DNA of 40,780 nucleotides from Acidobacteriaceae bacterium (GTDB lineage: Bacteria > Acidobacteriota > Terriglobia > Terriglobales > Acidobacteriaceae): NCBI GenBank assembly GCA_030041435.1, contig JASHNW010000051.1, forward strand, positions 1 to 40,780, given 5' to 3'. Shown piece after piece: positions 1 to 40,780 of the stretch; the first letter of the stretch is position 1; every line of letters begins with the position of its first letter. A model generated the notes under the pieces. That model worked only from the letters and a program-made list of their open reading frames with translations, ran no database searches and had not been told where the DNA came from. A program made the translations under genes and the position numbers.

Positions 1-798
1 ACGGGCGCGTTTCTGCGCTTCTTCTTCCCGTCTTTGACGGCGATGGTCGGCTACTGGGCGACGCTCGCGCTCAACATTCCCGATTTCACGCGCTACTCGA
101 AATCGCAGGGCTCGCAGATTCTGGGCCAGGCCGTCGGACTGCCGGTGGCGATGACGCTCTACTCGTTCATCGGCATCGCGGTCACGTCGGCCTCGGCGAT
201 CATCTTCGGCCATCCCATCTGGAGCCCGATCGAGCTGATGGGCCGCTTCCATCAGCCGGTAGTGGCGGCCATCGCCATGGTGGCGCTGCTGGTGGCTACG
301 CTCAACGTGAACGTGGCGGCCAACGTGGTGTCGCCATCGAACGACATTTCGAATCTGAATCCGCAGTGGATTTCGTTCCGCACCGGCGGTCTGATCACCG
401 GGTTTCTGGGTCTGGCCATGATGCCCTGGAAGCTGCTGGGGAGCTTCAGCAACTATATCTTCGGCTGGCTGGTGGGCTATTCCGGACTGCTGGGCCCGGT
501 GGCCGGCATCATGGTCGCGGATTACTTTGCGATTCGCTCGAAGAAGCTTGATGTGGAGTCGCTGTACATGCGCGGCGGCATCTACGAGTACCGCAGCGGC
601 ATCAACCCACGCGCCATGGCGGCGCTGGCGCTGGGCATCGGCTGCGTGCTGGTGGGGCGCTTTGTGCCCGCGGTGCGGTGGCTTTACGACTATGCATGGT
701 TTGTCGGATTCTTTGTCTCGGGCGGCCTCTACGTCGCCCTCATGCGCGGCGCGCCCGCGCCGTCCCCGGTTAACGAACTCGCAGGAGAAGAAGTATGA
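1..798 (+). CDS. NCS1-family nucleobase/hydantoin permease, C-terminal part
   Basis: This is the C-terminal ~265 residues of a cytoplasmic-membrane nucleobase:cation symporter-1 (NCS1) transporter. The reading frame is open from base 1, so the start lies outside the window. The stretch around residues 15-30, reading GYWATLALNIPDFTRY, is the typical NCS1 motif in the middle of the protein. Several hydrophobic helices follow, with the family-typical NVVSPSNDISNLNP segment. NCS1 proteins import uracil, cytosine, allantoin or hydantoins; the substrate cannot be read from this fragment. Its stop overlaps the start of the downstream methylmalonate-semialdehyde dehydrogenase gene (ATGA), so the two are translationally coupled. 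The pairing points to uptake of pyrimidines or hydantoins for reductive degradation, with the other pathway genes probably upstream of the window (inference). Confidence 0.88.
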   Translation, partial: TGAFLRFFFPSLTAMVGYWATLALNIPDFTRYSKSQGSQILGQAVGLPVAMTLYSFIGIAVTSASAIIFGHPIWSPIELMGRFHQPVVAAIAMVALLVATLNVNVAANVVSPSNDISNLNPQWISFRTGGLITGFLGLAMMPWKLLGSFSNYIFGWLVGYSGLLGPVAGIMVADYFAIRSKKLDVESLYMRGGIYEYRSGINPRAMAALALGIGCVLVGRFVPAVRWLYDYAWFVGFFVSGGLYVALMRGAPAPSPVNELAGEEV

Positions 799-2273
799 GC
801 ACACTGATTTCTGAAGCGCGCGTGGGCAAGCCCGTTGCGGTCACTTCGTCGTACATCGCCGGAGAGTGGGTCGCGCCCGGCGGCGAATCGCACGCCATCG
901 TCAACCCCGCCAACGGCGAGACGCTGGCTATTTTGCCCTATGCGGGAGCGGCGGACGTGGACCGCGCGGCGCAGGCGGCGCACGCCGCGTGGCTCAGGTG
1001 GCGCGAGGTTCCGGTGGTCGACCGCGTGCAGCCGCTCTATCGCTTCAAGGCGCTGCTGGAAAAGAATGTGCGCGAGCTGGGCACAATCCTGACCCGCGAG
1101 AACGGCAAGACGCTCGAAGATGCGATGACCGAAGTGAAGCGCGCCGCCCAGATGGTGGAAGTAGCCTGCGGCATGCCATCGCTCATGATGGGCGACTCGC
1201 TCAACGATGTGGCGAAGGGCATCGACTGCCGGACGGTCCGGCAGCCCATCGGCGTCTGCGCCGGCATTACGCCGTTCAATTTTCCGGGGATGGTGCCGCT
1301 GTGGATGTATCCCTTCGCGATTGCCGCCGGGAACACGTTCATCCTCAAGCCTTCGGAGCGCGTGCCCATGACGCCGACGCGCGTTGTGGAACTGTTGCTC
1401 GAAGCAGGGCTGCCGGCGGGTGTGATTCAGCTCGTCCACGGCGGCCGCGAAGTGGTGGAAGCGCTGCTGGCGCATCCGCTCATCCGGGCCATTTCGTTTG
1501 TCGGGTCGTCGCCGGTCGCGAAGATCGTTTACAAGGAAGCCGCGGCGCACGGCAAACGGGTGCAGGCTCTGGGCGGCGCGAAAAATCACCTCGTGGTGAT
1601 GCCTGACGCCGATCTGCCGCAGACCGTGGATGCAATTCTCGGCTCGGCTTTCGGCGCGGCGGGGCAGCGATGCCTGGCGGGAAGCGTGCTGGTTCCGGTG
1701 GGCGAGGTGGCCGAGCCGCTGCTCGAGCTGCTGGTGAAGAAGGCGCAGGCGCTGCGCGTCGGCGACGGCCTCGAATCCGGCGTCGCGGTGGGTCCGCTGG
1801 TGGGGGCCGACCAGAAGAAGCGCGTCCTGGGGTACATCGAGAAGGGGATTGCGGAGGGAGCAGAGCCTATCCTCGATGGCCGCAACATCTCCGCTGGCCC
1901 CGCCGGCGCATTCGTCGGGCCTACCGTTTTAGACCACGTGGAGCGGACGGCGAGTGTCGCCCGAGAAGAGATTTTCGGGCCGGTGCTCTCTGTGGTGCGC
2001 GCCAGGACGCTCGACGACGCCATCGCGGTGGTCAATTCCTCCGAGTTCGGCAACAACACCACCATCTATACGAAGAGTGGCAAGGCGGCGCGCGAATATG
2101 AGAGCCGCGTGGAGGTGGGGATGGTGGGCGTCAACATGACGGTCGCCGCGCCCATGGCATTCTTCCCGTTTGCGGGATGGAAGAACTCCTTCTTCGGCGA
2201 TCTGCACGCCCACGGAAAGGACGCGGTGGCGTTCTATACGGACCAGAAGGTGCTGATGACGCGGTGGTTCTGA
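795..2273 (+). CDS. mmsA: CoA-acylating methylmalonate-semialdehyde dehydrogenase
   Basis: 492 residues, full length for the family. The enzyme oxidises methylmalonate or malonate semialdehyde with NAD and CoA to propionyl-CoA or acetyl-CoA, the last step of thymine/uracil, valine or inositol breakdown. Visible features are the TPFNFPGMVPLW block near residue 160, the cofactor-site segment FVGSSPVAK near 235, and the catalytic Cys293 in AAGQRCLAGS. The general-base Glu of hydrolytic aldehyde dehydrogenases is replaced (QALGGAKNH), which is typical of the CoA-acylating subgroup. The start is chosen because AGGAG (783-787) precedes the ATG and the ATG overlaps the transporter stop. Coupling with an NCS1 permease favours a role in pyrimidine or hydantoin catabolism over valine catabolism; that part is inference. 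Confidence 0.95.
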   Translation: MSTLISEARVGKPVAVTSSYIAGEWVAPGGESHAIVNPANGETLAILPYAGAADVDRAAQAAHAAWLRWREVPVVDRVQPLYRFKALLEKNVRELGTILTRENGKTLEDAMTEVKRAAQMVEVACGMPSLMMGDSLNDVAKGIDCRTVRQPIGVCAGITPFNFPGMVPLWMYPFAIAAGNTFILKPSERVPMTPTRVVELLLEAGLPAGVIQLVHGGREVVEALLAHPLIRAISFVGSSPVAKIVYKEAAAHGKRVQALGGAKNHLVVMPDADLPQTVDAILGSAFGAAGQRCLAGSVLVPVGEVAEPLLELLVKKAQALRVGDGLESGVAVGPLVGADQKKRVLGYIEKGIAEGAEPILDGRNISAGPAGAFVGPTVLDHVERTASVAREEIFGPVLSVVRARTLDDAIAVVNSSEFGNNTTIYTKSGKAAREYESRVEVGMVGVNMTVAAPMAFFPFAGWKNSFFGDLHAHGKDAVAFYTDQKVLMTRWF

Positions 2274-2281
2274 GAAGGGCA

Positions 2282-2316
2282 GGGTATAGGGTATAGGGTT
2301 TAGGGTATAGGGGTTA
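2282..2316. repeat. Solo 7-bp tandem array (GGGTATA type)
   Basis: Five consecutive heptamers in one register: GGGTATA twice, GGGTTTA, GGGTATA, then GGGGTTA. The array begins 8 bases after the mmsA stop and ends directly at the first base of the inverted-repeat element at 2317. The same heptamer family bounds the four-helix-bundle gene at 19507-19986. Here no opposite-facing array and no cargo gene is present, so it may be a remnant of such an element (inference). Confidence 0.8.
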
Positions 2317-2667
2317 GAGGCTGTTATTAACTTTCGCGCGGCCGGCGTTCTGCCCCAGTGCGCCAAAAACTGGCGAACCGGGGACCCCATTGCGAGGGAA
2401 AATCGGGCCAGAACCGGGGCCCCCACGAACGGATCCTGGTTCGTGGGGTGGAGACGAAGCCGAGCCCGAAGGCTGTGGCGGGTCCACTGTCGAGGGCGAG
2501 AATGAAGTATGGCCCGATTTTCCCCGCAACCCGCAGGGCTGGGGCCCATTTTCCCCATTTCGTCGTCGCTCGTCGCCAAGATACACCCGGTATTTGTCGC
2601 TCCTCGCTCCTCGAACTGAGAAAAATGGGCTCCCAGCGCCGGTCGTGGGAAAGTTAATAACAGCCTC
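2317..2667. mobile_element. MITE-like inverted-repeat element, copy 1 (351 bp)
   Basis: The element is bounded by perfect 19-bp terminal inverted repeats, GAGGCTGTTATTAACTTTC at 2317-2335 and its complement at 2649-2667, extended inward by ~14 imperfect bases. A second copy, inverted, lies at 14935-15281. Internal pairing is strong: CCCCACGAAC (2421-2430) with GTTCGTGGGG (2439-2448), nested in AAAATCGGGCC (2399-2409) with GGCCCGATTTT (2511-2521). No transposase or convincing coding frame is present, so movement would need an enzyme supplied elsewhere. The left flank ends in TA; the right flank begins CA. Copy 2 has TA on both sides, consistent with a TA target as used by IS630/Tc1-type transposases (inference). 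Open frames across it look like translated repeat. Confidence 0.8.
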
Positions 2668-2689
2668 CAGGGATCAGTTCGCCGGAGGC

Positions 2690-3913
2690 TTAATCCGCTG
2701 TGGCCAGCTCGTATCTGCGCTCGCCGGCTCCGCGGCGGCTGACCATCCAGGCGAGGCCGAGCGCGCTGGCGGCCATGAGCGCGGCAAAGAGGAAGATGGG
2801 CGCATAGCCCAGCCCGACGACGATGAGCCCGATTACTGGCCCGGTTACGCCCAGCGAGAGGTCGGCGAACGCGGTAAAGACGCCGAGGGCCGAGCCGCGA
2901 TTCTCCGCGGTGACACAATTGACGGCCTCCACACCCAGGGCGGGAAAGACCAGCGAAAAACCGAAGCCAGTGAGCGCCGCGCCGGCGAAGGCCAGCGCCG
3001 GCGTGTGCGCCAGCCACAGGAAGGCCAGCCCGGCGGCTTCCACGAACAGGCAGACGAACGACACCGGGAATCCGCCCCAGCGGTCGATCGAGTGCGAGAA
3101 CAGCAGGCGCGCAAACGCGAAGGCGAGGCCAAAGCTGGTGAGCGCAAAGGCGGCGTTGCTCCAGTGGTTATGCGCGTAAAAGAGCACCATGAACGACGCG
3201 ATGGTGCCGAAGCCGGTGGTGGCCAGCGCCAGGCTCATGCCGTGCGGCGCCACGCGGCCGAGCACCTGGCGAAACGCCAGCGGCTCGCCCTTGACCACGG
3301 GAACCTCGCCCAGCGGCCAGGCGGTGAGCAGGCCGAGAACGGAGGTGGCGACGCTGACCAGGCCGACCCCGTGCAGGCCCCAGGCGCGTTCGATCCAGAC
3401 CCCAACGGGAGCCCCGACCGCCAGTCCGCCATAGGAGCAGATGCCGCTCCAGGAGATGACTTTGGCCATGTGCTCGGGGCCGACGCGGGCGATGCCCCAG
3501 AGGGACGATCCGGTGGCCAGCCAGCTTTCGCCAAAGCCGAGGATCAGGCGGCTGACGAGCATCACGCCAAGGCAGGCCAGGGGCAGGCTGCCCAGAGACC
3601 CGCAGGCGAAGAGGCAAACACCGGAAGCGGCGCAGGCCAGCAGCCCGGAGAGCACGGTCCGCCGGGCCCCGGCCGTATCGGCCATCTTGCCAGCATGGGG
3701 GCGGCTGAGCACGGTGGCGACGTACTGGGCGCTGACGGCCAGGCCGGCCAGCACGGTATTGAAGCCCAGGCGCAGGTGGACCACCCCTGGCAGCACCGCC
3801 ATGGGCATGCCGATAGCGAAGTAGCAGAAGAAGATTTGCAGCGAAGTAGGGAGAATCCGGAGGGTGACGCTGCCCGGCCGGTCGGGTGAGGGAGCTGGGG
3901 CTGAGAGGGGCAT
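2690..3913 (-). CDS. MFS transporter, YhhS-like
   Basis: 407-residue, twelve-helix major facilitator superfamily protein of the cytoplasmic membrane. The wording follows the E. coli YhhS/YfcJ group closely: AVLPGVVH near residue 40, SRPHAGKMAD (the loop 2-3 motif) near 72-80, GFGESWLATGSSLWG near 125, SWSGICSYGG near 155 and FSLVFPALGVEAV near 305. Such proteins are presumed exporters; the natural substrate is not established. The ATG at 3913 is preceded by AGGAG touching the start codon, which is too close for an ideal ribosome site. A TACCAT hexamer (ATGGTA on plus, 3925-3930) lies 11 bases upstream and suggests a very short leader. The gene converges on mmsA, with a repeat element between their 3' ends. 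Confidence 0.88.
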   Translation of the reverse strand: MPLSAPAPSPDRPGSVTLRILPTSLQIFFCYFAIGMPMAVLPGVVHLRLGFNTVLAGLAVSAQYVATVLSRPHAGKMADTAGARRTVLSGLLACAASGVCLFACGSLGSLPLACLGVMLVSRLILGFGESWLATGSSLWGIARVGPEHMAKVISWSGICSYGGLAVGAPVGVWIERAWGLHGVGLVSVATSVLGLLTAWPLGEVPVVKGEPLAFRQVLGRVAPHGMSLALATTGFGTIASFMVLFYAHNHWSNAAFALTSFGLAFAFARLLFSHSIDRWGGFPVSFVCLFVEAAGLAFLWLAHTPALAFAGAALTGFGFSLVFPALGVEAVNCVTAENRGSALGVFTAFADLSLGVTGPVIGLIVVGLGYAPIFLFAALMAASALGLAWMVSRRGAGERRYELATAD

Positions 3914-4234
3914 CTCCTGCTTTTATGGTACACGGGAGCAGCCGGGGAACCCCGGCCGGGGATTGTCCGGGAGCCTGCGGGAACCCGTCGAGAGCCATCC
4001 GGCATGACCCGGAATGGGGACTGGCGCAAAAAAAGCCGGAGAGTACAATATCAGTTACGCGTTCGGCCGCGCGGGGGCCCACACGGGTAGGGGCAAGATT
4101 CCGGTTCGTCTTCTGACTCCGCGAGCCCTCGGATCGCGTCTAACGTTTAAGGATGCGGGCCCGGTCGCCGGGGAGGAGCCTGTTTATCCGGCCCCTCAGT
4201 GAACGCGTTTGAGAAGAGAGAGGTCTTCCCCAAG
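3914..4234 (+). promoter_or_regulatory. Intergenic region upstream of ftsH with possible promoter
   Basis: This gap separates the divergent MFS and ftsH genes. On the plus strand TACAAT at 4044-4049 is a good -10 candidate, but I see no convincing -35 in front of it. It would give a leader of about 180 bases. GGGAGGAG at 4171-4178 lies 20 bases before a GTG at 4199, too far to be a good ribosome site. No other gene, tRNA or riboswitch is apparent here. Confidence 0.35.
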
Positions 4235-6151
<1,917 letters not shown>

Positions 6152-6171
6152 CCCGAGCGAACCGGAACCAC

Positions 6172-6199
6172 AAAAAGGCAGCCTGTGGGCTGCCTTTTT
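6172..6199 (+). terminator. Rho-independent terminator of ftsH
   Basis: A perfect 12-bp stem, AAAAAGGCAGCC (6172-6183) and GGCTGCCTTTTT (6188-6199), with a TGTG loop and a T run. It starts 21 bases after the ftsH stop. The A-rich left arm means it could also act on minus-strand transcription. Confidence 0.93.
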
Positions 6200-6262
6200 G
6201 TCTGGAACCCAGCGGGGAGCGCGGCCCCGTGCTGAACGCTTTGGCACGCCAGGCCGCTCTGG

Positions 6263-6302
6263 TTGACATCATGATGTCTACCATGCAAGCATCATGATGT
6301 GC
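6263..6302 (+). promoter_or_regulatory. Promoter and paired operator of the VapBC-type locus
   Basis: TTGACA at 6263-6268 is a consensus -35 box and overlaps the perfect 14-bp palindrome GACATCATGATGTC (6265-6278). A second palindromic core, CATCATGATG (6290-6299), overlaps the antitoxin start codon, about 23 bp centre to centre from the first. With a 17-18-bp spacer the -10 would fall near 6286-6292 and transcription would begin near the GTG at 6299. That predicts a leaderless message and tight autorepression by the ribbon-helix-helix antitoxin (inference). Confidence 0.7.
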
Positions 6303-6541
6303 GAACCACACTCACCCTCGACGACGACGTGGCCGCGCTGCTGAAAAAGGAGGCGGGCAAGTCAGGCCTGTCGTTCAAGGCAGCTGTGAACCGGTACCTG
6401 AGGCTGGGCTTGCGGCAATCCAAAGCCTCCACACCCGCGAACTTTGTGATTGAGCCATTCAGCCTGCGCGTGCCGCCGGACTTGCGCATTGATTGCATTG
6501 GGGAGCTTCTGGAACAACTGGAAGGCCCGGAACACCTGTGA
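6299..6541 (+). CDS. Ribbon-helix-helix antitoxin, VapB-like
   Basis: 80 residues from a GTG start. The N-terminal MRTTLTLDDDVAALLKKEA segment followed by SFKAAVNRYLRLGL is a ribbon-helix-helix DNA-binding fold: a beta strand, then two helices. The C-terminal half, with FVIEPFSLRVPPD, would wrap the toxin. It should neutralise the PIN toxin encoded next and repress the operon through the two palindromes just upstream. There is no Shine-Dalgarno before the GTG, and the start codon lies inside the second palindrome, in keeping with a leaderless transcript. The stop TGA overlaps the toxin start (GTGA), so the two are translationally coupled. Confidence 0.85.
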   Translation: MRTTLTLDDDVAALLKKEAGKSGLSFKAAVNRYLRLGLRQSKASTPANFVIEPFSLRVPPDLRIDCIGELLEQLEGPEHL

Positions 6542-6969
6542 TTGTCATCGACGCGAACTTGCTGCTCTATGCCTATGTTCGCGAGTTGCCATTCCACGCG
6601 GAGGCACGCAGATGGCTGCAAGAGGCGTTTTCCGAGGAACCGCTGATTGGAATTCCGTGGCAATCCATCGGCGCCTTCCTGCGCGTAGCCACGAACCCCA
6701 GGCTTTCAATGGGAGACTTACCCACCGATCGTGCGCTGGCCATTGTTGACAGTTGGCTTGCTCTGCCGAATGTCCGTGCTCTGGCGCCGGGGGACAACCA
6801 TTGGCCACTTCTGCGCCGCGCGCTCACACAGAGTCAGGTCCGCGGTCCGCGCATCACCGATGTTCAGCTGGCCGCCATCACGATGGAGTACGGCGGCACC
6901 CTGCATACGACGGATCGCGATTTTGCGCGCTTCCCCGGCCTGCGCTGGACGAATCCCCTGACGGCCTGA
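6538..6969 (+). CDS. PIN-domain ribonuclease toxin, VapC-like
   Basis: 143 residues from GTG 6538, which overlaps the antitoxin stop. The PIN fold is shown by Asp5 in MIVIDANLLLYA, a central Glu region (PWQSIGAFLRVATNP), Asp in RITDVQLAAITME and the final TTDRDFARFPGL. These acidic residues bind Mg or Mn for RNA cleavage. The wording matches the VapC subgroup whose members carry a VATNPR segment (TA system VapC family). When free of antitoxin, such proteins cut specific tRNAs or rRNA; the target here is unknown. The cassette sits between the ftsH terminator and lptE, with no other cargo. Confidence 0.9.
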   Translation: MIVIDANLLLYAYVRELPFHAEARRWLQEAFSEEPLIGIPWQSIGAFLRVATNPRLSMGDLPTDRALAIVDSWLALPNVRALAPGDNHWPLLRRALTQSQVRGPRITDVQLAAITMEYGGTLHTTDRDFARFPGLRWTNPLTA

Positions 6970-6983
6970 CGTTCTGCGAAAAT

Positions 6984-7517
6984 ATGGGCAGCATGTCTTT
7001 GCGCTGGTCTGCCTTTCTGCTGGCATCGCTGCTGCTCGTGGGTGGCTGCGCCGGCTACCACACGGTCGATTCCGCCGTGCATCTGCCGGGCGATGTGCAG
7101 ACGCTGGCCATTCCGGCGTTCAAAAACAACACGCAGTCTTACCAGACGCAGGCGGTCTTCACGCAGGCGGTGATTCGCGAGTTCACCAGCCGCACCAGCT
7201 ACCGCATCGTCTCCGGCGAGGACCCGGATGCAGACGCGACGCTGCGCGGAACCATCACCAGCTTCCAGATCATCCCGCTCACTTACGACAACACCACCGG
7301 GCAGACGTCGAGCTATCTGGTGACGATCGTGACGAAGCTGACGCTGGTCGACCGGCAGGGCAAAACGATCTGGCAGAATCCGTCCTACACGTTCCGCCAG
7401 CAGTACGAGCAGACGCAGGATCTGGCCAGCTTCATCCAGGAGGATTCAGCGGCGACGCGGCGCCTGGCGCGGGAGTTCGCGAGCGCCGCAGTAGCCGATA
7501 TTGTGGAATCGTTCTGA
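6984..7517 (+). CDS. lptE: LPS-assembly lipoprotein LptE-like
   Basis: 177 residues from ATG 6984; a second in-frame ATG at 6993 is equally possible. A lipoprotein signal peptide is clear: a hydrophobic run, then LVGGC with the lipidated Cys22, followed by AGYHT, like the C-G-Y-H start of mature LptE. The segment TLAIPAFKNNTQSYQTQAVFTQAVIREFTSRTSYRIV and the later TLRGTITSFQIIP strand match the LptE family (PF04390). LptE plugs the LptD barrel that delivers LPS to the outer leaflet. The rest of the lpt set is not in this window. Transcription may continue from the VapBC cassette 14 bases upstream, or start from its own short-leader promoter (GAAAAT just before the start). Confidence 0.8.
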   Translation: MGSMSLRWSAFLLASLLLVGGCAGYHTVDSAVHLPGDVQTLAIPAFKNNTQSYQTQAVFTQAVIREFTSRTSYRIVSGEDPDADATLRGTITSFQIIPLTYDNTTGQTSSYLVTIVTKLTLVDRQGKTIWQNPSYTFRQQYEQTQDLASFIQEDSAATRRLAREFASAAVADIVESF

Positions 7518-7539
7518 GGGCTGGTAGTCGCGGGCCGGC

Positions 7540-7791
7540 TCAGCGGCTGCGCGACGAAGATTTCTTTGCCCCGCTCTTCTTCGCGGCAGACTTTTTCTTT
7601 GGGACCCTGGCGCCGGCTTTGCGCGCCTCGGAAAGACCGATGGCGATGGCCTGTTTGCGGCTGGTGACTTTCTTTCCGCTGCGTCCGCTCTTTAGTTTGC
7701 CCTGCTTCATCTCGCGCATTTCTTCGCGCACTTTTTGCTGCGCCTTCGGGCTGTACTTTCTGCCTCTCGATGAACTTTTCTTCGCTGCCAT
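7540..7791 (-). CDS. Small basic DUF6496-type protein
   Basis: 83 residues, very rich in Lys, Arg and Ser. The central KVTSRKQAIAIGLSEARKAGARVP segment is the hallmark of the DUF6496 family of small, widely spread, histone-like bacterial proteins of unknown function. The tail is a run of Lys/Ser/Ala repeats (KKKSAAKKSGAKKSSSRSR), suited to nucleic-acid binding (inference). The ATG at 7791 is preferred because GGGAG lies about 9 bases before it; a TTG two codons earlier is also open. It converges on lptE. Confidence 0.8.
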   Translation of the reverse strand: MAAKKSSSRGRKYSPKAQQKVREEMREMKQGKLKSGRSGKKVTSRKQAIAIGLSEARKAGARVPKKKSAAKKSGAKKSSSRSR

Positions 7792-7929
7792 CGGCAATTC
7801 TCCCTTCTTCCTGAATGGGAAGCGGCGCGGGATGAGGAGGTTGCGTGGGGAGGTTAACGTCGCTGCACGCGAAACGACGGAGGGCGGCCCAGGATTACTT
7901 CCGGTGCAAAATCGCCTGAAAAATCCATG

Positions 7930-7966
7930 TAATAACGCTTTACAATATGAACGGATCGCGTTATTA
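7930..7966 (+). promoter_or_regulatory. higBA promoter/operator
   Basis: A perfect 9-bp inverted repeat, TAATAACGC (7930-7938) and GCGTTATTA (7958-7966), surrounds a good -10 box TACAAT (7941-7946). Repression by HigA bound to both arms would cover the promoter. The expected transcript start near 7953 gives a leader of about 20 bases to the TTG start of higB. The tract is markedly AT-rich compared with its surroundings. Confidence 0.72.
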
Positions 7967-7973
7967 ATGACAA

Positions 7974-8255
7974 TTGATCGTCGACTTCAGAGATCGCGAG
8001 ACAGAAGTCCTGTGGGAGACGGGAAGAAGCCGCAGGTTCCCGGCCTCAATCTGGAGTAAGGCTGGCATGAAGCTGGCCATTCTGGACGCCGCCGTGGAAC
8101 TGTCGGAACTGCTTGTTCCCCCGGGGAACAGGCTGGAAAAACTCAAAGGGCGCCGCGCGGGACAACACTCGATCCGCGTCAATGACCAGTTCAGGATCTG
8201 CTTCGTGTGGAAGGCTGGTAACGCGCATGATGTTGAGATCGTGGATTATCACTGA
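7974..8255 (+). CDS. higB: HigB-type mRNA interferase toxin
   Basis: 93 residues from a TTG start; no in-frame ATG or GTG gives the full domain, while the family normally begins at exactly this residue (IVDFRDRETE). The RelE/ParE-like fold is recognised from RRFPASIWSKAGMKLAILDAA, VPPGNRLEKLKGRRAGQHSIRVNDQFRICFVW and the closing VEIVDYH. The conserved basic and aromatic residues of the C-terminal half are present. HigB binds the ribosome A site and cuts mRNA during translation. Toxin-before-antitoxin order is normal for Hig systems. The weak TTG start may keep toxin level low (inference). Confidence 0.92.
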   Translation: MIVDFRDRETEVLWETGRSRRFPASIWSKAGMKLAILDAAVELSELLVPPGNRLEKLKGRRAGQHSIRVNDQFRICFVWKAGNAHDVEIVDYH

Positions 8256-8264
8256 GGAATCGCT

Positions 8265-8567
8265 ATGAAGACCTTCGCTTTTCATCCCGGAGAGATTCTC
8301 GAAACCGAGTTCATGAAGCCGCTGGGCCTTTCGGCATGGAGGCTGGCGCGGGAACTGAACGTTCCCCCTCCGCGCATCAACGATATCGTGCGCGGCAAGC
8401 GCGGGATCTCCGCGAACACGGCATTGCGCCTCAGCAGGTATTTCGAAATGTCTGCGCAGTTCTGGCTCAATCTGCAGAACCGCTACGATCTCGCGGAAGC
8501 CGCGAAGGACAAGTCGATCCGAAAAGTACGGACCCGAGAGGCGCGGGCAAGAGAAGAAGCAGCCTAA
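8265..8567 (+). CDS. higA: HigA-type helix-turn-helix antitoxin
   Basis: 100 residues. FHPGEILETEFMKPLGLSAWRLARELNVPPPRINDIVRGKRGISANTALRLSRYF is the standard XRE-type helix-turn-helix of HigA (VapI group), followed by AQFWLNLQNRYDLAEA. GAGGA (8254-8258) overlaps the higB stop and sits 6 bases before the ATG. It should bind HigB and repress from the 7930-7966 inverted repeat. The stop TAA overlaps the purF stop on the other strand (shared CTAA at 8564-8567), so the cassette runs right up to the end of purF. Confidence 0.93.
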   Translation: MKTFAFHPGEILETEFMKPLGLSAWRLARELNVPPPRINDIVRGKRGISANTALRLSRYFEMSAQFWLNLQNRYDLAEAAKDKSIRKVRTREARAREEAA

Positions 8568-10201
8568 GTGGCGACAGCCGCCGCGGGCAGGATGTCTTCG
8601 ACGTCGACCCACTGCGTAGGATAGTCGCCGGTGTAGCAGGCGACACAATAGCGGTTGCCTTCGCCGCCGTCGCAGGCGTTCTGTAACCCATCCAACGACA
8701 AATAGGCGAGCGAGTCGGCTTCGATGAACTGGCGGATCTCCTCGACCGTATTGTTGGCGGCGATCAGCTCGGATTTGCGCGGCGTATCGACGCCGTAATA
8801 GCAGGGCGAAATGGTGGGCGGGCAGCTGATGCGCAGGTGGACTTCGGTGGCGCCGGCCTGGCGCACCATGCGGACAATCTTGCGGCTGGTGGTGCCGCGG
8901 ATGATGGAGTCGTCAATGAGGATGATGCGGCGGCCCTCGAGCAGATTGCGCACCGGATTGAGCTTGAGCTTGACGCCGAAGTCGCGCACGCGCTGCTCGG
9001 GCTGGATGAAGGTGCGGCCGACGTAGTGGTTGCGGATGAGGCCGAAGCGGAAGGGCACGCCGCTCTGGGCCGCGTAGCCGATGGCCGCAGTCACGCCGGA
9101 GTCGGGGACGGGGACGACGAGGTCGGCGGGCACGTGCGATTCGCGGGCGAGCTGGCGGCCCATCTGCTCGCGGCTCTCCTGCACCCAGCGGTTGAAGATT
9201 TTGCTGTCGGGGCGGGCGAAGTAGACGTGCTCGAAGATGCAGCTGGTCTGGTTGGGCTGCGCGAACTGGCGGGAGGTGACGCCGTCCGCGGTGACCATGA
9301 CCAGCTCGCCGGGCAGCACGTCGCGCTCGTATTTGGCGCGCAGCAGATCGAAGGCGCAGGTTTCAGAGGCGAAGACCACGGTGTCCGGTCCGTCGGGATT
9401 CGGGATGCGGCCCATGGAGAGCGGACGGAAGCCGTGCGGATCGCGGGCGGCAAAGACGCGGTCGCGGGTCATCATCACGATGGAGAAAGCGCCTTCGACC
9501 TGGCCGAGCGAGTCGGCGATGGCGTCAACGAGCGTGGTCGAGTGGGAGTGCGCGATGAGCTGGACGATGATTTCCGAATCGGAGGTGGTCTGGAAGAACG
9601 CGCCCTGGCGCTCGAGGTGCACGCGCAGGTTGCCGAGATTGACCAGGTTGCCGTTGTGCGCGATGGCGATGAGGCCCTTGGTGGATTCGACGCGGATGGG
9701 CTGGGCGTTGAGCAGGGCCGAGTCGCCGGTGGTGGAGTAGCGCGTGTGGCCGATGGCCATGTCGCCCTTGAGCCGCGCCAGCACGTCGTCGGTGAAGATC
9801 TCCGAGACCAAGCCCATGCCCTTGATGTTGGAAAGGTGCGTGCCGTCGGCGGTCGCGATGCCGGCGGATTCCTGCCCGCGATGCTGCAGCGCGTAGAGGC
9901 CGAGGTAGACTTGGCGGGCAGCGTCGGGATGGCCGTGGACGGCGACTACGCCGCAGTGTTCGCGGAGCTTGGGGTCGTCTGTTGCGGAAAAATCCCGGGC
10001 CTGAAGGCCCTCGTTGTGGGGCGGCGTTTTCCCCGGGCTAAAGCCCGGGGCTTCTACCGTTGGCGTGCTGCGCACGACCCGCTCCGCGGCAGGGGCTGAA
10101 GCCCCGTCTTTTTTTGGCGCTGTATCGGCACGACTGAAGTCGTGCCCTGATACAAAAGCGGATTCGTGGCCGGGGATGCCCTCGATGAGAAGGTGGGTCA
10201 C
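8564..10201 (-). CDS. purF: Amidophosphoribosyltransferase with enlarged propeptide
   Basis: First committed step of de novo purine synthesis: PRPP plus glutamine to phosphoribosylamine. The mature enzyme begins at Cys83 ([33 protein letters not shown]), the N-terminal nucleophile exposed by propeptide removal. The PRPP-binding segment is [16 protein letters not shown]. The YCVACYTG pair and further cysteines indicate the Bacillus-type Fe-S form. The GTG start overlaps the purL stop by 4 bases. The leader is odd: 82 residues instead of the usual ~10, because residues ~17-70 are read from four palindromic repeats (9997-10154). No ATG, GTG or TTG lies between the repeats and Cys83, although a GTG inside them could shorten the leader. 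Whether this long propeptide is removed cannot be read from sequence. Confidence 0.95.
9997..10154. repeat. Cluster of four palindromes inside the 5' end of purF
   Basis: Four palindromes, each centred on GA or AA between CT and AG: GGGCCTGAAGGCCC (9997-10010), CCCCGGGCTAAAGCCCGGGG (10031-10050), GGGGCTGAAGCCCC (10092-10105) and GGCACGACTGAAGTCGTGCC (10127-10146). The last is enclosed by TGTATC (10121-10126) and GATACA (10149-10154). Shared architecture and the C-T-R-A-A-G centre mark them as one repeat family, like the small palindromes scattered between genes in acidobacterial genomes. Here they are read through in frame as part of PurF. A related palindrome occurs at 30907-30918. Confidence 0.85.
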
Positions 10202-12576
10202 GCGATCACCTCTGCGGCAAGCTGGGTTTCCAGCGCAGTGGAGAAAGCTGAATTCAGTTCGCCAATCGTTGAGGATATCTGCGTGCTCCCGTGGAGCAAA
10301 ACCTCAAGCGAATCACCGGCCGTAATCCCGATGTTTTTTAAACCGCCGAGCTTCGCATTTCTGGCGACTGCCTCCACTTCATTCATCGAGGATCGAGAAC
10401 AAGTCATCAGAATCGTGCAAGCCGACTCTTCGAATAGCGTTATCGCGTTTCCTCGACCGTGGCCGACACTACTCACGTCGATTCTCGCGCCTATGCCCAT
10501 CGGGAACGAAGCCCGTGCAAGGGCGACTGCGAGACCGCCCTCGCCCGCATCGAACGCAGTTGAAATCAATTCGCGATCAACAAGCGTTTTGAGGATTGAA
10601 TTGACGCGAGAGTCAAACTCCACGTCGATCCCAGGTGGGGTGCCCCAGATTTCGCCGAGAACGGCCTTGGCAAATTCAGAGCAACCGAAGACCCGCTCGC
10701 TCAGCCAATCGTCGCGTTCTTGATCGAAATCGACTGCATAGGGTCGCCACAACAAGATGACCTCGTCGCGCCGAACGAAATAATTCGGTACCGCTTTCGT
10801 TACATCCTCCAGAATCCCGACAACGCCAACCACCGGCGTCGGATAAATCCCCTCGCCCTTCGTTTCGTTATAGAGCGAGACATTCCCGCCGGTGATCGGC
10901 GTGCCCAGCGCGGTACACGCTTCCGCGATGCCGTCGATGGCGGCTGACAGCTGGGCCATGATCTCCGGCTTTTCGGGATTGCCGAAGTTCAGGCAATTCG
11001 TCGCGGCCACGGGTGTAGCTCCGGTGCAGGCGACTTTGCGGGCGGCTTCGGCGACGGCGTGCATGGCGCCCAGTTTCGGATCGAGAGAACACCAGCGTCC
11101 GTTGCCCGCCAGCGCCATGGCTAATCCGCGTTCGTGGCGGACGCCGTCAGCATCCACCGTGCCGGTGCCCTTGATGCGCATCACGCCCGCTTCCCCGCCC
11201 GGGCCCTGCACGGTGTTGGTCTGCACCATGGAGTCGTACTGCTCGAAGACCCAGCGCTTGGAGCAGATGTTCGCCGAGGCGAGCAGCTTTTTCAGGTCGG
11301 CGGTGTAGTCGCGCGGCTTTTTCAGTTCCTCGAGAATATGCGGCGGCGGATCGAGCGGGACAGTGATCTGATCCGGCCTGGACCACGTGCCGACGGGGCG
11401 GTGGTAGACGGGCGCTTCATCGGTGAGCGACTCGTTCGGGATATCGGCGACCAACTCGCCGTGGTGGAGGATGCGCAGGCGCGGCTCTGCAATGACTGTG
11501 CCGACGATGACGCCCTCCAGCCCCCACTTCTCGAAAACGCTGAGGACTTCCTGCTCGCGGCCTTTTTCTGCCACCAGCAGCATGCGCTCCTGCGACTCGC
11601 TCAGCATCATCTCGTAGGCCGTCATGTGGGTTTCGCGCTGGGGGATGTGGTCGAGATCCATCTCGATGCCCACGCCGCCGCGCGCGCCCATCTCGCAGCT
11701 GGAGCTGGTGAGGCCCGCCGCGCCCATGTCCTGAATGCCGACCACGGCGCCGGTCTTCATGGCTTCGAGGCAGGCTTCGAGGAGAAGCTTCTCCATGAAC
11801 GGGTCGCCCACCTGGACGTTGGGGCGCTTCTGCTCGGAGCCCTCTTTGAACTCCTCGCTTGCCATGGTGGCGCCGTGGATGCCGTCGCGGCCAGTGCGCG
11901 CGCCGACGTAGATCACGGGGTTGCCGATGCCGGTGGCCTTCGCGTAGAAGATTTCGTCGCGCCGGACGAGGCCCAGCGCGAAGGCGTTCACCAGCGGGTT
12001 GCCGGAGTAGCACGGCTCGAATTTGGTCTCGCCGCCAAGATTGGGCACGCCGAAGCAGTTGCCGTAGCCGGCGATACCGTGAACCACGCCTTCGACGATG
12101 GAGTGGTTTTTGCGGACCACGTCTTCGGAGGTCTCGGCGTCAGCCTCGAGCGGTCCGAAGCGGAGCGAGTCCATCACGGCCAGCGGCCGCGCGCCCATGG
12201 TGAAGATGTCGCGCAGGATGCCGCCGACGCCAGTGGCCGCGCCCTGGTAGGGCTCGATGTAGGAGGGGTGGTTGTGCGACTCGATCTTGAAGGCGCAGGC
12301 CCAGCCATCGCCCACGTCGATGATGCCGGCGTTTTCGCCGGGCCCCTGGACGACCAGCTTGCTGCGGGTGGGCAGGCGGCGGAGATGGACTTTGGAGGAC
12401 TTGTAGGAGCAGTGTTCGCTCCACATGACGCTGTAAATGCCGAGTTCGGTGAGCGACGGCGTGCGGTCGAGGGCTTTTTCGATGCGCGCGTACTCATCGG
12501 GTGTGAGGTTGTGCTGTGCCAGAAGCTCCGGCGTAATGGCGGCCGGCGGGGGCGACCCTGCGGTGGGAGTTTTCAT
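10198..12576 (-). CDS. purL: Phosphoribosylformylglycinamidine synthase, large subunit (PurL, short form)
   Basis: 792 residues from ATG 12576, the length of the short PurL that works with separate PurS and PurQ (neither is in the window). It converts FGAR to FGAM with ATP and ammonia. Landmarks: the N-terminal [38 protein letters not shown], the [16 protein letters not shown] loop, [17 protein letters not shown], and in the second half [11 protein letters not shown] and [10 protein letters not shown]. No good ribosome site is visible at the start; an in-frame start further upstream would add 16 poorly conserved residues. It overlaps purF by 4 bases, so the two purine enzymes are coupled. Confidence 0.96.
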
Positions 12577-12642
12577 GGCCGGTTCATCTTTATTGTCGCA
12601 TGGGGGACTGGCCGGGACTGGCAATTGCGCTTCGCGCGATCA

Positions 12643-12659
12643 GCCGTCCAGGCGGACGC
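12643..12659. repeat. Dispersed 17-bp repeat, copy 1
   Basis: GCCGTCCAGGCGGACGC lies between kdsA and purL. The exact reverse complement lies at 24664-24680 between guaA and the M14 peptidase gene. The core GTCC-AGGC-GGAC is itself near-palindromic. Both copies lie in short intergenic spaces on operon-like minus-strand tracts. Confidence 0.6.
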
Positions 12660-12684
12660 CGCTGCGCGGCAAGAGACACCCGGG

Positions 12685-13512
12685 CTAAACAGGGGCGGCG
12701 ATGTTTGCCGCGTTGTGAATCGCAAGCAGGGTATCGAGGAGCGGCTTGAGATTTTTCAGGTCGAGGGCGTTGGCGCCGTCGGACTTGGCCTCGGCGGGGT
12801 TGTCGTGGACCTCCAGAAAGAGGCCATCGACCCCGGCGGCGACCGCGGCGCGGGCCAGCAACGGGATGAATTCGGGCTGGCCGCCCGAGACGCCGTTGGC
12901 GCCGGAAGGAATCTGGACCGAGTGGGTGCCGTCGAAGACCACGGGGGCGAAGGCGCGCATGATGGCGAGCGAGCGCATGTCCACGACGAGATTGTTGTAG
13001 CCGAAGCTGGCGCCGCGCTCGGTGAGGAACGTGCGCGTGTTGCCGGTCGACCCCACCTTTTCGACGGCGTGGCGCATGTCCCAGGGGGCGACGAACTGAC
13101 CCTTTTTCACGTTGATAGCGCGGCCGGTGCGGCCGGCGGCAACGAGCAGGTCGGTCTGGCGGCAGAGGAAGGCGGGGATCTGCAGCACGTCGGCGCCCTC
13201 GGCAGCGATTTCGCAATGGCCGGGCTCATGGACGTCGGTCAGGATGGGCAGGCCGGTGGACTCAGCCAGGCGGCGCAGGATGGCCGTGCCTTCGACCAGG
13301 CCGGGGCCGCGAAAGCTCGAGACCGAGGTGCGGTTGGCCTTGTCGTAGGAAGCTTTGAAGATGCAGGGCACGCCCAGATCGCTGGTGATGCGCTGGATGG
13401 CATCGGCCATGGTGCGGACGTGGGCCTCGCTCTCGATAACGCAGGGCCCGGCAATAAGGAAGAGCTGGCCTCCGCCAACGCGGACGGGGCCGATTTCGAA
13501 TTCGCGGCTCAC
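12685..13512 (-). CDS. kdsA: 3-deoxy-8-phosphooctulonate (KDO-8-P) synthase
   Basis: Cytoplasmic enzyme joining PEP and arabinose-5-phosphate to KDO-8-phosphate for the LPS core. From GTG 13512 it is 275 residues, the family length. A longer frame to 13653 adds a Pro/Arg-rich leader with no family similarity. The IAGPC segment puts Cys24 at the metal position, which marks the metal-dependent class (the E. coli type has Asn). KASYDKANRTS, DVHEP and HSVQIPSG are the usual active-site blocks. TATACG (plus 13521-13526) lies 8 bases before the GTG, and there is no clear ribosome site, so the leader is probably very short. In many genomes kdsA directly follows pyrG; here 1.77 kb of opposite-strand sequence separates them. 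Confidence 0.95.
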   Translation of the reverse strand: MSREFEIGPVRVGGGQLFLIAGPCVIESEAHVRTMADAIQRITSDLGVPCIFKASYDKANRTSVSSFRGPGLVEGTAILRRLAESTGLPILTDVHEPGHCEIAAEGADVLQIPAFLCRQTDLLVAAGRTGRAINVKKGQFVAPWDMRHAVEKVGSTGNTRTFLTERGASFGYNNLVVDMRSLAIMRAFAPVVFDGTHSVQIPSGANGVSGGQPEFIPLLARAAVAAGVDGLFLEVHDNPAEAKSDGANALDLKNLKPLLDTLLAIHNAANIAAPV

Positions 13513-13700
13513 GTTTCCAGCGTATAGCGGATAGCGTGTCGTGTGTAGCGGCAGGGCGACGGCGACGGCTTCGCCGTGGACTTCGAGGAAGATGCGTTCG
13601 CCGGTGAGGAAAGGAGGTGGGCTTCGCGATCGCGCATTGGTGACCGCGGTCACGGACGTTTTGCCCGGTTTGCGGTGAGCATTGGGGCGGGGGTGACTCC

Positions 13701-14105
13701 GTGGAAGTGACAGTGGAACATCTGGGTGCGGTGCAGTTTGAGATCAAAGCGCGGCAACACACCATTGCCAGCGATCAGCCGCCGGAAAACGGCGGCTTCG
13801 ACGAGGGTATGACTCCGCCGGAACTGCTGCTGGCGTCGCTGGGCTCTTGCGCGGCCTACTACGCGGCCGACTATTTGAAGCGGCACGGACTGGCGACCGA
13901 GGGCACCCGGGTGCGCGTCCATGCCGAGAAAGTGAAGAACCCGGCGCGGGTGGACAACATCCGCATCGACGTGGATCTGCCGCTGGACTGCGAGGAGCGG
14001 GATCGGGAAGGCGTAGACCGCGCCGTGCACAACTGCCTCATCCACAACACGCTGCGGCACCCGCCGAAGATCGAGATTGGGATTCACGCGCCGGCGCCGG
14101 CGTAG
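13701..14105 (+). CDS. OsmC/YhfA-family protein
   Basis: 134 residues from a GTG start. The family is recognised from the early beta strands, GMTPPELLLASLGSCAAYYAADYLKRHGL with Cys50, and the later HNCLIHNTL with Cys112. The two cysteines are the thiol pair used by OsmC/Ohr proteins to reduce hydroperoxides. The wording is closer to the YhfA-like OsmC subgroup than to Ohr, so a peroxidase role is plausible but not proven. It is a plus-strand gene placed between the minus-strand genes pyrG and kdsA, with an AbrB/PIN cassette just downstream. Confidence 0.88.
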   Translation: MEVTVEHLGAVQFEIKARQHTIASDQPPENGGFDEGMTPPELLLASLGSCAAYYAADYLKRHGLATEGTRVRVHAEKVKNPARVDNIRIDVDLPLDCEERDREGVDRAVHNCLIHNTLRHPPKIEIGIHAPAPA

Positions 14106-14140
14106 AAGCGACTGATGCCACATAGCTGCGCGGCTGCGAA

Positions 14141-14167
14141 TGCCATTAAAAATGGTAAAATGCCATC
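14141..14167 (+). promoter_or_regulatory. Promoter/operator of the AbrB-PIN cassette
   Basis: Three half-sites of alternating orientation stand at exact 10-bp steps: TGCCATT (14141), AATGGTA (14151) and TGCCATC (14161). The -10 box TAAAAT (14156-14161) is embedded among them and ends 6 bases before the ATG. Transcription would then begin at or next to the start codon. The regular one-turn spacing suggests cooperative binding of antitoxin dimers on one face of the helix (inference). Confidence 0.68.
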
Positions 14168-14473
14168 ATGCGTACCACAATCACGATTGATAAGGCGGGC
14201 CGAATTGTCGTTCCCAGGAAGATACGGGACGAATTGCACCTGGTGGCCGGAACGGCTCTCCGGATCGAGCGCTCGGGTGACCGGCTGACCCTCACACCGG
14301 CGTCGCGCGAGGCCGAGCTAAGAATTGTGAACGGCACGCCGTTGATCGTTGCGGCGAACTCCGCCGACAATCCCGTTCTTACGACCGAGATGGTGAACGA
14401 AATCATCGCTCAGGGACGGCTGGAGCGTGGGCTTCGCATCCTCGGCGTGGATCGGGACCGGGAAACCGAGTGA
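14168..14473 (+). CDS. AbrB/SpoVT-fold antitoxin
   Basis: 101 residues. MRTTITIDKAGRIVVPRKIRDELHLVAGTALRIERSGDRLTLTP is a swapped-hairpin AbrB domain (residues 1-45), the DNA-binding part of many VapB antitoxins. The C-terminal half (LTTEMVNEIIAQGRLERGLRILG) would bind the toxin. No ribosome site precedes the ATG; the three half-sites and -10 box directly upstream point to a leaderless, self-repressed message. The stop overlaps the toxin start as GTGA. Confidence 0.9.
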   Translation: MRTTITIDKAGRIVVPRKIRDELHLVAGTALRIERSGDRLTLTPASREAELRIVNGTPLIVAANSADNPVLTTEMVNEIIAQGRLERGLRILGVDRDRETE

Positions 14474-14892
14474 TCTTTCTCGATACATCGGTGTTGGTCG
14501 CCGTTGCTCATGTGAGCCACGACCGTCATACGGCCAGCCTGGAACTTTGGAATCGATGTACGCGGAAGGACAGTGCGATCAGCGCCCATACGCTGGCGGA
14601 GCTCTACAGCGGCATGACCGGGATGCCTCCTGCGCTGCGCCTGCGCCCGCGGGATGCGATGCTCGCCGTTGAGACGTTTCTCCAGCGGTTGACGCCGATT
14701 GCTCTGACCTCCGACGAGTATTCAGGCGCGCTCACGCGCGTGGCCCAGCTCAGGCTGACCGGCGGAATTATTTACGACGCACTGCTGCTCGAGTGCGCAC
14801 GGAAGTGCGGCGCCAGTCAGATCTACACCCTGAACCCGCGCCATTTTCGCACCGCTGCTCCCGATCTTGCCGAGCGCATCGTAGCGCCCTGA
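14470..14892 (+). CDS. PIN-domain ribonuclease toxin, VapC-like
   Basis: 140 residues from GTG 14470. Asp5 in MIFLDTSVLVAVAHVSH, Glu in HTLAELYSGM and Asp in GIIYDALLLECA are the PIN metal ligands. The last conserved position reads YTLNPRHF, with Asn where many PIN proteins have Asp; this T-x-N-x-x-H-F form is common in one VapC branch and need not mean loss of activity. It is partnered with the AbrB-type antitoxin by a 4-base overlap. A MITE-like element begins 43 bases after its stop. Confidence 0.92.
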   Translation: MIFLDTSVLVAVAHVSHDRHTASLELWNRCTRKDSAISAHTLAELYSGMTGMPPALRLRPRDAMLAVETFLQRLTPIALTSDEYSGALTRVAQLRLTGGIIYDALLLECARKCGASQIYTLNPRHFRTAAPDLAERIVAP

Positions 14893-14934
14893 GGTTCAGG
14901 GTTGAAGGGCCCCGCGACGCTTCCGGAATCCTTA

Positions 14935-15280
14935 GAGGCTGTTATTAACTTTCCCACGACCGGCGCTGGGAGCCCATTTTTCTCACTTCGAGGAGTGAGG
15001 AGCGACAGATACCGGGTGTATCTTAGCGACGAGCGACGACGAAATGGGGAAAATGGGCCCCAGCCCTGCAGGCTTCCACCCCAGCGCGGGACGCGCCGGG
15101 GACCCCGGGGTTGCCGGGCAAATCGGGCCATACTTCATTCTCGCCCTCGACGGTGGACCCGCCACAGCCTTCGGGCTCGGCTTCGTCTCCACCCCACGAA
15201 CCAGGACCCGTTCGTGGGGGCCCCGGTTCTGGCCCGATTTTCCCTCGCAACGCCGGCCGCGCGAAAGTTAATAACAGCCT

Positions 15281-15281
<1 letters not shown>
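14935..15281. mobile_element. MITE-like inverted-repeat element, copy 2 (347 bp, inverted)
   Basis: It has the same perfect 19-bp terminal inverted repeats as copy 1 (14935-14953 and 15263-15281), with the body in the opposite orientation. The flanks are TA on both sides, compatible with a TA target duplication. The central hairpin is kept (CCCCACGAAC paired with GTTCGTGGGG). Relative to copy 1 it carries an extra block of ~38 bases in the middle and lacks one of ~40 bases near the other end. Both blocks contain CCGGGGACCCC and a CCCCAG motif, as if one module sits in different places. Base 15281 also forms part of the pyrG stop codon. Confidence 0.8.
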
Positions 15282-17229
<1,948 letters not shown>

Positions 17230-18291
17230 CTACTCCGGCTTGTAGGCGCCGGTGCCCCAGTGGAAGGTCACCGCGGGGGTGCAGGTGGGGTCGGGGACGG
17301 GCGGGTTCTTCGAGTCTTCGAGCGAGGGGTAGTGGGTGACGCCGGCGAAGCGGACGGTGGTGTCGCCGGTTGCCTGGTCCTTGATGCCGGGCAGATCGGC
17401 GAGGACGAAGCGGCCCTCTGCAGTCGTGCGCGGGTGGAGGGTGCGGCTCTGTGCGCCGGAGATGGATTCCAGCTTGAGCGAGGTGCTGGGCGGGAAGCCT
17501 GTGCCTTCGACCAGCACCATGGTGGCGTCTTTGACGCCGAGGATGATCTGCAGGCGGCAGCTCTCGCTCTGATTGGCGATGGGGAAGGGCACGGTGGTGA
17601 CAGCGGCGCCGCGATGGCGGTCGTCATCGAGCAGGGCCACGCGGACGGGCTCGCCGGGCGCGGCGGTGGCGTGGATTTCGACGGGCTGGTTGGGCTGCAT
17701 GACCGTGTTGCAGGCGGGACCCTTCGGCGTGGCGGGAGCGCCTTCCGGCGTGGGCGCGGAGGGCGCGTTGGCCGGCGGAGGCGGAGGACACATGGCAACA
17801 CCGTTGGGATCGAGGATGAGGCCGCTCATCAGAGCGTGGGATTCGGCGTTCAGCGGCCATCGAATCAGGGTGAGATGGTCGCCCGGGGTGAATCCGGCGC
17901 CGGTGACATGGTAGGCGATGTCGGTGGCGCCCTCGGCGTTTTTGGTGCGGCTGGCTTCAACCAGAGCAACGGAGAGGCCAGGGGTAGACATGGGAGGACC
18001 CCACTGCGCCTGAATCGAGGCGAGGCGGAGGGCCATCTGGATGGCCTGCTGCTGACGCTCCTGCTCCTGCTCGGCCGGGGTGAGGGTGTGGGAGTCCGGC
18101 GGGAGGTTCTGCAGCTGGAGCGGCGGCGTGGGCGAGGGCTGGGACTGCGCGGGCGCGGCGGGCTGCGATTGCTGCGAAGGCGGGCCGGCCTGCTGGGCGC
18201 CGGGGGTCTGCGCGGCGGCGCTGAGGCACAGGGAAACAGGACACACGAGGACAGCAAGACTGCAAAGGGCTGGCAGGAATCTCGGAACCAT
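17230..18291 (-). CDS. Secreted protein of unknown function, Pro/Gln-rich N-terminus
   Basis: 353 residues. A signal peptide of about 28 residues (hydrophobic run ending CLSAAAQ) is followed by a Pro/Gln/Ala-rich, probably disordered segment to about residue 65. An acidic Gln-rich helix (PAEQEQERQQQAIQMALRLASIQAQW) comes next. The rest looks like two beta-sandwich parts with phrases such as VTGAGFTPGDHLTLIRWPLN and VLVEGTGFPPSTSLKLES, which resemble repeated Ig-like or IPT-like units. Four cysteines in the mature part may form disulfides. I do not recognise the family. It points away from the next secreted-protein gene at 18423, with 131 bases between them. Confidence 0.7.
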   Translation of the reverse strand: MVPRFLPALCSLAVLVCPVSLCLSAAAQTPGAQQAGPPSQQSQPAAPAQSQPSPTPPLQLQNLPPDSHTLTPAEQEQERQQQAIQMALRLASIQAQWGPPMSTPGLSVALVEASRTKNAEGATDIAYHVTGAGFTPGDHLTLIRWPLNAESHALMSGLILDPNGVAMCPPPPPANAPSAPTPEGAPATPKGPACNTVMQPNQPVEIHATAAPGEPVRVALLDDDRHRGAAVTTVPFPIANQSESCRLQIILGVKDATMVLVEGTGFPPSTSLKLESISGAQSRTLHPRTTAEGRFVLADLPGIKDQATGDTTVRFAGVTHYPSLEDSKNPPVPDPTCTPAVTFHWGTGAYKPE

Positions 18292-18422
18292 ACGTCTGAG
18301 GATAGTCCAAAAGAACGAGTGCCGGGGAGTTCGGGGCGGCTCGGTCGCGGGGCGCGCGCGGGGTGGGTGACGGATGGGTGCGTGGCCGTATCTAATGGGT
18401 GGTTGAACGAGCGAGGGGAGCG

Positions 18423-19502
18423 ATGAGAGGCGCAGGGGTCATGACGATGGCGCTGGTGCTGGGGCTGGCTGCGGGGCTGGCGACCGTAATTGCGCCGACG
18501 GCCGCTGCGCAGATCGCGGCGAACGGAAAGCGGCTGATCCTGAAAGACGGCACGTACCAGATCGTGGCGAAGTACGAGATCCACGGCGACCGGGTGCGCT
18601 ACCTGAGTGCAGAGCGCGACGACTGGGAGGAGATTCCCTACGCGCTGATCGACTGGCCGGCGACCGATAAGTGGAACAAGGAACATGGGCCAGGCGCGGC
18701 GGCAACGGGCGCGGAACAACCGCCGGCGGGGAACGGGCAGCCCGAGGCGAACGGGCAAGGTGGGGCGAATGCAGGAGACGCTGGTCTGAGCGAGGCGGCG
18801 AAGATCGATGCCGAAGCTGCGGCGGTGCGCGCGGACCTGCGGGCGCGGACGCCGCTGGTGGCGCCGGGCTTGAACCTGCCGGACGAGAGCGGGATCTTCG
18901 TGCTGGACAACTTTCAGGGGATACCGGAACTGATCCGGCTGGGGCAGACGGTGGGGATGGTGAGCGGCGGCACGAGCCACAACGTGCTGCGGGCGGCGAT
19001 CGATTCGTTTCATGGGTCGCAGGAGCCGGTGCGGATCAACGGACAGGCGGCCGGGGTGCGGCTGCATGTGGACGATCCGGCGCTCTACGTGAGCCTGAAT
19101 TCGCAGAACGACGAGGAAGTGGAGCCCGAGTCGGCGCTGGTGGTGAACACGCACGGCGCGAGCTCGGTGCCGGAAAAGAACGACTACAGTTCGCCGGACA
19201 GCCGGTACGCGATCGTGCGGGTGGATGTGCGTCCGGGCGAGCGGGTGATTGGGGCGGTGCGCATCACGCGCGCCGGCGACACGCGGCAAAGCGAGGACAT
19301 TATTCCGACGACGGCGACGATTCTGCCGGGGCGGCACTGGATGAAGCTGACGCCGAAGGAGCCTCTGACCATCGGCGAATACGCGCTGATGGAGATTCTG
19401 GGGCCCGGCCAGGTGAATCTGGATGTGTGGGATTTCGGAGTGTCGCCGAATGCGCCGGAGAATCGGCATCCGCTGACTCCCGTCAAGGACGGGCAGAACT
19501 AA
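18423..19502 (+). CDS. Secreted protein of unknown function
   Basis: 359 residues from ATG 18423, chosen because GAGGGGAG (18411-18418) is well placed. A signal peptide covers about residues 1-28 (ALVLGLAAGLATVIAPTAAAQ). The next segment, KRLILKDGTYQIVAKYEIHGDRVRYLSAERDDWEEIPYALIDWPAT, resembles the start of many secreted acidobacterial unknowns that open with a short beta-rich module. A Gly/Ala/Asn-rich linker follows, then a C-terminal beta-rich part (DVRPGERVIGAVRIT, GQVNLDVWDFGV). No catalytic motif is evident. The heptamer-bounded element begins 5 bases after the stop. Confidence 0.75.
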   Translation: MRGAGVMTMALVLGLAAGLATVIAPTAAAQIAANGKRLILKDGTYQIVAKYEIHGDRVRYLSAERDDWEEIPYALIDWPATDKWNKEHGPGAAATGAEQPPAGNGQPEANGQGGANAGDAGLSEAAKIDAEAAAVRADLRARTPLVAPGLNLPDESGIFVLDNFQGIPELIRLGQTVGMVSGGTSHNVLRAAIDSFHGSQEPVRINGQAAGVRLHVDDPALYVSLNSQNDEEVEPESALVVNTHGASSVPEKNDYSSPDSRYAIVRVDVRPGERVIGAVRITRAGDTRQSEDIIPTTATILPGRHWMKLTPKEPLTIGEYALMEILGPGQVNLDVWDFGVSPNAPENRHPLTPVKDGQN

Positions 19503-19506
19503 ATGA

Positions 19507-19534
19507 GGGGATAGGGTATAGGGGATAGGGTATA
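19507..19534. repeat. Left heptamer array
   Basis: Four perfect-register 7-mers, alternating GGGGATA and GGGTATA, two of each. They begin 4 bases after the stop of the upstream gene. They face the right array in inverted orientation and lie 62 bases before the four-helix-bundle start. Confidence 0.85.
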
Positions 19535-19596
19535 GAAATTAGTCCCGTTACCAAAGGCAGGGTGCGCGTTGTCCGACAGGCGTGTAGAACAACGGT

Positions 19597-19968
19597 GTGG
19601 GCCGTCCGATCCAATCGCATCGCGAACTTGTTATTTGGCAGCGTGCCATCGAGATGTGCGCCGCGATCTATGAAGTGACGCGGTGCTTTCCGCGCGAAGA
19701 GATGTACGGTTTGACGAATCAACTGCGTCGAGCCAGCGTCTCCATCCCAAGCAACATCGCAGAAGGGTACGGGCGGCTGTCGCGAGAACAATACAGACAC
19801 TTCCTCGGCATCGCGCAGGGCTCCAATCTGGAAATTCAGACGCAACTGGAAATCGCAAGGCGACTGCGATTCGCAGATGCGTCTGTCATCGAGAAGGTTG
19901 AAGCTTTGTCGTTCGAGACGGGGAAAATGCTGACTGCTCTGCTGAAAAAGCTGACGCCTAAACCCTAA
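19597..19968 (+). CDS. Four-helix-bundle protein (S23/IVS family)
   Basis: 123 residues from GTG 19597. The sequence SHRELVIWQRAIEMCAAIYEVTRCFPREEMYGLTNQLRRASVSIPSNIAEGYGR, then REQYRHFLGIAQGSNLEIQTQLEIARRL, is the classic family first seen in 23S rRNA intervening sequences and related to the Avd accessory protein of diversity-generating retroelements. It folds as four helices and forms a pentameric barrel in known relatives. Its cellular role is unknown; basic surfaces suggest nucleic-acid binding. There is no reverse transcriptase or variable repeat here, so it is not part of a retroelement. The gene is codon-wise less GC-rich than its neighbours, and its 3' end lies inside the right heptamer array. 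Confidence 0.9.
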   Translation: MGRPIQSHRELVIWQRAIEMCAAIYEVTRCFPREEMYGLTNQLRRASVSIPSNIAEGYGRLSREQYRHFLGIAQGSNLEIQTQLEIARRLRFADASVIEKVEALSFETGKMLTALLKKLTPKP

Positions 19969-19986
19969 TCCCTATACCCTAAACCC
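19959..19986. repeat. Right heptamer array, overlapping the gene's stop
   Basis: Four 7-mers read on plus as TAAACCC, TAATCCC, TATACCC and TAAACCC (complements GGGTTTA, GGGATTA, GGGTATA, GGGTTTA). The last codons and the TAA stop (19966-19968) of the four-helix-bundle gene lie inside this array, so gene and array form one unit. Confidence 0.85.
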
Positions 19987-19991
19987 TGCCT

Positions 19992-20549
19992 TTACCCCTT
20001 CTTCTGCATGTCAGTGATGGCGGCGAGGACGTCGGCGCTGTGGACGTTGGGGTCGACCTTCGTCCAGACCTTGACGATTTTGCCGTCGGGATCGATGAGG
20101 AAGGTGTTGCGCATGGCGATTTGCATGGGGCCGAAGCTGCCCAGCGAGCCGTATTGCTGCACGACCTTCTTGTCGGGGTCGGCGAGGAGGGTGAAGGTCA
20201 GCGAGTCCTTGGTGCAGAACTGCTTGTGGCTGTCGACGGTGTCGACGGAGACGCCGAGGATGACGGCATTCAGCGCCTGGTACTTGTCGAGATCGCGCTG
20301 GAAGTTGTGGGCCTCGATGGTGCAGCCGGTGGTCATGTCTTTGGGATAGAAGTAGAGGACGACCCACTTGCCTTTGTAGCTGTCGAGAGAGACGGGCGTG
20401 CCTTCCTGATTGGGCAGTGTGAAGGTGGGTGCGGTCTGGCCGACTTCAGGCATGGGCGCGTTATCGACAGCGCGCGCGCGGACGACGAAGACGCCGGCTA
20501 CGACGAGTACGACAGCGGCGGCGATGGCGAGGACGGAGTATTTCGACAT
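19992..20549 (-). CDS. Membrane-anchored BCP-like peroxiredoxin
   Basis: 185 residues from ATG 20549, preceded by GGAGAA. An N-terminal hydrophobic segment (about residues 6-23) should anchor or export it. The thioredoxin-fold peroxiredoxin domain follows (EVGQTAPTFTLPNQEGTPVSLDSYKGKWVVLYFYPKDMTTGCT) with peroxidatic Cys76. Bacterioferritin-comigratory proteins often carry a resolving Cys five residues later; here that place is His81. Cys112 (HKQFCTKD) is the only other cysteine. It is therefore either a 1-Cys enzyme or resolved through Cys112. It follows lpxI on the same strand after 95 bases. Confidence 0.88.
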   Translation of the reverse strand: MSKYSVLAIAAAVVLVVAGVFVVRARAVDNAPMPEVGQTAPTFTLPNQEGTPVSLDSYKGKWVVLYFYPKDMTTGCTIEAHNFQRDLDKYQALNAVILGVSVDTVDSHKQFCTKDSLTFTLLADPDKKVVQQYGSLGSFGPMQIAMRNTFLIDPDGKIVKVWTKVDPNVHSADVLAAITDMQKKG

Positions 20550-20644
20550 GGAGCTTCTCCTTGTTCGTGCTGGGGGCCGGTGGAGTGTCTGCGAGGGGCG
20601 GCGGGAGAGTGGGGGTCCCGGAGACCCGGTGTGCGTGCGATCTA

Positions 20645-21511
20645 TTATGCGTTTTCGAGGGCGATGACGGCAATTCCGGCGGCGTCGGCCTGGGAACGGA
20701 TGGCGTCGCGATCGAAGATGAGGGTGCGGTGGGCTTCGAGAGCGAGACAGGTGGCGCCGGCGGCACGCATGGTCTCGATGGTGCGGATGCCGATGACGGG
20801 GACATCGAAGCGGAGGTCCTGTTTGGGCTTGGCGACTTTGACGACGGTGAGGGAGCGGTCGAGGGTCGAGGCGGGATCGGATGCGGGGTCGCCGAGCGAA
20901 CGCATGATGGAGCCGGCGCGTTCGATGGTGGCGTCGGTGCCTTCCATTGCTTCGACGGCGACACAGGCCTGGGCGGCAATGATGACGGTCTGGCCGAGGT
21001 CGAAGGCGGCGAGATGGCGTGCGACCTCGCGGCCGTAGGCGATGTCGCGGGTCTCCTGGTCGGTGGGGGCGCGGGCAGTGAGGACGCCAGGCTGCGCCAG
21101 CAGCGGTTCGAGATACGACGTGGAGGGGATCAGCTCGATGCCCTCGTCGGCAAGGACTTTGGCGACGGCGCCGAGGAGCATATCGGTGTTGCGGGTGCGG
21201 AGGTTCAGGAGGAGCTTGGCGAGGCGCCAGTCGGGGCGGATGCTGGAGAAGATTTGCTTGTGCTTCACCTGGCCGGCCATCACGGCCTGTGAGACGCCCT
21301 CGCGGTGAAACATGTCGATGAGGCGGGAGAGCTCGCCCAGCGACAACCAATGAACGCGGATGCCGGGGTCAGCCTGGGCGCGGGCGTCTATTTCCCGGTC
21401 GGTTTCCTCCCTGATCGCCGCGACAACGACTTCCGTGCCGTGCGCGCGGGCCGCGTCAAGCAGGAGGAAGGGGAAGCGTCCATTGCCGGCGATGAGGCCG
21501 AGTTTCTGCAT
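20645..21511 (-). CDS. lpxI: UDP-2,3-diacylglucosamine diphosphatase LpxI
   Basis: 288 residues, matching the LpxI (former DUF1009) family. It cleaves UDP-2,3-diacylglucosamine to lipid X in lipid A synthesis and replaces LpxH in many non-gammaproteobacteria. Typical segments: KLGLIAGNGRFPFLLLDAAR at the N-terminus, VMAGQVKHKQIF near residue 80, AQACVAVEAMEGTDATIERAG near 185, and the C-terminal VAKPKQDLRFDVPVIGIRTIETM. The ATG lies 10 bases after the stop of the peptidase gene, with a GGGA a few bases upstream, so the two are probably co-transcribed. Usual neighbours lpxA, lpxB and fabZ are not in the window. Confidence 0.94.
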   Translation of the reverse strand: MQKLGLIAGNGRFPFLLLDAARAHGTEVVVAAIREETDREIDARAQADPGIRVHWLSLGELSRLIDMFHREGVSQAVMAGQVKHKQIFSSIRPDWRLAKLLLNLRTRNTDMLLGAVAKVLADEGIELIPSTSYLEPLLAQPGVLTARAPTDQETRDIAYGREVARHLAAFDLGQTVIIAAQACVAVEAMEGTDATIERAGSIMRSLGDPASDPASTLDRSLTVVKVAKPKQDLRFDVPVIGIRTIETMRAAGATCLALEAHRTLIFDRDAIRSQADAAGIAVIALENA

Positions 21512-21521
21512 GCCATTCCCA

Positions 21522-24500
21522 TTATTTCGCAGGGCTGACGGGCCGCGCGAGGTGGTCGAAGTTCATGATCGCGTTGAAGACCAGCGGATAGCTGCCGATG
21601 GTTTCGCCGCGGTAGATGGGGTTGATGGCGAAGAGGAGAACGTTGCCGGCGCCCAGGTGAGCGTCGACGACGATGGGCTTCTCCTCGATCTCGCCGCCTC
21701 CTTCGAGCAGGCCGGAGAGGAGCAGGTCCTTTTCTTCGTCGAAGCGGAGGATGACGTCGGGGCGGTCCTGCACGGGGATGATGGAGGGGTTGTTGCGGGA
21801 TTCCTCTTCGTTGAGCGGCGTGGCTTCCCAGGGTTTGGGGGCGGGCAGCGTTTCGGGGGCGACGGGTACGCGGCCTTCGGGGACGTCCATGTCGTCGGGA
21901 CCGCCGCGGCCGGTGGGGCGCTTGTAGTCTTTGGCCGTTAAAGCGTGGCTGGGATAGGTGGTGTTGGCGATGGTGAAGGCGAGTCCGCTGGAGCTGTAGA
22001 CGGCGAGGGAACTGCCGTAGCCGGCGGCGATGGGACTTTTGCTGTCGACGAACTGCGCGCCGAGGACGCTGCCCACAACGTTGAGGCCGGAGGCGTGGTT
22101 GACGAAGACGCCGGGCGCGAGGCCTTCGGCGATGGCGAACTCGGCGGTGTCTTCCGTGGCGATGAGCAGGCCGCCTTTGTTGACAAAGTCTTTGAGGTGA
22201 GCGAGGCCATCGAGGCCGAGGCCGGGGCGCGTGTCGGGCGTGGAGTCGATGCGGCCCAGATTGGGCGTGAGAGCGGTCTTCTGCCAGGGCAAAGCGTTCC
22301 CATACATCGGTTCGCCGAAGAGGATGCGCTCGGGGGTGGCGTCGCCGATGGGGCCGAAGAGGATGACGTCGAATTTGGCGCGCAGGTTGGGCTCGCCGGC
22401 GATGGTTTGGGTGGAAATGTAGTCGTAGGGGACGTGAAGCTTGTCGAGGGCCTGGCGCCACCAGCCTTCGGTTTGGGTGTCGATCCAGGTGTGCAGGATG
22501 GCAATGCGCGGCAGAGGGGCGTCGTGCGTGGCGACAGAGGGCGCTGCGGCGAGGCTTACGGCTTCCACATCGGCATCTTTGACGGCCGCGGCGACCGCGG
22601 ATGCGTTGGCGATGCGGACGATGAGCGATCCGGCTTTGAAATGTTTGCCGCCGGCGTCGAAGGCAGCGTCGGCGACGGAAACCGTGGCGTCTTTGAGCGC
22701 GTAGCGCAGGCCGAGAAGGGTGATGTCGCCCCTGTTGTCGATGGCGAGGAAATCGCCCGAGCCGGTAACGGAGCCAGCAGGCGCGGCCAGGTCCGTGACC
22801 GCTCCCATTTTCGCCTTCAGGATAGAAACGTCAGTGACGCGCACTGTGGGCACGGCGAAGAGATCGGGGAAGGACCAGCCGGTGTCGTCGTAGGGATGCT
22901 TCTGCGGGTCGTCGGGCGCCCAGTACTGGCGGTCGAGCAGCGCGTCGGCGATGCGGGAGTACGGCTGATCCATGCGGATGACGTAGCTGCCGGCGGGAAA
23001 GGTGCGGGTGGCGGGTTTGGAGGCTGCGACGTCAGATTTTGTGCCGGTGCCGGTTGCGGATTCCGCGTCCGGTTTCTTTTCGACGGGAATTGTCACCGTT
23101 ACGGGTGCAGAAAGCTGACTGATCTCGACGTGCTGGAGGGCGAGCACGCGCAGCAGGGCGGCGCGGCGGCTGGGAGACTGGCCGTCCGGCGGGATGACAT
23201 AAGCGGCGGGGCCGGCAGCGGTGGGTTTCTCGACCGAGCGCTTCGCTTTGAGGTAGTAGTCCTCGAGGAAGTGCTGGGAATTTTGCGCGAAGTAAGAGAG
23301 CGTCGTGAGCAGCGCGGTCTCTTCGTAGTTGTTGTTGTCGCGCTGCGACCAGGTAACGACGGGAAGCGGCGGGTTCTGCTTGTACCAGGTGCGCTCGTAC
23401 TCGTCGGGCTCGAGGATGCGCTTTTCGGTGTCGGCGCCGTCGTTGCCGAAGGTCTCGTAGAGGCGGCTGATGCCGTTGTGCATGGCGGCGAGGAACATGA
23501 GGTACCCAGGGCTCCACGTGTCGAAGTCGCCGTGGGTGAAGACGCCGGGCATGCCGAGTTCGGTCATCTGCGAGACGTTGTTCCAGCCGATTTCCGCCCA
23601 TTCGCCGGCGAGGATGGGATCGATCCAGGCGTTGTAGGGGCCGTCGCCGACGGTGTTGTCGTAGAGGAAGGGGACGGATTCATGCAGGTCGTGGAGAACC
23701 TGCGCGTGCCAGCCGAGGCAGGTGTCAAGGACGTTGCGGGTGAGGTTGAGGGTCATGGCCATGGCGTCGCGGTTGTTGTCGTGCGCGACGTAGTGGCCCC
23801 AGTACATGAGACTGGGGTAGTTCTGGCCGAGGTGGGCGCGGTGCCAGTTGTAGAGGTCGACCATGCGGTCGCGGCCGTCGACTTCGACGACGGGCGTGAT
23901 GAGCACGATCATGTGCGAGCGGATATAGCGGATGTAGGGCGAGTCGTCGACGGCGAGGCGGTAGGCCAGTTCCATAAGGGCTGTGGGCGCGCCGGTCTCG
24001 GTGGAGTGGATGGTGCCGGTGATGTAGTAGACGGGGAAGGACTGCTGCACAAGGCTCGCCGCCACGGTGTCGTCCAGGTGGATGGTGCGGGGATCGGCAA
24101 GCTGGGCGAGGCGGGCGTCGTTGGCCTGCTGCCGGGCGAGGAGCGATTCGTCGGCGATGGCGACGGCGATCATCTCGCGGCCTTCTTCGGAGTGGCCGAT
24201 AGTGAAGACCTTAACGCGCGGGGTGCTGGCGGCGAGCAGACGGAAGTATTTGTAGACGTCTTCGGCGTAGGGGAGCATGTTGGGCGCGCCGGCGACGTCG
24301 CCGAGGACTTTCGCGGGCGTAGGGACGGTCTTCGAGGCGGGAAGATAGTCGGTGAGGGGGGAGTTGAAATACGGCTCCGTCGTGTACTGGCGGATCTTCG
24401 CGGTGTAGTTCTCGTCGAGGGGCTGCTGCGGATCGCGGGCGTATTGCGTGCCGATGGCCGCGAGACCGGTGGAAGGCGTGCCGGGGGTGTTGCCGGCATT

Positions 24501-24578
24501 TTGGGCGAGCGCGGGCAACTGGAGCAGGCACAGAGCGGATGCAAGTACCGAACCCGTCAGACGGAGACCAATCGTCAT
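21522..24578 (-). CDS. Large secreted M14-type zinc peptidase
   Basis: 1018 residues from ATG 24578, which gives a clean signal peptide (LTGSVLASALCLLQLPALAQ). A longer frame to 24695 would run into the guaA end and add no export signal. The carboxypeptidase-like domain has the zinc motif H-S-T-E (His191, Glu194 in GTIHSTETGAPT) after VFTIGHSEEGREM, then HDNNRDAM and DLHES as further family blocks. The C-terminal third (ILHTWIDTQTEGWWRQALDKL, FVNKGGLLIATEDTAEF) resembles a class I glutamine-amidotransferase-like fold without a visible catalytic Cys. Such fusions occur in secreted M14 proteins of Acidobacteria and Bacteroidetes. The peptide substrate is unknown. The gene follows guaA by 107 bases and leads into lpxI. 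Confidence 0.88.
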   Translation of the reverse strand: MTIGLRLTGSVLASALCLLQLPALAQNAGNTPGTPSTGLAAIGTQYARDPQQPLDENYTAKIRQYTTEPYFNSPLTDYLPASKTVPTPAKVLGDVAGAPNMLPYAEDVYKYFRLLAASTPRVKVFTIGHSEEGREMIAVAIADESLLARQQANDARLAQLADPRTIHLDDTVAASLVQQSFPVYYITGTIHSTETGAPTALMELAYRLAVDDSPYIRYIRSHMIVLITPVVEVDGRDRMVDLYNWHRAHLGQNYPSLMYWGHYVAHDNNRDAMAMTLNLTRNVLDTCLGWHAQVLHDLHESVPFLYDNTVGDGPYNAWIDPILAGEWAEIGWNNVSQMTELGMPGVFTHGDFDTWSPGYLMFLAAMHNGISRLYETFGNDGADTEKRILEPDEYERTWYKQNPPLPVVTWSQRDNNNYEETALLTTLSYFAQNSQHFLEDYYLKAKRSVEKPTAAGPAAYVIPPDGQSPSRRAALLRVLALQHVEISQLSAPVTVTIPVEKKPDAESATGTGTKSDVAASKPATRTFPAGSYVIRMDQPYSRIADALLDRQYWAPDDPQKHPYDDTGWSFPDLFAVPTVRVTDVSILKAKMGAVTDLAAPAGSVTGSGDFLAIDNRGDITLLGLRYALKDATVSVADAAFDAGGKHFKAGSLIVRIANASAVAAAVKDADVEAVSLAAAPSVATHDAPLPRIAILHTWIDTQTEGWWRQALDKLHVPYDYISTQTIAGEPNLRAKFDVILFGPIGDATPERILFGEPMYGNALPWQKTALTPNLGRIDSTPDTRPGLGLDGLAHLKDFVNKGGLLIATEDTAEFAIAEGLAPGVFVNHASGLNVVGSVLGAQFVDSKSPIAAGYGSSLAVYSSSGLAFTIANTTYPSHALTAKDYKRPTGRGGPDDMDVPEGRVPVAPETLPAPKPWEATPLNEEESRNNPSIIPVQDRPDVILRFDEEKDLLLSGLLEGGGEIEEKPIVVDAHLGAGNVLLFAINPIYRGETIGSYPLVFNAIMNFDHLARPVSPAK

Positions 24579-24663
24579 AGGAAGCACTACCTTCGAAGGG
24601 ATTTGCAGCGAAGGATGAAGGATATCAGTGACTGCCGGGCGGGCACTCGCGCATTCGGGAGGC

Positions 24664-24680
24664 GCGTCCGCCTGGACGGC
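24664..24680. repeat. Dispersed 17-bp repeat, copy 2 (inverted)
   Basis: Exact inverted copy of the 17-mer at 12643-12659, six bases after the guaA stop codon on the minus strand. In this position it could act as a stem-loop between guaA and the peptidase gene (inference). Confidence 0.6.
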
Positions 24681-24685
24681 CAGTC

Positions 24686-26248
24686 CTACTCCCACTCGAT
24701 GGTGCCGGGGGGCTTGGAGGTAATGTCGTAGACGACACGGTTGATGCCGCGGATTTCGTTCACGATGCGGCTGGAGATCGTCTTGAGGACGTCGTAGGGG
24801 AGCGGGACCCAGTCGGCGGTCATGCCGTCTTCAGAGTGCACGGCGCGGATGGCGCAGGTGTATGCGTAAGTGCGCTGGTCGCCCATGACGCCGACGCTTT
24901 TGACGGGCAGGAGCACGGCGAAGGATTGCCAGATGGATTGATAGAGGCCGGCGTTTTTAATTTCCATGACGACGATGTCGTCGGCTTCCTGGAGCAGGGC
25001 GACGCGCTCGGCGGTGACTTCGCCGAGGATGCGGACGGCGAGGCCGGGGCCGGGGAATGGCTGTCGCTGCAGGATCTCGTCCGGCATCTGGAGGTCGCGG
25101 CCGATGCGGCGGACCTCGTCTTTGAAGAGGTCGCGGAGCGGCTCGATGAGCTTGAGCGTCATGGTCTCGGGCAGGCCGCCGACGTTGTGGTGCGACTTGA
25201 TGGTCTGCGAGGGGCCTTTGACGGAGGAGGACTCGATAACGTCGGGGTAGAGCGTGCCCTGGACGAGCCAGTCCACGCCGCCGGTCTGCTGGGCGATGCG
25301 GCGGGCTTCGTCGTCGAAGACGGCGATGAATTCGTTGCCGATAAGCTTGCGCTTGGCTTCGGGATCGGTGACGCCGGCCAGTTTGCCGAGGAAGCGCTTG
25401 CCGGCATCCACGGCGACGAGTTTGAGGCCCAGCCTGCCGCGCAGGTTCAGCTGGACCTTTTCGAATTCGTCTTTGCGCAGGACGCCGTTGTTCACAAAAA
25501 CGCAGGTCAGCCGGTCGCCGATGGCGCGGTGGACGAGGACGGCGGCGACCGAGGAGTCGACGCCGCCGGAGAGCGCGCAGATGGCGTGGCCCTGGCCGAC
25601 CTTCTCGCGGACGGCAGCGACGGTGGACTGGATGAAGTGCTCGGGGGTCCAGTCGGGGGCTGCGGCGCAGATGTTGAAGAGGAAATTGCGAAGCAGTGCG
25701 GTGCCCTGTTTGGTGTGGTGGACTTCCGGGTGGAACTGCACGGCCCAGATGCGGCGCTCCGGGTTGGCAATGCCGGCGACCGCATTGGCGGTCTTCGCAG
25801 TGAGGTGAAAACCGGGCGGCAGGTCGAGCGCTTCGTCGCCGTGGGACATCCAGACGTGCATCGAGGCGGGGAGCTTCTCGAACAGAGGATTCGTGGAATC
25901 GATCAGTTCGACTTCGGCGTGGCCGTATTCGCGCTTGGCGGCGGAGCGGACGCGTCCGCCAAGGTGGTGGGTGATGAACTGGAGGCCGTAGCAGATGCCG
26001 AGCACGGGCAGGCCGAGCGAGAGGACGGCGGGATCGGCGGGGGGCGCGTCGGCGTCGTAGACCGAACTGGGTCCGCCGGAGAGGACGAGGCCGATGGGGT
26101 TCTGAGCGCGGATTTCGTCGAGGGAAGCCGTGCAGGGCAGGACGGCGGAGAAGACGTTTTGCTCGCGGATGCGACGGGCGATGAGCTGGGTGTACTGGGA
26201 GCCGAAGTCGAGGATGACGATCGATTGGGTGGCGGCGGGGGTGGTCAC
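24686..26248 (-). CDS. guaA: GMP synthase (glutamine-hydrolysing)
   Basis: 520 residues, full length. It aminates XMP to GMP. The N-terminal glutaminase domain has the nucleophile Cys86 in LGICYGLQ and the His-Glu pair in QFHPEVHH. The ATP pyrophosphatase domain carries the P-loop [12 protein letters not shown], and the C-terminal dimerisation domain ends KPPGTIEWE. The start is GTG 26248. No ribosome site is visible; instead TTTACA and CAAACT (minus strand) with a 17-base spacer end 5 bases before the GTG, which predicts a leaderless or nearly leaderless message. The region around this start is repeated beyond the DUF433/DUF5615 pair. Confidence 0.97.
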
Positions 26249-26290
26249 AGGTTAGTTTGGCAGGGAACGATTTTGATGTAAAGAAACTGC
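26246..26290 (-). promoter_or_regulatory. guaA promoter, copy 1 of a flanking direct repeat
   Basis: On the minus strand: TTTACA (plus 26277-26282), 17 bases, CAAACT (plus 26254-26259), 5 bases, GTG. The block resembles 26955-26998: the ends match closely (CACAGGTTAGTT, GGCAG and TGTAAAGAA on plus) while ~10 bases in the spacer differ. Conserved boxes with a divergent spacer support promoter function (inference). Confidence 0.55.
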
Positions 26291-26371
26291 CCGGGCCAGA
26301 ATTCCGGCGCCAGTTCCGGCCGCTCAATCCGCGGACCGGCGAAGTGCTATCCTCGCCAGAGAGGCTCTACG

Positions 26372-26584
26372 ATGCGCGATCAGGCGATCGTCACCAGAGA
26401 TCCCGAGATCCTCGGCGGCGCCGCGGTCTTTCGCGGAACCCGCGTTCCGGTCAAAGCCCTGTTCGATTATCTGGAAGGCGGCGAAACGCTGGAGGGCTTT
26501 CTGAGGGGATTTCCCACCGTTTCCCGGGACCTGGCGATCGCGGCCCTCGAGGAAGCCGAAGCACTCCTGAATAGCCAAGCCTGA
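26372..26584 (+). CDS. DUF433 antitoxin
   Basis: 70 residues. IVTRDPEILGGAAVFRGTRVPVKALFDYLEGGETLEGFLRGFPTVSRDLAIAALEEAE is a textbook DUF433 protein (a small winged or homeodomain-like helix-turn-helix). The group is encoded next to PIN-like DUF5615 proteins and is regarded as the antitoxin. GAGAGG (26359-26364) is 7 bases before the ATG. Unlike the other cassettes in the window I see no strong palindrome directly upstream. The toxin gene starts at the very next base after its stop. Confidence 0.9.
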   Translation: MRDQAIVTRDPEILGGAAVFRGTRVPVKALFDYLEGGETLEGFLRGFPTVSRDLAIAALEEAEALLNSQA

Positions 26585-26911
26585 ATGCGCATCCTGATCG
26601 ACGAGTGCATCGACGAGGCATTTCGCAATTCCTTTCCAGACCACGACTGTGAGACTGCTCATTATGCCGGCTTCGCGGGACTCAGGAACGGGGAACTTCT
26701 CGCCGCCGCGGAACGGGCGGGCTTCGAGCTTCTGGTGACCGTCGACCATGGCATCCGTTTCCAGCAGAATCTCACAGGAAGAAAGCTGGCCGTTCTTATA
26801 CTGCGGCCGCCGTCGAATCGGCTGAATGATCTTCTCCCGCTCGTCCCGGCATGCCTGGATTCACTCAAGACGATCCGAGCCGGCGAGATCGCGCTGGTGG
26901 GCGGCGAGTGA
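26585..26911 (+). CDS. DUF5615 PIN-like toxin
   Basis: 108 residues. MRILIDECIDEAFRNSF with the Asp-Glu pair at 6-7, GLRNGELLAAAERAGFELLVTVDHGIRFQQNLTGRKLAVLILRP and NRLNDLLPLVPACLDSL match the DUF5615 family, a compact branch of the PIN nuclease fold, with acidic residues at Asp6, Glu7 and Asp in TVDHG. Activity in this family is mostly inferred from its pairing with DUF433 proteins. The two genes abut with no gap. The cassette is transcribed away from guaA and lies between two similar 45-bp blocks. Confidence 0.88.
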   Translation: MRILIDECIDEAFRNSFPDHDCETAHYAGFAGLRNGELLAAAERAGFELLVTVDHGIRFQQNLTGRKLAVLILRPPSNRLNDLLPLVPACLDSLKTIRAGEIALVGGE

Positions 26912-26954
26912 ATTTCGCCGCTGCGGTGGCAGGGCGCGGGCCGGTGGGGCCGTT

Positions 26955-26998
26955 CACAGGTTAGTTCGGCAGAGGTTGGGTAGGGTGTAAAGAACTGC
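26955..26998 (-). repeat. Second copy of the guaA promoter-like block
   Basis: A 44-base direct copy of the guaA start region, 709 bases away on the far side of the DUF433/DUF5615 pair. The -35-like TTTACA, a 17-base spacer and a -10-like CGAACT (minus strand) are retained, and a GTG again follows. The downstream frame is short, with no recognisable gene, so this is probably a vestigial or duplicated guaA promoter. Confidence 0.6.
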
Positions 26999-27043
26999 TC
27001 CGATGTTGCTCAGCAGGAGTTCTGTCACTCAACTCGACCTTGC

Positions 27044-27715
27044 TTAGTTTGGTCCGGACTCGTCATCGAAGCCGTCGTGCGACGGGTGCGAACCGAAGGG
27101 GCCATTCTCCCGGTAATGAATGCCGTATGCGTACGTGGCGTCCTGGTTTTTCGTGGTTTCATCGCTGTATGCCTTCGCGTCGGAGATATCGCTCCTAATC
27201 GAGCCATGGACCGCCGACCTTGCTGCAGCCCGCGCACGAACGTCTGTCGCTCGGGACCCGCCCCGTGGAGCGTGTGCCTTGGAGGCGGACTTTGTCCTCT
27301 TTGCCGTGCCCGTCTGTGGAGCACCCCGCAATGGCGTCCTGGTTGGTGGAATATATTCGACAAGGCTTTCCCTGCAGGGGCAGTTCTTCTTTGCATGGCT
27401 CTTAAGATTCTTGGATTTGAGCCTTGTGCCACAGCGCCGGCATACCGTCCAGCCGGGGGGGAGATCTGTTCTTGTGCGAAACGGATGCGCGCGAGACTGA
27501 CTAGGTTTCGTTGGCGGTCTAGCGCGCCTAACAACGCTCTTCGGTTTGGAAACCATCCCCTCCAACTTCGGCGGTCTAAGTTCGGGGTGGATCTTTTCTG
27601 ATTCGGGCCGGCACGCATAACCGATCAGCGCGGCTGCCCTGTTTTGTGGAATTTCTCCTGAACCTCCGCAATGGACGCAGTCCGGGTTTGGCCCAACACA
27701 AGTGCATCGGCTCAT
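27044..27715 (-). CDS. Zinc-finger-containing protein of unknown function
   Basis: 223 residues. The N-terminus, MSRCTCVGPNPDCVHCGGSGEI, carries four cysteines (4, 6, 13, 16) in a DnaJ-like C-x-G-x-G zinc knuckle. A second motif, VCRRCGTRLKSKNLKSHAKKNC, is a C-x2-C ... H-x4-C zinc finger. Between and after them the protein is basic, rich in Pro, Arg and Lys, and probably disordered; the C-terminus is acidic and Gly/Asp-rich. The pattern suggests nucleic-acid binding (inference). Base and codon use are clearly less GC-rich than in neighbours, a sign of recent acquisition. No partner gene is visible, and I do not recognise the family. The antisense frames over the same stretch lack such motifs. 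Confidence 0.7.
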   Translation of the reverse strand: MSRCTCVGPNPDCVHCGGSGEIPQNRAAALIGYACRPESEKIHPELRPPKLEGMVSKPKSVVRRARPPTKPSQSRAHPFRTRTDLPPGWTVCRRCGTRLKSKNLKSHAKKNCPCRESLVEYIPPTRTPLRGAPQTGTAKRTKSASKAHAPRGGSRATDVRARAAARSAVHGSIRSDISDAKAYSDETTKNQDATYAYGIHYRENGPFGSHPSHDGFDDESGPN

Positions 27716-27839
27716 CGCCAGCGATTCTAGTCCCTGCCGTTTCTAAAGAACCAAGGAACTTTCGTATCCGTTTGATCGATTACCTTCTGTGGATCTGCGA
27801 CTAAGAGCCGTAGACTTGAGACGCGTTGCGGGGGCAGGC

Positions 27840-29099
27840 ATGGATCGCAGGAAGTTTTTGAGCGGAGCGGCGTCGGCGGTGGTGGCGGGTTCAGTCGCCT
27901 GTGCTTTGCCGGCAGGCGCGGAGGATGGGGCGCATGGCACGGCGGCGGGTTCGGGGCCGGATGCGAAGAAGACTCCGGGCGCGAAGCATCCGCGGGCGAT
28001 CACGATGTGGGAGTTTTCGTGGATCGAGAGGCGGTGGCCGGGGGCGGGTTTCGAGGACTGGGACCGGGCGCTCGACGAGCTGGTTGAGCGCGGCTATAAC
28101 GCGGTGAGGATCGATCCGTTTCCACATCTGCTGGCGGCCGATCCGCACAAAACGTGGCTGCTATGGCCGGAGTGGAGCACGCAATGCTGGGGGTCGCCAG
28201 ATGTGAACCGCATTGTGCTGCTGCCCGCGCTGTTTGAGTTCCTCGGCAAATGCCGTGAGCGCGGGGTGATGGTGGGGCTTTCGACCTGGTATCGCAAGGA
28301 CGATGCCGATACGCGGATGAAGATCACCGGGCCGGACGCGATGGCGGCGAACTGGATCCGGACGCTGGAGCTGATCGAGCAGGCCGGGTTTCTCGACACG
28401 ATCCTCTATACGGACCTGTGCAACGAATGGCCCGGCGAGGACTGGGCTCCGTTTATGAAGCCGCTGTCGTATGGGCAGTGGGATCAGCCGGCGTCGCTCG
28501 CGTGGATGCAGAAGGCGATTGCGCTGGTGCGGGAGCGCTACGCGCAGATGCCGCTGTTCTTCTCGGTGGCGACGGGGAGCATGGCGGCGTTCGGCGAGCA
28601 CGATCTGAGTTATTTCGACCTGCTCGATCCACACATCTGGATGGCGCAAACGCGGGACGGCGAGTTCTACCAGCTTAGCGATTACCACTACGAGCGATTC
28701 GACAATAAGGGCTATACGAATCTGAGCCTGAAGGCGGAAGGGGTGTACCGCGCGCGTCCGGACTACTGGCAGGACGGGCTGACGCAGGCGATCGGACAGT
28801 TTGCCGAAGTCTCGCGGAAGATCAAAATACCGCTGATCACCACGGAGTGCTGGGGCGTAGTGGATTACAAGGACTGGCCGCTGCTCACCTGGGACTGGGT
28901 GCAGGAGCTGTGCGTACTGGGCGCGCAGACGGCGGCCGCGTCAGGACGGTGGCTGGCGATGGCCAGCAGCAACTTCTGCGAGCCGCAGTTTGTGGGGATG
29001 TGGCGGGACAAGCTGTGGCACCAGCGGGTGACGGGGGCGATCAAATCGGCTGAGATTGCGCCGGAGCTGGGGACGGGGCGGCTGTACGCGAGGCTGTGA
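27840..29099 (+). CDS. Tat-exported glycoside-hydrolase-like (cellulase-fold) protein
   Basis: 419 residues from ATG 27840. MDRRKFLSGAASAVVAGS is a twin-arginine export signal. The mature part looks like a (beta/alpha)8 barrel of the GH5/cellulase-like superfamily: TMWEFSWIERRWPG, LVERGYNAVRIDPFPH, the DLCNEWPGEDW segment with the Asn-Glu pair at the usual acid/base position, and LITTECWGVVDY with a second Glu suited to be the nucleophile. These two glutamates are consistent with a retaining glycosidase. The sugar substrate cannot be told. It stands alone, divergent from the zinc-finger gene, with a second reading of the start (GTG or ATG upstream) unlikely because it would bury the Tat signal. 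Confidence 0.8.
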   Translation: MDRRKFLSGAASAVVAGSVACALPAGAEDGAHGTAAGSGPDAKKTPGAKHPRAITMWEFSWIERRWPGAGFEDWDRALDELVERGYNAVRIDPFPHLLAADPHKTWLLWPEWSTQCWGSPDVNRIVLLPALFEFLGKCRERGVMVGLSTWYRKDDADTRMKITGPDAMAANWIRTLELIEQAGFLDTILYTDLCNEWPGEDWAPFMKPLSYGQWDQPASLAWMQKAIALVRERYAQMPLFFSVATGSMAAFGEHDLSYFDLLDPHIWMAQTRDGEFYQLSDYHYERFDNKGYTNLSLKAEGVYRARPDYWQDGLTQAIGQFAEVSRKIKIPLITTECWGVVDYKDWPLLTWDWVQELCVLGAQTAAASGRWLAMASSNFCEPQFVGMWRDKLWHQRVTGAIKSAEIAPELGTGRLYARL

Positions 29100-29251
29100 G
29101 AGCAGAGGGATTGGCGAGGCAGAAGCGCCCTGGATGGACTCACTGCTGACAGAAAACATCCCCCTCGCGGCGACTCGCGTTGTGGTACGCTGATGCCGCG
29201 CCGGACAGAGGTTGGGGCCGGCCCCTCCGTGCGCCGGCGATGGAGGGTGGC

Positions 29252-29797
29252 ATGAATTCTGCCGTTGCATCAACGCGTTCCCGCGGATGGTCGATTTTTC
29301 TGGGGATTCTGCTGTTTCTGGCCGGAGTGTTGTCCATTGCCGCTCCGTTGTTTGCCGGCATCGCAGCCAGCATTTTCTTCGGATGGCTGATCCTGCTGGC
29401 CGGCATCGCGCATCTGGTCTATGCGTGGTCGGAGCGCGGCGCGGGTGCGGTTGCCTGGCAGATCCTGATTGGAATCGTCTATGTCGCTGCCGCCGTCTAC
29501 ATGCTCTTCGAGCCGGTGGCGGGAGTCGCTGCGCTGACGCTGGTGCTGGGCTTCTATATCGCTCTGGAGGGCATCTTCGAACTTGCCGTCTTCTCTCTGG
29601 TGCGACGGCTGAAGAGGTCGATCTGGTTTCTCGTTGACGGCGTGATCTCGCTGGTGCTCGCCGCCCTCATCCTTGGGCACTGGCCGTCGAGCTCGTATTG
29701 GGCCGTGGGCACGCTGGTCGGCATCAGCCTGCTGTTCAGCGGCATCGCGCGAATCAGCTTTCCCATGCGCCCAGCCGTTGCTCCCGTCCTGCCGTGA
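29252..29797 (+). CDS. HdeD-family membrane protein
   Basis: 181 residues from ATG 29252, with GGAGG (29242-29246) five bases upstream; an in-frame ATG at 29240 overlaps that ribosome site and is less likely. It has six predicted membrane helices arranged as three pairs (GWSIFLGILLFLAGVLSIAAPL, ASIFFGWLILLAGIAHLVYAW and later repeats). The DUF308/HdeD family contains the E. coli acid-resistance membrane protein HdeD; most members have no tested role. It converges on the membrane-protein gene at 29850. Confidence 0.85.
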   Translation: MNSAVASTRSRGWSIFLGILLFLAGVLSIAAPLFAGIAASIFFGWLILLAGIAHLVYAWSERGAGAVAWQILIGIVYVAAAVYMLFEPVAGVAALTLVLGFYIALEGIFELAVFSLVRRLKRSIWFLVDGVISLVLAALILGHWPSSSYWAVGTLVGISLLFSGIARISFPMRPAVAPVLP

Positions 29798-29849
29798 ATC
29801 GGGAAACGTTCCGATACGCGAGCGCTCCTGCTGATCGGAGGGCTCGCCG

Positions 29850-30836
29850 TCAGCTTGTGCTCGCGGGGGATGAGGCGTCCGGCGGAAGGCAGAGCTTCCA
29901 CAGCTCGACAAACGCGGCGACGCGGGCTACCTGGAAGAAGTCGGAGGCGATGAGGTAGAGGAAGGTGACCGCTCCCCACCAGAGGTAGAGGGGAGTGCCG
30001 TGGACGACCGACTCGAAGGGCAGCGGCGTAGCGGAGAAAACCATAGCGAGGACAATAAGCGCGAGCTTGACGATGCCCATGACGAGGTTGATTTCGACGA
30101 GCTTGGCGGTGAGCGGGCCGAGGCGAAAGCTGCGGGCGAGGCTGGCGGCAATGCCGCGGCGCTCGAGGATGGCGAGCAGCGGGGCGATGGAGAAGACCCA
30201 GCTGAGCAGCGCCCAGAGGGTGAAGATGCCGAGCGAGATGACGATGACCAGAGCGCAGTAGAGGACGAGGTTGGTCTCGCCCTGTCCGCCGTCGGCAGTG
30301 GGCGATGCGCCGGCGAGCGAGTAGCCGGCGGCCCAGTGGATGGCCGCGAACCAGACGGCGAAGGTGGCGCAAAGCGCGAGGACGCGCAGCAGCTGCAGGG
30401 TGACGCTGACGGCAGGCCGCCAGGGGAGCTTGCGATCGTAGCGGCACAGGACGGCGTTGCGGCCGAGCCCGGAAGCGATGGCAGCGGCGGCAACGGCGAC
30501 GGGGAAAATCCATGCGGCGGCGTGCAGGACGGGGGCGCGGAGGATCTGATAGGTTTCGGCGATCGAAAGCGCGCCGTTCATGGGCAACTGCAGGGAGAAG
30601 TCGAAGAGGCCGGTAGAGCGGATCTCGGCGGTGTTGAGGGTCCAGATGCGGAGGCCCTGCCAACCGAGCAGTGCGAGTAAGGGCACGCCGAAGAGCCAGC
30701 GCCAGAGGAGCTCGAGGGCGAGGAGCGAGGGGCGATGCCAGCAGGCGGCGAGGATGTGGACGAAGGATTGGGTGCCGCGCTGAGATGCCCGCGCATTGGC
30801 AGGAGACACAGTCGCGGAGATCGACGGATCGGACAA
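29850..30836 (-). CDS. Multi-pass membrane protein of unknown function
   Basis: 328 residues from a TTG start with GAGG 11 bases upstream; a GTG nine codons later (30809) is an alternative start. Five to six hydrophobic segments are visible, for example LLALELLWRWLFGVPLLALLGW, AAWIFPVAVAAAAIASGLG, LVLYCALVIVISLGIFTLWALLSWVF and VEINLVMGIVKLALIVLAMVF. A conserved-looking loop (LERRGIAASLARSFRLGPLTAKLVEINLVMG) separates the last helices. No transport or catalytic motif is apparent. It follows leuS on the same strand after 150 bases that hold several hairpins. Confidence 0.72.
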   Translation of the reverse strand: MSDPSISATVSPANARASQRGTQSFVHILAACWHRPSLLALELLWRWLFGVPLLALLGWQGLRIWTLNTAEIRSTGLFDFSLQLPMNGALSIAETYQILRAPVLHAAAWIFPVAVAAAAIASGLGRNAVLCRYDRKLPWRPAVSVTLQLLRVLALCATFAVWFAAIHWAAGYSLAGASPTADGGQGETNLVLYCALVIVISLGIFTLWALLSWVFSIAPLLAILERRGIAASLARSFRLGPLTAKLVEINLVMGIVKLALIVLAMVFSATPLPFESVVHGTPLYLWWGAVTFLYLIASDFFQVARVAAFVELWKLCLPPDASSPASTS

Positions 30837-30867
30837 AACGGCTGCGCCTCGATAGCATTCACGTCGC

Positions 30868-30960
30868 GGCGGATATGATCCGCCAGGCCAGGAGAGCGTC
30901 CCTCAGGGGCTAAAGCCCACCAACCTGTCACTCTCTCAACGGCGCGGCTGATGCCGTGCC
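30868..30960. repeat. Palindrome cluster between leuS and the membrane-protein gene
   Basis: Three inverted repeats: GGCGGA (30868-30873) with TCCGCC (30879-30884); GGGCTAAAGCCC (30907-30918), which shares the CT-AA-AG centre of the purF palindromes; and GGCGCGGC (30941-30948) with GCCGTGCC (30953-30960), one mismatch. They may end leuS transcription or be remnants of the dispersed palindrome family. No T run marks a classical terminator. Confidence 0.55.
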
Positions 30961-30986
30961 CCTTCAAAACAAGTTGGACTTATCTG

Positions 30987-33656
30987 TTACTTCACCACGA
31001 TGTTGACCAGTTTGCGGGGGACGAGGATGACGCGTGCAACTTCTTTCTCCGCGATGGCGGCGGCGATCTTCGGTTCGGCGAGCGCGGCGTCGCGGATCTG
31101 CTCTTCCGTGGCGTCGGCGTCGACGCAAATGACGGAGCGGAGTTTGCCGTTGATTTGGACGGGGATCTCGATCTGCTCTTCTTTGGCGAGCGCCTCGTCG
31201 AATTTAGGCCAGGGCGCGCGCAGCAGGTTGTCGGTCTGGCCGATGTGCTGCCAGAGCTCAAAGGCGAGATAGGGCGCAAACGGCGCGAGCAGCAGCGTGA
31301 GCGTGCGGAGGATTTCCGCGAGCACGGCGTCAGGGACTTCGCCCGCGGCGATTTGGGGCTCCGCGGCCGTCAGCAGGTTCACCAGCTCCATAATTGCCGC
31401 GATGTCGGTGTTGAAGTGCCAGCGTCCAGCGAAATCTTCGGTGATTTTGCGGATGGTCTGGTGGAGCTTGCGGAGCAGCGCCTGGGTGGTTGGCGACGGA
31501 CTGGCGGGCGCAGCGGCGCGGGTGGATTTTGAGCCTGCCTCGCTGGTTGCGGCGCTGCTGCCGTGCTTGATGGCGAAGCGATAGACGCGGCCGAGGAAGC
31601 GGCTGACGCCGGCGACGCCGTCCTCCTGCCAGTCGAGGTCGCGGTCGGGCGGCGCGGCAAAGAGCGAGTACATGCGCGTGGCGTCGGCGCCGTAGCGGGC
31701 GATCATTTCGTCGGGCGAAACGACGTTGCCTTTGGACTTGGACATCTTGGCGCCGTTGCGGATGACCATGCCCTGGGTGAAGAGGCGCCGGACGGGCTCG
31801 TCGTTTTCGATGAGGCCGAGGTCGCGCATGACCCTGGTCCAGAAGCGCGAGTAGATGAGGTGGAGGATGGCGTGCTCGACGCCGCCGATGTACTGGTCGA
31901 TGGGGAACCAGTACGCAACCGTATCGGTTGCAAATGGGGCCTTATCGTTGCGGGCGTCGGTGTAGCGATAGAAGTACCAGGACGAATCGACGAAAGTGTC
32001 CATGGTATCGGTTTCGCGCCGGGCAGGGCCGCCGCATTTGGGACAGGTGGCGTTAACGAAGGCGGGGATGCGGCCGAGGGGCGAGCCGCCCTGCTGCGTG
32101 ATTTCGACATTGTCGGGGAGCAGGACGGGCAATTCGCTGTCGGGGACTGGGACGATGCCATCCTTTTCGCAGTAGAGCATGGGGATGGGCGTGCCCCAGT
32201 AGCGCTGGCGGCTGATGCCCCAGTCTTTCAGGCGAAATGTAACGGTGGGCTTGCCAAATCCCTGCTCCTGGGCGACGGCGGCCATTTTGTGCTGGGCTTC
32301 CTGGCAGCCGAGGCCGCTGAATTCGCCGGAGTTGATGAGCAGGCTGTCTTCATCGGTGAACGGGAGCAGCGAATCGCGTTCGCCGTTTTCCACGGCTTCG
32401 CCGCCGCGGCGCGGGAGGATGACGACTTTGATTTCGAGGCCGTACTTCTTCGCGAACTCGTAGTCGCGATCGTCGTGGGCGGGCACGGACATGATGGCGC
32501 CGGTGCCGTAATCGAGGAGGATGTAGTTGCCGACCCAGACGGGGAGACGCTCGCCGTTGAAGGGGTTGATGGCGTAGTAGCCGGTGAACACGCCGTGCTT
32601 CTCGATGGCGCCGACGTCGCCGGCTTCGCGGGCTTTGCGCTGCTGTTCGAGCAGGGCGGCGACGGATTCGGCGAGCGCGGGGTCGCCGGCGGCCATCTGT
32701 TTGACGAGCGGGTGCTCGGGCGCGAGCTGGAGGCTGGTGGCGCCGTAGATGGTGTCGACGCGGGTGGTGAAGACGGCGATCTTATTGCCGCTGGGCTTTA
32801 CATCGTCACGCGCGGGCAAAATGGCGGTGCCGCTGCGGCGGGCTTTCTCCTCGTCTTCAGGGACGGTGCACTCGTCCGCCAGGGCGAAGTCGATCTCCGC
32901 GCCTTCGCTGCGGCCGATCCAGTTGCGCTGCATGGTGCGGACTTTTTCCGGCCAGCCGTCGAGCTTCGCGAGGCCGTCGAGGAGCTCCTGGGCGTAGCGG
33001 GTGATGCGCAGGAACCACTGCTCGAGGTCGCGCTGCTCGACGATTTGCTCGTCGTGACGCCAGCAGCAGCCGTTGACCACCTGCTCGTTGGCGAGGACCG
33101 TGGCGCACAGCGGGCACCAGTTGACCTTGCTCTTTTTGCGGTAGGCGAGGCCGCGCTCGAACATGCGCAGGAAGAACCACTGGTTCCAGCGGTAGTAGTC
33201 GGGCAGGCAGGTGGTGATTTCGTTGCGCCAGTCATAGGAGAAGCCGACGCGGTTCATTTGCCGCTTCATGGCGACGATGTTGGCGAGGGTCCACTGACGC
33301 GGGGGCGTGTTGTTTTTGAGGGCGGCGTTTTCGGCGGGCAGGCCGAAGGCGTCCCAGCCCATGGGGTGGAGGACGTTGTAGCCCTGCATCCACATATAGC
33401 GGGCGAGGGTGTCGCCGATGGAATAGTTGCGGACGTGGCCCATGTGGAGCTGGCCAGAGGGGTACGGCAGCATCTCAAGGACGTAGTATTTGGGCTTCGC
33501 GGAAGGGTACGGCTCGGCAGCATAGAGATCGGGTTGCTCGGCCCAGCGCTCGGCCCAGCGCGCCTCGATGTCGGCGGGGTTGTAACGGAGGTCCTGAAGT
33601 GCGGCATCTCCGCCAGCCGCCTGGGTGACGGCTTCCGAGTTTTCGGTTGTGGCCAT
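30987..33656 (-). CDS. leuS: Leucyl-tRNA synthetase
   Basis: 889 residues, full length for bacterial LeuRS. It charges tRNA-Leu and edits mischarged tRNA. The class I signatures are HMGH (71-74, in PSGQLHMGHVRNYSIGD) and KMSKS (in GAKMSKSKGNVVSPDE). The CP1 editing domain, with the FTTRVDTIYGATSL and PAHDDRDYEFA blocks, lies between them, and a zinc-knuckle-like CPLCATV segment and CPKCGGPA pair are present. The start ATG 33656 has no Shine-Dalgarno. TACAAT on the minus strand (plus 33667-33672) lies 10 bases upstream, so the leader is probably only a few bases long. That box overlaps the edge of the heptamer array at 33670. Confidence 0.98.
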   Translation of the reverse strand: MATTENSEAVTQAAGGDAALQDLRYNPADIEARWAERWAEQPDLYAAEPYPSAKPKYYVLEMLPYPSGQLHMGHVRNYSIGDTLARYMWMQGYNVLHPMGWDAFGLPAENAALKNNTPPRQWTLANIVAMKRQMNRVGFSYDWRNEITTCLPDYYRWNQWFFLRMFERGLAYRKKSKVNWCPLCATVLANEQVVNGCCWRHDEQIVEQRDLEQWFLRITRYAQELLDGLAKLDGWPEKVRTMQRNWIGRSEGAEIDFALADECTVPEDEEKARRSGTAILPARDDVKPSGNKIAVFTTRVDTIYGATSLQLAPEHPLVKQMAAGDPALAESVAALLEQQRKAREAGDVGAIEKHGVFTGYYAINPFNGERLPVWVGNYILLDYGTGAIMSVPAHDDRDYEFAKKYGLEIKVVILPRRGGEAVENGERDSLLPFTDEDSLLINSGEFSGLGCQEAQHKMAAVAQEQGFGKPTVTFRLKDWGISRQRYWGTPIPMLYCEKDGIVPVPDSELPVLLPDNVEITQQGGSPLGRIPAFVNATCPKCGGPARRETDTMDTFVDSSWYFYRYTDARNDKAPFATDTVAYWFPIDQYIGGVEHAILHLIYSRFWTRVMRDLGLIENDEPVRRLFTQGMVIRNGAKMSKSKGNVVSPDEMIARYGADATRMYSLFAAPPDRDLDWQEDGVAGVSRFLGRVYRFAIKHGSSAATSEAGSKSTRAAAPASPSPTTQALLRKLHQTIRKITEDFAGRWHFNTDIAAIMELVNLLTAAEPQIAAGEVPDAVLAEILRTLTLLLAPFAPYLAFELWQHIGQTDNLLRAPWPKFDEALAKEEQIEIPVQINGKLRSVICVDADATEEQIRDAALAEPKIAAAIAEKEVARVILVPRKLVNIVVK

Positions 33657-33669
33657 CTCAGTCTCGATT

Positions 33670-33704
33670 GTAGCTGGCAGCGCGTAGCTGGTAGCTGGTA
33701 GTCC
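33670..33704. repeat. Solo 7-bp tandem array (GTAGCTG type)
   Basis: Five heptamers in register between leuS and nfo: GTAGCTG, GCAGCGC, GTAGCTG twice, and GTAGTCC. The unit differs from the GGGTATA arrays but has the same 7-bp period, the same length (35 bases) as the one at 2282, and an intergenic site. It overlaps the presumed leuS promoter. It may be a relic of a heptamer-bounded element of another repeat type (inference). Confidence 0.7.
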
Positions 33705-33729
33705 GAAGTCGTTGATTCCGCGATGTCGG

Positions 33730-34656
33730 CTACCGGCCGCGAGCTGTTGGCTTTGGCCGCTGTTTGGGATTTGGATGCGCTTCCACCATGGAAAGCATCA
33801 TGGCGAGGTTGCGGCGGTCGTCATCTTCCTCATCCACCGGGGTTTCGGCGATGAAGGCGCAGTGGGCGAAGCGGGGGTCGTTGAGCAGGCGGCGGAAAGG
33901 CGCGAGGCCGAGGGTTCCCTGGCCGATGTGCTGATGGCGATCGAGTTTGGAGCCGCGCGGGGCTTTGGCGTCGTTCATGTGCCAGACGCGGACGGCTTTG
34001 AGGCCGATGGTGTTTGCGATGAGGGCGATGGTTTCTTCGTAGCCGGGCGCGGTGACGAGGTCGTAGCCAGCGACATGGCAGTGGCAGGTGTCGAGGCAGG
34101 CGCCGACGGGGACGAGGGGGCGCAGGCGATGCAGGAGGGCGGCGACCTGTTCGAAGCTGCCGCCGAGGGAGAATTCGGCTCCGGCGGTGTTTTCGATGAG
34201 GATGCGGAAGCCGCAGTCGCTCCGGGGGCTGGATTCGTTGCCCAGGTCAAGTCCATCGGCAGCCTGTGCGATGCTGTCGGCGGCGCGGGCGAGACCTTCT
34301 TCGCGGGTGAGGCCGCGCCAGGAGCCGGGATGGAGAACGAGATATTCAGCGCCGAGAGCGAGAGCGCGTTCGATCTCGCCGCGAAAGGCGGCGATGGATT
34401 TATGGCGGACGAGGGCGGACTGGCTGCAGAGGTTGACCAGGTAGCTGGTGTGGATGACGAGGGGCGCGCAATCGAATTGGCGGCGGAGGCGGCGCATTTG
34501 GTCGCAGTGGGAGGGGTCGAGCTGGGCCGCGCGCCACATGCGGGGACTCGAGGAGAAGATCTGGAGGGTGTTGGCGCCGATCTGGTGGGCGCGCTCGGCG
34601 GCGCGGAAGACGCCGCCCGAGGTGGAGAGATGGATGCCGATGCGGGGGGTGGTCAT
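33730..34656 (-). CDS. nfo: Endonuclease IV (AP endonuclease)
   Basis: 308 residues from ATG 34656; the frame is open further but the domain begins at MTTPRIGIHLSTSGG. It is a TIM-barrel enzyme with three metal ions that cuts DNA 5' to abasic sites in base-excision repair. Family blocks: GANTLQIFSSSPRMWR, VIHTSYLVNL, LVLHPGSWRG, RILIENTAG with the metal-binding Glu, CLDTCHCHVAGYD and WHMNDAKAPRGSKLDRHQHIGQG with the His/Asp ligands, and the final FIAETPV. TACACT (minus; plus 34667-34672) lies 10 bases before the ATG, again suggesting a short leader. The C-terminus (KQRPKPTARGR) is basic. It points into the 3' side of the heptamer array. Confidence 0.93.
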   Translation of the reverse strand: MTTPRIGIHLSTSGGVFRAAERAHQIGANTLQIFSSSPRMWRAAQLDPSHCDQMRRLRRQFDCAPLVIHTSYLVNLCSQSALVRHKSIAAFRGEIERALALGAEYLVLHPGSWRGLTREEGLARAADSIAQAADGLDLGNESSPRSDCGFRILIENTAGAEFSLGGSFEQVAALLHRLRPLVPVGACLDTCHCHVAGYDLVTAPGYEETIALIANTIGLKAVRVWHMNDAKAPRGSKLDRHQHIGQGTLGLAPFRRLLNDPRFAHCAFIAETPVDEEDDDRRNLAMMLSMVEAHPNPKQRPKPTARGR

Positions 34657-34756
34657 GGCCGCGTCCAGTGTAAGGGGGGCGCATGCAGCGGAGGGGGTCC
34701 GGCATACAATCGGCACACGGCAGGCAGAGGGCAGTTGCACGGAAAGGGCACAACGC

Positions 34757-35248
34757 ATGATTGCAGGGATGGGTCTGGCACTGTTTACCGAGGCGCATGT
34801 GGCGATCAGCCTGATCGGCATCGGGTCAGGGTTTGCGATGGCGCTGGGGATGCTTCGCGGGCGGCGCTATCCGGTGACGACGGCGCTGTTTCTGATTACG
34901 ACGGCGCTGACCAGCATTACGGGGTTCCTGTTCCCGTTCAGGAGGGTGACGCCGGGGATTGTGATCGGGATTTTGTCGATTGTTGCGCTGATTTTTGCGG
35001 TGGGGGCGCGGTACGTAGGGCGCCTTGAGGGCGGTTGGCGCGCGACCTGGGTGGTGACGGCGATGCTGGCGCTCTATCTGAACTTCTTTGTGTTCCTCGT
35101 GCAGCTGTTCGAAAAGACACCGTCGCTGGCGGCCATGGCGGCGCGGCAGAAGGAAACGGTGTTTGCCGGGGCGCAGCTGGCGGCGCTGGCGGCGTTTCTG
35201 CTGTGGACGGTGCTGGCGATGAGGAGGTTCAAGGTGGAGAGCGTTTGA
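34757..35248 (+). CDS. Small four-helix membrane protein of unknown function
   Basis: 163 residues from ATG 34757. Four membrane helices are visible: HVAISLIGIGSGFAMALGML, YPVTTALFLITTALTSITGFL, VIGILSIVALIFAVGARYV and TWVVTAMLALYLNFFVFLVQLF, plus a C-terminal hydrophobic stretch (LAALAAFLLWTVLAM). A good -10 box TACAAT (34705-34710) gives a leader of about 40 bases. Similar short membrane proteins are common in Acidobacteria and Proteobacteria, with no tested function. It is divergent from nfo. Confidence 0.78.
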   Translation: MIAGMGLALFTEAHVAISLIGIGSGFAMALGMLRGRRYPVTTALFLITTALTSITGFLFPFRRVTPGIVIGILSIVALIFAVGARYVGRLEGGWRATWVVTAMLALYLNFFVFLVQLFEKTPSLAAMAARQKETVFAGAQLAALAAFLLWTVLAMRRFKVESV

Positions 35249-35316
35249 GGGGGCGAATTGCTCGTTTTCCAGCCAGGTGGTTACGACGGGTAGTTGTGTG
35301 AAGGCAGCATCTTGGA

Positions 35317-35334
35317 TCATAATGATCATTATGA
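35317..35334 (+). promoter_or_regulatory. Operator/promoter of the Phd-PIN cassette
   Basis: TCATAATGATCATTATGA is a perfect 18-bp palindrome. It covers a near-consensus -10 box CATAAT (35318-35323), with TTGTGT (35294-35299) 18 bases upstream as a possible -35. Binding of the antitoxin here would block the promoter. The AT-rich palindrome stands out in this GC-rich sequence. Confidence 0.75.
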
Positions 35335-35356
35335 CCGTGTCGATTATGGAGATGCC

Positions 35357-35626
35357 ATGGTAAACGAAGTGACAGCCGTTAGCTTTCGGCAGAATCTTGG
35401 CGAGATGCTCAACCAGGTGCAATATCGCCGCGACAGCATCGTGATCAACAAGGATGGAAAACCAGTCGCGGTTCTGGTGGATGCGGAGTTGTTTGGCAGA
35501 ATCCGGCGTTTACGGCGCCTGTTCGACGATCTCAGCGGAAAAATAGCAGAGGCCTACGTGGATGTTCCCGAGAGCGAGGGGATTGCGGAGATTGAGGCAG
35601 CGGTGGCGGCAGAACGGGCGAGCTGA
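35357..35626 (+). CDS. Phd/YefM-type antitoxin
   Basis: 89 residues. The N-terminal NEVTAVSFRQNLGEMLNQVQYRRDSIVINKDGKPVAVLVDAELFGRI is the Phd/YefM DNA-binding fold. A helical C-terminal part, LRRLFDDLSGKIAEAYVDVPESEGIAEIEAAVAAE, would bind the toxin. GGAGA lies about 7 bases before the ATG. The 18-bp palindrome 23 bases upstream is its likely operator. The stop overlaps the toxin ATG by one base. Confidence 0.92.
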   Translation: MVNEVTAVSFRQNLGEMLNQVQYRRDSIVINKDGKPVAVLVDAELFGRIRRLRRLFDDLSGKIAEAYVDVPESEGIAEIEAAVAAERAS

Positions 35627-36039
35627 TGCCCGCATTGCGGGTTGTCATCGATACAAATGTGCTGGTATCGGGCCTTGCGTATCCTTCCAGCATCCCGGGC
35701 CGCATTGTGAGTGCCTGGCGGCGTGGTGCGATCGATGTGATTCTGTCGAGATACATTTTGGATGAAATGAGACGCGTGCTCCCTCGGCTGGGTCCGATTC
35801 GATTCAGCGCGGAAGAAGTCCGCAATCTCGCGGATAGCTTCATGCTGTTCACAGATATTGTCGAGCCGGACGGCGAGCACGAACCGGAATTACGCGATGC
35901 CTCAGACCAGGCGGTGCTGGCGACGTTTCGGGCAGCAAGTGCAGACTACCTGGTCACTGGGGATAAGGATCTTCTGGTTCTCGCGGGGAGATACCCCATC
36001 GTCACCGCGGCGGAGTTTTGGGCGCGTCACGGAGAGTAG
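35626..36039 (+). CDS. PIN-domain toxin (COG1569 type)
   Basis: 137 residues. Asp9 in RVVIDTNVLVSGLAYPSSIPGRI, Asp-Ala-Ser-Asp (LRDASDQAVLATFRAASADYLVTGDKDLL) and the closing PIVTAAEFWARHG mark the COG1569/PF13470 PIN subfamily, a putative toxin group related to VapC. It is coupled to the Phd-type antitoxin. This pairing, Phd/YefM with PIN, is well known. It is the fifth toxin-antitoxin-like pair of the window and lies between a membrane-protein gene and queC. Confidence 0.9.
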   Translation: MPALRVVIDTNVLVSGLAYPSSIPGRIVSAWRRGAIDVILSRYILDEMRRVLPRLGPIRFSAEEVRNLADSFMLFTDIVEPDGEHEPELRDASDQAVLATFRAASADYLVTGDKDLLVLAGRYPIVTAAEFWARHGE

Positions 36040-36228
36040 AACGGGTCTCATCAATAGATTTGAGGCTTCGGTCAAAAGTACGAGCCCCGCTGCTGCGGCG
36101 GATCTCATCTGCAGCGCCTTCGCGTGCATTTGGCTTACGTGACCAGTTCCAGGCATTCCCAACGTCGAGTGACCTTAGTGTTGGGCAGGTCCCGTTTTCG
36201 GCGATTTGTCGCGTTACGATAGAGGGTG

Positions 36229-37005
36229 ATGTCGGCAGCGAGAGAGCGGACTGTGGTGTGCCTGTCCGGGGGGATGGACTCGTGCGTTTGCGCAGCACTG
36301 GCCGCCCGCGACTACGACGCGTATGCGCTGCACTGCGGCTATGGGCAGCGGACTGAGGAGCGGGAACTCAAGTCGGCGCGCGGCGTAGCGGAAGCGCTTG
36401 GGTTCAGGGACTTTCTGCACCTGCGGCTGGATCTGTTCCGGCGCATTGGCGGGTCGGCGCTGACCGATGATCGGATCGACGTGCCGGAGGCTGCGGACGG
36501 CGCGGGGGGTGGGCTGGAGCATGCGAGCACCCGAGCCGGATCCGCAATCCCTGTGACCTATGTGCCGTTTCGCAACGCGCATTTTCTGTCGGCGGCGGTG
36601 AGCTGGGCGGAGGTGCTGGGGGCGAAAGCGGTGTTCATCGGTGCGGTGGAGCAGGACAGCTCGGGATATCCGGACTGCCGGCCGGCGTATTATGCGGCCT
36701 TCCAGGAGCTGATTCGCCAGGGCACGAGAGAAGGCGACATCCAGGTGAGGACACCGCTCATCCACATGCACAAGAGCGAGATTGTGAGGCTCGGCCTTGA
36801 ACTGGCCGCGCCGCTGGATTTAACGTGGTCATGCTATTCGGGTTCGGAAGCCGCATGCGGCGTATGCGAGAGCTGCGTGCTGCGGTTGCGGGCTTTCGAG
36901 CAGGCCGGTGTGAAGGACCCGATCCGGTACGCGGGGCGGACGGAGCGGGGAGACGACATTCAGGAGCGAGCCGCGGAGCAGTGGTCGAAACCCCGAGCAA
37001 GCTGA
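36229..37005 (+). CDS. queC: 7-cyano-7-deazaguanine synthase
   Basis: 258 residues from ATG 36229; a GTG one codon earlier is also open. It makes preQ0 from CDG with ATP and ammonia in queuosine synthesis. The P-loop is LSGGMDS (12-18). The zinc site is the Cys set in TWSCYSGSEAACGVCESCVLRLRAF. HCGYGQRTEERELKSA and FRNAHFLSAA are family blocks. A spacer of about 25 residues (DVPEAADGAGGGLEHASTRAG) near residue 85-110 is longer than in E. coli QueC. TACGAT (36215-36220) lies 8 bases before the ATG, suggesting a short leader. No preQ1 riboswitch is evident in the 189 bases upstream, and queD, queE and queF are absent from the window. Confidence 0.95.
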   Translation: MSAARERTVVCLSGGMDSCVCAALAARDYDAYALHCGYGQRTEERELKSARGVAEALGFRDFLHLRLDLFRRIGGSALTDDRIDVPEAADGAGGGLEHASTRAGSAIPVTYVPFRNAHFLSAAVSWAEVLGAKAVFIGAVEQDSSGYPDCRPAYYAAFQELIRQGTREGDIQVRTPLIHMHKSEIVRLGLELAAPLDLTWSCYSGSEAACGVCESCVLRLRAFEQAGVKDPIRYAGRTERGDDIQERAAEQWSKPRAS

Positions 37006-37062
37006 AGCTGGGTTGTGCGGGAAGGCCGAGGCTGCGGCGCACTCGATAAGAGAGGAATGGAC

Positions 37063-38226
37063 ATGAAGAGGACAAGCAACTGGTCATGCTTCGCGCTGGC
37101 CGCTTTTTTACTTACAGTATTTCTGCCGCTGTCAACGCCCACCGCCGGGGCGCAGACGGGGGTGGCGGGTTCAGGGAAGATTCACGGCGTGGTAACCGAC
37201 CCATCGGGAGCGCCGCGGGGTGACGGGACGGTGTCGTTGTATCCCAGCACCGGAGCCGGTATAACGGCCGGTGAAGAGGCGAAATACGATCTTCCGGTAG
37301 ATGCCAACGGCAATTACAAAGGGGACAATGTCGCGGCCGGCACCTACAGCATCATCTATCGAGAGCCGAGTACGCCGAAGAACCAGGTTGTGGACCAGAT
37401 CGACGAAGTGAAGGTGACGGCGGGGCAGGATACGGAAGCGAACATCGACATGTCGCGGCCGGCTTACATTGCCAAGCTGACGCCGGAGCAGAGGAAAGCG
37501 CTGGAAGAGGCGCAGAAAAAGAACGCCGCGATCATGAAGGAGAACGCGCAGATCAAGAACCTGAATGCGGATTTGAAGACTGCGCGGGACGACGACCGGA
37601 AAAAGGATTTTGCCGATGCAGCGGCGCTGATGCAGAAGGATGCGAGTCTTAAGCCGGATGCGGCGGTGCTGTGGGTGGAACTGGGGCTGGCGCAGGCGGG
37701 GCTGAAGCAGTGCTCGGATGCGGAGACGGCGCTGCAGAAAGGCATCGCGCTGGACGCCGCGGCGAAGAAGCCGGATCCGGAGCTGGAAGGCGCGGCCAAC
37801 GACAAGCTGGGCGAGTGCAATGTGACGGACGGCAAGATTCCCGACGGAGAAGCAGCCTACGATGCCGCGGCTAAGGTGAATCCGGCGGGAGCGGGGATGT
37901 ATTACGAAAACGAGACGATCATGATGGATCGCGTGGGGGCGACGAATCCGACCGCGCAGGATGCCATTGTGACGGCGGCGGACAAGGCGATCGCGGCAGA
38001 TCCGAACCGGCCGATTCCGTACTATCTGAAAGCGCGGGCGCTGGTAGCCAAGGCAACCGTGGATCAGAAGACGGGCAAGATCGTCGCGCCGCCGGGGTGT
38101 CTTGAGGCTTACCAGAAATATATCGATCTGGCGCCGAACGGGCAGTTCGTTGCTGACGCGAAGGCGGTGATTGCGGAGATGAGCCAGACGCAGGCGACCA
38201 GCTACAAAGCCGGAAGAAAACACTGA
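37063..38226 (+). CDS. Secreted protein with carboxypeptidase-regulatory-like and TPR-like parts
   Basis: 387 residues from ATG 37063 (GAGG seven bases upstream; an ATG two codons earlier overlaps that site). A signal peptide covers about residues 1-31 (CFALAAFLLTVFLPLSTPTAGAQ). A beta-sandwich similar to carboxypeptidase regulatory domains follows (GKIHGVVTDPSGAPRGDGTVSLYP to about residue 125). A charged helical region with many Lys/Asp/Glu (TPEQRKALEEAQKKNAAIMKEN) comes next. Then there are TPR-like units: AAVLWVELGLAQAGLKQCSDAETALQKGIAL and GKIPDGEAAYDAAAKVNP. The architecture is common among secreted acidobacterial proteins and suggests a periplasmic or surface scaffold; the role is unknown. 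A strong terminator follows. Confidence 0.78.
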   Translation: MKRTSNWSCFALAAFLLTVFLPLSTPTAGAQTGVAGSGKIHGVVTDPSGAPRGDGTVSLYPSTGAGITAGEEAKYDLPVDANGNYKGDNVAAGTYSIIYREPSTPKNQVVDQIDEVKVTAGQDTEANIDMSRPAYIAKLTPEQRKALEEAQKKNAAIMKENAQIKNLNADLKTARDDDRKKDFADAAALMQKDASLKPDAAVLWVELGLAQAGLKQCSDAETALQKGIALDAAAKKPDPELEGAANDKLGECNVTDGKIPDGEAAYDAAAKVNPAGAGMYYENETIMMDRVGATNPTAQDAIVTAADKAIAADPNRPIPYYLKARALVAKATVDQKTGKIVAPPGCLEAYQKYIDLAPNGQFVADAKAVIAEMSQTQATSYKAGRKH

Positions 38227-38250
38227 TCTTCGGGCCGATGAACCGGAAGG

Positions 38251-38284
38251 AAGAGCGCCGTGCATACGGCGCTCTTTTGTTTTT
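38251..38284 (+). terminator. Rho-independent terminator after the secreted TPR-like gene
   Basis: A perfect 10-bp stem AAGAGCGCCG (38251-38260) and CGGCGCTCTT (38267-38276), loop TGCATA, followed by TTTTGTTTTT. It stands 24 bases after the stop and 18 bases before moeA, so it separates the two transcription units. Confidence 0.93.
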
Positions 38285-38301
38285 GCGACAATCTTTGCGG
38301 G

Positions 38302-39546
38302 ATGACGGAGGCGTCTGTGTCGGAGGGTTCTGAGATCGTTCTGAGTTACGACGAAGCGGCGGCGGTAGTGCGCGATCACGCAGAGCAGGTGCGCGGCCAG
38401 CCGCGGCCGGTGGAACGAGTGGCGCTGTTCGCGGCCGCGGAGCGGGTGCTGGCTGGGGCGGTGAAGGGGGATCGGGATCAGCCTCCGTTTGCACGCGCCA
38501 TGCGGGATGGGTTTGCGTGCCGGGCCGTCGATTTGCAGGCCGGATGGCTGCGGGTGAGGGGGCAGCTGCGGGCGGGTGAAGCGTGGGCAGGCGGCGCAAT
38601 CGGGCCGGGAGAAGCGGTGGAGGTCATGACCGGCGCGGCCGTGCCGGCGGGCGCGGACTGCGTGGTGATGGTGGAACACGTGAGCGTCGCGGAGGGGCGG
38701 ATGCGGCTGGCGGGGCCTCGCGAATTGGCCGCGGGGGAGAATGTGGTGCCTGCCGGCGCGGAGGCCAGGGGCGGAGACGTGGTGGTTCCGGCGGGGCGGC
38801 GGCTGGGTGTGACGGAGATTGGGGCGGCGGCGGCGTGCGGGGCGGCGGAGGTCGAAGTGTGGGCGCGGCCACGGGCAGCGATTCTGGCGACCGGCGACGA
38901 ACTGGTGGAGGTGGGCGAAAAGCCGCTCGTGCATCAGATTCGTAACTCGAACAGTTACAGTCTGGCGGCGCAGGTGCACGCGGCGGGAGGCGAGCCGGTA
39001 ATGTTTCCGGTTGTGCCGGACGATGCGCGGGCGACGGAGCGAGCGATTGCCGAGGCGGCGGTGTGCGAGTTGGTGCTGCTCACCGGCGGCGTATCGATGG
39101 GGAAATTCGACTATGTGGAGCAGGCGCTGACGGCGCTGGGGGCGCAATTCTTCTTTACGGGAGCGAAGATCCAGCCGGGCAAGCCGGTGGCATTTGGGAA
39201 ATTGCGGGAGACGTACTTTTTCGGACTGCCGGGGAATCCGATTTCGACGATGGTGACGTTTGCGCTGTTCGCGGCTCCGCTGCTGCGGGCGATGGGCGGC
39301 GAGGACGATGCCGGGCCGCGCTTCGTACTGGCGCGCGTGGAAGAAGAGGTACGGGTGAAGGCGGGGCTGACGCGGTTTTTGCCGGCGCGGATCGAAAGCG
39401 ATGTGCGTGGAGCGCGGGTGCGGCGCATTGCATGGCAGGGGTCGGGGGATCTGGCGGCGGCGGCGCGGGCGAACGCGTTTGTGGTGGCGCCGGAGACCGC
39501 GGAGGGTTTGGCGGCGGGGGAACTCGCGTCGGTGCTGCTGCTCTGA
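38302..39546 (+). CDS. moeA: Molybdopterin molybdotransferase MoeA
   Basis: 414 residues from ATG 38302. It inserts molybdate into adenylylated molybdopterin. Landmarks are the early RDQPPFARAMRDGFACRA, the EVMTGAAVPAGADCVVMVEHV block, ILATGDELVEVGEKP, LLTGGVSMGKFDYVEQAL and FGLPGNPISTMVTF, all MoeA signatures. No Shine-Dalgarno is clear; GACAAT (38287-38292), between the terminator and the ATG, sits 9 bases upstream and may give a nearly leaderless message. The short space after the terminator leaves room for little else. Neighbouring moaA or mobA genes are not seen. MoeA and its stop nearly touch the stop of the converging sugar-transporter gene. Confidence 0.95.
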   Translation: MTEASVSEGSEIVLSYDEAAAVVRDHAEQVRGQPRPVERVALFAAAERVLAGAVKGDRDQPPFARAMRDGFACRAVDLQAGWLRVRGQLRAGEAWAGGAIGPGEAVEVMTGAAVPAGADCVVMVEHVSVAEGRMRLAGPRELAAGENVVPAGAEARGGDVVVPAGRRLGVTEIGAAAACGAAEVEVWARPRAAILATGDELVEVGEKPLVHQIRNSNSYSLAAQVHAAGGEPVMFPVVPDDARATERAIAEAAVCELVLLTGGVSMGKFDYVEQALTALGAQFFFTGAKIQPGKPVAFGKLRETYFFGLPGNPISTMVTFALFAAPLLRAMGGEDDAGPRFVLARVEEEVRVKAGLTRFLPARIESDVRGARVRRIAWQGSGDLAAAARANAFVVAPETAEGLAAGELASVLLL

Positions 39547-40780
39547 TCAGCCTCGGATCAGGCGCGGCTGCGAGGCGATGAAGGCGTAGAGCGCGACGCC
39601 ACAGTAGGCGATCGCAGGGACAGCGTAAGCGAGGGCGACGCCATGTCCCATCTCGGAGAGCTTGCCCATGGCGGGGGTGAGGACGGCGCCTCCGATGATG
39701 GACATGACGAGGATGGAGCCGCCGATTTTCGTCTTGTCGCCGAGTTCCTTGATGCCGAGCGCAAAAATCGTGGGGAACATAAGCGACATGAAGAAGCTGG
39801 TGACGAAGAGACACCACAGGCCTGCCCAGCCGGGATGCAGGACGGCGACGAGCGCGAGCGCGGTGTTGGCGACCGCGTAGAAGCCGGTGAGGAGATGCGG
39901 ACGGACGTGACGCATGAGCCAGGCGGAGAAGAAGCGGCCGACGGCAAAGGCGGCAAGCGTGCCGGTGAGCAGATAGCCTGCGGTGCGCTCAGGGACGCTG
40001 GTGTACTGCTGCGCGTACTGGATGAAGTAGCTCCACGTGCCGACCTGCGCGCCGACATAAAGGAACTGCGCGGCGACGGCGGCGAGGAAATGCATGCGCA
40101 GCAGGCGGCCCTCGCCTGGTTGCGGTGAGCCGGATTGCGAGTCTTCCGGCGCAACGTCCTGCTCCGTGCCGACTTTGGGGAAGCGCGTGCGGGCGATGAG
40201 CAGAGCCCAGAGGAAGACGATGGCAGCGAGGACCATGTAGGGATGGACGACGCGGAGAATCTCGGAGCGCAGGTAAGCGTGGTACTGGTGCTGCGCCTGA
40301 AGCGCGGCGACCTGATTGGGTTTCAGTTCGATACCGGAAAAGATGAAGACCGTGCCAATGAGCGCTCCGCTGATGGAGCCGAGGGGATTGAAGGCCTGGG
40401 CAAGGTTGAGGCGGCGCTCGGAGGTGCGCGGGTCGCCCATTTCGGCGATGAAGGGGTTGGAGGAAGTCTCAAGAAACGAGAGACCGCTGGCGATGACGAA
40501 AAGCGCAACGAGGAAATACGCGTAGCGGTCGGCGAGCGCGGCGGGCCAGAAGAGCAGGGCGCCGGTTCCGAAGAGGCAGAGGCCGGTGAGGATGCCGGTT
40601 TTGTATCCGGCTTTTCGCGCCACCATGCCGGCGGGCAACGCGAACAGAAAATAGCCGAGGTAAAAGGCAAACTGCACCAGTCCCGCCTGCAGGCGGTTGA
40701 TGGTGAACGACGTCATGAACTGGCGGATGAGGATGTCGTTGAGGTTGTTGGGAATGGCCCAGAGGAAGAAGAGCGCAGCG
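39547..40780 (-). CDS. FucP-like sugar:proton symporter, N-terminus missing
   Basis: At least 410 residues of an MFS transporter of the fucose/glucose/galactose permease group; the start lies beyond the window edge. The frame remains open to base 40780 and reads LFFLWAIPNNLNDILIRQFMTSFTINRLQAGLVQFAFYLGYFLFALPAG, the family's first helices, so the ATG at 40716 is internal. Further blocks are LETSSNPFIAEMGDP, RLNLAQAFNPLGSISG, a charged central loop (TEQDVAPEDSQSGSPQPGEG), YVGAQVGTWSYFIQYA, FMSLMFPTIFALGIKELGDKTKIGGSILVMSIIGGAVL. The sugar is not certain: FucP relatives take fucose, glucose, galactose or N-acetylglucosamine. The stop lies directly after that of moeA, which converges on it. Confidence 0.9.
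   Translation of the reverse strand, partial: AALFFLWAIPNNLNDILIRQFMTSFTINRLQAGLVQFAFYLGYFLFALPAGMVARKAGYKTGILTGLCLFGTGALLFWPAALADRYAYFLVALFVIASGLSFLETSSNPFIAEMGDPRTSERRLNLAQAFNPLGSISGALIGTVFIFSGIELKPNQVAALQAQHQYHAYLRSEILRVVHPYMVLAAIVFLWALLIARTRFPKVGTEQDVAPEDSQSGSPQPGEGRLLRMHFLAAVAAQFLYVGAQVGTWSYFIQYAQQYTSVPERTAGYLLTGTLAAFAVGRFFSAWLMRHVRPHLLTGFYAVANTALALVAVLHPGWAGLWCLFVTSFFMSLMFPTIFALGIKELGDKTKIGGSILVMSIIGGAVLTPAMGKLSEMGHGVALAYAVPAIAYCGVALYAFIASQPRLIRG

Follow-up and report, generated by a model that had tools for sequence, protein, structure and literature searches.

The 480-bp unit at positions 19507-19986 of a 40,780-nt stretch of Acidobacteriaceae DNA (the window) probably represents a transposable element of very small size. 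We read this element as an S23 intervening sequence (IVS) located between genes, with insertion that would be directed by its S23 protein. Four GGGNNTA heptamers per side, in inverted orientation, flank a single S23/IVS gene of the PF05635 family (Table 1). The arrays were seen by reading and both were picked up by TRF; the stop codon of the S23 gene falls within the right array, and the unit is placed between two convergent genes whose stops lie just outside the arrays, a layout that a first-pass annotation of the window had described. Its assignment of the protein to the four-helix-bundle (S23/IVS) family agrees with profile matches (PF05635 at E 4e-36; TIGR02436 also matched). It had likewise seen no transposase, and the ORF list and the Pfam and NCBIfam profiles gave none within the unit, whose sole ORF is the PF05635 gene. 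By contrast, its label of the left gene as mmsA-like is unsupported, this gene having no Pfam match at E 0.001 and no NCBIfam match, and the term telomere-like, used there for the heptamers, describes a likeness of sequence alone. That annotation had proposed that heptamer arrays form the ends of a minimal mobile element, in which the four-helix-bundle protein would be either cargo or partner of the mover. The idea of such an element was largely borne out, the strongest support coming from occupied and empty sites on plasmids. Two points go beyond it: the arrays abut stop codons, and the unit sequence varies by locus.

Table 1. Features of the window unit and its surroundings, with a solo array elsewhere in the window
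Feature	Position	Strand	Remarks
Left neighbour gene	18399..19502	+	ORF and gene caller; stop TAA 19500-19502; start may be 18441
Left heptamer array	19507..19534	+	GGGGATA GGGTATA GGGGATA GGGTATA; first base 4 nt past the left gene's stop
Leader stretch CGTTACCAAAGGCAGG	19546..19561	+	Read by eye, here and in the flanks of related loci
S23/IVS four-helix-bundle gene	19597..19968	+	123 aa; GTG start; stop TAA 19966-19968
Right heptamer array	19959..19986	-	GGGTTTA GGGTATA GGGATTA GGGTTTA; 5 nt past the convergent gene's stop
Convergent neighbour, AhpC/TSA (PrxQ-type peroxiredoxin) gene	19992..20549	-	Stop 19992-19994; profile matches
Solo GGGNNTA array, five units, without S23 gene	2282..2316	+	8 nt past the stop of the gene ending at 2273

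When the RNA of the unit is folded, the two arrays pair to form the terminal stem (z -6.36; 0 of 100 shuffled sequences scored as well). Pfam and NCBIfam profiles gave neither a known catalytic domain nor a nuclease in the window S23 protein, and no family among the PADLOC anti-phage defence models matches this protein or the Trichormus S23 protein. Its relatives in the PDB, 2gsc (E 1e-23) and 2rld (E 0.0016), contain five chains each. By eye, the leader CGTTACCAAAGGCAGG appears to recur upstream of several related S23 genes within the genus, and a GTTACCAAAGGCAGG-like stretch, which in the window occupies 19546-19561, precedes the S23 genes at L079, L084, L170 and L192. Here and below, the neighbour stops, the array counts beside genes of the source genome, the array densities and the stop-codon counts of the GGGNNTA arrays use gene calls by a home-made caller.

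Heptamer arrays accompany S23 genes well beyond the window. A search of the genus for S23 gave 51 matches in 12 genomes, of which 48 were examined and three short fragments dropped. At a lag-7 score of at least 12, an array was present upstream of 24 and downstream of 17 of these 48 genes, while other periods, except 14 (a multiple of 7), reached at most 1/48. In the source genome, all six S23 genes have a 7-bp array at this score on at least one side. For comparison, among 388 other genes in array-selected stretches, 43 had an array upstream, 47 downstream and 7 on both sides, at score 10. At the family level, 111 of 150 genomes encode at least one S23 gene, and two further sets of family loci displayed an array on either side in 19/30 and 24/40 cases, with other periods found at most twice. 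A scan of 84,980 species' genomes extended the survey: the best 80 of at least 583 confirmed relatives were kept, so that this wider sample is biased towards the window protein's relatives, and 78 were used (two Brucella loci, L271 and L295, were left out by choice), plus 7 plasmid loci. For the group counts, 6 of these 85 rows were dropped for short flanks. In this set of the best 80 of at least 583 relatives plus plasmids, arrays scoring at least 12 were found at 14/18 Acidobacteriota and 25/61 other loci. Period-8 arrays were present at 9 of the 61 non-Acidobacteriota loci, and the period is therefore not always 7. Plasmid loci, 15 of 16 of them cyanobacterial, carried an array in 11/16 cases, with period 8 in two, and one of two archaeal (Methanophagales) loci had an array (L250, score 11, on one side). 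At L378, L379 and other loci outside the Acidobacteria, 8-bp arrays were noted in place of 7-bp ones.

The first-pass annotation had asked whether such arrays are commoner next to this gene family than elsewhere, which is the case. Close to S23 genes, at up to 300 bp, the genus, family and wider sets had 1.02, 0.91 and 0.90 arrays per kb (lag-7 score at least 12); more than 500 bp away the corresponding densities were 0.109, 0.024 and 0.092 per kb, the genus background being raised because its stretches were chosen for arrays. Across all 202 S23 loci, 149 had an array of score at least 9 on some side and 90 on both, leaving 53 with no array at score 9. We also considered two narrower formulations. 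A link to GGGNNTA alone proved too narrow, as 1/6 of the S23 genes of the source genome has arrays of that unit versus 6/6 for any 7-bp unit. The G-quadruplex was ruled out as a general principle, most units at other loci being without G-tracts.

The unit differs from locus to locus (GGGAGCC, GTTGCTA, CAGCGTT, CAGAGCT and others within the genus) and is common to the two ends of the same locus, in inverted orientation. At 75 of the 90 loci with arrays on both sides, at least 6 of the 7 positions of the left consensus agree with the reverse complement of the right one; shuffled partners reach this level in 4% of cases and the direct orientation in 7/90. In an earlier set of 75 loci (78 less three with short flanks), inverted similarity exceeded the 95% level of mismatched pairs in 65 and the 99% level in 35, the direct-orientation control giving 5/75. 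In the wider set, inverted left-right similarity reached the 99% level of mismatched pairs at 8/18 Acidobacteriota and 39/61 other loci, and direct similarity reached it at 0/18 and 14/61, so that part of the left-right similarity outside the Acidobacteriota is not orientation-specific. L232 (a duplicate of G011:C12) is left out of the 202-locus comparison and of the AG and CT counts. AG was present in 81/89 left and 74/83 right consensus units; the corresponding same-strand figures for CT were 26/89 and 27/83. Between different loci, the share of pairs with units at least 6/7 alike was 2, 4, 7, 17 and 35% as protein identity climbed from below 40% to at least 70%, suggesting that the unit changes alongside the protein, though exceptions are numerous among the individual pairs.

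Cyanobacterial plasmids, on which the S23 gene and both arrays are missing together at near-identical empty sites, demonstrate that gene and arrays behave as a single unit, being either both there or both lacking at otherwise near-identical sites. Plasmid C of Trichormus variabilis ATCC 29413 carries an S23 copy (L377) at a site that lacks it in six plasmid records, with flanks about 98% identical. In the two of these that were read, the empty site contains GTAATTAAC once, and the occupied site reads GTAAT, element, GTAATTAAC, a 5-bp duplication of GTAAT at a stop codon. A third plasmid (L384) has a truncated copy at the same site. In Nostoc ATCC 53789, comparison of plasmid pNsp_a (L375) with two empty plasmids revealed a duplication of TTCTA across a stop codon, and a second Nostoc site (L376) an imperfect one, TAATG versus TTATG, with 3 bp exact. 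No clean junction was obtained for L374/L385, L315/L389 and L373/L393; hence the six base-level plasmid pairs comprise two with a clean 5-bp duplication, one imperfect and three with none readable. The plasmids also hold gene-less forms: L391 and L392, at different sites on two other plasmids, are copies of about 190-220 bp with ends as in the Trichormus S23 element, and L386 consists of inverted arrays without a gene at a site occupied elsewhere.

Chromosomal relatives of the window locus also include empty sites, the existence of which the first-pass annotation had put forward as a test. The neighbourhood of the left gene and PrxQ was recovered in 12 copies from 11 genomes of the genus, 5 of them without the unit. 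Two genomes, G000 and G006, have the S23 gene in forward orientation; it is inverted in G004, G008, G009 and one G011 copy, a remnant in G010, and absent from G001, G002, G003, G007 and the other G011 copy, which still has two units behind the stop. These empty loci encode proteins 60-70% identical and are not near-identical DNA, and hence provide no base-precise empty site. In trees built from the 39 genus rows kept after omission of proteins with a stop or of fewer than 95 residues, six S23 genes of the window locus form a clade (97/97) with one from elsewhere in G008. The G004 copy is placed next to that of the window with weak support (92/72), and its host clusters with G001 and G007, both empty at this locus (100/100, PrxQ tree). 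Both transfer with insertion and loss with inversion could have produced this pattern, and the opposite orientation need not mean separate insertion, as inversion between the arrays could account for it. Behind argB, G000 and G009 have S23 genes of different clades, with argB products 91% identical.

GGGNNTA arrays are not confined to the window unit. The three-unit pattern, with one mismatch allowed, had 98 matches in the source genome versus 16 for the backwards-read control, and arrays occur at about 35 sites, some of them on the antisense strand ahead of a start codon. Four inward pairs (L051, L059, L060 and L062) enclose no S23 gene, their loops measuring 16-119 bp. Arrays standing alone, paired arrays and the short copies lacking the gene appear to derive from S23 elements. 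Array count tracked the matching S23 gene for one of the three array types tested. GGGNNTA matches numbered 49, 32, 29 and 22 in G000, G004, G006 and G008, each of which has a GGGNNTA-like S23 locus (one side being readable in G006 and G008), and 5, 3, 3, 3, 2, 1, 1 and 0 in the other eight genomes of the genus; the backwards control stood at 18 in G006 because GGGATTA arrays match it too. Among the 40 family loci read, to which this comparison is limited, a strict TAGGGNNTAGGG array lies beside an S23 gene in five of the eight genomes with matches (G092, G019, G047, G107 and G089, the others being G017, G109 and G103) and in none of the four without matches (G055, G076, G101 and G052). Within the genus, CAGAGCN counts were not cleanly separated by the matching S23 gene (G000 30, G007 29, G006 18, G008 11, G009 11, G005 9, G001 6, G011 6, G004 5, G002 2, G010 1, G003 0), and TAGAGTTT arrays were rare everywhere, at most two per genome. 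Two further observations concern such arrays: AAGGCAGGG was found repeatedly at the 5' start of many solo arrays, and L071 (G000:C128, positions 2069-2329), on a 5-kb contig, consists of four direct repeats about 78 bp apart, each with a four-unit GGGNNTA array.

These gene-less forms bear on the main rival to S23-directed movement, according to which mobility or self-amplification resides in the arrays. An unrelated host enzyme would move them, and the S23 gene would be cargo, selfish or useful, that came to rest between inverted arrays much as it does in the hairpin loops of 23S rRNA. The numerous GGGNNTA sites of the source genome without an S23 gene, the inward gene-less pairs and the short plasmid copies L391 and L392 are all compatible with such a scheme, as is an S23 protein without known catalytic domain. 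However, at the empty plasmid sites neither gene nor arrays are present, and the locus-specific units, common to both ends, follow the S23 phylogeny, which one foreign enzyme would not explain. We consider this explanation rather unlikely.

Stop codons are a frequent neighbour of the arrays. The outer edge of the 5' array lies between -25 and +12 nt from the stop of an ORF in the same direction at 82/111 loci, and that of the 3' array within the same range of a convergent ORF's stop at 54/116 loci, compared with 7.2% of 4509 random points. These results show that the outer edge of the 5' array is usually found right next to the stop of a codirectional gene. The GGGNNTA arrays follow the same tendency: in a count of 37 arrays, which omits the 5-kb contig C128, 21 begin between -30 and +10 nt from a stop on their own strand (random intergenic points, 2.5%) and 15 lie 3-9 nt behind one (1.6%). 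Such positions would suit arrays acting as 3'-end signals of the neighbouring genes, G-quadruplex or hairpin terminators with the S23 gene merely in between, and published GGGNATC heptamers of Xanthomonas and Nostoc, which lie on the sense strand no more than 50 bp from stops, form G-quadruplexes in vitro (accessible part of PMC4692102). Yet most other units at S23 loci are not G-tracts (AGTTCTC, CAGAGCT and AGCAGTC, for example), genes at the array-less empty sites still end normally, and the link between gene and arrays is maintained across phyla, making a purely RNA-level role quite improbable. Replication slippage in the long intergenic gaps that house S23 genes is scarcely credible as a source of the arrays, for although long perfect arrays exist (L310 and L268, for example), array density near S23 genes is 9 to 37 times that found more than 500 bp away, other periods are nearly absent, and the inverted unit common to both sides contradicts it.

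An element whose insertion is directed by its S23 protein thus remains our preferred reading. The S23 ring would recognise its own heptads, bring the two ends together, as a DNA or an RNA hairpin, and thereby direct insertion; a host or partner enzyme would have to supply the cutting and joining activities, given that the S23 protein has no known catalytic domain. The RNA-binding protein TRAP forms a ring that holds spaced (G/U)AG triplets. Since most S23 units carry AG once per 7 nt, successive subunits of the S23 ring could, by analogy, each hold one unit. Solo arrays and array pairs may have been moved in trans or left by decay. In the accessible part of PMC4990558, a toroidal homopentamer is cited as the structure of Xanthomonas S23. 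The same paper states that the S23 protein of Coxiella is believed not to be produced in vivo, a point against any need for the protein in that lineage.

The connection with known intervening sequences is direct in one case. Among 20 loci scanned, one is located within a 23S rRNA gene (L318, on the Azospirillum plasmid AZO_p2), and its ends form a 36-bp inverted repeat (31/36 matching) made of 7-bp units. These heptad-built ends tie the element class to the known intervening sequences. According to the accessible part of PMC4990558, the Coxiella IVS (helix 45) has a 28-bp terminal stem and three tandem GACAGAT heptamers ahead of its S23 ORF, RNase III cuts it at the first repeat, and rRNA intervening sequences in general are suspected of mobility, with undefined ends. 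Like them, the window unit has an S23 ORF between complementary ends that form a stem. Unlike them, it is located between two protein genes, and most loci are intergenic, usually behind a stop codon. As the window copy lies outside a 23S rRNA gene, we do not claim the status of an rRNA IVS in the strict sense. General heptad ends, locus-specific units and the short target duplications read in some plasmid pairs go beyond the description of the IVS in the accessible part of PMC4990558.

Other known systems resemble the unit in part. RAYT genes encode a tyrosine transposase. RAYT/REP-REPIN systems share with it a single gene, inverted copies of a dispersed repeat and gene-less inward pairs, but the only ORF of the window unit is PF05635, an unrelated four-helix bundle, with no tyrosine transposase gene, and its repeats are tandem heptamers rather than REP palindromes. 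Insertion sequences and MITEs also have terminal inverted repeats (here at 75/90 loci), whereas the window unit encodes no insertion-sequence transposase. With the Avd protein of diversity-generating retroelements (bAvd, PF22296), the window S23 protein has its fold superfamily in common (a weak match at E 2.8e-7, below the cut-off of that model), but it scores 21.1 bits on the Avd equivalog, for which the cut-off is 80. The STRR repeats of cyanobacteria are dispersed intergenic arrays of 7 bp. The TAACTGA arrays of Beggiatoaceae and cyanobacteria are also 7-bp, intergenic and dispersed (accessible part of PMC4679880), and the GGGNATC arrays showed no association with known mobile elements (accessible part of PMC4692102). 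The arrays of S23 elements are likewise 7-bp, intergenic, dispersed and often beside stops, and we infer that the GGGNATC, TAACTGA and STRR arrays belong to the S23-element class. The term S23 is not named in the accessible parts of PMC4692102 and PMC4679880, and the open-access full text searched yielded no paper joining S23 genes and heptamer arrays as a class.

More tentatively, S23 elements may constitute a separate class of autonomous transposable element, whose ring-shaped four-helix-bundle protein, in place of a classical transposase, would recognise the heptads at both ends, target stop codons and co-evolve with the unit, and which would have seeded the published arrays of cyanobacteria, Xanthomonas and Beggiatoaceae as well as the rRNA intervening sequences. 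Such a class would cover many bacterial phyla and at least one archaeon. S23 proteins are widespread and annotated as 'four helix bundle protein' or 'S23 ribosomal protein'; to our knowledge they have no assigned function, and we know of no cause proposed for bacterial heptamer arrays. One anatomy would join S23 proteins, rRNA intervening sequences and heptamer arrays, and, if this holds true, an element of about 0.5 kb would be added that is mobile although it encodes no recognised nuclease. The model predicts unit-matched binding, duplications at stop codons and movement that is lost without the S23 gene.

Several individual loci deserve mention. At a Chloroploca locus (L298) the strand sense of the arrays is reversed, and the unit of a Clostridia locus (L307) is near-palindromic. 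On two cyanobacterial plasmids (L315 and L316), S23 genes are located between cas6 and cas4, and at L317 the S23 gene lies between two ribonucleotide reductase subunit genes.
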